A stretch of DNA of 39,908 nucleotides, taken from Spirosomataceae bacterium (GTDB taxonomy: Bacteria; Bacteroidota; Bacteroidia; Cytophagales; Spirosomataceae). The stretch lies in NCBI GenBank assembly GCA_022702045.1, contig JAKONH010000017.1, forward strand, positions 1-39,908, written 5' to 3'. A model generated the notes under the pieces. That model saw only the letters and a list, made by a program, of their open reading frames with translations. It had not been told where the DNA came from and searched no databases. How positions within the stretch are numbered: position 1 is the stretch's first letter; each line of letters opens with the position of its first letter. A program made the position numbers and the translations under genes. Of this stretch, positions 1-39,908 are shown piece by piece.

Positions 1-1968
1 AGCAAGAAGCTGACGTTCAGTAATCAACTTTCGTTTTCGCGGGGTAACGAACGGGCTGTCGATCTCGGCGGGGTGTATCCCAGTCTGTATCGGGCGGCCC
101 CCATTGTACCAGCCGTTGTGGATGGGAAATACGGCAATCTGTCGGCGTTTGGTAACGTGGGTAATCCATTGCTGAGCCTCGATGCCCGCAATCAGCGCGT
201 TCTTAACAACCGGCTACAGGGCAATTTATCGCTGGATTATCGGCCCGTCGACTGGTTGAAGCTGCATTCAGCTTTCAATACCGATTTAATTTTTAACCGT
301 GATCAGACCTACCTGCGGGCGTTTCAGAACGATGCCAACACATTTGTTACGGCGGGCGGGAATCAGCGGCAGCAGAATAGTCAGCTTAGTTTGACCAGTG
401 GCCAGTCGATCCGGTACATCATCGACAATACGGCGACCATCGACCGGACGTTTGGTGAAAACAGTTTCACCTTCCTGCTGGGGTCGGTTACGGAGCGATT
501 CACGTCAAACTTCATTTCGGGGGCACGCATCAACGTTCCCAGCGACCCGAGCCTGTGGTACCTTGGCCTGGGCGATCCGAATCAGCAACTGTCCAACAAC
601 TCTGGGGGTGATCTGCAAACCCGGCAGTCGTTTGTGACGCGGGGCACGCTTAGCCTGAAAAACCGGTACCTGTTTAACGCGTCATTGCGGGCCGACGGCA
701 GCTCCAAGTTTCAGGAGCGGTGGGGCTACTTCCCGACGGCTGGCGTGGGCTGGGTCATTTCGGACGAAGCCTTCATGAAAAATCAGTCGCTGTTCAACTT
801 TCTGAAATTCCGGGGAAGCTGGGGGATTCTGGGTAACGACGCCATTGAAAGCAACGCCTACATCCTGACGGCGGGTGTCAATATTCCGTACTTCTACAAC
901 AACGGGCTGGTGTTGGGGACGGCTATTCAGGATATTAAAAATCAGCAGCTTAAGTGGGAGCGAACCCAGCAGGTCGATCTGGGGGTGGAATTTGCCTTCC
1001 TCAACAACCGGCTAACCGGCGAAATTGATTATTACAACAAAACCACCCGCGACGCGCTGGCCTTTCAGATCATCCCGGCCATCTTCGGCGATCCCGACAA
1101 TCAGTACCTGACGAACATCGCGTCGTTTCGTAACCGTGGGTTTGAGTTTGTGCTGAACTGGAAAGAAACGACGGGCAGCGGCTTGGGTTACAGCATTGGT
1201 GGTAACCTGACGGTTAACAAGAATCAGCTCGTCGGGCTGAATGGCGGGCAAGCGCTGCTCGCTGGTGGCGTCGGGCAGCAGGGCTTTACCACCCGCACCG
1301 ATAATGGGCAGCCGGTGGGTAGCTTCTACCTGCTGAAAGCCATCGGCATTTACCAGAATCAGAGCGAAATCGATGGGTCTCCCGTCTACGGTAACCGCGC
1401 CAGTGTGCAGCCCGGCGATCTGAAGTATGAAGACGTCAACGGTGATGGCGCCATCAATTCTGACGACCGGGTTTACGCTGGTTCGTACCAGCCCAAGCTG
1501 TATTATGGTATCAACCTGGCGTTGAACTTCAAAGGCTTCGACCTGGCTGCCGACGTGTATGGCAACGCGGGAAATCAGGTGTATAACGGGAAGAAAGCGT
1601 TTCGCTACGAGAACACCGATAATGTCGAAGCTGCCTACGTCAGTAACCGCTGGACGCCCACCAATGCGTCTACGACCGACCCGCGCCTGATCACATCGGC
1701 TACGCCCGCATCAACGTATTTTCTCGAATCCGGATCGTTTGTGCGGCTCAACAACCTGACGATTGGTTACACGATTCCAACCAGCCTGCGCGATCGCGCC
1801 AAGCTGCGTACGGCCCGAGTCTATATCACATCGCAGAATTTATTTACGGCCCAGAAATTTAGCGGCTTCAGCCCTGAACTACCCGGCGGTCCGCTCGATT
1901 CCGGTATCGAACTCAGTTCCTATCCCACTACTCGCACGTTTGCCGTTGGCCTGAACGTGGGCTTCTAA
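1..1968 (+). CDS. SusC-family TonB-linked outer membrane protein, C-terminal part
   Basis: The frame is open from base 1, so the gene enters from the left edge and about 655 C-terminal residues are present, roughly two thirds of the usual length of about 1000. The visible part is a TonB-dependent beta barrel: alternating aromatic and polar strands, a 'LKWERTQQVDLGVEFAFLNN' stretch typical of SusC/RagA proteins, and a D-x-N-G-D-G calcium-type loop (DVNGDGAINSDD). It ends in a strand finishing with Phe (GLNVGF), the usual outer membrane insertion signal. It lies 17 bases before a SusD gene, the standard SusCD pair that imports oligosaccharides across the outer membrane. The downstream GH144-like enzyme suggests a beta-1,2-glucan substrate. 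The plug and carboxypeptidase-like N-terminal domains are outside the window. Confidence 0.95.
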   Translation, partial: SKKLTFSNQLSFSRGNERAVDLGGVYPSLYRAAPIVPAVVDGKYGNLSAFGNVGNPLLSLDARNQRVLNNRLQGNLSLDYRPVDWLKLHSAFNTDLIFNRDQTYLRAFQNDANTFVTAGGNQRQQNSQLSLTSGQSIRYIIDNTATIDRTFGENSFTFLLGSVTERFTSNFISGARINVPSDPSLWYLGLGDPNQQLSNNSGGDLQTRQSFVTRGTLSLKNRYLFNASLRADGSSKFQERWGYFPTAGVGWVISDEAFMKNQSLFNFLKFRGSWGILGNDAIESNAYILTAGVNIPYFYNNGLVLGTAIQDIKNQQLKWERTQQVDLGVEFAFLNNRLTGEIDYYNKTTRDALAFQIIPAIFGDPDNQYLTNIASFRNRGFEFVLNWKETTGSGLGYSIGGNLTVNKNQLVGLNGGQALLAGGVGQQGFTTRTDNGQPVGSFYLLKAIGIYQNQSEIDGSPVYGNRASVQPGDLKYEDVNGDGAINSDDRVYAGSYQPKLYYGINLALNFKGFDLAADVYGNAGNQVYNGKKAFRYENTDNVEAAYVSNRWTPTNASTTDPRLITSATPASTYFLESGSFVRLNNLTIGYTIPTSLRDRAKLRTARVYITSQNLFTAQKFSGFSPELPGGPLDSGIELSSYPTTRTFAVGLNVGF

Positions 1969-1985
1969 CAACCGACTTTACGACC

Positions 1986-3503
1986 ATGACTTCCATACGA
2001 CAAATCACCCGGCTTTCGCTGCTGACACTAGTGCTGGGCACCGCGCTGACGGCCTGTAATGATTTCCTGACGACACCTCCACAAGGACAAATCGGTGTCG
2101 CAGCTGTGCAGAGCGATCCCGCAGCAGCCCAGAACCTAGTCACAGGTATTTACAACACCATGTGGGATGGTAGCATGCACGGCTTCGACTACGTGGGTAT
2201 GACCAACATCGCGTCCGACGATGCCGATAAGGGCAGTTCTGCTTCTGATGGGGCCAACTCCTTTGGTACGTTCGACAATCTGAGCCCGACGGCTGGGGTG
2301 GGCAATATCAACAACTTATGGGCCAGTCATTACCGGGCCATAGCCCGTGCCAATCAGGCCCTTGCGCTGATCCCGCAGAGTGCCGCCGACCAGACTACCC
2401 GTAATCAACTGGAGGGGGAGGGACGGTTTCTGCGGGCGTATTTTTATTTTAACCTGGTCCGGTTTTTCGGTGGGGTGCCGCTTATCGAGAGTATTCCGCC
2501 GGTCGAGGATATCAACAATGTGGCGCTGCAGGCGCGGGCTACTAAAGAGGCCGTTTATAACCGGATTATCGCTGACCTCCGATTTGCCGCGACCAACCTG
2601 CCCATAAAGGCGCAAACGACAACCGGTAAAGCGACAAAAGCCGCTGCGATGGCGATGCTGGCGAAGGTATACCTGTACCAGAAAAACTGGCAGCAGGCGT
2701 ACAACCTGACCGATTCAATCATCAAGAATCAGGTAGGAACGTACAGTCTGCTACCTACTTACGCCAACATCTGGCGGGAGGTTGGGGCCAACAGCAGCGA
2801 ATCGATCTTCGAAGTGCAGACGGGTATCAACTTATCCTGTGATGCGGCTATTTCGCTCTACGTTGTCTGTCAGGGCCCCCGCGCCGGTGGTAAACGCGGT
2901 TGGGCCGATCTGGGATTTGGTTTCGGGACGCCGTCGCAAAGCCTGGTGAACGAATACGAACCGAACGACCTGCGCCGGGCCGCTACCATTATATTCATCA
3001 ACCCCTCGCCCCAGGGAACTGTGCTGTGGGATGGCTATCGGGTACCCAGTCGTGATTCGGTGGAGAACGAGCGCTACAATTACAAAGCGTACCACAGTCG
3101 TACGGCGGAGCGCAATTGCGGCAACAACGATCAGTTGCCCAAAAATCTGCGCATCATGCGATTGGGCGAAGTGATGCTGATTCATGCCGAAGCGGCCTTC
3201 GCGCTGGGTAACGTAGCCGACGCGCTAACCGACATCAACCGGCTGCGTAGTCGGGCGGGCCTGGCGGCACAAACGACCATCGACCGGGATAAAATCTGGC
3301 ATGAGCGTCGTGTAGAACTGGCGATGGAGCACGATCGTTTTTTTGACCTTGTCCGGCAGGAAGACATACAGGCGGGTCGGGCGGTGCAGGCATTTGCCGC
3401 CCACGGGAAAACGTTCGTGAAAGGGAAAAACGAACTCTTCCCCATCCCACAAACGCAGATTCAGCTCAGCGGGGGCGCCTTGACGCAAAATCCGGGGTAT
3501 TGA
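1986..3503 (+). CDS. SusD/RagB-family glycan-binding lipoprotein
   Basis: A 505-residue surface lipoprotein that would cap the SusC transporter and bind the incoming glycan. The N-terminus has a hydrophobic signal and a lipobox ending LTAC with Cys at about residue 24. The N-terminal half carries the helical TPR-like SusD region (for example GEGRFLRAYFYFNLVRFFGG, then TKAAAMAMLAKVYLYQKNW). The C-terminal RagB region includes 'RIMRLGEVMLIHAEA' and 'WHERRVELAMEHDRFFDLVR', both diagnostic for the family, and ends with 'NELFPIPQTQI' and 'LTQNPGY'. It is co-directional and nearly contiguous with the SusC gene. A REPIN starts 8 bases after the stop codon, separating it from the enzyme gene. Confidence 0.96.
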   Translation: MTSIRQITRLSLLTLVLGTALTACNDFLTTPPQGQIGVAAVQSDPAAAQNLVTGIYNTMWDGSMHGFDYVGMTNIASDDADKGSSASDGANSFGTFDNLSPTAGVGNINNLWASHYRAIARANQALALIPQSAADQTTRNQLEGEGRFLRAYFYFNLVRFFGGVPLIESIPPVEDINNVALQARATKEAVYNRIIADLRFAATNLPIKAQTTTGKATKAAAMAMLAKVYLYQKNWQQAYNLTDSIIKNQVGTYSLLPTYANIWREVGANSSESIFEVQTGINLSCDAAISLYVVCQGPRAGGKRGWADLGFGFGTPSQSLVNEYEPNDLRRAATIIFINPSPQGTVLWDGYRVPSRDSVENERYNYKAYHSRTAERNCGNNDQLPKNLRIMRLGEVMLIHAEAAFALGNVADALTDINRLRSRAGLAAQTTIDRDKIWHERRVELAMEHDRFFDLVRQEDIQAGRAVQAFAAHGKTFVKGKNELFPIPQTQIQLSGGALTQNPGY

Positions 3504-3511
3504 TTTGTTAC

Positions 3512-3591
3512 CTAGAGACACAACCCTTTGCGTCTCAGCACGCGGATGGCTTTGCTGACGCGTGCTGAGACGCAAAGGGTTGTGTCTCTAC
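3512..3591. repeat. REPIN A: inverted pair of REP palindromes between susD and the glucanase gene
   Basis: A perfect 32-base inverted repeat (3513-3544 against 3559-3590) with a 14-base loop. Each arm is itself a small palindrome (GAGACRC...GYGTCTC). The right foot reads GTAG on the minus strand; the left foot is CTAG, one base off the consensus. The loop holds GGATGG and GCTGA, shared with the other copies. Related copies lie at 16358-16482, 18053-18178, 25921-26031 and 26591-26684. It may also weaken read-through from susCD into the enzyme gene. Confidence 0.9.
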
Positions 3592-3605
3592 AATTGAAAA
3601 CACGT

Positions 3606-5030
3606 ATGAAACAACTGCTAGCCATAACGATGCTGTGTGCCAGTCTGACGATTAGCCACGGCCAGACCCGAAAAGAGGCTGTTACGCCATCGCGTAACAG
3701 CTTTACATTATCGTCTTCCGACCAGGCCTTTCTCGATAGCCTGCAACGCGATACGTTCCGGTATTTCTGGAAAACGACCAACCCGGCCAATGGACTGGTG
3801 CCTGACCGGGCGCCGTCGAACTCATTTGCCAGTATTGCCGCTGTGGGCTTTGGCCTGACGTCGTATCTGGTAGGTGTCGAGCGGGGCTATGTCACACGGG
3901 CGCAGGCGGCCGAACGAACGCTTAACACGCTCCGCTTTTTCGCCAATGCTCCGCAGTCTGATAAGGCAACGGGCGTAGCGGGGTACAAGGGATTTTTCTA
4001 TCACTTTCTGGATATGAAAACCGGTGAACGCTTCAAAACCGTCGAACTGTCGACGATCGATACAGCGCTGCTGCTGGGGGGGATTCTGAGTGCGCAAAGC
4101 TATTTTGATCAGAATAGCGCAACGGAAGCTGAGATACGCCAACTGGCCGATCAGATTTACGAGCAGGTCGACTGGACGTGGATTCAGCCTAACAAGCCGT
4201 TCGTGTCGATGGGCTGGCACCCGGAGTCGGGCTTTATCAAGAGCAACTGGACGGGCTATAACGAAGCGATGCTACTGTATGTACTGGCGCTGGGTTCTCC
4301 CACACACGCCATCGGTACGGACGTGTGGCCCGCCTGGACGAAGTCGTATCCGTGGGCTACGTTTTACGAGCAGACGCACGTGAATTTCGACCCCCTGTTT
4401 GGCCATCAGTATTCGCACGTCTGGATCGACTTCCGGGGAATCAAAGACGAGTACATACGCGGGAAGGGGATCGATTACTTCGAAAACTCACGCAGGGCTA
4501 CCTACGCGAACCGGGCGTACTGTATGGCTAACCCGGCGAAATGGCAGGACTATGGCCCGACAATCTGGGGTCTGACCGCCTGTGATGGCCCGAGTGATAC
4601 GTTGGTTAATGGACGCGCTGGCGAGACCCGCCAATTTTTCTCGTACCGCGCGCGTGGTGCCGCCAGTACGCAGATTGTCGACGACGGTACAATTGCTCCG
4701 ACGGCGGCTGGCGGATCGATGGCGTTTGCGCCGGAAATCTGCGTGCCTGCCCTGCGGGCCATGAAAACGAAATACGGCGCGAAACTCTATGGTGAATACG
4801 GCTTCCGCGATGCGTTTAACCTGACATACCGTTACCCGGCCCGCGTTGCCAACGGCTCGACGGCCACTGGATGGTTTGATGTCGACTATCTCGGTATCGA
4901 TCAGGGGCCGATACTGCTGATGGCCGAAAATCTGCGATCGGGTTTTGTCTGGAAACTGATGCAGAGGAATCTGCATATCCGGCGGGGGCTAGTTAAAGCG
5001 GGCTTCACGGGCGGGTGGCTGACCCAATAA
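3606..5030 (+). CDS. Secreted glucoamylase-family hydrolase, GH144-like endo-beta-1,2-glucanase
   Basis: The start was set at 3606, giving 474 residues with a clean signal peptide (MKQLLAITMLCASLTISHG, then Q). The longer reading from 3528 would begin inside the REPIN. The protein matches the glycoamylase-like (PF10091) family that includes GH144 endo-beta-1,2-glucanases of Bacteroidota. Visible landmarks are DTFRYFW near the start, 'ELSTIDTALLLGGIL', 'GYNEAMLLYVLALGSP', 'GHQYSHVWIDFRGI', 'YGPTIWGLTACDGP' and 'DQGPILLMAENLRSG', typical of an (alpha/alpha)6 barrel with acidic catalytic residues. Total length fits the family. Following SusC/SusD, it would cut beta-1,2-glucan at the surface or in the periplasm. 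Family assignment is firm; exact linkage specificity is inferred. Confidence 0.88.
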   Translation: MKQLLAITMLCASLTISHGQTRKEAVTPSRNSFTLSSSDQAFLDSLQRDTFRYFWKTTNPANGLVPDRAPSNSFASIAAVGFGLTSYLVGVERGYVTRAQAAERTLNTLRFFANAPQSDKATGVAGYKGFFYHFLDMKTGERFKTVELSTIDTALLLGGILSAQSYFDQNSATEAEIRQLADQIYEQVDWTWIQPNKPFVSMGWHPESGFIKSNWTGYNEAMLLYVLALGSPTHAIGTDVWPAWTKSYPWATFYEQTHVNFDPLFGHQYSHVWIDFRGIKDEYIRGKGIDYFENSRRATYANRAYCMANPAKWQDYGPTIWGLTACDGPSDTLVNGRAGETRQFFSYRARGAASTQIVDDGTIAPTAAGGSMAFAPEICVPALRAMKTKYGAKLYGEYGFRDAFNLTYRYPARVANGSTATGWFDVDYLGIDQGPILLMAENLRSGFVWKLMQRNLHIRRGLVKAGFTGGWLTQ

Positions 5031-5046
5031 ACTAACTTGTCAATCG

Positions 5047-5090
5047 AAATCGCCCGCCGACTGGTTTTTGTATCAGTCGGCGGGCGATTT
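5047..5090 (+). terminator. Strong hairpin terminator after the glucanase gene
   Basis: A perfect 17-base stem (5047-5063 paired with 5074-5090) encloses a 10-base T-rich loop. It begins 16 bases after the glucanase stop codon. The A-rich left and T-rich right ends of the stem mean it could work in both directions. It closes the utilisation locus. Confidence 0.85.
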
Positions 5091-5235
5091 GCGTTTACAT
5101 GCTGACAAGCTAACGCCGATTGGTACGCCTTATGCCACTGCTGAGTAGGGGAACTTCGGCGCATGCTGACCGAATAACGTTACTTTACGCCCCCGATTTT
5201 GTTACTTTGACGATCGAATACAATCAACTCCATTC

Positions 5236-6099
5236 ATGCGCTTTCTTTTTTTTGGACTTGTCTTATCGACATTGGTAGCCTGCAAACTCGACATTCCGAG
5301 TGTCGATCTGGCTCAGTTTGCCGATCCAACCGCAATACCCATTACTCCCGGTCGTATTGATGAAGCGTCCGGAATCGCGGATAGTCGCAGCATGCCCGGC
5401 AATCTGTGGGTAGAACAGGACGGTGGTAACCCGGCTAATATGACGTTGCTGGGCTACGACGGAACGATCAGAGGAACAGTAGCCATCAACGCACCCAACC
5501 GCGACTGGGAAGAGATGGCCATCGGACCTGGCCCTACAGCGGGTGTCAATTACGTTTACATGGGTGATATCGGCGATAATAACGGCAACACACCCGTTCT
5601 GCAGATATACCGTTTCCCTGAACCGACTGCCGTTAGCACAACCACTACGCAAATTGAGCGGATTAACTTCCGCTATCCCGACGGGCCGCGCGATGCTGAA
5701 GCCATGTTTGTTGATCCGGTCACGAAAGATATTTACATCATCTCCAAGCGGGAACCCAACGTACATCTGTATCGACTGCCTTATCCGCAGAATATCAACG
5801 AAGTAACGGTTGCCGAGCTGCTTGGTACCATGAATATGACCTTCGTAACGGGAGCTGCCATCTCGCCTGACGGTAGTGAACTGTTGGTACGTACGTATAC
5901 CGATGTGCGCTACTGGAAGCGTGATAGTGGGCAGTCGATTGCCGATGCGCTACAACGGGGTAACAGCCGTACGTTGCCGTATCGGGTTGAACCACAGGGC
6001 GAAGCCGTTTGCTTCAATCGCGATGCGTCGGGCTATTTTACGCTCAGCGAACGCGCCAATGCCTCGTCGGTGAATTTGTATTACTACGCCCGGAAATAA
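5236..6099 (+). CDS. Lipoprotein with beta-propeller-like repeats, function unknown
   Basis: A 287-residue protein with a signal ending LVAC (Cys at about residue 16), so probably a lipoprotein. The body looks like an irregular beta propeller: 'EASGIADS', 'NLWVEQDGG', 'LLGYDGTIRGTVAI', 'DWEEMAIG', 'YMGDIGDNN', 'IYRFPEP', 'DIYIISKREPNVHLYRLPYP', 'AAISPDGSELLVRTY', 'EAVCFNRDASGYFTLSE'. These blocks recur in Bacteroidota proteins annotated only by homology. No catalytic motif is recognised. It stands alone between a terminator and a repeat-containing gap, so it is probably monocistronic. Confidence 0.8.
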   Translation: MRFLFFGLVLSTLVACKLDIPSVDLAQFADPTAIPITPGRIDEASGIADSRSMPGNLWVEQDGGNPANMTLLGYDGTIRGTVAINAPNRDWEEMAIGPGPTAGVNYVYMGDIGDNNGNTPVLQIYRFPEPTAVSTTTTQIERINFRYPDGPRDAEAMFVDPVTKDIYIISKREPNVHLYRLPYPQNINEVTVAELLGTMNMTFVTGAAISPDGSELLVRTYTDVRYWKRDSGQSIADALQRGNSRTLPYRVEPQGEAVCFNRDASGYFTLSERANASSVNLYYYARK

Positions 6100-6109
6100 A
6101 GGCCCGGCT

Positions 6110-6212
6110 TTCGGTATACGGTTTACAGTGACCACCATGGCACGGTCCGTTGGTAAAAAGAGTACCGGCTAATCCACCGTATACTATAAACCGAAAACCG
6201 AGTACCGTAACC
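6110..6212. repeat. Degenerate inverted repeat between the lipoprotein and antiporter genes
   Basis: The 117-base gap is made largely of shuffled inverted motifs. CGGTTTACAGT on the left faces ACTATAAACCG on the right with one mismatch, and GTATACGG / CCGTATAC also pair, but in swapped order. It resembles an eroded intergenic palindrome of a family different from the GTAGAGAC REPs. It ends just before the antiporter start. Confidence 0.4.
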
Positions 6213-6216
6213 GTAC

Positions 6217-7395
6217 ATGGATTCCTCTACCCTCATTATTGTATTGAGTTTGTCGGTACTGATCTCGTACGGTTTCGACCTGTTCAGCAGCCGTTTCCAG
6301 ATTCCGTCCGTACTGCTGCTGTTGCTACTAGGCGTGCTGGCTCGACAGGTAACGACCTACATTGGCGTAACGGTCCCCTACGTCGACACGATTTTGCCGA
6401 CATTGGGGACGCTGGGGCTGATCCTGATCGTGCTGGAGGGCGCGCTTGATCTAGAACTGGAGGCTGACAAACTTGAGATAGTACGCCGAACCCTGCTAGC
6501 GTCGCTGCTGTCAGTGGCAGGCGCGACGGTGCTGATTGCGGGTATGTTTTACCTGTTGCTCAACGATTCGTTTTTTCATTGCCTGATCACCGCCCTGCCG
6601 TTTTCAATTCTGAGCAGCTCGGTGGTCGTGTCGACAACGATGAACCTGACCGGGAATCAGCGGGAGTTCATGGTCTATGAGTCGGCATTTGCCGCTACGC
6701 TGGGCGTATTGGCCTATAACTTCTTGGTGCTGAGTCAGGAGTCGGTGCTAGGGGCTATCTGGTCGTTTCTGCGCGACACGCTGATTATGGCACTCCTGTC
6801 GCTAATTTGCTGCTTTCTATTGCTGTACCTGATTGGGCGAATCAACCACCGGATCAAGTTCCTACCCATTATTTCGGTCCTGTTCCTGGTCTATGCCATC
6901 GCCGAAATGAATCAGCTATCGTCGCTGCTACTGATCTTGGTGTTCGGGCTGTTTCTGAACAATACCGAGCTGTTCATTCGGGGGCGGCTTAGCCTGATTC
7001 TGAAAAACGACTTATTCGAAAAAGAACTTGATCAATTGAAAAATTTGGCGGCTGAAGGGTCGTTCGTTGTCCGTACGTTCTTTTTTCTGATTTTCGGCTA
7101 TGCTGCCGTACCTGCCCAGCTGATCGATATCGACGCGACGATTGTCAGCGTGCTGATCATGCTGGTCGTCATCGGCTGGCGGTGGGTAACCCTGCGGTTG
7201 ACCTATCGGGGTTTTTCGAACCCGATGCTCTGGATTGCCCCGCGTGGCCTGATCACCATTCTGCTGTATCTCAATATTCCTCCCAGCCTGCGCCTGCTCG
7301 GCTTCCGCGAAGGTATCCCGATGCTGGTCATCGTGCTCTCATCGCTGATTATGACCATCGGACTACTGGGGTATAAAGGGAAGAGTAGTTCGTAG
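6217..7395 (+). CDS. Cation:proton antiporter (CPA family)
   Basis: A 392-residue integral membrane protein with about ten to twelve hydrophobic helices from end to end and no signal peptide. The N-terminal helices read as a sodium/hydrogen exchanger domain: 'FQIPSVLLLLLLGVLAR', 'LGTLGLILIVLEGALDLEL', and the central 'SILSSSVVVSTTMNL' with 'ESAFAATLGVLAYNF', where CPA antiporters carry ion-binding residues. The last third has 'WIAPRGLITILLYLNIP'. No TrkA-N or cytoplasmic regulatory domain is present. It would exchange Na+ or K+ for protons. Its TAG stop lies in a GTAG-footed repeat at 7392. The second antiporter at 8015 is of a different family. Confidence 0.88.
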   Translation: MDSSTLIIVLSLSVLISYGFDLFSSRFQIPSVLLLLLLGVLARQVTTYIGVTVPYVDTILPTLGTLGLILIVLEGALDLELEADKLEIVRRTLLASLLSVAGATVLIAGMFYLLLNDSFFHCLITALPFSILSSSVVVSTTMNLTGNQREFMVYESAFAATLGVLAYNFLVLSQESVLGAIWSFLRDTLIMALLSLICCFLLLYLIGRINHRIKFLPIISVLFLVYAIAEMNQLSSLLLILVFGLFLNNTELFIRGRLSLILKNDLFEKELDQLKNLAAEGSFVVRTFFFLIFGYAAVPAQLIDIDATIVSVLIMLVVIGWRWVTLRLTYRGFSNPMLWIAPRGLITILLYLNIPPSLRLLGFREGIPMLVIVLSSLIMTIGLLGYKGKSSS

Positions 7396-7420
7396 TTTGT
7401 GGTTGGTAATTTGTCGTTAG
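7392..7420 (+). repeat. GTAGTTTGTGGTT-type repeat overlapping the antiporter stop codon
   Basis: The antiporter stop TAG (7393-7395) is part of GTAGTTTGTGGTTGG, the same motif family found in both arms of the inverted repeat at 7904-7994. The remaining bases up to 7574 (about 150) show no gene or clear structure. Confidence 0.5.
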
Positions 7421-7574
7421 CTGGCGCATGTGTGCAGCCTGGACCGGTCCGCGCCACGTTGGCCGCTCCACGTCCGGGTGGGCGCGGAGCAGCCAACAAA
7501 GCTGCCGCCTGCAAAAGTTGCCCTGACGGGCATCCGGACCTGGAGGTACGGGCTACTTGGTTACAGCCACAACC

Positions 7575-7898
7575 TTAAATATAAGCCCAAAACCTCCACC
7601 AGCGCCGGTTGTGGAGGTAGGTGAGGTTCGTTTCGTTGGCAAAGGCTTCGCGTTCGAAGCTGATATTTCGATACGCTTCGTAATGGTCGCGGTACTGAAT
7701 CCGGCGGATCAGGTACTCGGTCAGGTACCACAGATAGAAGGGTAGTACGCCCAGTTCGGCCTGCTGGCGCAGGTGAATCCGTTCGTGGTTAACCAGAATC
7801 GGACCGGGATTAGGCTGACGCACCAGTATAAATGGAAACAACGCCATGCCATCGGGGCCAAGTCGGGATATACGAACGATAAAGCGGGAGCGGGCCAT
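7575..7898 (-). CDS. Small HExxH-type putative zinc metallopeptidase
   Basis: A 107-residue protein whose centre reads 'ILVNHERIHLRQQAELG', containing H-E-R-I-H, an HExxH zinc motif. A later 'SFEREAFANE' offers Glu residues as a possible third ligand. A hydrophobic stretch (GVLPFYLWYLTEYLI) between them could be a membrane-associated helix. The pattern suggests a minimal membrane-associated metallopeptidase, but substrate and even activity are unproven. The ATG at 7898 faces the nhaD start across a repeat-filled 116-base gap, so the two genes are divergent. Confidence 0.72.
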   Translation of the reverse strand: MARSRFIVRISRLGPDGMALFPFILVRQPNPGPILVNHERIHLRQQAELGVLPFYLWYLTEYLIRRIQYRDHYEAYRNISFEREAFANETNLTYLHNRRWWRFWAYI

Positions 7899-7903
7899 GT
7901 ACG

Positions 7904-7994
7904 AGTTTGTAGTTCGTGGTTTGTTGTTAAGCTGTTGTCAGCACTAATCGAACAGCAGGCAACCACAAATCGTAAACAACGAACTACAAACTAC
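7904..7994. repeat. Inverted repeat of the GTAGTTTGTAGTTCGT family in a divergent promoter gap
   Basis: The left arm (AGTTTGTAGTTCGT from 7904) faces a right arm whose reverse complement begins GTAGTTTGTAGTTCGT (7961-7994). A 6-base GCTGTT / AACAGC pair is nested inside. The right foot is GTAG, as in the GTAGAGAC REPs. It fills most of the gap between the small metallopeptidase and nhaD, so it may affect both promoters. Confidence 0.7.
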
Positions 7995-8014
7995 CTGTTC
8001 CCGGTTCGTTATAC

Positions 8015-9310
8015 ATGACCCTGGCTTTACTACTTGCTTTCGGGATCGGTTATGTACTGATCGCGCTGGAACACACCGTTAATCTGAATAAGACAGCTAC
8101 AGCCCTCATCACCGGTGTTGTCTGCTGGACAATCTATGCGCTGATGGCTTCGCAGATCGCCCCCGTTGTCGATCACCTGCGCCATCACCTGTCCGACATC
8201 GCCGAAATCCTGTTCTTCCTGCTGGCGGCCATGACTGTTGTCGAACTGATCGACGCACACGACGGCTTTGCGCTCATCACCGACCGGATTGCCAGCCGAA
8301 ATACGCGGGCGCTGCTGTGGATCATCAGTCTGCTAGCGTTCGTCCTATCGGCCCTGCTCGACAATCTGACCACGGCCATCGTCATGGTATCAGTACTGCG
8401 CAAACTGGTCAGTAACCCTGAACAACGGCTGACAATGGCCGGGATGGTAATCGTCGCGTCCAATGCCGGAGGAGCCTGGTCGCCCATCGGCGACGTCACG
8501 ACGACCATGCTCTGGATTGGCGGACAGATCAGCGCGTCGTCTATTATCCAAACCTTGTTCCTGCCTAGTCTGGCCGCACTGCTCGTGCCGCTGACGATAC
8601 TGACCTATCAGTACAAGGCCAGTGAACAGTCCGTACGGACAGGGGTAAGCCGGGGGATCAGCCGTCCGTACGTGACCCCGGTTGCCCGGCGCGACCGGCG
8701 TATGATGCTGGCCATCGGTCTGGGCGGGATGCTGTACGTACCGATTTTCAAGACAGTCACCCACCTGCCGCCGTATATGGGCATGCTGCTTGTGCTTGGC
8801 GCAATTTGGGTGGCGTCGGAAGTTATTCATAAGGACAAAGACGAAGCGGAGCGCCGGACGCTGACAGCCGCCCATGCCCTCAGCCGGATCGACACGCCGA
8901 GTATCCTGTTCTTTCTGGGTATCCTACTGGCCGTAGGCTCGCTCGAATCGACGGGCGTCCTCCACAGTCTGGCCGGTTCGCTGGATCAGGCGATTGGCAA
9001 CACCAACCTGATCGTACTCCTGATCGGCGTAGTCTCAGCCGTTGTCGACAATGTGCCTATCGTAGCGGCAACGATGGGCATGTACGACCTGACGACCTAT
9101 CCGATTGACAGCCCGCTCTGGTCGTTTCTGGCGTACTGTGCCGGTACGGGCGGCAGCTTGCTCGTCATCGGATCGGCGGCCGGTGTGGCTGTCATGGGGC
9201 TGGAAAATATCACGTTTGGCTGGTACCTGCGTCGCATCAGCTGGCTCGCCCTGTTCGGTTACCTCGCCGGCGCCGGCGTCTACTTGGCGCAAAGTGTGTT
9301 GGGTGGGTAA
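8015..9310 (+). CDS. nhaD: Na+/H+ antiporter NhaD
   Basis: A 431-residue polytopic membrane protein of the NhaD/ArsB-like ion transporter superfamily. Recognisable blocks are 'ALEHTVNLNKTATALITG' at the start, 'EILFFLLAAMTVVELIDAH', 'LSALLDNLTTAIVMVSVLRK' and 'VIVASNAGGAWSPIGDVTTT'. The DNLTT and NAGGAWSPIGD motifs, and a second DNVP motif in the C-terminal half (VVDNVPIVAAT), are the conserved helix breaks of this transporter fold. It exports Na+ or Li+ in exchange for protons. Start at ATG 8015. Together with the CPA antiporter upstream it makes a small salt/pH homeostasis cluster. Confidence 0.93.
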   Translation: MTLALLLAFGIGYVLIALEHTVNLNKTATALITGVVCWTIYALMASQIAPVVDHLRHHLSDIAEILFFLLAAMTVVELIDAHDGFALITDRIASRNTRALLWIISLLAFVLSALLDNLTTAIVMVSVLRKLVSNPEQRLTMAGMVIVASNAGGAWSPIGDVTTTMLWIGGQISASSIIQTLFLPSLAALLVPLTILTYQYKASEQSVRTGVSRGISRPYVTPVARRDRRMMLAIGLGGMLYVPIFKTVTHLPPYMGMLLVLGAIWVASEVIHKDKDEAERRTLTAAHALSRIDTPSILFFLGILLAVGSLESTGVLHSLAGSLDQAIGNTNLIVLLIGVVSAVVDNVPIVAATMGMYDLTTYPIDSPLWSFLAYCAGTGGSLLVIGSAAGVAVMGLENITFGWYLRRISWLALFGYLAGAGVYLAQSVLGG

Positions 9311-9322
9311 TTCTGGTTCTCT

Positions 9323-9727
9323 TAGGCATGTTCCCTGTCGCATATCTTTCGGTGAAAGTCGTTTTTGCGAATTGAATCGTTGCTTGTATTCTTCCACGAT
9401 TCATTGCCATGCCTCAACAATGTTGTATCCTTTACTGTAAAGAATCTAAATGAGAATGTTCCAATTGTAGTTGTTAGTCTTAGGAACCAACGTGACAAAA
9501 CTTCCTTTTCGCCCGCTAGAACGATTAGCTTTGATTTGGTATGGCTTCTTGTTGTAGTCGAAAGCAGATCCTTTAGAGACGGCCGTTACAAGGCCGTAGT
9601 CGTCACCTAATATACCAACCAGCTTTGCAGCATCATACTCGGCAATGACGGACGTTATGTGGGGGGCTACGCCAAATGCCTTTTGCCATTTTAGCGCTAC
9701 GGTGACTAGTTCATCGCGTAAACTCAT
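9323..9727 (-). pseudogene. Broken small gene of an unnamed family, two in-frame stops
   Basis: Translation from ATG 9727 gives 93 residues ending 'KTNNYNWNILI' at a TAG (9448-9446). The same frame then continues with protein-like sequence 'ILYSKGYNIVEAWQ', a TGA (9403-9401), and 'IVEEYKQRFNSQKRLSPKDM', to about 9323 beside the nhaD stop. Family members known to me have a Trp at both places (LIWILY and AWxW), so TGG has become TAG and TGA by single G-to-A changes. The conserved core includes 'YQIKANRSSGRKGSFVTLVPK'. I do not know a function. It lies 37 bases downstream of the HNH endonuclease gene on the same strand, so the two may once have formed a unit. Confidence 0.75.
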
Positions 9728-9764
9728 ACGTATTGATTATGAATAGATGCGGATCTATGAGCAA

Positions 9765-10697
9765 TTAAGGCCGGAAAATGGTGTTGTTGTGATAGCCAAG
9801 ATGAAGCGACGAAGGCTTATCTTCTTCTAACGACGGTAGCACTGCCAGCGGCTTGCCATGATACTGATAGTACTCTTTGCCGTTGCTAAATTCTTCCCTA
9901 ATGCGGCTACTTACTTCAATTCGGTAGTCAGTCGTTACGGTGATGTAGCCGTCGTCGAATAATTTGTGCATGTCGGAACGTAACAGTAATCCGTTCGACG
10001 TCTGATTGGGTCCTGCTTCTGCAAAGGGCTTGATATGGGCTGCTTCTAGAACGGGCAATGTCTTTTCGCCGGTAATAGCGCAACGCTTCGTATAAACATC
10101 AATGACCGAGAGCCGGAAGGCTCCCTGCTCAATCCTTACTTTCTGTAGAACCGAGTTACCGTATTGCGGTGAAGGCTCGTCAACGCTCGACAGGGTGTGA
10201 TCGACTCGTAAAGCTCTTCGGTAAAGAATTAGCCTATCCTGAACCTGCTGCCACAAAGACGCCCCAATCGCCGTGTCAGTACTGTACCGTTTCCCTTGAA
10301 CAATGCTTGTACTCCAGTCAGCCGGAACAGGTATCCAGTCTTCGCGTTGGAAAAACACCGGATCGGTTAGCGCAATGCACCCAATGGTTGGGTTACGCTC
10401 TTTATCGCCCCGATACTTTTGAATAATCGTCCTGAAGTGGTCAAGGTCAGGTACGCCATTGCGTACGCCAAAAGCGTTCCAGGCGAGTGATAGGGGCAAC
10501 TGCGTTTGTGCTCTAAAGAAACCTAGTCCACCAATAGCGTTGTATGGTGATTTAAGCTTGAGCAGAAATACCCCGTTGAGTGGCAGTACCCGAAACGTAC
10601 TCTTTCCGCCTGGTTGCCAGAAATTAACATCCTCTGGGCTGATCGCACTCAGGTAGTCAAACCAGCTACAATTCGTTACGCCCAGATAAAAATTCAT
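9765..10697 (-). CDS. HNH endonuclease with N-terminal recognition-like domain
   Basis: 310 residues. The C-terminal third holds an HNH nuclease domain (PF13391-like): 'RCAITGEKTLPVLEAAHIKP', then 'NGLLLRSDMHKLFDDGYITV', with C-x2-G, AAHIKP, N-G and H-K-L-F-D as metal-binding and catalytic positions. The N-terminal 200 residues are conserved in this kind of protein ('GVFLLKLKSPYNAIGGLGFF', 'IGCIALTDPVFF', 'WSTSIVQGKRY') and resemble a substrate-recognition module; a PUA/EVE-like base reader is a guess. Such proteins are candidates for restriction of foreign or modified DNA. It is followed by the broken gene at 9323-9727 and preceded by an AT-rich promoter gap. Confidence 0.88.
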   Translation of the reverse strand: MNFYLGVTNCSWFDYLSAISPEDVNFWQPGGKSTFRVLPLNGVFLLKLKSPYNAIGGLGFFRAQTQLPLSLAWNAFGVRNGVPDLDHFRTIIQKYRGDKERNPTIGCIALTDPVFFQREDWIPVPADWSTSIVQGKRYSTDTAIGASLWQQVQDRLILYRRALRVDHTLSSVDEPSPQYGNSVLQKVRIEQGAFRLSVIDVYTKRCAITGEKTLPVLEAAHIKPFAEAGPNQTSNGLLLRSDMHKLFDDGYITVTTDYRIEVSSRIREEFSNGKEYYQYHGKPLAVLPSLEEDKPSSLHLGYHNNTIFRP

Positions 10698-10922
10698 CAG
10701 TAGTGGAAAAGGTAATAAATGATCGTTGCAGAATCAGTATACACTATGAAAAGCGATGACTTAGTTATCGTCTAATTTAACAATAATTAAAGGTGTTATT
10801 ATACCCAAAATAAGAAAAAACAGGACAAAAATGGCGGTTACTACGTTATACAGGTAGACTATTGCAGTGGTTTGGCGGCATTATTGCCAAGGCTACTGCG
10901 ATCATTTACCTAAACCACCGTC
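10698..10922. promoter_or_regulatory. AT-rich divergent gap between the HNH and GH2 genes
   Basis: 225 bases with no gene. The middle (about 10760-10830) is markedly A/T-rich, as expected for promoters of both divergent genes. An imperfect inverted repeat, GCAGTGGTTTGGC (10864-10876) against GCCAAGGCTACTGC (10886-10899), lies just before the GH2 start and could be an operator. No clear TAnnTTTG box was assigned. Confidence 0.35.
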
Positions 10923-12776
10923 ATGGAAGTTAAACAAACCAACACGAGTTTATCGTCGAGCCGACCCGATACCGGCGGCTATGCTGAACCAGTCAATCAA
11001 CTCCCCCGTGCCGTACTGAGACCCAACAATTACCTGCTACTCGACGGCGACTGGCAATTCTCACTCGATCTCAACGATCAGGGCCTGCAGGATCAGTGGT
11101 ACAATCAACATACTTTCGACGGCGTCGTTCAGTGGCCGGGTTCCATCGAGGCCCACATGGCGCAGGCACGGGGTGCCCAGTCGCCCGAGGGCTGGCGCGA
11201 CAAAGTTGTCGCCTGGTACGAGCGGACGTTTACGTTACCGGATCGCAGCGCGTCTGTGGCTCAGTCGATTATCCAACTTACGTTTGGGGCCTGTGGCTAT
11301 GAAACCCGCGTCTGGCTTAACGGTCAGTTGCTTAGTACGATTGAAGACGAAGACGTTCACTTTGGTGAATACACGTCATTTTCCTACGAACTGCCCGACG
11401 AACTACTGGAAGCTGAAAACCGGCTGACAGTGCGCATTGCCGACACGATGGATGCGGCCATTCCGCGTGGCAAGCAGGAATCGCACGTCTATAAGCGGGG
11501 TGGTATCTGGTATCAGACCTACACCGGTGCAGTGCGTAGCGTGTGGCTCGAAAGCGTAGAGCGTAACCGGCTGCGGTCGCGGGTAGGAGTGGCCAGCTCG
11601 GTAGAGGACCGGCTCGTTCGGTTTACACTGACGACCCGCGTACACGATGCCGGTGACTATACGATCCGGTTGACGGTCGTAGCGCCCAAAACGGGAGAGG
11701 TAATGGCAACGTCGGACTACCCGCTATACCTGAACGTCGGGCAAAAACGGCAGCGGGTCTCCCTCGGCATTCCCGATGCGCAACTGTGGTCGCCCGAAAC
11801 GCCGGTGCGGTATAAGCTGATTGCACAACTCATCGATCCAACAGGCTATGCCGCTCAGATCGAAACCCACTTCGGGTTGCGGAAGATTGAGTCGCGCGGA
11901 CGGCATATTTACCTCAACAACGAGTCGATTTACCTGGACGGTATTCTATACCAGCCTGGTACGGCTACGTTCGAGGAGATGCAACTGCACATGCGGGCCA
12001 TGAAAGAGCTGGGCTGTAACCTCGTACGGGTGCATATCGCCGGGGTCGATCCGCGTATCTACAACCTGGCCGATCAGCTTGGACTGCTGCTGTGGGTGGA
12101 AGTGCCGAGTCCGCACGTATCGAATACGTTGAGTCGGCAGAACCACAAGGCTGAGCTGCTCAGGATGCTGGCGCTGATCGGCTCGCACCCATCGGTTATC
12201 ATCTGGAGCCTGTACAATGAAGACTGGGGCGCCGAGGATATTGCCGTGAGCGAAGAAACCCGGCAGTACATTACCGACATGTATCATTTCATGCAGCTAT
12301 CGTACCCGCAGTTTCTGGTGGTCGATAATGACGGCTGGCGGCATATTTCGGTCGAGGGACGTCTGAAGTCGGACCTGCTGACGGCCCACCTCTATACGCC
12401 TGACCTGAACCGCTGGCGCGACTTGTTGAAACGGCTGGAAGCGGGGCAGATGGAAGGGGTAGCTGCGTTTCCGCTGGTGGTTGGCGATCCGTTTTTCTAT
12501 CGGAAGCAGGTGCCGCTCATCGTCAGTGAGTGGGGTGGCTTCGGCTTTGCTGACTATGGCGGTCCTAACGACTCGGAAGACCGGACCGAGCGAATTCTGC
12601 AATTCAAGCAGGAGTTGCGTCGGCACTGTCTGGCCGGCGATATCTACACCCAGGCAACCAACATCGAGGATGAACGCAATGGCCTGATTGACCCGCACAC
12701 GGGTGAGCTGAGTGTACCGGCCGGGCTGCTGAACTCCCGCAATCCGCAGCCTGTCGAAGTCGATCAGCCTGTCTAG
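10923..12776 (+). CDS. Glycoside hydrolase family 2 protein (beta-galactosidase/glucuronidase-like)
   Basis: 617 residues, shorter than LacZ and close to beta-glucuronidase size. Domain order is a jelly-roll sugar-binding domain (about 20-200, with 'LLLDGDWQFSLD', 'VAWYERTFTLP', 'GACGYETRVWLNG'), an immunoglobulin-like domain (about 205-310), and a TIM barrel from 'IYLNNESIYLDGILYQPG'. The acid/base Glu is E433 in 'SLYNEDWGAED' and the nucleophile is probably E536 in 'IVSEWGGFGF'. No signal peptide is visible, so it looks cytoplasmic, unlike most polysaccharide-locus enzymes. It stands alone, and the sugar it releases cannot be read from context. Confidence 0.9.
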   Translation: MEVKQTNTSLSSSRPDTGGYAEPVNQLPRAVLRPNNYLLLDGDWQFSLDLNDQGLQDQWYNQHTFDGVVQWPGSIEAHMAQARGAQSPEGWRDKVVAWYERTFTLPDRSASVAQSIIQLTFGACGYETRVWLNGQLLSTIEDEDVHFGEYTSFSYELPDELLEAENRLTVRIADTMDAAIPRGKQESHVYKRGGIWYQTYTGAVRSVWLESVERNRLRSRVGVASSVEDRLVRFTLTTRVHDAGDYTIRLTVVAPKTGEVMATSDYPLYLNVGQKRQRVSLGIPDAQLWSPETPVRYKLIAQLIDPTGYAAQIETHFGLRKIESRGRHIYLNNESIYLDGILYQPGTATFEEMQLHMRAMKELGCNLVRVHIAGVDPRIYNLADQLGLLLWVEVPSPHVSNTLSRQNHKAELLRMLALIGSHPSVIIWSLYNEDWGAEDIAVSEETRQYITDMYHFMQLSYPQFLVVDNDGWRHISVEGRLKSDLLTAHLYTPDLNRWRDLLKRLEAGQMEGVAAFPLVVGDPFFYRKQVPLIVSEWGGFGFADYGGPNDSEDRTERILQFKQELRRHCLAGDIYTQATNIEDERNGLIDPHTGELSVPAGLLNSRNPQPVEVDQPV

Positions 12777-12860
12777 GCCCGGCTCATCAGTTTCGTGGTG
12801 TAACTGCTCGGCGCGTTGTCCGTTCTGGCTATCTTGTGAAAACAGAACGGATAATGCACT

Positions 12861-13574
12861 ATGGAACAGACGGTCATACGGCAGATGCGGTGGTTGAGAA
12901 TATACGTCCTATTCGCCACGGCCACTATCGTAATCCTGCTGATTGTGTTGATTGGCAGGACATACGGTGTACAACGTTTCGATGAAATCGCCGTTGAACG
13001 GCTTAACGTCGTTGAAGCGAACGGACAGCTAAAAATGGTGATCAGCAATCAGGCCCGGCAACATCCGGGCCTGATTCATAATAAGCCATTACCCGCGCGT
13101 GATCGCCCGGCCGGGCTTGTCTTTTTCAATTCAGCCGGCGACGAATGCGGTGGACTTATTTATGACAGCGACAAAAAAGAAGCGAGTCTGACGTTTTCGG
13201 TCGATCAGTACCGGAGCGATCAGATCATGCAGTTGCAGTATGGTGAAGAACTCGCCAACCGGTCAGCAACCAAGCATTACGGACTGAAACTGTGGGACCG
13301 GCCCGATACGGTTACGCTGGAACAGCTCATGCAACGAATCGATTCACTGAAACGACTCAATAATCAGGCGGCTTCTCAGCAGGGGATCGCTCAGATGCAG
13401 CGACAGCAGTTACTGGGACAGGAGCGGCTGTTTGTGGGGCGAAATCAGCAGGAAGAGTTCGGTGTATTTATTCGGGATCGGGCCGGACGACCCCGGATCC
13501 GGTTGTACGTCGATAAGCAGGGGGAAACGCGGCTGGAACTGCGCAAGGCATCTGGCAAGGTGATTACGCTCTGA
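12861..13574 (+). CDS. Membrane-anchored protein of unknown function
   Basis: 237 residues with a single N-terminal transmembrane helix (about 13-31, 'IYVLFATATIVILLIVLIG') and an extracytoplasmic remainder. The body has two similar beta-rich modules: 'RLNVVEANGQLKMVISNQ' and, near the end, 'FGVFIRDRAGRPRIRLYVDK' with 'TRLELRKASGKVITL', separated by a helical stretch (about 155-190). This kind of protein occurs in Bacteroidota without a named function. An 8-base inverted repeat (12819-12826 and 12844-12851) precedes the ATG. Confidence 0.72.
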   Translation: MEQTVIRQMRWLRIYVLFATATIVILLIVLIGRTYGVQRFDEIAVERLNVVEANGQLKMVISNQARQHPGLIHNKPLPARDRPAGLVFFNSAGDECGGLIYDSDKKEASLTFSVDQYRSDQIMQLQYGEELANRSATKHYGLKLWDRPDTVTLEQLMQRIDSLKRLNNQAASQQGIAQMQRQQLLGQERLFVGRNQQEEFGVFIRDRAGRPRIRLYVDKQGETRLELRKASGKVITL

Positions 13575-13664
13575 TCGGTGGCTTGTTCAGGTACGGCTTA
13601 ACAGCCTGATATGACGAGAAAGCGTATAGCCGCCGGATCTCCTGGCTGGTTTCGGCAGCTTTGG

Positions 13665-13913
13665 CTAGTTCGGGAAGACGGGGAGTGTCGGGAAATAGTA
13701 GACGCGGAAGGTGCCGTTGTCGTTGACAGACCAGCCTTCGCGGAGGGCCACTCGGATCAGCTTTTGCGAAATATCGGCCTGTCGGGCCCAGTACCTCCGG
13801 TGGCGGAGTGCCCGCTTCACGTCCAACGTCGTTGTTACGCCCTGGGCCAGAATCAGGGTTGTGGCCGTCGATCGTACCGATTCCAGCGTTACTTTTTTGA
13901 GGATAGGGTTCAT
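13665..13913 (-). CDS. Small winged-helix-like protein, last gene of the PARP operon
   Basis: 82 residues from ATG 13913, one base after the PARP stop codon (TAA, C, ATG), so almost certainly translationally coupled. A longer reading would start inside the PARP gene. The core 'TTTLDVKRALRHRRYWARQ' followed by 'ISQKLIRVALREGWSV' and 'NGTFRVYYF' fits a compact winged helix: two helices, a recognition helix and a beta wing. Similar short proteins are common in Bacteroidota without a named role. DNA binding is inferred from the shape only. The tight coupling suggests it works with, or controls, the PARP. Confidence 0.78.
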   Translation of the reverse strand: MNPILKKVTLESVRSTATTLILAQGVTTTLDVKRALRHRRYWARQADISQKLIRVALREGWSVNDNGTFRVYYFPTLPVFPN

Positions 13914-13914
13914 G

Positions 13915-15249
13915 TTAGCAGTTGATTTTGACCATATACCGAATCGTACACTGCGCCTGGTTGTAGACAATGAATTCGTTTTTCAATAGGCTGACGCCCC
14001 GCTGCGCGAATACAGAATCGTAGGTTTCGTCGATGGCTTTCAGTTGGTCGGTGTCGAGCCGGGAGTGCCAGCTTTCATGGGTGTCGACTTCAAGCTGTTT
14101 GCCGACGTGTACTTCATAGATCGCCAGGTACCCTTCACGCTGCTTCCCGTTGGCCCAGACCGAACCATGGAGCGATGTGTAGTTCAGTGACTTGCTGAAT
14201 TGGTCGGCGAAATAGATGCCATAGCCAAACATCTTACCCGAAATAATGGCGTTGGCCGGACGTAGCACCAGACCGGTTTTCAGAATGGAAATCCAGTTCT
14301 CGCTCCGGCTACCGTGCCACAATAGCTGCGTTTTCTTATTGGCCTGTCTGGCGACGAAGGTATTAAAGGCGGTTTCCGTATCGTGCTTCGATACACTGAA
14401 GGCCGCATCGAGTTTATCCGCGTCGGTGCCCATCATCAGCTTGATCAGCTTCAGCACACGCGTGTCCGTAATGGGTTCAACCGACAGATTCATCAACGCC
14501 AGCAGATCCGGCTGTTGTACTGGGCCTACATCGTCGGTTTGGTTTAGTTCGACCTGACTGCGCATTACGTCGAGCGTATCCTGTTCACTGGCCAGGCGGT
14601 CGCGCAGCTGCTGAATGGCGTCTTCCGATTGCGGTAATTCCTGAAGCAGGTGCTCGGTTACCCGTTGCATCCGACGCGGGATGATCTTGAACAAGTCCAG
14701 CAGTCGGACGTTGAACGCATCCATATCCAGACCTGCTTTGATCTGAACGGTTAGTTCGTCGATCAGTTGCTGGGCCGAATCGACCTGCTTACGAGTGACT
14801 TGCTCTGCTGTAACGATGTAGTTCTGCCGAATGGACTGGCTAGCCAGTTCAAGCAGTCGCTCCATGAAGGTTCGCACGGCGGTGTTCTGAATCGCGCCGG
14901 CATCGACGGCGGTCGTTGCTTCGGCGAACAGGTGCGTCTGATCGACATAACCCTTGGCAATCTTTTCCCTAAACTTCTTGTCCCACTGACTCATCGGGTA
15001 GGTTGCTACGCTGCTCGTGCCACCGACGCGTCCGTACTGAACGCTGAACGTCTGATTGTCGTGTTCCCGCATTTCGTAGAATTTGTTGTTGTTAGCGGCC
15101 GTAACCATGATCAGCTTGGCGACCCGGTGATGACGTACGGGCAGAGTGGCGGGCGCTGCTATGGTGCCTGTCGACGCTGACGCGATCTGCGCCAGTGCCT
15201 GGCTGGGATTGATGCGGTTGGTTATTGATTGAAGCAGGGCAGGAAACAT
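13915..15249 (-). CDS. WGR-domain poly(ADP-ribose) polymerase (bacterial PARP)
   Basis: 444 residues from the ATG at 15249; a GTG at 15285 would add 12 residues and is less likely. Order of parts: a short linker (1-45), a WGR domain (about 46-120, with 'FSVQYGRVGG', a WGR variant with Tyr, then 'KKFREKIAKGY'), a helical PARP regulatory-like domain (about 125-255, 'DAFNVRLLDLFKIIPRRM'), and the ADP-ribosyltransferase catalytic domain. The H-Y-E triad is intact: H312 in 'LLWHGSR', Y346 in 'GYGIYFADQFSKSLNY', E425 in 'KNEFIVYNQAQC'. In eukaryotic PARPs the WGR domain senses DNA breaks and the enzyme makes poly(ADP-ribose) from NAD+. Glu at the third position supports polymer rather than mono-transfer. 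It sits in a leftward four-gene operon. Confidence 0.94.
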   Translation of the reverse strand: MFPALLQSITNRINPSQALAQIASASTGTIAAPATLPVRHHRVAKLIMVTAANNNKFYEMREHDNQTFSVQYGRVGGTSSVATYPMSQWDKKFREKIAKGYVDQTHLFAEATTAVDAGAIQNTAVRTFMERLLELASQSIRQNYIVTAEQVTRKQVDSAQQLIDELTVQIKAGLDMDAFNVRLLDLFKIIPRRMQRVTEHLLQELPQSEDAIQQLRDRLASEQDTLDVMRSQVELNQTDDVGPVQQPDLLALMNLSVEPITDTRVLKLIKLMMGTDADKLDAAFSVSKHDTETAFNTFVARQANKKTQLLWHGSRSENWISILKTGLVLRPANAIISGKMFGYGIYFADQFSKSLNYTSLHGSVWANGKQREGYLAIYEVHVGKQLEVDTHESWHSRLDTDQLKAIDETYDSVFAQRGVSLLKNEFIVYNQAQCTIRYMVKINC

Positions 15250-15296
15250 AGATGGGGTGGGATGAATGAGAAGGATGGTGTACACATAGTGGCTGG

Positions 15297-15695
15297 TCAG
15301 GCCATCACCTGTTGCAGGGTGCGCAGGCGATTCCGGAAGAAGCCCACGCTTTTCTCGGCAAATCGGCTACGGTCGGCACTGACGTCGTAGGCGTGTCGGA
15401 GCGGATTTGACACGGATACGTAGCGGTCCAGTAGCTCGTACCAGGCAGGACGGTGCTGAAACTGCGTCAGTAACTGCCGACCCCGATTGAGCAGTTTACG
15501 CTGGCGGGGCGTCCAGTCGGATTGATCGAGTGGCGGGGCACACTGACTCAGGAGAACAGGGAGTGCATCGGGCGAAGCAGATGGTTGCAACTGCGATAGC
15601 AGAAACAAACCCAGTTCGACGTCGAGTAACTGCCGTGCCGACAACGTGCCCGGTCTGCGGTTGACTGAAGGTGTAGTGAATGGGGTCGTGTTCAT
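15297..15695 (-). CDS. Small PARP-operon protein, paralogue of the upstream gene product
   Basis: 132 residues, function unknown. The central part, 'LLDVELGLFLLSQLQP', then 'DALPVLL', 'WTPRQRKLLNRGRQLL' and 'RPAWYELLDRYV', aligns closely with the product of 15744-16253 ('LLNIELGLFLLSELLP', 'EALPNLL', 'WTPHQHKMLSRARILL', 'RAVWYSALGKYT'). The shared core is about 80 residues and mostly helical, with a possible protein-interaction surface. No enzymatic motif is seen. It lies 47 bases upstream of the PARP start and 48 bases downstream of its paralogue, all on one strand. Confidence 0.78.
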   Translation of the reverse strand: MNTTPFTTPSVNRRPGTLSARQLLDVELGLFLLSQLQPSASPDALPVLLSQCAPPLDQSDWTPRQRKLLNRGRQLLTQFQHRPAWYELLDRYVSVSNPLRHAYDVSADRSRFAEKSVGFFRNRLRTLQQVMA

Positions 15696-15743
15696 GAGGG
15701 GCGTTGTTTAGTTGTTCAATCAGGGGTAGTGAGTTTACCGTAT

Positions 15744-16253
15744 TTAAGCTAACGCCCAGCCGTAGAGTTGAATGCGCTCACGACGGTCGTAAGAGCTAGC
15801 GTCGGGGTTCTGGCCACCGCGACCAGTCGTAGTGAAAAGGCGGAGGCTTTTGTCCATCGTTGTGTATTTACCCAGCGCGCTGTACCATACAGCCCGATCC
15901 TGATAGGGGGCCAATAGAATCCGCGCCCGGCTCAGCATCTTGTGCTGATGCGGTGTCCAGACGGGGCGCTCGCGGTACACGATGCCCTGCCCGTTGAGCA
16001 GGTTGGGCAGGGCTTCTGCCGGCGCCATCGGTAGCAGTTCCGATAGCAGAAACAAGCCCAGTTCGATGTTCAGCAGACGATTGGCTACTCGTCCCGGTAG
16101 GTTGTGGCGAAACCGCAGTCGCGTGGCCAGCGGCTCCTGCCAGCGCATCAGATGCGATACGGATGCACTAGCCTGCGTCGACGCTTTCGAACGGACAACC
16201 GGTGGGAAACCAGTAGAAAGCAGCGGGGATGGAGTGTGATAAGCCGTTATCAT
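15744..16253 (-). CDS. First gene of the PARP operon, paralogue of the next gene product
   Basis: 169 residues, function unknown. It shares the WTPxQxKxLxRxRxLL core with the 132-residue protein downstream but has a longer, Ser/Pro-rich N-terminus (1-45) and a different tail. The two genes look like a tandem duplication that has since diverged. No signal peptide, membrane segment or catalytic motif is visible. The gene starts at ATG 16253, facing the WYL regulator gene across a 245-base gap that holds two small inverted repeats and a REPIN. Confidence 0.78.
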   Translation of the reverse strand: MITAYHTPSPLLSTGFPPVVRSKASTQASASVSHLMRWQEPLATRLRFRHNLPGRVANRLLNIELGLFLLSELLPMAPAEALPNLLNGQGIVYRERPVWTPHQHKMLSRARILLAPYQDRAVWYSALGKYTTMDKSLRLFTTTGRGGQNPDASSYDRRERIQLYGWALA

Positions 16254-16276
16254 TTGTAGTGTTGTTTAAAATTCAC

Positions 16277-16317
16277 AGAACAAAGTTCTACCCAGCAAAA
16301 CGTAATCTTTTTACGTT
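16277..16317. promoter_or_regulatory. Candidate operators upstream of the PARP operon
   Basis: Two inverted repeats lie 24 to 64 bases before the first PARP-operon ATG. AGAAC-AAA-GTTCT is at 16277-16289, and AACGTAA-TCTTT-TTACGTT at 16299-16317 (perfect 7-base arms). The surrounding stretch to about 16350 is strongly A/T-rich. The facing WYL-domain regulator is the obvious candidate to bind here, by analogy with WYL repressors that act on divergent promoters. The binding itself is inference. Confidence 0.5.
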
Positions 16318-16357
16318 CTTCTTTTTTGGTAAAAATTTTTTCTGAATTTTTGACGTC

Positions 16358-16482
16358 GTAGAGACGCGATCCCTTGCGTCTCCGCACCCGGATGGTCATG
16401 GGCTAACAGCTGACGCGCATAGAAAAAGCTGTCCGGCGATAGAGCCGTCCGGCGGTGAGACGCGAAAGGATTGCGTCTCTAC
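16358..16482. repeat. REPIN B between the PARP operon and the WYL gene
   Basis: GTAG feet are present at both ends. The left arm starts GTAGAGACGCGATCCCTTGC; the right arm mirrors it with a few changes (GAGACGCGAAAGGATTGCGT). The 70-base interior carries CCGGATGG and GCTGACGCG, as in other copies, but is longer and more diverged, with extra GTCCGG and GTCCGGCGG. It ends 16 bases before the WYL start codon and so must lie in that gene's leader or promoter. Confidence 0.88.
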
Positions 16483-16498
16483 AAGTAAAACCATCCCT

Positions 16499-17527
16499 AT
16501 GCCTATAACCCGCTCCGCGTTTCAACGCTATCGCATCATCGACGAGATTATCAGTCGATACCCCCGGCAGTATTCCAAGCAGCGCCTGTTTGAGTTGTGC
16601 CAGGATAAATGCGGCATCCGGTCGATGTCGTCGCTGGAGAAAGACATTCAGCGACTGCGCGAAGACCACGACGCGCCCATTGCCTACGACAAACGGCGTA
16701 ACGGCTACTATTACACCGACCCGCAGTTCCGGCTCCTGCGCCTGATGCTGAGTCCCGACGATATGGAAGCGCTCGACTACGCGCGTGAGGTGCTGACGGC
16801 CACGCAGGGTGCGTCGGTCGCGGGCGAGCTGGCAAACGCGTTGCAGCGCGTCCGGCAAAGCCTCGATATCATCCGGGAAGTAAAATCCGAGCCGATGATG
16901 CGTCGGGTCGTGTACGTAGAGGAGCGGGTGCTGGGTGGTAACCGGCAGTATGTGCCGGTATTGATTCGGGCCATCAATCAGAACCGGCAGATTACGTTTC
17001 GCTACCGGAAGCACGAGATAACCGATACTGAACCTCAGACGCCCGACAAACTACGTACGCTGCACCCGATTCTGTTGCGCGAAGTCGCTGATAGCTGGTA
17101 CGTGATTGGCTACGACGAAATAACAGGAAAGGAACGTACGTTTGCCCTCGACCGGATGAGTGATCTGGATATTTCGCTGGACCTGTGCAGCGTGCCGTCG
17201 GTAGCACTGGACAATGTCAGTGAACTGTTCGAGCACATCTACGGCATCACTGATAGTAGCGGACCGGTTGAGGAAATACTGCTGTCGTTCAGTCCGCTGT
17301 TTGGGCGGTACGTAAAGGCCAAACCCATTCATCAGACGCAGGAAGTCGTGCAGGATACCGACGATGCTTGTGTCGTTCGGCTGCGACTGGCTCCTAACCG
17401 AGATCTGTTGATGCATCTGCGTTCGTATGGTGAACACCTGACGGTCGTAAAACCCGATAGTCTGGTGCAGGCCATGCAGGAGTCGTTGCAGGCAACCTTA
17501 CAGCATTATCAGCAACCCGAACAGTAA
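16499..17527 (+). CDS. WYL-domain transcriptional regulator
   Basis: 342 residues. The N-terminal 75 residues form a winged helix-turn-helix ('RYRIIDEIISRYPRQYSKQR', then 'SLEKDIQRLREDHDAPIAYD' and the wing 'RRNGYYYTDPQF'). A WYL domain follows (about 140-230): 'LIRAINQNRQITFRYRKHE' and 'WYVIGYDEITGKERTFALDR', where WYV stands for WYL. The C-terminal WCX-type extension runs to the end. Proteins of this kind sense nucleic-acid or nucleotide ligands and often control phage-defence or DNA-damage operons. It points away from the PARP operon and is followed after one base by the next gene. An autorepressor controlling both directions is the simplest model. Confidence 0.92.
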   Translation: MPITRSAFQRYRIIDEIISRYPRQYSKQRLFELCQDKCGIRSMSSLEKDIQRLREDHDAPIAYDKRRNGYYYTDPQFRLLRLMLSPDDMEALDYAREVLTATQGASVAGELANALQRVRQSLDIIREVKSEPMMRRVVYVEERVLGGNRQYVPVLIRAINQNRQITFRYRKHEITDTEPQTPDKLRTLHPILLREVADSWYVIGYDEITGKERTFALDRMSDLDISLDLCSVPSVALDNVSELFEHIYGITDSSGPVEEILLSFSPLFGRYVKAKPIHQTQEVVQDTDDACVVRLRLAPNRDLLMHLRSYGEHLTVVKPDSLVQAMQESLQATLQHYQQPEQ

Positions 17528-17528
17528 G

Positions 17529-18056
17529 ATGGTCACCTTTACGGCAACGCTCCGCAAGTTTGGCGCAAAAGGAGAGAAAACTGGATGGACCTATATCGAC
17601 GTGCCCGCTGCTGTCGCTGAGGTGCTAAACGGTGGGCCGAAGAAAGCGTTTCGGGTGAAAGGCAGGCTGGATGATTTTGCTATCCAGCAGGTGGGGCTTG
17701 TGCCAATGGGGGCGTCTGCCGAGCCCGACGAAACCGGTGACAAAGCTCCGTACATCCTCGCGATCAACGCCACTATGCGCCGGGAACTTGGCAAAGAAGC
17801 GGGCGCTATCATACAAGTCGAACTGGAACGCGACGAATCCGAACTGTCGCTGTCGGAAGACTTGCTGGTCTGCCTGGCCGACGCACCCGATGCACGGGCG
17901 TTTTTCGAGACACTACCACGCGGTCATCAGCAGTATTTTAGTAACTGGATCGACAGCGCGAAGACGATACCAACCCGTGAAAAGCGGCTGAGTCAGGCTA
18001 TTGCAGGTTTGTCGATGAAGCTGGGCTACGGCGACATGATTCGCCATTTTAGGTAG
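17529..18056 (+). CDS. DUF1905 / YdeI-OmpD-associated family protein
   Basis: 175 residues. An N-terminal DUF1905 beta-barrel-like domain (about 1-100: 'FTATLRKFGAKGEKTGWTYI', 'AFRVKGRLDD', 'LAINATMRRELGKEAGAIIQ') is followed by the YdeI/OmpD-associated helical segment ('ARAFFETLPRGHQQYFSNWI', 'TREKRLSQAIAGLSMKLGYG'). The family is widespread and has no well-defined biochemical role. It starts one base after the WYL stop codon, so the pair is an operon. Its TAG stop (18054-18056) lies inside the GTAG foot of REPIN C. Confidence 0.9.
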   Translation: MVTFTATLRKFGAKGEKTGWTYIDVPAAVAEVLNGGPKKAFRVKGRLDDFAIQQVGLVPMGASAEPDETGDKAPYILAINATMRRELGKEAGAIIQVELERDESELSLSEDLLVCLADAPDARAFFETLPRGHQQYFSNWIDSAKTIPTREKRLSQAIAGLSMKLGYGDMIRHFR

Positions 18057-18178
18057 AGACGCGACCCCTCGCGTCTCAGCGTCTGGATAGTTGCGACTAT
18101 CCCGGAGGTTCTGTTTTAATAGGCTGGCTGTTCAATAAAAGCTGGCGCGTGCTGAGACGCGAGGGGTCGCATCTCTAC
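18053..18178. repeat. REPIN C overlapping the stop codon of the DUF1905 gene
   Basis: The left REP reads GTAGAGACGCGACCCCTCGC from 18053; the right REP ends with CTAC at 18175-18178 and differs by one base (GCATCTC for GCGTCTC). The interior is more diverged than in A, D and E but keeps GTCTGGATAG and GGCGCGTGCTGAGACG. Its left foot supplies the stop codon of the upstream gene and its right end is 9 bases before the SDR start. Confidence 0.9.
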
Positions 18179-18187
18179 ATTTGTTAC

Positions 18188-18889
18188 ATGAACGACAACG
18201 TAATTATTATTTCTGGCGCGTCGCGGGGCATTGGCCGGGCGACGGCGCTGCTGCTGGCACAAAACGGGGCCAACGTAGTTATCACGGCCCGCAACGTGAT
18301 CGAGCTGAAAGCAGTCGAGGCCGAAGGGCAGGGTCGTATTGTGGCGGTGCCGGGCGACGTGTCCAGTGAAGTCGATATGCAGCGCGTGGTACAAATGGCG
18401 CTCGACCGGTTTGGCCGGATCGACGCGGTGGTCAACAATGCGGGTTATGGCGTTTTCAAAAACGTCGAAGACATCACAGTCGATGAGTGGGACGAACTGA
18501 TGGCCACCAATGTAAAAGGCACGTTCTTGCTGACTAAAGCCGCTTTGCCCACACTGAAAGCGCAGCAGTCGGGCCATATCGTTGTGGTCGCATCAGACGT
18601 GGCGAAGCGGACGTTTGCGGGTGGGTCGCTGTACACTGCCAGTAAATACGCGCAGGAAGCGTTCATGGGCGCCTTGCGCAAGGAAGTGCGGCCGTTTCGT
18701 ATCAAAGTGACGGGTGTGTATTCCGGCCTGGTCGATTCATACTTCCACGCAAAAGGCCACGGCCACGCAACGGCGTCGCATTACCTGCAAGCGGAAGACA
18801 TGGCTGAGTCGATGCTGTTCATCTTAAGCCGACCCGCCCACGTCGTCATCGACGAGTTTATGGTTCATCCTATCGAGCAGGACTATTGA
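18188..18889 (+). CDS. Short-chain dehydrogenase/reductase
   Basis: 233 residues from ATG 18188; an in-frame upstream start at 18149 would lie in the REPIN. This is a classical SDR. The NAD(P)-binding glycine motif is 'SGASRGIGRA' near residue 10, the structural motif is 'NNAGYGV', and the catalytic Tyr-Lys pair is 'YTASKYAQE' with an upstream Ser in 'VVVASDVAKR'. An Arg in 'TARN' after the second strand suggests NADP preference. The substrate cannot be predicted. The gene appears to be alone, with a REPIN just before it. Confidence 0.93.
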   Translation: MNDNVIIISGASRGIGRATALLLAQNGANVVITARNVIELKAVEAEGQGRIVAVPGDVSSEVDMQRVVQMALDRFGRIDAVVNNAGYGVFKNVEDITVDEWDELMATNVKGTFLLTKAALPTLKAQQSGHIVVVASDVAKRTFAGGSLYTASKYAQEAFMGALRKEVRPFRIKVTGVYSGLVDSYFHAKGHGHATASHYLQAEDMAESMLFILSRPAHVVIDEFMVHPIEQDY

Positions 18890-18975
18890 CGGTTGACAGG
18901 ATGCAGGTTTCCTAGTACGGCAGTCATCTATTCGTGGTGGATAGTCATTTATAACGTAAACCAACGAACAACCTC

Positions 18976-19254
18976 ATGGACATTAAGAAACTGCTGGGTT
19001 GGCTTGCTCCCCTGACATTCGGGGTTTTACTGGGGCTGTACTGGACATTGCATGGACTATCCTATACACTCTATGGCACCCCCGCTCAAAAACGCGACTA
19101 TCCGCTCGAAATCGTGCTGGGCTTACCCTTAGCCGCCTTTTGCGTAGCGATCCACATACTGATCCGACGCCTGACAAATACCAATACGCTTTATATCTGG
19201 ATTGTCGAATCAGTACTGGTTGGCCTGTTTATTTACGGATTTTACCGGTCTTGA
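18976..19254 (+). CDS. Small three-helix membrane protein, unknown
   Basis: 92 residues with three hydrophobic segments: about 8-30 ('LAPLTFGVLLGLYWTLHGLS'), 45-64 ('IVLGLPLAAFCVAIHILI') and 71-90 ('LYIWIVESVLVGLFIYGFY'). No family was recognised. The codon pattern is consistent with neighbouring genes and a hairpin terminator follows 7 bases after the stop codon, both of which support it being real. Confidence 0.65.
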   Translation: MDIKKLLGWLAPLTFGVLLGLYWTLHGLSYTLYGTPAQKRDYPLEIVLGLPLAAFCVAIHILIRRLTNTNTLYIWIVESVLVGLFIYGFYRS

Positions 19255-19261
19255 CAAGCAA

Positions 19262-19287
19262 AAACGCAGCCCGTATGAGCTGCGTTT
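19262..19287. terminator. Bidirectional hairpin terminator between convergent genes
   Basis: A 9-base perfect stem, AAACGCAGC (19262-19270) and GCTGCGTTT (19279-19287), with an 8-base loop. It is A-rich on one side and T-rich on the other, and sits between the small membrane protein gene and the oppositely oriented aldo/keto reductase gene. Confidence 0.8.
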
Positions 19288-19309
19288 GGTAAACGATGAA
19301 CGCGAGGTA

Positions 19310-20281
19310 CTACTGACTCCATTCCGTTGGGGTGCGGTCCCAGCGATGGTCTTTCAGTTCGTGTAGCAGTTCGGGCGTCAAGCCTTTACCATCACTGACG
19401 GCGGTGTTGGCTTCGACGTTACGGAGTTGTCGCATACCCGGAATGGTTGTGTGTACATCGGGGTTGCTCAGAATGAACCGTAGTGCCATCTCGGGCATGG
19501 TCATACCCTGCGGAATCAAGGGCTTCAGCGCATCAGCATGGTCGACGCTGCTGTAGAGGTTTTCCGGCACGAAGTACGTCGAGCGCCAGTCGTCGGCGGG
19601 GAAGGTTGTTTCTTTGGTGAACGTCCCCGTTAGTGTCCCTTCGTCAAACGGAACACGGGCGATGATGCCCAGATCCAGCTTTTTACACAGCGGGAACAGG
19701 TTGTCTTCCGGGTTTTGATCGAAGATGTTGTAGATCACCTGCACGGCGTCGATCAGGCCGGTTTTCAGTGTTTCCAGCGAATTGTCGGGCTCCCAGCGGT
19801 TGATACTGATACCCCATGCCTGCACTTTCCCCTGTTCGCTGAGCTTGGTGATGGCGTCTTTCCACTCGTCGCGGTTAGCCCAGCCGTCTTCCCAAACGTG
19901 AAACTGCATCAGGTCGATGGTATCGACGCCCAGATTCTGCAAACTCTTATCGACGTACTCGACGATGTAGTCCGACGGAAAGACATCATCCAGTTTAAAC
20001 TCCGGCTTCGACGGCCAGATCCGGTTTTTGGGCGGAATCTTCGTCGCGACGTACAGTTTTTTGTCGGGGTTGCGCTTCAGCAGCTCGCCCAGGATTCGTT
20101 CGCTCAGCCCTTCGCCATAGCCCCAGGCCGTATCGAAAAAGTTACAGCCCCGTTCGACAGCGAGGTCTAGTGCTTTGTCGGTCGTTTCGCGTTCGGAGCC
20201 TGTCCAGCCTGCAAGGCCCCACATGCCGTAGCCAATTTCAGAAATGTTCCAGCCCGTACGGCCAAATGTCCGATAATTCAT
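19310..20281 (-). CDS. Aldo/keto reductase
   Basis: 323 residues, a full-length (beta/alpha)8 aldo/keto reductase. The catalytic tetrad is visible: D50 and Y55 in 'FFDTAWGYGEG', K81 in 'VATKIPP' and H128 in 'LMQFHVWEDG'. Near the C-terminus 'TTIPGMRQLRNVEANTA' forms the NADPH phosphate-binding loop. It reduces aldehydes or ketones with NADPH; the substrate is unknown. ATG at 20281; convergent with the small membrane protein gene and probably monocistronic. Confidence 0.94.
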   Translation of the reverse strand: MNYRTFGRTGWNISEIGYGMWGLAGWTGSERETTDKALDLAVERGCNFFDTAWGYGEGLSERILGELLKRNPDKKLYVATKIPPKNRIWPSKPEFKLDDVFPSDYIVEYVDKSLQNLGVDTIDLMQFHVWEDGWANRDEWKDAITKLSEQGKVQAWGISINRWEPDNSLETLKTGLIDAVQVIYNIFDQNPEDNLFPLCKKLDLGIIARVPFDEGTLTGTFTKETTFPADDWRSTYFVPENLYSSVDHADALKPLIPQGMTMPEMALRFILSNPDVHTTIPGMRQLRNVEANTAVSDGKGLTPELLHELKDHRWDRTPTEWSQ

Positions 20282-20427
20282 TGGGTTTAGTAATTAGATG
20301 TTAACGCAGGATTGTAGAACAGGTTTTCAACACAGAAAACACAGGTGAGCAGGATGGTTACTTCCTGGGCTTCATGTGTCTTTGTTAGAGATAACCATTG
20401 ATTTTGCGAATAATCCCGTCCCGCCTG

Positions 20428-21198
20428 TTAATAAAACTCATACGTATAGTTCCTGGTTGGTCCTCTTCGTTCCATCGAACTAGTGATTAGCCCATGCTCA
20501 TCGAAAGTTCGGGTTACTGTAGAATCGATCAGGTTGTTTTTGCTGAAAATAGTAAAGGATGGCGGCTGGTAGCTGTTCAGCAGATAGTTACCATAAAAAG
20601 GATTCGGTCTGTCGTCATAACTGTAGTTGGTAGTCGCTACCCCAAAGTCGTACCCTGTATTATAACTCAGCCGACTGTTGACCTGAACAATGTTTCCTTT
20701 TTCATAGACATAATCAGCATAATAGTAAAGTCGCTGCATAGTAAGACGGCCCATAATTGACACCTGTCGGCTGGGGTTGTTGTCGGTTCCATAAAACAAA
20801 TGCTCTTCGTTGACCTGATTTTCGAAAGGCTTTGGTTCATACTGATAAACGTCACGTAAGCGACCAAGGGAGTCCAGAAAGTACGCCGTGCGGTACCCTC
20901 CGGATGAAATGTCTACCCATGTGGGTTGCGAACGATTGTCGTAATGATAAACAAAGGAAGCAGGTGCTCCCTGAAGAACATTATCCAGCGAGTACACGTT
21001 TATGATGGTTAGCTTTCCAGTTGAATCGTAGGAATATCGACGCTGAAAAGAAAGACTCGTATTGGTGTTGCTCAGCCAGGTGACCGTTTTTACCCTGAAG
21101 CGGGGAACCGGTACCGGTTCGGATTCGGGTTGAAGTGTGCCGCAACCAGCCAGCTGGCTGGTTATCAGTAATCCAGATAAAAGGAAGTGAAGGCGCAT
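20428..21198 (-). CDS. Lipoprotein with YD-like repeats, unknown function
   Basis: 256 residues with a signal ending 'SQLAGC' (Cys at about residue 19), so a lipoprotein. The body has Tyr-rich strand repeats of the RHS/DUF4595-like kind: 'RRYSYDSTGKLTIINVYSL', 'FVYHYDNRSQPTWVDI', 'YFLDSLGRLRDVYQYEP', 'TNYSYDDRPNP', 'RTFDEHGLITSSMERRG' and a closing 'YTYEFY'. Bacteroidota carry many such surface proteins with unknown partners. The gene is isolated, with unremarkable gaps of about 140 bases on both sides. Confidence 0.78.
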   Translation of the reverse strand: MRLHFLLSGLLITSQLAGCGTLQPESEPVPVPRFRVKTVTWLSNTNTSLSFQRRYSYDSTGKLTIINVYSLDNVLQGAPASFVYHYDNRSQPTWVDISSGGYRTAYFLDSLGRLRDVYQYEPKPFENQVNEEHLFYGTDNNPSRQVSIMGRLTMQRLYYYADYVYEKGNIVQVNSRLSYNTGYDFGVATTNYSYDDRPNPFYGNYLLNSYQPPSFTIFSKNNLIDSTVTRTFDEHGLITSSMERRGPTRNYTYEFY

Positions 21199-21339
21199 AA
21201 ACGGTGCTAAACTAAATGACTACTACGTTCATAGCGCCAAAGGCACAAAGGTGATTGCCAGGTAGCATGAATAGATACTCCACTGGTAAGTAGCTGCTTA
21301 TGATCTAGACCGATATTTTTGTGCTTCTGTGTTAAAAAT

Positions 21340-21633
21340 ATGCTCGTTCGTATTGTCCGCATGACCTTCCAGCCGGATAAGCTGGCTGATTTCCACGCTA
21401 TCTTCGACCGGTCGAAAGCACACATTCGCGCATTTCCTGGTAACCACCATCTTGAGCTGCTGCGCGACCCAGAAAATCCTGCCGTACGCATGACCTATAG
21501 CCTATGGGAATCCGTCGATGCGCTGGAATCGTATCGGCAAAGCGACCTGTTCCGCACGACATGGGCCGCCACAAAACGGCTATTCGCCGAGAAGCCGATT
21601 GCCTTTTCGGGAGAGAAGCTGGAAGAGATCTAG
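21340..21633 (+). CDS. Antibiotic biosynthesis monooxygenase (ABM)-domain protein
   Basis: 97 residues from ATG 21340 ('MLVRIVRMTFQPDK'), preferred over an upstream start because the family begins this way. The ferredoxin-like ABM fold is visible: strand 'LVRIVRMTF', helix 'KLADFHAIFDRSKAHIRAFP', strand 'HHLELLRDPENP', then 'RMTYSLWESVDALESYRQS' and 'FRTTWAATKRLFAEKPIAF'. Members are small homodimeric oxygenases or stress proteins; the substrate here is unknown. Its stop overlaps the end of the antisense PIN pseudogene by a few bases. Confidence 0.9.
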   Translation: MLVRIVRMTFQPDKLADFHAIFDRSKAHIRAFPGNHHLELLRDPENPAVRMTYSLWESVDALESYRQSDLFRTTWAATKRLFAEKPIAFSGEKLEEI

Positions 21634-22118
21634 TGAAGCAGATAGCCAGTACGCAGATTGTTGACAGTAAGCGCTAACATGGTCTGCCCCTGAAGGTAGT
21701 AGCAGAAATCTAAATCGTCCGTTAGTATAAGTAGCCTGTCGGTGGCTACCCGGTGGATGGATGCATCACTCCGCCCAAATTTCAGCTAGCTTCTGGTCTA
21801 CAGGCTCATTGTTCCGCTACTTGCCGGCAACACTCCTTCTATCTCTTGGGCTAAGCGCTTGTGAATCTTCAGCCTTTGCTGTTGTTGCTTCGTTTCACAA
21901 CCAATGAGATTGCTGACTTCGGTCAGTATATATGGTATGAATAAGGATTTGAAGCGCTCAACAAACGAAAGCAAAAGCTGATAATCAGTTGTCGTGTAAG
22001 CGCTCAGGCGTTTGTTCCCCACAATTGCAGTTGCGCTTACTAACTCGACTACCAATAGGACCAGTAGATTGGTATCTATAGGAAGTCCTCGCACTCGCTG
22101 CAGATCAATTGAGGTCAT
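21630..22118 (-). pseudogene. Degraded PIN-domain protein (toxin-like), two in-frame stops
   Basis: From ATG 22118 the frame encodes a PIN-type start ('LPIDTNLLVLLVVELV', first catalytic Asp) and 'FIPYILTEVSNLIG' with the conserved Glu, then hits TAG after 'SSGTMSL'. The same frame continues 'TRS', a second TAG, and then 'LKFGRSDASIHRVA' with a third acidic site and 'LLILTDDLDFCYYLQGQ', a typical PIN C-terminus, ending at TAG 21632-21630. So the full gene of about 160 residues is recognisable but interrupted twice in frame. It overlaps the broken partner gene upstream by 14 bases, a toxin-antitoxin-like arrangement. Confidence 0.75.
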
Positions 22119-22375
22119 TACCAAGCACTCTTATCATCATCGACTCCACCGTGCCGTCATCCGCGTTGACCTTAAATGGCTCGTACTTTCGCCCAAATTA
22201 AGATGTAAGTACATTAGCGAATAGGGGATTTTGCGGCTCTACTCTGGATAGAAATCTAAGCGTAATGAGCCATTGATGACGATCTGAGTTGACTTCTGCT
22301 TCTTCAATTAGTTCGCCCTGCTATCAGGATAGATAAAGCTAATGCACTACGGGCGGCTTCCTTAACTGAAAGCAT
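22105..22375 (-). pseudogene. Degraded partner gene upstream of the PIN pseudogene
   Basis: An ATG at 22375 opens 'MLSVKEAARSALALSIL'. A frame change near 22320-22330 leads to 'ELIEEAEVNSDRHQWLITLR', continuing 'FLSRVEPQNPLFANVLTS'. A TAA at 22200-22198 follows, then the same frame gives 'FGRKYEPFKVNADDGTVESM' and ends at TGA 22107-22105, inside the start of the PIN gene. The pieces together make one protein of about 90 residues of a kind that I recall preceding PIN genes of this type. Neither piece alone is long enough to look like a gene. Identity as an antitoxin is inferred from position. Confidence 0.62.
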
Positions 22376-22471
22376 AATCGATAAAGCTACAAGGCTATCT
22401 GGACGTATAGGTTAAAATAAGCCTGTGGATTTACAAGTTCCACTTGAAGCGTTTGTAACTACTGCTATTCA

Positions 22472-24043
22472 TCAACGCTTCACTTCATGCAAATCGAGTT
22501 GCTGAATCAGGGCGGGGTTTTCGGGAGTGAGGGTGAAAAAGACGTCGATAGCCCCACGCTCGCCCGTCAGCCGGAACGTGCCGCGTAGCTGGTTTTCAGG
22601 TATTAGCTCGCCAACGCTGGTGACTTTACCAATCGTGCTGAACAACGCCTGTGCTTCCTGCCGACGCAGGGCTACGGAGCGGTCAGGAAAGAAGTTTTCG
22701 GCGAAAATGCCACTGCGCTCGGCGTTGGACCAGTCGGGGAGGAGTTTGACAAGTTCGGCTTTGCGCTGCGCTAGCATTGGCGAAACCGGTAACTGACGCG
22801 GTTTCAGTCCCGCCGACCGGATCAGGGTATCGAGTACGGCCCAGTTGACCGATCCCATACTGGCGTAGGTCAGGTTACCATAGGCAACAACGCCAATACC
22901 GTATTCGGGCATTACCCACCACTGACTACCGAAGCCGGGCAGTCCGCCCGTATGACCCACGTAGACACGATCACCGCAGTCGTGACTCCAGCGCAGGCCA
23001 TAGGCGTAGCTGCTGGTCATTGGACAGGCGCGGCCATCGGGGTAGCGAAACGCAGCATTGAGGGAATTGAATGTCCAGGGCTGCTGCATTTCCCGAACAG
23101 ACGACCGCCGGACAGGACCAGTCTCTGTACCGGAACGTGGTGGCCAGGCCTGTTGATGAACGGCCATGTAGTTGCTGAAATCGTTGATCGAGGTAATCAG
23201 GCCGCCCATAGCCCCGTGCGAACCATCGTGCAGCAGCTCTTCTTCGAGCCACTCGTTGCCCTGCCATCGATAGCCATGCGCCAGCTTGTCGGCTGGAACC
23301 TGGGTGTATTCCCAGCGCGTATCGTTCATGCCCAGCGGTTGCAGAACCGATTCGGTGATGTATTGCTGATAGGGTTTGCCCGTCACATTCGTGAGAATGC
23401 GGCCCAGCAAGACGAAACCCAGATTGCTGTATTCGTAGGCGACACCCGGCACGTTGGATAGCGACACGCCCCCGTCGAGAAAGCGCGTCAGTTCGGCTTC
23501 GGAGTCGCCGAGTTGCCGGTCGCCGTAGGGGTTGTCTTCGGGAAAACCAGCCGAGTGCGTTAACAAATTGCGGACGGTGATGCGGGGTGAATCGATGGTC
23601 AGGTAGCGCAATTTTTTCAGTTGCGGTACATACTGCTCAGCCGGGTCGTCGAGCCGGAGTTTACCCTCGTCGCGTAGTTTCAGAATGGCCATCGCCGTCA
23701 GACTTTTGGTCATCGACGCAATGCGAAATAGCGACGTGGGCGTAGCGGGTATTTTCTTCGCCAGGTCCGTATAGCCGGTTGCCCCCGCTTTTAACAGCTT
23801 ACCATCGACAACGAGTCCGTAAGCCATGCCCGGAAAATGCTGTTTGGTCGCGTAATCCTGGTAGAGCTTTTCGATGGCTGGCCAGGCCGCTTCAATTTTT
23901 TTGACCCGGTCGGGGTCGGTAAAAACGGGCGGTTGATAGGTAGATACGGTCGACTGGGCCAGAGCGAGACCACCCGATAGCAGGCATATACCAAGGAACG
24001 TAGTTTTGAGCATAGGAAACAGCAGGTTGCGAAAAGCGAACAT
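22472..24043 (-). CDS. Secreted serine hydrolase, class C beta-lactamase family
   Basis: 523 residues with a signal peptide ending 'GGLALAQ'; an alternative ATG at 24013 ('MLKTTFLGICLL') would give the more typical signal. The beta-lactamase/penicillin-binding fold has Ser and Lys in 'FRIASMTKSLTAMAI' (SxxK), Tyr-x-Asn in 'VAYEYSNLGFVLLGRI' and 'HTGGLPGFG' as the third (KTG-like) motif. A C-terminal extension of about 100 residues ('GTFRLTGERGAIDVFFTLTP') is found in many Bacteroidota members. It probably acts in the periplasm as an esterase or D-peptidase; true beta-lactamase activity is not implied. Confidence 0.93.
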   Translation of the reverse strand: MFAFRNLLFPMLKTTFLGICLLSGGLALAQSTVSTYQPPVFTDPDRVKKIEAAWPAIEKLYQDYATKQHFPGMAYGLVVDGKLLKAGATGYTDLAKKIPATPTSLFRIASMTKSLTAMAILKLRDEGKLRLDDPAEQYVPQLKKLRYLTIDSPRITVRNLLTHSAGFPEDNPYGDRQLGDSEAELTRFLDGGVSLSNVPGVAYEYSNLGFVLLGRILTNVTGKPYQQYITESVLQPLGMNDTRWEYTQVPADKLAHGYRWQGNEWLEEELLHDGSHGAMGGLITSINDFSNYMAVHQQAWPPRSGTETGPVRRSSVREMQQPWTFNSLNAAFRYPDGRACPMTSSYAYGLRWSHDCGDRVYVGHTGGLPGFGSQWWVMPEYGIGVVAYGNLTYASMGSVNWAVLDTLIRSAGLKPRQLPVSPMLAQRKAELVKLLPDWSNAERSGIFAENFFPDRSVALRRQEAQALFSTIGKVTSVGELIPENQLRGTFRLTGERGAIDVFFTLTPENPALIQQLDLHEVKR

Positions 24044-24067
24044 ACGGATTTCCGCTCGAAGCTGGTG

Positions 24068-24598
24068 TCAGTCTGCCCAACTGGGTTTGGGCGTAGCCGG
24101 GTCGAACAGTTCATCGAGGTAATAGGTCCGACGCGGACGTTTGTCACATTCATCGTCGCCAATGGGGTAACGGCACGTCGCGTAAACACCCATATTATCG
24201 GGGTTCATCAGACTAATATACGTACGGTTAGCGAAGTGGTCGTTGCGATGTAGCCGACCGAGCAGGCAGTGGCCAAGCTCATGAAATACGAGCCCTTCCT
24301 TCTCGTTGTCGCTGGCCTGCTGCCAGCAATAGGCATCCATGCTCAGCACAATGTGGGGCGGTTGGCCTGTTTCCAGCCGGCACCGGCCACAAACGTCTTC
24401 CCCCTGCGGATCGCCAAATTCAACAATCAGCCTGTCCGTTGACACGGTACGGTTGCGTTGCTGCGCTGCCGCCCGGAACGACTGGATGTACGGTTCAACA
24501 CTGGCTGGAACGCTATATGATACCGGAGCCGGCTTCGTTTCGTGCTGGCAGCTTAGTAAGGCCAGTAGACTTATAATCAGCAAGTTTCGCATGCGCAT
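24068..24598 (-). CDS. Metzincin-like putative zinc protease lipoprotein
   Basis: The start was set at ATG 24598, giving 176 residues with a signal and lipobox 'LLALLSCQ'. The zinc motif is 'GLVFHELGHCLLGRLH', that is HExxHxxxxxH, the metzincin signature. 'YISLMNPDNMG' supplies a plausible Met-turn. Four Cys residues (VCGRC, YCWQQ, and CRYP/DEC further on) may form disulfides. It is probably anchored to a periplasm-facing or surface membrane. It lies between the serine hydrolase and the MFS transporter on the same strand, with gaps of 24 and 51 bases, so an operon is possible. Confidence 0.85.
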   Translation of the reverse strand: MRMRNLLIISLLALLSCQHETKPAPVSYSVPASVEPYIQSFRAAAQQRNRTVSTDRLIVEFGDPQGEDVCGRCRLETGQPPHIVLSMDAYCWQQASDNEKEGLVFHELGHCLLGRLHRNDHFANRTYISLMNPDNMGVYATCRYPIGDDECDKRPRRTYYLDELFDPATPKPSWAD

Positions 24599-24649
24599 AA
24601 TGACCGGTTCGTTGTTGGTCAAAAGCCGTACTGGCAAACAGCTTACTCG

Positions 24650-25900
24650 TTAGGCAACCGGCTGGGTATCCGAGGGATTACTAACTTCGTCGCGTTGCCA
24701 GGCCAGCCAGGCGACAACGGTCAGGCACAACCCAAACCAAGCAAACGGCAACCGCAAATCGACCAGCGACAACAGGCCGAAAACCAGTGTTGTCACGATG
24801 CTGCCGAGTCCCTGCATAGCCTGATTGATTCCGAATACTTCGCCCCGGTCGACATCGGTAGTGCGCTGGGCCATCAAGCCTTCGATGAGCCCCTGAATAA
24901 GCGAAAGCGTCAGGCAGTCGATGGTAACCAAAGCGTACAGCCAGAACAGCGACGTACCGATCAGACCATAGCCGACCAGCACTGGTACGCCCAGGCCCGC
25001 CAGCCAGATAATGGCTTTCTGCTGATTGATACGGTCGGCGAAATAGGTGTAGAACACATAACTGATAACTACGCTCAGCGCGCCGAAATACATGAAGAAG
25101 TAGGAAATTCCTTTCGCATCGAGATGCAGGGCACCGAAACTGATAAAGGTGACGAAATAATTGTAATAGCCGGTGCTGAAGGTGAGCGCCAGTTGCATCA
25201 GTACCAGTGTTTTCAAACCGCTGTGCTGCTGATCTTTAGCCCGTAGACGCGCCCATAACGTTGCGACGTTGAGGGCCTGGACCAGTTCGGTTTTGAGAGC
25301 CGCTACTGTCACGCCGGGCGGGTTGGCATGCGTCTCGCGCAGGGTCCAGCTGAGCACGACGTTGACCAGCGACAATAGTACGCCCATGATGACCACGACC
25401 CGCGCCTGATCGCCTTCTACCACGTTGAGCGCCGTCAGCAGCAGCCCCGACACACCCGGCCCGATCACGAAGCCCAGCGACAGAATGGCCCCTTCGATGC
25501 CGAGGTTGCGAAACAGTTCTTCTTTGGGTGAAATGTCGGTGATAGCCGAACGAACCGTCGCGTACATACCGTTGGTGAGGCCGTCGCTGAACCGGTTGGC
25601 TAGTAACGCCCCCAGCCGGACGGGAATCAGCAGGGTATTGGCGATAAACGTCCCCGTTGCCGAGACGATAAAGATGGGGCGTCGGCCGTAGCCATCGGAG
25701 AGTTTACCGAGCAACGGGGCCGAGAATAACTGCATGCCTAGAAACAGGGCGGTACCCAGTGCCAGCCACACCTGTGGCCGGTCCATGTGTTTGACAAAGG
25801 CAGGTAGAATCGGCCCAACTGCCGAGCCGACCACCACATCGATAAAAATAATGGCATAAATATGCAGCAGTCGACGGTCGCGGGGAATAGGCGTAGGCAT
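24650..25900 (-). CDS. MFS transporter (TetA-like drug/metabolite exporter)
   Basis: 416 residues with twelve hydrophobic segments. The loop 2-3 signature is 'GKLSDGYGRRPIFIVSATG' and the antiporter motif C region is 'LSLGFVIGPGVSGLLL'. The first helix 'LHIYAIIFIDVVVGSAVGPI' is typical of the TetA/TCR branch. The likely role is proton-coupled efflux, substrate unknown. The reading begins at ATG 25900, 21 bases from REPIN D. Confidence 0.92.
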   Translation of the reverse strand: MPTPIPRDRRLLHIYAIIFIDVVVGSAVGPILPAFVKHMDRPQVWLALGTALFLGMQLFSAPLLGKLSDGYGRRPIFIVSATGTFIANTLLIPVRLGALLANRFSDGLTNGMYATVRSAITDISPKEELFRNLGIEGAILSLGFVIGPGVSGLLLTALNVVEGDQARVVVIMGVLLSLVNVVLSWTLRETHANPPGVTVAALKTELVQALNVATLWARLRAKDQQHSGLKTLVLMQLALTFSTGYYNYFVTFISFGALHLDAKGISYFFMYFGALSVVISYVFYTYFADRINQQKAIIWLAGLGVPVLVGYGLIGTSLFWLYALVTIDCLTLSLIQGLIEGLMAQRTTDVDRGEVFGINQAMQGLGSIVTTLVFGLLSLVDLRLPFAWFGLCLTVVAWLAWQRDEVSNPSDTQPVA

Positions 25901-25920
25901 TCGACAAATATACCAAACTT

Positions 25921-26031
25921 GTAGAGACGCGACCCCTCGCGTCTCATCCCCGGATGGCTATTCCGCCAGCAGGTCATAGCGCTGGCATTTGTTGCTGACG
26001 CGTGCTGAGACGCGAAGGGTCGCGTCTCTAT
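25921..26031. repeat. REPIN D, downstream flank of the RAYT gene
   Basis: The left REP is GTAGAGACGCGACCCCTCGC; the right REP ends CTAT, so its foot on the minus strand is ATAG instead of GTAG. The interior has CCGGATGG, a GCCAGC / GCTGGC pair and GCTGACGCGTGCTGAGACG. The TAG of the right foot (26030-26028) is the stop codon of the RAYT. Confidence 0.9.
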
Positions 26032-26567
26032 ATGAATAGATTTTCGGCGTTGTCGCGGTCTTTGTGCCAGTTCGAAGGGTTAGCGTCGATATAATGACGG
26101 ATACGTTTTAGCTCATCATCAGATCGAATGACCCGTTCGTAATAACGAGGTTGCCAGGCAAAATCGATTTGATTGATTGTGGCGAAGGTTTTAACGCCTG
26201 ATTTGAAGCCTCGTATAATCGATCCCAGATTTTGTCGTTGAGGGCCAAACCGATTAGGTTGCCAGTCTGTGTAAACTGGTTTATCGATTATCAGGATGCC
26301 ATGAATGTGGTTGGGCATCAACTGAAATGCATCGAGGTGGGCATATGGATGAAAAGCTGTAATCTGTCGCCATCCCTCTATAACGCGTTGCCCAATGGCA
26401 CTAGGCAGTATGGTCCATTGCTTATCTGTATAAATCACGTCGCACAGACAACATTGTTTGTTTTGTGTACAGGCTGTAACGAAGTACACCCCGCTCGAAC
26501 CGTAATCATACTCCGCTAGCCTTACCGAATCAATCCGATATTGACCGCCAAATTTCATTTCATTCAT
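26028..26567 (-). CDS. REP-associated tyrosine transposase (RAYT, Y1 family)
   Basis: 179 residues, full length for a RAYT and intact. The HUH motif is 'FQLMPNHIHGILII' (H87 and H89), and the N-terminal 'YDYGSSGVYFVTACTQNKQ' is the family hallmark. 'LGSIIRGFKSGVKTF' and 'WQPRYYERVIRSDDELKRI' follow, with 'HYIDANPSNW' carrying the probable catalytic Tyr (Y159). RAYTs are single-copy, domesticated IS200/IS605 relatives that bind and cut GTAG-footed REP palindromes. Here five such REPINs are in the same window and two flank this gene directly, which makes it very likely their cognate enzyme. Confidence 0.95.
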   Translation of the reverse strand: MNEMKFGGQYRIDSVRLAEYDYGSSGVYFVTACTQNKQCCLCDVIYTDKQWTILPSAIGQRVIEGWRQITAFHPYAHLDAFQLMPNHIHGILIIDKPVYTDWQPNRFGPQRQNLGSIIRGFKSGVKTFATINQIDFAWQPRYYERVIRSDDELKRIRHYIDANPSNWHKDRDNAENLFI

Positions 26568-26590
26568 ATTTTGTAATGGTGTGAAATCAA

Positions 26591-26684
26591 GTAGAGACGC
26601 GACCCTTCGCGTCTCGTCACCGGATGGTTTGTCGCCGGATGGTGTTGCTGACGCGTGCTGAGACGCGAAGGGTCGCGTCTCTAC
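26591..26684. repeat. REPIN E, upstream flank of the RAYT gene and 3' end of the GH43 gene
   Basis: Both feet are GTAG. The left REP is GTAGAGACGCGACCCTTCGC, a nearly perfect palindrome; the right REP mirrors it. The interior contains CCGGATGG twice, then GTTGCTGACGCGTGCTGAGA. The right foot (CTAC on the plus strand at 26681-26684) supplies the TAG stop codon of the GH43 gene. Confidence 0.92.
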
Positions 26685-28449
26685 CGGGTGGATACCACCG
26701 GGCTTAGGGTGGAAACGCCGTTTTCATTGAACGACTCGATGGCGAAATAATAGGGGACGCCAACGTTCAGGGCGCGAAGCTCGAATGTGTTGGGCTGGTC
26801 GTTCCAGAACTGGTACGTCTGGTACAGTTTGTCGGGCGCGATGCCCCAACGGATGTTATAACCCAGGGCCCCCGGTACTTTCGTCCAGGTCAGGTCGGCG
26901 TTGCGCTGGTCGTTCTGGCGTTTGGCTGTCATTGTCGGAACGGCAGGCGCTTTACCCGCTCCGTTGCCGAACACGCGAAACGCGTTGATGCTCAGGTGCT
27001 GTCCTGCTGTGTATACATGCTCGTAGCGAACGTAGCGCGCCCGTTGTGGCTGCTTGAATTCGACATAGGCGCAGGCTCGGTCACGTTTTGGTTCGCGGGT
27101 CAGGTCAGCAGCTACGGTCCAGTTCTTGTTGTCGGGCGAGGTCAGAATTTTGAATTGCGTGTACACTGTCGAATCAGAGTCGAAGATGGCGAGTTTGTAA
27201 TCGAAATAGTCGACCTGTACGGCTTTCACGTCGCAGAGGGTGCCAAGATCCGTCGTCAATGTTTCGCCGGGTCGGTTCTGCGCGGCTACCCAGAACGTGC
27301 GCGGATTTTCATCGGCCACAAACGCGACTCGGATCGAGTCGGTGCCGGTAGGTCTTAGCGTCGAGGAAGCCGTAACGGGCTTTTTGTAGTTGAGCAGCAT
27401 CCAGCCGGTAAACAGCTCCTCGCGGTCGGTCCACTTCTTCGTCGGCAGGCGGTGGGGCCAATCGCCAAAGCGCGTCGTGGCAAACAACTGATCGTCCTTG
27501 TCGAAACCGGCCGGATGCATCATAATGCGTCGTTCCATCGCCCAGTTGACGCCAATCCAGGTCGTTCCCGTATTCCAGTAGTTTCCGAAAGTATCCTGAA
27601 ACGTGTTGCCGTGCCCGGTACCGGTAGCAAAACCGCCCGGCTTGTACGCAATGGGATTGTACGGTGCGTACGCGAAGGGACCGAGCGGGTCTTTGCCGAC
27701 GTAGGTGCCATTGCCGTAGACGTTGTATTCAGTGCCCGGCGCGCCGTACTGCAGGTAGTAGTTGCCGTTGTGCTTGGTCATCCAGGCGCCTTCGACGAAG
27801 GGTTTGATGGGGTCAGAATGGTTGGGGCCGAAGCGTTCCCAGCCGTGCTGATAAGGGTCGAGCCAGAATAGCGCCTTGTAGGCCTGCGCCGGATTGTTGC
27901 CCGCATACGTCAGGTTACGGCTCTTGTCGAGTTCGGCACCGAAAATTGGGTACACGTTCGACGAGCCCCAGTACATGTACCATTTGTCGGTCGCGTCGTC
28001 GTGAAACAGCGCCGGGTCCCAGGGACCGATGTCTTTGGGCAGTCGGGGAAGCCAGCGGTTGTAAAAGGTTAACTTTCCTTTGTCGGGTTGGGTAGAGATA
28101 AAGATGGGGCGTTGTTCAAACGTGCTTTGAAACAGGTATAGCGTATCGCGGACGGAGAGCGCTGCCGGGGCGCACATGTCTTCCATCGGCCATTTGTCGG
28201 GTATGACGTAGCGCCAGTTAGCCAGATCTTTCGAATGCCACCAGCCGCCCTGAATCGTGACGAAGAGATAGTACTCCCCCCGGTGGTTGATGATAACTGG
28301 GTCAGCACCGGATCGGTAGGCGATTCGCTCATTCAGTTGCTCGAAATATACCGATAGCTGATATCCATTGGATTGCAGTACGTCGTTTGGGCCAGCGTCA
28401 CGGTTCGAAAAACAAGCAATAGGCTGACAAACAGGAGCAAATGCTTCAT
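26681..28449 (-). pseudogene. Secreted GH43-family glycosidase with F5/8C-like and Fn3 domains, frameshifted
   Basis: ATG 28449 opens a signal peptide ('MKHLLLFVSLLLVF...LAQ') and the standard GH43 start 'TTYCNPMDISYRY', then runs off frame at 28346-28347 and stops. One base missing from what is probably an AAT codon restores 'FEQLNERIAYRSGADPVIIN', which stays open to 26681. Catalytic Asp is in 'SGADPVI', a second Asp in 'GPWDPALF', and the general acid in 'VEGAWMTKHNG'. A discoidin-like module ('PGETLTTDLGTLCDVKAVQV' through 'HLSINAFRVFG') and an Fn3 domain ('ADLTWTKVPGALGYNIRWG') follow. Starting at the internal ATG 28186 would lose the first catalytic Asp. The stop lies in REPIN E. Confidence 0.85.
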
Positions 28450-28524
28450 AGGAATAGCTAGTGTAAGGTGGTACTTCGGACAGCCGTTAATCATAAAAGT
28501 AATGGCTTCACTTTTTCTTTGCGA

Positions 28525-28532
28525 TACTTTTG
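28525..28532 (+). promoter_or_regulatory. Candidate -7 box (TACTTTTG) for the M1 peptidase gene
   Basis: TACTTTTG fits the Bacteroidota TAnnTTTG consensus and lies 65 bases before the chosen start at 28597, in the divergent gap with the GH43 gene. No convincing -33 TTTG is at the right distance, so this is tentative. Confidence 0.35.
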
Positions 28533-28596
28533 CGCCACTATGTCAGCATACGTACGCCTGACTACCGAAACCGTAAACAGAAAACTGATTACAGGA

Positions 28597-30465
28597 ATGA
28601 AACTCACTTCATCACTAGTATTATTGTTGAGTCTGACGGCTGCGCAGGCCCAGACGTTGTACATGCCCCGCAACGTCAAGCAGGCGTACAAAAAAGGCAC
28701 CCGTTCGATAGATGGTAAGCCCGGCCCCCGCTATTGGCAGAACCGCGCGAAGTATACCATCACGATCAACGCGACACCACCTAGCCGGACCATCAACGGC
28801 ACCGAGCAGATTACGTACGTCAACAACAGTCCCGATACGCTGAAAACGCTGGCTTTTAAGCTGTTCATGAACATTCACCGGGCCGGTGCCGGTCGTCAGG
28901 GATCCGTGAGTGAAGACTACCTGACACCCGGCGTAACCATTGACCGCTACACGGAAAATCAGACGGAGAAGAAGTGGCCGAACAGTACTGACATCAATCA
29001 GCGGATGGTGCTGAGTAAGCCGTTGCTACCCCGCGATTCAGTGAAACTAAGCGTCGACTGGCACTACGAGCTGTCGAAAGAAAGCGGTCGGGAAGGGGTG
29101 CTTGATTCGACCACGTTCTTTCTGGCGTACTTCTACCCACGCATAGCGGTTTATGACGATTACTACGGCTGGGACCGCATGCCCTTCACCGATGCGCAGG
29201 AGTTTTACAGCGATTTCAACGACTACGACCTGACGGTCCGGGTGCCGAAAAACTACATCGTCTGGTCGACGGGCGATTTGCAAAATGCCGGTGAGGTGTT
29301 ACAGCCAACCTACGCGCAACGGCTGACCCGGTCGATGACGAGCGATTCACTGGTTCATATCGCCACGGCGGACGAACTGAAAGCGGGTGCTGTTACGGCC
29401 AATCAGGCGGTGAATAGCTGGCGGTGGCGTGCTACGAACGTGCCCGACATGGCGCTGGCCATCAGCGATCATTATGTTTGGGATGCTGCCAGCGTAGTGG
29501 TCGATAAAAAGACGGGTCGACGGGCTGGCGTACAGGCGGCTTTCCTGGATAATGCGGCTGACTTTCACCAGATGGTCGGTTTCGGACGGCATGCGCTCGA
29601 CTGGTTCTCCAGCAACTGGCCCGGCGTGCCCTACCCGTACGCGAAGACAACCGTCGTGCAGGGGTTTGCAGATATGGAATATCCGATGATGGTCAACGAT
29701 GCAACTACCCGCGATCTGGACTTTTCGCGCTTTGTCGCCGAGCATGAGATCGCGCACACCTGGTTCCCGTTCTACATGGGTATCAACGAAACACGCTATG
29801 GCTTCATGGATGAAGGCTGGGCCACAACGCTCGAACACCTGATTGGGCAGGCCGATCTGGGTAAAGACAAGGCCGTACAGCTGTTTCAGGGATTCCGGGT
29901 CAACGGCTGGATTCGTGACCCGTCGGCCGAAGAGGATCTGCCGATTATTACGCCGACTAATGTGCTGAGTGGCGCGGCTATGGGAAACAACGAATACGGT
30001 AAAGCCGCGCTGGGTTATCTGGCCCTGAAAGACATGCTGGGCGACGATCTGTTTCGCAAAGGACTACACACGTTCATGGAGCGCTGGAACGGTAAACACC
30101 CCACACCCTGGGATATGTTTTTTAGTTTCAACGCCGGCGCGGGTCGTGACCTGAACTGGTTTTGGAACAACTGGTATTTCTCGAACAATTACATCGACTT
30201 CGCTCTGCAACCCGTTGTGACGACGGCGAAGCAGGCTACGCTGACCATAGACAACGTAGGTGGCTACGTTGCGCCGGTCGACGTGGTGCTAACGTTTGCC
30301 GACGGCACGACCCAGACCGTCCACCAGTCACCCGCTATCTGGCAGACGAATCAAAAGCAGGCAGTAGTTAAACTACCGATTACCCAGAAGCTGCAATCAG
30401 TAAAGCTGACCGGGGGCATCTTTATGGACGCTACGCCCGCCGACAATACCTGGACCGCGAAGTAA
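28597..30465 (+). CDS. M1-family zinc metallopeptidase (aminopeptidase N-like)
   Basis: 622 residues from ATG 28597, chosen for its signal peptide ('MKLTSSLVLLLSLTAAQAQ'). In-frame starts at 28468 and 28540 would mask it. The zinc site is intact: H383 and H387 in 'HEIAHTWFPF' and E406 in 'GFMDEGWAT', the HExxH-x18-E pattern. The exopeptidase loop reads 'FADMEYPMMV' in place of GAMEN, as in many bacterial periplasmic M1 proteins. The C-terminal helical part includes 'YGKAALGYLALKDMLGDDLF' and 'NWFWNNWYFSNNYIDFAL'. It likely trims peptides in the periplasm. Confidence 0.93.
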   Translation: MKLTSSLVLLLSLTAAQAQTLYMPRNVKQAYKKGTRSIDGKPGPRYWQNRAKYTITINATPPSRTINGTEQITYVNNSPDTLKTLAFKLFMNIHRAGAGRQGSVSEDYLTPGVTIDRYTENQTEKKWPNSTDINQRMVLSKPLLPRDSVKLSVDWHYELSKESGREGVLDSTTFFLAYFYPRIAVYDDYYGWDRMPFTDAQEFYSDFNDYDLTVRVPKNYIVWSTGDLQNAGEVLQPTYAQRLTRSMTSDSLVHIATADELKAGAVTANQAVNSWRWRATNVPDMALAISDHYVWDAASVVVDKKTGRRAGVQAAFLDNAADFHQMVGFGRHALDWFSSNWPGVPYPYAKTTVVQGFADMEYPMMVNDATTRDLDFSRFVAEHEIAHTWFPFYMGINETRYGFMDEGWATTLEHLIGQADLGKDKAVQLFQGFRVNGWIRDPSAEEDLPIITPTNVLSGAAMGNNEYGKAALGYLALKDMLGDDLFRKGLHTFMERWNGKHPTPWDMFFSFNAGAGRDLNWFWNNWYFSNNYIDFALQPVVTTAKQATLTIDNVGGYVAPVDVVLTFADGTTQTVHQSPAIWQTNQKQAVVKLPITQKLQSVKLTGGIFMDATPADNTWTAK

Positions 30466-30474
30466 GTGTGTTTG

Positions 30475-30504
30475 TGTAGCCCAGACGTCTATGTCTGGGC
30501 TACA
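30475..30504. repeat. GTAG-footed hairpin between convergent genes
   Basis: TGTAGCCCAGAC (30475-30486) and GTCTGGGCTACA (30493-30504) form a perfect 12-base stem with a 6-base loop. Both feet are GTAG, but the stem sequence differs from the GTAGAGAC REPs. The minus-strand foot supplies the TAG stop of the pirin-like gene. It probably also acts as a bidirectional terminator. Confidence 0.85.
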
Positions 30505-31192
30505 GAGTTATCAGCAGCAGAATCGCATCGCTAGAGAGTGCTTCAAAATCAATGGTGTCTTGTTGGATAGTAGTCAGCGACAGGCCGTCGCGCTCGTGCA
30601 ACAACCGATTCTGAATCTCGAAGACCCCCTGTATCACAAAGACGAACACGTGCCGTTCCGGCGCTGTCGTGAACGTGTCATCAGCGCGCCCGTCGTACCG
30701 GCCAATGAACACCTGCTGTGGCGAACTCGCTGACTCAGGCATACAGGCATGCAGAACGTTTTTTTGACTCAGGTCAAAGGTCGTTCCGGCGAAGCGCGTT
30801 TCTGAACAGTTCGCTGGTTGTGTCAGCCAGATTTGTAGCAGGTTGATAGTCTCAGTCGGATAGGGGTTGCTAATCGAATACGACATGCCGGGCATCAACG
30901 ACAGCAGGCCCGCCTGACCTGGTTCGAGAAAGCCCGATGCCTGCTCGCTGCTGTATTCAAGTCCACCGACCATCGGTAGCAGGAGAACATCGGTCGGCTG
31001 CTCAACGGTGAGCGACAAGCTGGCCCCGGCAAGCAGACTGTCGTCGTTAAGTAACTGCAACGCACCGAATGAATGCCGGCTGTCCTGCTGGTAAGTACCG
31101 AAGTTGAACGTATGGTAGCTGCGGAAAAAGGGCGTTTGCGCGCAACCCCGTTGATCGGCCAGGTAAAGCTGCGCCTGTGTCTGGGTGTCCAT
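30500..31192 (-). CDS. Pirin-like cupin protein with altered metal site
   Basis: 230 residues resembling pirin: 'FFRSYHTFNFGTYQ' and 'FGALQLLNDDSLLAGASLSL' match the N-terminal cupin opening, and 'EPGQAGLLSLMPGMSYSISN' and 'INLLQIWL' match the following strands. The usual metal-binding His cluster (HPHRDME) is replaced by 'LTVEQPTDVLLLPMVGG', so iron binding and quercetinase-type activity are doubtful. The ATG at 31192 overlaps the stop of the upstream gene (TAATG), so translation is coupled. The TAG stop is in a GTAG-footed hairpin. Confidence 0.78.
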   Translation of the reverse strand: MDTQTQAQLYLADQRGCAQTPFFRSYHTFNFGTYQQDSRHSFGALQLLNDDSLLAGASLSLTVEQPTDVLLLPMVGGLEYSSEQASGFLEPGQAGLLSLMPGMSYSISNPYPTETINLLQIWLTQPANCSETRFAGTTFDLSQKNVLHACMPESASSPQQVFIGRYDGRADDTFTTAPERHVFVFVIQGVFEIQNRLLHERDGLSLTTIQQDTIDFEALSSDAILLLITL

Positions 31193-31718
31193 TATAGGCT
31201 GGTGGTGAAAATGGGTCGGTACGACCAGATCGATAACTCAGGCTGCAACGGAATAAGATCGGTGCTGACAGGCTTCCCCTGCCGGATGGTTGACTGTTGA
31301 TCACCGTATGCCAGCAGTAACCGATCGCCCAGGGTATCGATCCAGGTAAGTACGTCGCTGTAAAGAAAATGGCGATACGAAAGGTCTCCTTCTTGTCGAG
31401 CTGTGCGGCCAGAATCTCGAATCTAAACTGGGTGAAGGGTAGACTCGTCTGCTGCTGCGTATTTCTAATGTCAGGAATGCGGTCATTGAGTTGCTGCAGG
31501 TAGCCCAGGACGGCCCGACTGGTCAGGTAGTGCAGCTTGTCGGCATTGGGTACGTTGGTAAGGAGTTCCCAGAAATACTGATAACGGCCTTCAGCATTAA
31601 AGGACTGCGCCTGCATGTAAAACTCCTGCCAGGCATCGTCGAACACCAGCTGGTCCCAGGCCGGCTGCGTTGTGGCGTCGATTACTTTCCGATAACTCAG
31701 TTGAATAAGTCCGTTCAT
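31192..31718 (-). pseudogene. Conserved protein of unknown function, frameshifted
   Basis: ATG 31718 starts a plausible protein ('MNGLIQLSYRKVIDATTQPA', 'WDQLVFDDAWQEFYMQAQSF', 'YFWELLTNVPNADKLHYLTS', 'LPFTQFRFEILAAQLDK'). After a shift at 31392-31394 the coding continues in another frame: 'EGDLSYRHFLYSDVLTWIDT', 'LGDRLLLAYGDQQSTIRQG', 'ELSIWSYRPIFTTSL', ending at TAA 31194-31192. That stop overlaps the ATG of the pirin-like gene, which confirms the second frame. Restoring one base gives about 175 residues. The family is not recognised. An open frame extending past 31718 to 31946 does not look protein-like. Confidence 0.72.
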
Positions 31719-31969
31719 GTAGCAGTCTTGACGTGAGTGCTTTGCAGGTAATACGTTGTCGGCCCCGACAGTGTTGTTCGTAACCGACGGAATGCGGTAA
31801 GTCGGGTGGTTTATGCGGTAAATCACGGATGCCGCTATCTGGTTAGGCCGGAAAAAATCGAACAACGTTCGCGGTGGTCTGTTATACAACCAGGTGGGTT
31901 TCAGGCTTGTGTCGCTACCTGTCGACCGATCTGATACGATCCCCATCTTAACGAACTAACTCATTCTTT

Positions 31970-33076
31970 ATGGCAACGAATCGCATCAAACAGGTCCACG
32001 AATTCGGGCAAAGCATATGGCTGGACTTCATCGATCGCCCGATCATGAATACCGGTAAGTTACAGCAGATGATTGACGAAGATGGCCTGCGGGGTATCAC
32101 GTCAAACCCGGCGATTTTCGAAAAAGCCATCAGTAGCAGTGAGGACTACGATGATGATATTCGGGAACTGGCCGGTCAGCACAAGTCGAACGAGGCTATT
32201 TTCTATGGTCTGGCCGTAAAAGACATCCAGCAGGCAGCCGACCTGTTTGCCCCTGTTTACGATGATAAGGTCGATGGGGCCGATGGGTTCGTCAGTCTGG
32301 AAGTGTCGCCCCGGCTGGCCCGCGATACCGACGGGACACTGCAGCAGGCCCGCGAACTCTGGAAACAGGTCGGCCGGGAAAACGTCATGATTAAAATTCC
32401 GGGGACAGCCGAGGGCTTGCCCGCCGTCCGGCAGGCACTTGCCAACGGTATCAATATCAACGTCACCCTGCTGTTTAGCCTGGAACGTTACGAAGCCGTA
32501 GCTGAGGCATATATCAGTGGGCTGGAAGACCGTGCAGCCGCTGGGCAACCTATCGATCAGATTGCATCGGTGGCCAGCTTTTTCCTAAGTCGGATCGACA
32601 CGCTGATCGATCCTATGCTGGCCGAAAAAGGGCTATCCGATCTGAAAGGCGAAGTAGCGATTGCGTCGGCGAAAAAGGCCTACGAAATTTACAAGCAGGT
32701 GTTTGGCAGCGAGCGATTCAAAAAGCTGGAAGCAAAAGGAGCAACTCCGCAACGACTGCTTTGGGCGAGTACTGGTACGAAAGACCCGTCGTTCTCCGAC
32801 GTCAAATATGTTGATGCATTGATCGGACCAGACACGGTCGATACGGTACCGATGGAAACGCTTGATGCCTACCGCGACCACGGTAATCCGGCCAACCGTC
32901 TGGAAGACGATTTGAATAAGGCTACCGAAACGCTGGAGCGCGTCAGACAGGCCGGCCTGGATCTGCCTGCCCTGATGCAGCAACTGGAAGACGAAGGTAT
33001 CGACAAGTTCAACAAACCGTACGACAAGCTGTTGTCGGCTATTGACAAGCAGGTGCAGCAGTTGACAGAAGCCTGA
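31970..33076 (+). CDS. tal: Transaldolase
   Basis: 368 residues of the longer TalAB-like type. It opens with 'QVHEFGQSIWLDFIDR' and 'GLRGITSNPAIFEKAI', where Asp and Asn of the active site lie. The Schiff-base Lys is K142 in 'NVMIKIPGTAEGLPA'. 'VASFFLSRIDTLIDPML' and 'QRLLWASTGTKDP' are further family blocks. It transfers a dihydroxyacetone unit in the non-oxidative pentose phosphate pathway. Start at ATG 31970, divergent from the frameshifted gene, and followed by a strong terminator. Confidence 0.96.
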   Translation: MATNRIKQVHEFGQSIWLDFIDRPIMNTGKLQQMIDEDGLRGITSNPAIFEKAISSSEDYDDDIRELAGQHKSNEAIFYGLAVKDIQQAADLFAPVYDDKVDGADGFVSLEVSPRLARDTDGTLQQARELWKQVGRENVMIKIPGTAEGLPAVRQALANGININVTLLFSLERYEAVAEAYISGLEDRAAAGQPIDQIASVASFFLSRIDTLIDPMLAEKGLSDLKGEVAIASAKKAYEIYKQVFGSERFKKLEAKGATPQRLLWASTGTKDPSFSDVKYVDALIGPDTVDTVPMETLDAYRDHGNPANRLEDDLNKATETLERVRQAGLDLPALMQQLEDEGIDKFNKPYDKLLSAIDKQVQQLTEA

Positions 33077-33098
33077 GTAGTGGTCTAGTAATCATAAA

Positions 33099-33148
33099 AG
33101 AGAGCGTACCGATTCTGGGCAATTGTACCCGGAATCGGTACGCTCTCT
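33099..33148. terminator. Long hairpin terminator after the transaldolase gene
   Basis: A 21-base stem (33099-33119 with 33128-33148), broken only by one G-T pair, around an 8-base loop. It begins 22 bases after the transaldolase stop codon and is followed by a short T-containing run. Unlike the REPs it lacks a GTAG foot. Confidence 0.85.
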
Positions 33149-33231
33149 TACTTATAAGTCATTCGTAAACAGAATGATGTGGTTATGGTTTTAGGAGATA
33201 GTGTTCATCCGTCCCAGTAAAACCACTGATT

Positions 33232-33429
33232 ATGAAACGCTTTCTCGCTGGACTGATTACCGGCTTCGTCTCCAGCTTACTGATCGTTCCCGGACCGGGC
33301 AAGTCGAATCGGGCGCAGCTGAAAGCTGACGCTCAAAAACGCGGAAATCAACTGAAAACCGAGTTGCACAAGATTATAACGGACGTTGGTCGCCTGATCG
33401 ATGCGGCCCGAAACCAGTTCCCGCGATAA
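33232..33429 (+). CDS. Small YtxH-like protein
   Basis: 65 residues. A Gly-rich hydrophobic N-terminus ('FLAGLITGFVSSLLIVPGPG') leads into a charged helix ('NRAQLKADAQKRGNQLKTEL'), the general plan of YtxH-domain stress proteins, where 'APKSG' follows the hydrophobic part. It may associate with the inner membrane. It stands alone between a terminator and a convergent gene. Confidence 0.68.
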   Translation: MKRFLAGLITGFVSSLLIVPGPGKSNRAQLKADAQKRGNQLKTELHKIITDVGRLIDAARNQFPR

Positions 33430-33449
33430 GCGCCATATCACTAGCTGTG

Positions 33450-36431
33450 TCAGCGCGTTCGAATCGTCAGGCTGGCGGTATCGTCTTCCCCATTGGTGTA
33501 GCCATTGCCGGGCGTGCTGTCGGGGTCGCTGATGGATGAACTGCTGATCTGGGCCTGTAGCCTTCCCGCCGTGCTGACCCGAACCGTAAACCGGACGGAT
33601 GTCGAACTAGCCGATGAAACCCCCGTTATCGTTCCCGATACGACCTGCCCTGACTGGCTTAACGGACTGCCACTGAGCAATTGCCAGCTACTCGGTAGCA
33701 GTACCTGTATACCCGTTGACGACGCAGTGGCCCCGCCCCGATTACTGACTGTAAGGCTGACATCGAGTGTGCCATTCTGCAGTACGGTCAGCTGACTGGT
33801 GCTCAGTGCCAGACTTAGATCAGCGGAGTTAGTGCTCGTCGCCGGCTGATTCGATTGCACCGTTGGCAGCGGCACCTGATTTGGGTTGGGAGAAGCGTAC
33901 AGCGTGTCTTTCACGGGTACCGTGCGTAGATCAATGATAGCGGCATCGTCCTGGCCATCGCCGGTACCTGAGTTGGGCTGGCTGTCGGGGTCGGGTGTCT
34001 GGCAGGCCGTCACTTGGGCGGCTAAGGCGTAATTGCCGGACTGCATGGCCTGTAACCGAACTATGTAATTTGTCTGGCTACCAGCTGACAATGAACCGGC
34101 ATTGATGGTAACCACCCCACTTGTCGAGCTGATACCGCTACCCCTGGCATCAATGAACGATAAACCAGCAGGTAAGCGGCTTTGCAGCACAACGTTTTGT
34201 GCCGTTGCCGGGCCGTCGTTGGTCACGGACAAGGTGTAGGTCACGGGTTTAGTGAGCGTTACCACGCGGGCATCGGCCTGCATGCTCATCGACAGATCGG
34301 CCAGATTGACGATGCTGTTGCAAACGACAAACGCTTCGCTGGCTGCACTGCTCACGACCGGGCTACTGGCCACCAGGCGGATTCGCCGGATGTCACCGGG
34401 ATTGGTCGTAGCGGGTAGCGTCACCGAAATCGGGCTGCTTGTACCACTACCAATGGCTACCGGGTTGCTGAACGAGCCGCTGGTATCGGAAAGCTGCACG
34501 GTATAAAGATTTGTCGCATTGACAGGGCTTTCCGTCCGGGTGAAACCAACCGTAAATGAATTGCCGGGGCAAACATTCGGAACCGGGTCTGTGAGCGTTA
34601 GGATGGGCGGTACGGCGGTTACGGGTTCTGACCCCTGATATAGGGTTGTCCGGCCGTACAGGAACGTTGTTTCAAACCAGATGCCCTCACCTGTACTGCC
34701 CTGTTTTCGCACCGACAGGCGATAACGACCCGGTTCGACTCCCCCGACGGCTAGCGCAATGGGTGGATAGTTACGAACGTAATTGAAGTCCGCAAATTCG
34801 GTGTAGTCGGGTGCCTGGCTGACAGGTTGCGCTATACGCCAGGCGGTATCGGGGAATGAACCGCCATCGAGTCGTTGCAATCGGGTTTCAATCGTCGTAT
34901 TGGCTTGAATCAGGGCAAAAAAGCCGTGGCTGTCGGTCTCATAGCGATACCCGATGCGGACGATGTCTGAATCAGATGTACCCCCCTGCACAATGGCTGG
35001 GGTAGGGGTATCGTAGGAACTACCTGAAGCAGCCGAACTAACGGTAAATGATTCGCTCAACGTTCCAGTCAGCACCGGCGCTGTTGCCACCGTGCGCAAT
35101 CGATAACTACCGTTCAGGCCTGCCGGTAACGTAAGCGACAGTGGATTGGTCAGCCCACGGGGCGACTCAGCAACGATGGCATTGGTGTTGGCATTGACTA
35201 ACTGAAGGTAGTACTGATTACCCGAGTCGGTAGGGGCGGTGCGGAAAGACGGGGCCAACAGCACATCACCGGGGCGGTTGACGAGAGAAAGTGGATAGCC
35301 GCTCGTCAGCAGCGACGAAGCATCGGCAGGCGTGTAAGGTGTCGAGCGGGTAAAGAAATCGGTGTTCAGGCTCTGGTCCCAGCGGTCGATGAAGCGAACA
35401 AGCCCGTTGCCCGACAAATGCACGTTGTCGCCCAGCCGGTTATCAGAACCTATAAGGTCGTCGGTCGAAGGGCCGTTAAACACGTCGTTGACTTCGTTTG
35501 CCAGTCGGTTCTGTGCGGCAATAACGCCGGGGTTGGTCGCTCCCTGCGTATACGATACCCGTGATACAAGCCACGCCAGCTGGTTGAATGGTACCTGCTC
35601 CCGGCTTTTATCGATAACGGCTTTCAGATTGGCAAAATACGTGGTTTCCGACGAGCCGATGTCGCCCTCGCCCTGATGCCACAGGACGGCTCGCATACCC
35701 GTTCGGGCAACGTAGCTACGCAGCACACTGCCCAGCCGCTGATAAGGCAGTAAATCCCCCGACGTTCCGGCTGCCGACTGCTGCCACTGGGTGCTGGATG
35801 TTCCCGGTTGAGCGGCTCCCAGAAACAGCACCGGGACATTGAGCCGACTGACAAGCTTGTCGCCCAGCCGGGCCCAGATGTGTGGTGGCTGGCTGGGACC
35901 TATGTTACTACCAGAACTGGCGTGGCCGAACTGTAACGGATATAGCTGTTCTTCGATACGGTTGATCTGTCGAATGTCGACGCAGGAGACCCGATCATCG
36001 GTAGCGCCGGGTTCCCGTTCGAAGCCGCCTACCGCGTTGGATTGCCCGGCTACGACGAACACTTCCCCCACACCGACCCGATTGACAGACGCCTGCGCTA
36101 CTACCGATCCGTTCGCTATGGCCCTGACGTCAAGCCGGTACCAGCCTGCCGGGACAGTGACGAATCCCCGAAATACGCGCGATTCCGATAGGAGCGATAA
36201 GCTTGTCCAGGCGGTTACAGAACCCTGCCCGATGGCCAGTGGCACAAACCGCGCGTCGATGGTAGTAGTTGTGGCAGGTGCTGTGCCGGTGACGAGTATA
36301 CTGGCCTGATTGGCCTGACTGCGCTGAAAGACCATGCGAGTCACCGGGCTGGTGATGGTCAGTTGTGCGGAAACAGAAAACGAGCATAGGCCTGCCAATA
36401 GCAGCGTAAGCCACACAACACGAAAAATCAT
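33450..36431 (-). CDS. Large secreted SGNH esterase-like protein with DUF11 repeats
   Basis: 993 residues with a signal peptide ('LLLAGLCSFSVSAQ'). After a beta-rich region (about 25-125) comes an SGNH/sialate acetylesterase-like domain (about 126-370): 'VFVVAGQSNAVGGF' holds the nucleophile Ser, 'LWHQGEGDIG' the oxyanion region and 'LGDNVHLSGNGL' the Asp-x-x-His pair. Two to three beta domains follow, then two DUF11-type repeats near the C-terminus ('ADLSMSMQADARVVTLTKPV' and 'ADLSLALSTSQLTVLQNGTL', each with LPxxxx). Repeats of this type extend surface proteins. It probably de-esterifies an extracellular polymer. No sorting domain was seen at the end. Confidence 0.87.
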   Translation of the reverse strand: MIFRVVWLTLLLAGLCSFSVSAQLTITSPVTRMVFQRSQANQASILVTGTAPATTTTIDARFVPLAIGQGSVTAWTSLSLLSESRVFRGFVTVPAGWYRLDVRAIANGSVVAQASVNRVGVGEVFVVAGQSNAVGGFEREPGATDDRVSCVDIRQINRIEEQLYPLQFGHASSGSNIGPSQPPHIWARLGDKLVSRLNVPVLFLGAAQPGTSSTQWQQSAAGTSGDLLPYQRLGSVLRSYVARTGMRAVLWHQGEGDIGSSETTYFANLKAVIDKSREQVPFNQLAWLVSRVSYTQGATNPGVIAAQNRLANEVNDVFNGPSTDDLIGSDNRLGDNVHLSGNGLVRFIDRWDQSLNTDFFTRSTPYTPADASSLLTSGYPLSLVNRPGDVLLAPSFRTAPTDSGNQYYLQLVNANTNAIVAESPRGLTNPLSLTLPAGLNGSYRLRTVATAPVLTGTLSESFTVSSAASGSSYDTPTPAIVQGGTSDSDIVRIGYRYETDSHGFFALIQANTTIETRLQRLDGGSFPDTAWRIAQPVSQAPDYTEFADFNYVRNYPPIALAVGGVEPGRYRLSVRKQGSTGEGIWFETTFLYGRTTLYQGSEPVTAVPPILTLTDPVPNVCPGNSFTVGFTRTESPVNATNLYTVQLSDTSGSFSNPVAIGSGTSSPISVTLPATTNPGDIRRIRLVASSPVVSSAASEAFVVCNSIVNLADLSMSMQADARVVTLTKPVTYTLSVTNDGPATAQNVVLQSRLPAGLSFIDARGSGISSTSGVVTINAGSLSAGSQTNYIVRLQAMQSGNYALAAQVTACQTPDPDSQPNSGTGDGQDDAAIIDLRTVPVKDTLYASPNPNQVPLPTVQSNQPATSTNSADLSLALSTSQLTVLQNGTLDVSLTVSNRGGATASSTGIQVLLPSSWQLLSGSPLSQSGQVVSGTITGVSSASSTSVRFTVRVSTAGRLQAQISSSSISDPDSTPGNGYTNGEDDTASLTIRTR

Positions 36432-36577
36432 TCAAAAAAGGATAAAGCAGTGTAAAGCCGTTTTTTATTTAACGATACACAAAGGTAGTTACAAAAAAAA
36501 GAGAACCCCGTATGCATCAGCTGGTTGAGCAGCCAATGTCTACAGGGTTTCCCACAAAAATCCTGCCTAATGTATAC

Positions 36578-38359
36578 TTATTTGGTAGGTACAGTAGTTG
36601 CTATTTTCAGCTCGTCAAGCTGCTTATTGGCAATTGCTGAGGGCGAATCAATCATCACGTCGCGGCCCGAGTTGTTTTTGGGAAAAGCAATGAAGTCGCG
36701 AATGGAATCGGAACCGCCAAACAGCGAGCAGAGCCGGTCGAAACCGAAGGCCAGTCCGCCGTGCGGGGGCGCACCGTATTCGAACGCATCCATCAGAAAG
36801 CCGAACTGCGCTTTGGCTTCTTCATCAGAGAAGCCGAGCAGGCTGAACATGCGGGCCTGCAGGTCGCGGTTGAAAATCCGGATCGACCCACCGCCTACTT
36901 CCGTACCGTTGATCACCAGATCGTACGCGTTGGCACGGACCATGCCGAGCATCTCTTCCTTATCGAGCAGTGCAATATCCTCGGGTTTGGGCGAGGTAAA
37001 GGGGTGGTGCATTGCAAACCAGCGGGCTTCCTCTTCGCCGTATTCCAGTAGCGGGAAGTCGAGCACCCAGAGCGTGCTGAACACGTTTGGGTCGCGCAGG
37101 CCCAGGCGGGTGCCCATTTCCAGCCGCAACTCGTTCAGCTGCTTGCGGGCTTTGGCAGAATCACCCGAAACAATGAGCATCAGATCGCCGGGTTTGGCTC
37201 CAAACTGTACGGCCCATTTCTGCAGGTCTTCTTCCGAATAAAACTTGTCGACCGACGATTTGAGCGTGCGATCTTCGTTGTAGCGAACGTAGATCAGTCC
37301 TTTCGCGCCAATCTGTGGGCGTTTTACCCAATCAGTCAGTTCGTCGATTTGCTTGCGGGTGTAGTGGGCGCAGCCGGGTACGTTGATACCCACGACCAGC
37401 TCGGCCGAATCGAACACGCCAAAGCCTTTGCCCGACGTCAGATCGACTGTGTCGAACGTGCCTTTCAGTTCCACAAACTTCATCTCGAAGCGGGTGTCGG
37501 GCTTGTCGGAACCGTAGAACTTCATGGCGTCGGCATAGGTCATGCGCGGCACTTCGGCCAGGTCGATGCCCTTCACGCTTTTGAACAGATGGCGCACCAG
37601 CCCTTCGAACATATTCAGCACATCTTCCTGCTCCACGAACGACATTTCACAGTCGATCTGTGTAAATTCCGGTTGCCGGTCGGCACGCAGGTCTTCGTCG
37701 CGGAAACACTTGACAATCTGATAGTACCGGTCGAAGCCTGACACCATCAGCAGTTGTTTAAACGTCTGTGGCGACTGAGGTAGGGCGTAGAATTCGCCGG
37801 GGTTCATGCGGCTGGGTACCACAAAGTCACGCGCGCCTTCGGGCGTTGATTTGATCAGCACCGGCGTTTCAACTTCGATAAACCCCTGGCCGTCCATGTA
37901 AACCCGGGTTTGCTGCGCCATACGGTGCCGCAGTTCGAGATTTCGGCGGACGGGGTTACGGCGCAGGTCGAGGTATCGGTATTTCATCCGCAGGTCGTCG
38001 CCCCCGTCAGTGTCATCGTCGATCAGGAAGGGCGGCAGTTTGGCGGGGTTCAGCACAGTAAGCTCCGTTACTTTCAGCTCGATATCGCCGGTTGGAATGT
38101 TCGGGTTTTTCGATTTCCGTTCGATCACCGTACCGGTTGCCTGCACCACAAATTCGCGGCCCAGCGAACGGGCTGTCGTGAAGAGTTCAGGCGCCGTTTG
38201 TCCGTCTTCGAGCAGCAGTTGAGTGATGCCGTAGCGATCGCGCAGGTCGATCCAGAGTACCCCCCCCTTGTCGCGGATGGTCTGTACCCACCCAGCCAGG
38301 GTAACGGTGGTATTAGCGTCGGAAAGGCGGAGTTCTCCGCAGGTTTTGGAACGAAGCAT
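36578..38359 (-). CDS. aspS: Aspartate-tRNA ligase
   Basis: 593 residues, the bacterial form with a GAD insertion. Order: OB-fold anticodon-binding domain (1-105, '[20 protein letters not shown]', then '[12 protein letters not shown]'), catalytic core with class II motif 2 ('[19 protein letters not shown]'), the GAD domain (about 280-420), and motif 3 ('[14 protein letters not shown]'). It charges tRNA-Asp, and this housekeeping gene confirms a chromosomal setting. It stands alone; the gap upstream contains an inverted repeat. Confidence 0.98.
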
Positions 38360-38380
38360 GAGTTCTTAATGAGTGACGGA

Positions 38381-38445
38381 GTGAATGATAGAATGAGTGA
38401 ATGAAAATCGCTTAGACCGGCTTATTCACTCATTCTATCACTCAC
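38381..38445. repeat. Inverted repeat upstream of aspS (GTGATAGAATGAGTGAAT family)
   Basis: GTGAATGATAGAATGAGTGAAT (38381-38402) faces its reverse complement at 38424-38445 with one mismatch over 22 bases. The stem is related to the one at 39265-39323, so the two are members of a third intergenic palindrome family in the window. It lies within 90 bases of the aspS start, in its leader or promoter. Confidence 0.75.
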
Positions 38446-38556
38446 TTAGTCAAAATGGATTTCTGCAAAGGTAGGGAGTTTGCCCAAACCGGCGCAGTAA
38501 GCACTTTAGCAGCTTGCCGATTCAATCATCCAGTCAATCAACAACTCGATCATTTT

Positions 38557-38592
38557 CATGAATTTGATCAATAGCATGAATTTGATCAATAG
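38557..38592 (+). promoter_or_regulatory. Tandem 18-base repeat, candidate antitoxin operator
   Basis: CATGAATTTGATCAATAG occurs twice back to back (38557-38574 and 38575-38592), ending 12 bases before the antitoxin ATG. Each copy contains the palindrome TTGATCAA. A spacing of 18 bases is close to two helical turns, as expected for cooperative binding by a dimeric antitoxin or toxin-antitoxin complex controlling its own promoter. Confidence 0.65.
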
Positions 38593-38604
38593 ACAGCTAC
38601 AGCG

Positions 38605-38844
38605 ATGAGCATAACCGTTAACATTGATGAGCAATTAGTGACCGACTTAGGCCGGGAGGAAGTGGAGCGGGAGTTTGAAAAAGCAATTGAACGACTGGAA
38701 CGGCGGCAATTGGCCCGGCAGATGGCTGATGATCTACAGGATATCGACCTAACCAACGACCCCGATTGGCAGAGAGCCCGCGACGAAGCGTGGAAGCAGT
38801 ATGGGCATCGTTACACGCCAGCCGTAAACAAAAATGAACAGTAA
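38605..38844 (+). CDS. Antitoxin-like protein of a VapBC-type module
   Basis: 79 residues. The protein is highly charged and helical ('LGREEVEREFEKAIERLERR', then 'MADDLQDIDLTNDPDWQRAR'), the look of a small antitoxin with a disordered, toxin-binding C-terminus; an N-terminal beta strand ('MSITVNIDEQLV') could be a ribbon-helix-helix-like dimerisation end. It overlaps the next gene by 11 bases, the classic toxin-antitoxin layout. The tandem repeat upstream fits autoregulation. It looks intact although its partner is broken. Confidence 0.72.
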   Translation: MSITVNIDEQLVTDLGREEVEREFEKAIERLERRQLARQMADDLQDIDLTNDPDWQRARDEAWKQYGHRYTPAVNKNEQ

Positions 38845-39264
38845 CGACTACGTGCCGGATGCTAATATGTTAATGAGTCTGCTGATTGGTGGCAAAGCGT
38901 CGACAGTCAATTTTCTTGATCAATTCAATTTCTATTTTCCCACTTTATCGTCAATGAATTGGACTTGTATACCGACCTTATTCGCCAAAAGACTCGGTTT
39001 TCAGACGAGCAACTGAGTCGATATACACTAGAACTGTTTCGACGTATACCCATTGTTCCTCGCTTAGCTATCAACGAGACTATTTTGGTTGAAGCGAATG
39101 AGTTGTGTACAGGAATAGATGTTAAAAATAATGCATACGTATCTCTTTCATTGGCGTTTAGCTTTCCGTTGGATACCCGCGACAAGCTATTGCACACTGG
39201 CTTACGCAAAAAAGGCTTCCGCAATGTCATGCTCTTTGATGCGTTTCTAGAAAAGATGCAGTAG
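38834..39264 (+). pseudogene. PIN-domain (VapC-like) toxin, frameshifted
   Basis: ATG 38834 starts 'MNSNDYVPDANMLMSLLIGG' with the first PIN Asp. The reading shifts at the CCC run 38939-38941; one missing C would rejoin 'FNFYFP' to 'HFIVNELDLYTDLIRQK', which carries the conserved Glu and stays open to the stop at 39264. In the later part 'GIDVKNNAYVSLSLAF' shows Asn where PIN proteins of this type have Asp (KD), while 'LDTRDKLLHTGLRKKGF' keeps the last Asp. So the toxin is doubly damaged, by a frameshift and a catalytic substitution. The restored protein would be about 143 residues. The stop TAG is part of a GTAG at 39261-39264. Confidence 0.78.
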
Positions 39265-39323
39265 TTGAGTGTTAGAATGATTGAGTGGTGGGACGAGCTT
39301 TACTCAATCATTCTAACACTCAA
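39265..39323. repeat. Perfect inverted repeat between convergent genes
   Basis: A perfect 22-base inverted repeat (39265-39286 with 39302-39323), loop 15 bases, stem beginning TTGAGTGTTAGAATGATT. It directly follows the toxin stop codon; the four bases before the stem are GTAG and contain that stop (39262-39264). The other side ends 8 bases from the M20 gene stop. It probably also works as a terminator for both convergent genes, and is a relative of the repeat at 38381-38445. Confidence 0.85.
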
Positions 39324-39331
39324 TAAATCAA

Positions 39332-39908
39332 TTATTTCCGGTAATCCAGCGCGGGTTTGCGGTTGCCGAGCAGGGCTTCGTAGTTGAAGTCGGCCCCGCG
39401 TTTCTGCTGCCATTCGGCGCGGGCTTTCTCGATCAGCGCGGGGTTTTTGTAGAGATCAAGCGCCGTCAGGGCGAGGGTCTTGGCCGCAACCAGCATGCCT
39501 TTCTGGCCAATGCCCATACCGCTGGCAGCTGTCGATTGCCAGCTATGCGCCGACGAACCCGGTACCCATGTCGCCGTCGACAAGCCAACGGTAGGCACGG
39601 TCCAGCTTACGTCGCCGACGTCGGTAGAGCCACCACTCGTCGCACTTTCAGACGCATCCCGGAAGTCTTTCACCGTAGCGGCCTCCTCGATGGGGACTTT
39701 CTTGTCAAAGGTCGTGCTGATCTGTTTGGCGAAGGCGGTTTCCTCCGCATTGTACTGCACACCGCCCACCGTTTTCAGGTTCTGATGCATCACTTCGGCC
39801 AGCGTGACGTTGGGCAGCAGGTTGAAAACGCCCCCCAGAATTTCCCACTCGACTTTAGTGCCGGTTCCTTTGGCGGCTCCTTCGGCTGCATTCTCGATGC
39901 GTTTCCAG
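39332..39908 (-). CDS. M20-family amidohydrolase (AbgB-like), C-terminal part
   Basis: The frame is open to the right edge, so the gene begins outside the window and about 192 C-terminal residues are seen. The visible part matches the p-aminobenzoyl-glutamate hydrolase-like M20 group: 'KRIENAAEGAAKGTGTKVEW' and 'EILGGVFNLLPNVTLAEVMH' come from the dimerisation domain. 'GGSTDVGDVSWTVPTVGLST' and 'SAHSWQSTAASGMGIGQKGM' hold the late acidic and His positions of the catalytic zinc site. It would hydrolyse an N-acyl or peptide-like amide bond. Confidence 0.9.
   Translation of the reverse strand, partial: WKRIENAAEGAAKGTGTKVEWEILGGVFNLLPNVTLAEVMHQNLKTVGGVQYNAEETAFAKQISTTFDKKVPIEEAATVKDFRDASESATSGGSTDVGDVSWTVPTVGLSTATWVPGSSAHSWQSTAASGMGIGQKGMLVAAKTLALTALDLYKNPALIEKARAEWQQKRGADFNYEALLGNRKPALDYRK

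Follow-up and report, generated by a model that had tools for sequence, protein, structure and literature searches.

The six-gene locus described here, all members of which are present in the window (the whole 39,908-nt stretch of DNA analyzed, from a genome of the genus Spirosoma), judged by its sequence features, probably belongs to a WYL-controlled DNA-damage or defense regulon of Spirosomataceae, with a PARP and its small partner, denoted X, as an accessory effector. A putative operator common to the locus and to some defense genes in relatives points to a shared emergency response.

Gene content of the locus

The locus comprises the following features:

13665..13913, minus strand: X, 82 aa, winged-helix family, the usual PARP partner (start ATG 13913, 1 base after the PARP stop)
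13915..15249, minus strand: WGR-PARP, 444 aa (PF00644, E 3.7e-28; PF05406, E 1.5e-5; alignment of 16)
15297..15695, minus strand: Z1-type stand-alone pPIWI_RE_Z protein (Z1), 132 aa (PF18155, E 1.3e-14; Z1 type by its LSARQLLDVELGL stretch)
15744..16253, minus strand: Z2-type stand-alone pPIWI_RE_Z protein (Z2), 169 aa (PF18155, E 6.8e-18)
16281..16284, minus strand: TTTG, 16 nt after the operator core, which we take to be the end of a Bacteroidota-type -7 box
16300..16316, minus strand: candidate operator, inverted repeat ACGTAA-AAAGA-TTACGT (15-bp core with one exact copy in the assembly)
16499..17527, plus strand: WYL regulator, 342 aa (WYL + WCX), divergent from the Z/PARP operon (PF13280, E 5.3e-14; PF25583, E 8.3e-13)
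17529..18056, plus strand: DUF1905 + OmdA (YdeI-like) protein, 175 aa (PF08922, E 1.7e-15; PF13376, E 1e-14)

The arrangement set out in the original prediction, with the WGR-PARP, two small paralogs, and a small gene 1 base after the PARP facing the WYL and DUF1905/OmdA genes, was confirmed; the DUF1905 gene begins 1 base after the WYL stop. Because dN/dS is 0.04 to 0.10 for all six genes (against L063, a contig of S. oryzae) and the layout recurs in relatives, it reflects more than chance. The gene order is Z1-PARP-X-Z2 in most relatives and Z2-Z1-PARP-X in the window and S. oryzae.

The PARP consists of a conserved N-terminal stretch, a linker, a WGR domain (YGR form), a helical-looking middle part, and an ART domain with the triad H312-Y346-E425. 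The WGR domain, as in the DNA-dependent PARP1/2/3 type, scored 25.4 bits (Pfam cutoff 22) and the ART domain 98.8 bits (cutoff 26.7). The PARP_reg helical domain was unreported by Pfam, and the alignment of 16 sequences has a conserved stretch between WGR and ART. Among solved structures, the best matches were PARP2 and PARP1. The triad, predicted to be intact, is invariant across 16 aligned relatives and its counterparts in the alignment with human PARP2 are the stretches WHGSR, IYFAD, and NEYIVY, the catalytic identity of these H, Y, and E positions being taken from the available text of PMC5966428; at four loci, the PARP lacks the triad Tyr. As the start, ATG 15249 was preferred over GTG 15285 because most full-length relatives open with a similar M[LF]xxLLQ-like stretch. 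Consistent with the reported lack of a macrodomain or ADP-ribosyl hydrolase gene in the window, no erasers were found in the whole assembly, which is 83% complete; among 36 Spirosoma genomes, macrodomains are present in 23 and ADP_ribosyl_GH proteins in 31.

The small proteins had been described as not recognized, which proved wrong. In a Pfam scan of ten window proteins between 9.8 and 19.3 kb, both paralogs (32% identity, confirming the paralogy claimed) passed the cutoff for PF18155 pPIWI_RE_Z, covering only profile positions 5 to 117 of 167. X belongs to a winged-helix family. There were no other Z matches in this 83% complete genome. The model of Z2 is mostly helical (mean pLDDT 80.8) and had no match in a Foldseek search of the PDB (best E 2.5). 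In VIA-align, its four best matches were SlyA (twice), RovA, and MexR, with Z-scores of 6.2 to 4.5 (rmsd 4.0 over 101 residues for the best), where values under about 13 are weak for helical models by the tool's own note.

The winged-helix fold was found in the X domain of a fusion protein (L115), with which the window X aligns. X forms the start of a longer protein in six relatives, where Pfam detected a WGR domain above the cutoff in three (L115, L117, and L144), below it in L146, and none in L126 and L134; these fusions suggest that X and WGR work jointly on DNA. The C-terminal part of long X (about residues 150 to 315 of L115), barely tested by the tool's own note, had no trusted structural match. 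A role of X as an antitoxin only was set aside, X being joined to WGR in relatives and kept at WYL/Z loci without PARP.

Distribution across genomes

The WYL/Z locus is conserved in the family, in 56 of the 67 regions retrieved on the basis of a Z or PARP match; the 11 regions without the WYL/Z pair, among them L044 and L059 (both PARP regions) and L060 (a weak match), were excluded. PARP is encoded in 31/56 WYL/Z loci, each time together with X (31/31), and its distribution on the WYL tree requires at least 12 gains or losses. At 11/56 loci, X persists in the absence of PARP, and it occurs alone, without a PARP match, in two genomes (G002 and G038). PARP is absent from 25/56 loci, a dispensability that runs against the regulon model proposed below. 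The DUF1905 BLAST cluster has members in 32/67 regions. Z genes are present in 34/34 Spirosoma genomes of the family sample and in 3/395 genomes of the phylum sample, all three Spirosomataceae; Z2 had no match among 72,556 plasmid records.

In an order-level sample (390 genomes), X is present in 37 of the 42 PARP genomes, directly downstream of PARP in 29; two of the 42 (G727 and G760), neither with X, fall below the Pfam cutoff. Outside the family, with profiles of Z, X, WYL, and DUF1905 that were built from Spirosomataceae and can miss distant relatives, and with several contigs short, Z or WYL was found at 0/27 named PARP loci and X at 19 of the 26 judgeable ones; DUF1905 gave weak matches at L120 (14 bits) and L129 (36 bits). 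Altogether, X was not found at 7/45 judgeable named PARP loci (L118, whose contig ends at PARP, was left out of the X counts). The tree distances of PARP correlate with those of X (r 0.86, 24 loci). Because PARP keeps X, not Z or WYL, beyond the family, PARP-X is the tight unit, set locally among Z, WYL, and DUF1905. Around WGR-PARPs, where conservation of gene order was to be checked, the WYL/Z locus is kept within the family, and Z and WYL do not accompany PARP beyond it; the finding named in advance as refuting, WGR-PARPs without the small proteins or WYL, was half obtained, for Z and WYL outside the family, X being present at most of the loci there.

Distant PARPs are encoded in 20 plasmid records (25 to 28% identity in the best 12 of 20) and 15 phage records (30 to 36% in the best 8 of 15). 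A defense island was considered and rejected because the ten representative flanking clusters look ordinary: TonB receptor, SDR, amidase, aldo/keto reductase, PriA, SSF transporter, ankyrin, URO-D, PIN, and one without a match.

Candidate operator and its genomic associations

The core of the candidate operator is a 15-bp inverted repeat, CGTAAAWAGRTTACG, with the pattern CGTAA-N5-TTACG; at the sequence level, such a repeat near a promoter is what a WYL regulator would be expected to bind. TTTG lies 15 to 16 nt downstream of the core at 74/74 exact sites in the 67 regions (71 sites after removal of near-identical copies). With up to two mismatches, the repeat is present in 54/56 WYL/Z intergenic regions, the exceptions being L042 (no match at two mismatches) and L055, in which an ORF had been wrongly assigned and whose genome (G116) does have exact sites. 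Exact operators were detected in 51/56 Z-bearing vs 3/144 Z-less genomes of the family sample (Fisher p 6e-38, not corrected for kinship), and a reversed-pattern control gave 0 matches in 36 Spirosoma genomes.

The repeat also accompanies members of the locus that are encoded elsewhere. It is located upstream of displaced Z2 genes (exact in L036, L046, and L095; one mismatch in L041), of X genes that lie displaced and alone in G002 and G038, and, with one mismatch, of the PARP-X that is displaced in Fibrella aquatilis (L113 = L044); a site is present at just one of the three loci that have long Z-fusion genes. The proposal that the genes form one system, originally flagged as inference, gains sequence-level support from this operator, common to Z, X, and PARP-X genes even when apart, and loses it outside the family for Z and WYL, where PARP occurs without either. 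The genes behind the operator further include a pPIWI-RE island in S. fluviale, a Wadjet operon (JetA, JetC, and JetD) in G131, and a DEDDh exonuclease, in favor of the suggested stress or defense module, which is unproved, VOC genes being the commonest others: a VOC/glyoxalase gene is the first downstream gene at 15/31 distant Spirosoma sites (by BLAST clusters, with three members Pfam-tested). Most distant repeat sites precede metabolic-looking genes, an observation at odds with the regulon model. The promoter phase is looser at distant sites, with TTTG at 9/41 and, at that offset or the one after it, TTG at 33/41.

Proposed regulon and alternatives

We propose that a small WYL-controlled regulon has its home at this locus. 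The WYL protein, the most likely candidate reader, would bind CGTAA-N5-TTACG directly upstream of the -7 box and thereby control the Z/PARP operon together with a small number of distant promoters. As with DriD, PafBC, and SiwR, single-stranded DNA arising from damage or infection is probably the signal. The WGR domain would dock on broken DNA, switching on ADP-ribosylation, and X, made from the same transcript as PARP, may bring the enzyme to DNA or to the enzyme's target, with repair or defense as the outcome. The two Z proteins could be helical adaptor subunits, a module that also occurs in the DinG helicase of pPIWI-RE systems. More tentatively, PARP-X might act as a portable ADP-ribosylation effector that senses DNA ends, has X (by itself or fused to a second WGR) as its dedicated partner, and has been plugged into different Bacteroidota immune chassis: retron type XIII in Saprospiraceae and, in Spirosomataceae, the WYL/Z regulon able to command pPIWI-RE and Wadjet.

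A somewhat unlikely alternative is that the PARP serves housekeeping DNA repair, like its eukaryotic counterparts, under the control of a general regulator of genotoxic stress and with no phage role. The universal presence of Z genes in the sampled Spirosoma, the ordinary flanking genes, strong purifying selection, and the prominence of VOC genes among the other targets all fit this, as does the description of at least S. montaniterrae as radiation-resistant in the title of PMC10036542, whose main text lacks any match to PARP, WYL, or ADP-rib. However, PARP was repeatedly lost while the Z/WYL core stayed, and the company of pPIWI-RE, Wadjet, and retron XIII also argues against it. The tight pairing and order of PARP and X, and their presence inside a retron-XIII operon, would suit a toxin-antitoxin or abortive-infection pair in which PARP depletes NAD or modifies an essential target and X restrains the enzyme. 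We consider this quite improbable: X persists without PARP in the family and PARP without X at seven named loci, both odd for a toxin and its antitoxin, and the fusion of X to WGR suggests that the two act together on DNA.

The reader of the repeat could also be Z2 (or the Z pair) rather than WYL, the Z proteins being MarR-like DNA binders, given that SlyA, RovA, and MexR are MarR-family proteins. This seems unlikely, considering the weak VIA-align scores, the fruitless Foldseek search, and the precedent of BrxR, a WYL regulator that binds inverted repeats with a 5-bp spacer (PMC9122601, available text). Z1 is not needed for the repeat, the single Z match in each of G016 and G026 being of the Z2 type. 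X is an unlikely reader, G026, G068, and G089 having exact sites and no X match genome-wide. That the neighborhood persists by descent only, with a promoter in common and no pathway, is very doubtful: the variable gene order agrees with it, but displaced members keep the repeat. Under the WYL regulon model, a bacterial PARP can be assigned its usual partner, a likely regulator, and an exact candidate operator with a gene set behind it, and with culturable relatives of the host, each link is open to direct testing.

Comparison with known systems

The bacterial WGR-PARPs of Cytophagales clade 1.1 likewise combine WGR and ART with H-Y-E, have no Pfam-detectable regulatory domain, and come from the same taxa (PMC5966428, in the parts available, which have no match to "operon" or "genomic context"). 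The accessible portion of PMC4245714 lists Spirosoma linguale, Fibrella, and Fibrisoma among WGR-PARP carriers, calls the function of bacterial PARP1-like enzymes unknown, and leaves X, Z, WYL, and the operator unmentioned. In the open-license literature, we found no paper joining PARP, X, Z, WYL, and the operator, which is no proof of novelty.

Retron type XIII (named after PADLOC models) has WGR proteins in common with this locus, and PARP-X(WGR) lies within such a locus in L117 and L144 (PADLOC) and L115 (BLAST cluster only); in L117, from Saprospiraceae, it is located between the SWIM and RT genes. Neither an RT nor a SWIM protein is among the ten window proteins scanned (9.8 to 19.3 kb), and the retron XIII of the same genome (L150) is on another contig, without an adjoining PARP. 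Eukaryotic PARP1 and PARP2, with their partner protein HPF1, likewise pair a DNA-dependent PARP fold with a partner, here the winged-helix X, although functional likeness is speculation.

The WYL regulators BrxR, PafBC, DriD, and SiwR, which control genotoxic-stress or defense genes according to the available portions of the sources, share the WYL domain (here PF13280 with PF25583) and, in the case of BrxR, the 5-bp spacer. Compared by descriptions, the window differs in its own repeat sequence, the divergent Z/PARP operon, and the fixed TTTG phase. In the three-gene pPIWI-RE restriction system, the Z domain is N-terminal to a DinG helicase encoded beside REase and PIWI genes (PMC3702460, available text), whereas the window encodes two free-standing Z paralogs of 132 and 169 aa, placing the pPIWI_RE_Z domain outside the context of its helicase.

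Gene content of the locus

The window is the entire contig C475 of an assembly that is 83% complete. We take the genus to be Spirosoma because the closest named PARP that a pattern scan found, that of Spirosoma oryzae, is 89% identical to the WGR-PARP of the window (hereafter PARP). The gene set described in the original prediction was confirmed:

Minus strand, from 16253, first leftward gene: Z2-type protein, 169 aa
Minus strand, second leftward gene: Z1-type protein, 132 aa
Minus strand, from ATG 15249, third leftward gene: WGR-PARP, 444 aa
Minus strand, fourth leftward gene: X, winged-helix-family protein, 82 aa
Plus strand, facing the leftward Z2-Z1-PARP-X genes: WYL-domain regulator (WYL), 342 aa
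Plus strand, beside WYL, facing the leftward genes: DUF1905-OmdA protein, 175 aa

Compared with their S. oryzae counterparts, all six genes show purifying selection (dN/dS 0.04-0.10). Z1 and Z2 both match the pPIWI-RE Z domain (PF18155) with scores above the Pfam cut-off. Elsewhere in the window, the minus strand encodes an HNH_2 endonuclease-like protein (9765-10697; PADLOC HNH, E 1.2e-21).

Conservation in Spirosomataceae

In a sample of 200 genomes of the family, Z was present in 56, PARP in 34, and both in 32; Z is encoded by every one of the 34 Spirosoma genomes sampled. We compiled 66 regions around Z or PARP matches and added the window, for a total of 67, and in 56 of these WYL is divergent from a Z gene, most commonly in the order WYL, then Z1-PARP-X-Z2. 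PARP is full length in 27 of these 56 loci, short in 4, and missing from 25; X is found in 42, including all 31 with PARP. Full PARP underwent at least 12 gains or losses on the WYL tree. Because the PARP, X, Z, and WYL tree distances correlate (r 0.65-0.86), loss of an old member seems likelier than repeated import. The four short PARPs (L061, L072, L074, and L088), still open frames flanked by Z1 and X, have no segment linking WGR to ART, and two of them have no WGR either; the triad tyrosine is replaced by H (L061, L072) or R (L074, L088), and they are possibly pseudo-enzymes. X occurs twice at L143, L102, L103, L065, and L078; among full-PARP loci this makes 3 of 27, and among PARP-less loci with two Z genes, 2 of 19.

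PARP and X form a pair

A pattern scan of 84,980 species yielded 46 named PARP loci. X accompanies PARP at all 19 in Spirosomataceae, and Z and WYL at 17; the two exceptions, Fibrella aquatilis (L113) and L140, a short contig, carry PARP and X but neither Z nor WYL. Outside the family, profile search of the locus sequence examined detected Z or WYL at none of the 27 loci; X is present at 19, missing from 7, and not judgeable at 1. Conservation of gene order around WGR-PARP, proposed as a check in the original prediction, holds in Spirosomataceae for the WYL-Z setting; at the loci outside the family, X is what is mostly kept. Among 390 genomes of the order, 48 encode X, 42 PARP (two of them below the Pfam cut-off), and 37 both (Fisher p 2e-36, ignoring kinship); in 29 of these 37, X immediately follows PARP in the same orientation, and in 8, it does not adjoin PARP.

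At six loci, X is the N-terminal start of a 287-321 aa protein, in which a following WGR domain scored above the Pfam cut-off in three cases, below it in one, and was not found in two. The model of the long X protein of L115 (mean pLDDT 95.5) consists of a winged helix (residues 6-75; Z-score about 8-10 to many winged helices) and a WGR domain (residues 81-148; matching 2ra8 over 68 residues with Z-score 11.9 and rmsd 1.3), and the window X aligns in sequence with the former. A search of open-licence papers found no published description of the PARP-partner pair.

In Saprospiraceae (L117, L144, L115, and L146), WGR-PARP and X-WGR are encoded in or beside retron XIII genes. L117 contains collinear HEAT, SWIM, PARP, X-WGR, and RT genes (5197-13757), with RT (E 5e-154) and SWIM (E 4e-166) matching PADLOC retron XIII models; the L144 RT also matches (E 1e-154), and L115 has the same clusters by BLAST. 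L146 has SWIM, no RT found adjoining, and a T6SS Hcp-like gene between PARP and X. The window's genome has its own set:

L150 (contig C129), 5821-14022: type XIII retron gene set (WGR_XIII, 1061 aa; second WGR protein, 479 aa; SWIM_XIII, 547 aa; RT_XIII, 495 aa)

No second PARP was found in this 83% complete assembly, the window PARP being the sole match.

A candidate operator and the genes behind it

The spacer between WYL and Z contains an inverted repeat, CGTAAAWAGRTTACG, with two 5-bp arms (often 7) flanking 5 bp:

16300-16316: candidate operator in the window; the assembly contains no other exact copy of its 15-bp core

The repeat is present in 54 of 56 such spacers at up to 2 mismatches (44 exact). 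In the 67 regions, TTTG follows the core by 15-16 nt at every one of 74 exact sites, compared with a chance rate of ~2% (base frequency, four-position window). A second copy of the repeat is often found upstream of Z2. An exact site was found in 35 of 36 Spirosoma genomes, where the reversed-pattern control gave none. In the family sample, 51 of 56 Z-bearing genomes had one, versus 3 of 144 without Z; here the control gave 13 matches in 12 of 200 genomes, a background level.

Displaced genes have the site too: Z2 (exact in L036, L046, and L095; one mismatch in L041), PARP-X of F. aquatilis (one mismatch), and the lone X genes of G002 and G038. Away from the locus, the next gene is on the same strand at 37 of 41 distant sites. 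Only 9 of the 41 keep TTTG at the expected distance; 27 have TTG at that offset, and another 6 have TTG one base closer. Of 31 distant Spirosoma sites, 15 have a VOC/glyoxalase gene first downstream; other downstream genes are GNAT, RibD_C, AraC/DJ-1, SLT, and a DEDDh exonuclease (L163; L175 by BLAST). A Wadjet operon, recognised by JetA, JetC, and JetD, lies downstream of a site in G131, and in S. fluviale a pPIWI-RE island follows one, with REase starting ~40 bp after it, Z-DinG, and a PIWI gene incomplete at the sequence end:

L110, 14531-21331: S. fluviale pPIWI-RE island, ~2.3 kb from Z2, downstream of Z1-PARP-X-Z2

Repeat search found no site at two other long Z-fusion loci (L183 and L056). 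G164 has a long Z-fusion gene ~13 kb from Z2. Among the distant sites (e.g., L151, L178, L181, and L185), perfect palindromic arms reach at least 10 bp at 8 of 41 and at least 12 bp at 6, their outer sequence varying between sites with complementarity kept; these perhaps form a hairpin or cruciform.

Putative regulator and mechanism

BrxR, a WYL regulator, is described as binding inverted repeats with a 5-bp spacer ahead of defence genes (PMC9122601). The family's WYL profile detected no further WYL gene in the distant-site regions except L180, itself a Z locus, which makes control by one trans-acting regulator plausible. Neither X nor Z1 is likely to read the repeat, since the site is kept in genomes lacking X (G026, G068, and G089) or Z1 (G016 and G026). 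Z2 may read it instead of WYL, though we consider this the less probable case.

With WYL as the putative reader, damage or invading DNA would yield single-stranded DNA, and WYL would switch the operator promoters; the fixed operator phase near the -33 region would fit either activation or repression. The WYL regulators DriD, PafBC, and SiwR are described as responding to single-stranded DNA and genotoxic stress. PARP-X would act on broken DNA, with Z1 and Z2 as possible adaptors; DNA binding is described for PARP WGR domains (PMC5966428). We lean toward a mixed damage/defence response, rather than repair or immunity alone. That these genes form one system, originally inferred, gains sequence-level support from the shared repeat. 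The gene set, the PARP-X pairing, and where the repeat occurs are seen directly, while the regulator and its signal are still what we infer; the stress or defence role is retained as a working hypothesis.

Comparison with known systems

The Z domain of pPIWI-RE systems, described as mostly helical and N-terminal to DinG helicase (PMC3702460), is joined to that helicase, whereas in the window it stands on its own. Judged from its genes and sites, the locus appears to be a WYL-controlled damage/defence regulon of a known kind, in which the PARP-partner pair would be the newly seen element.
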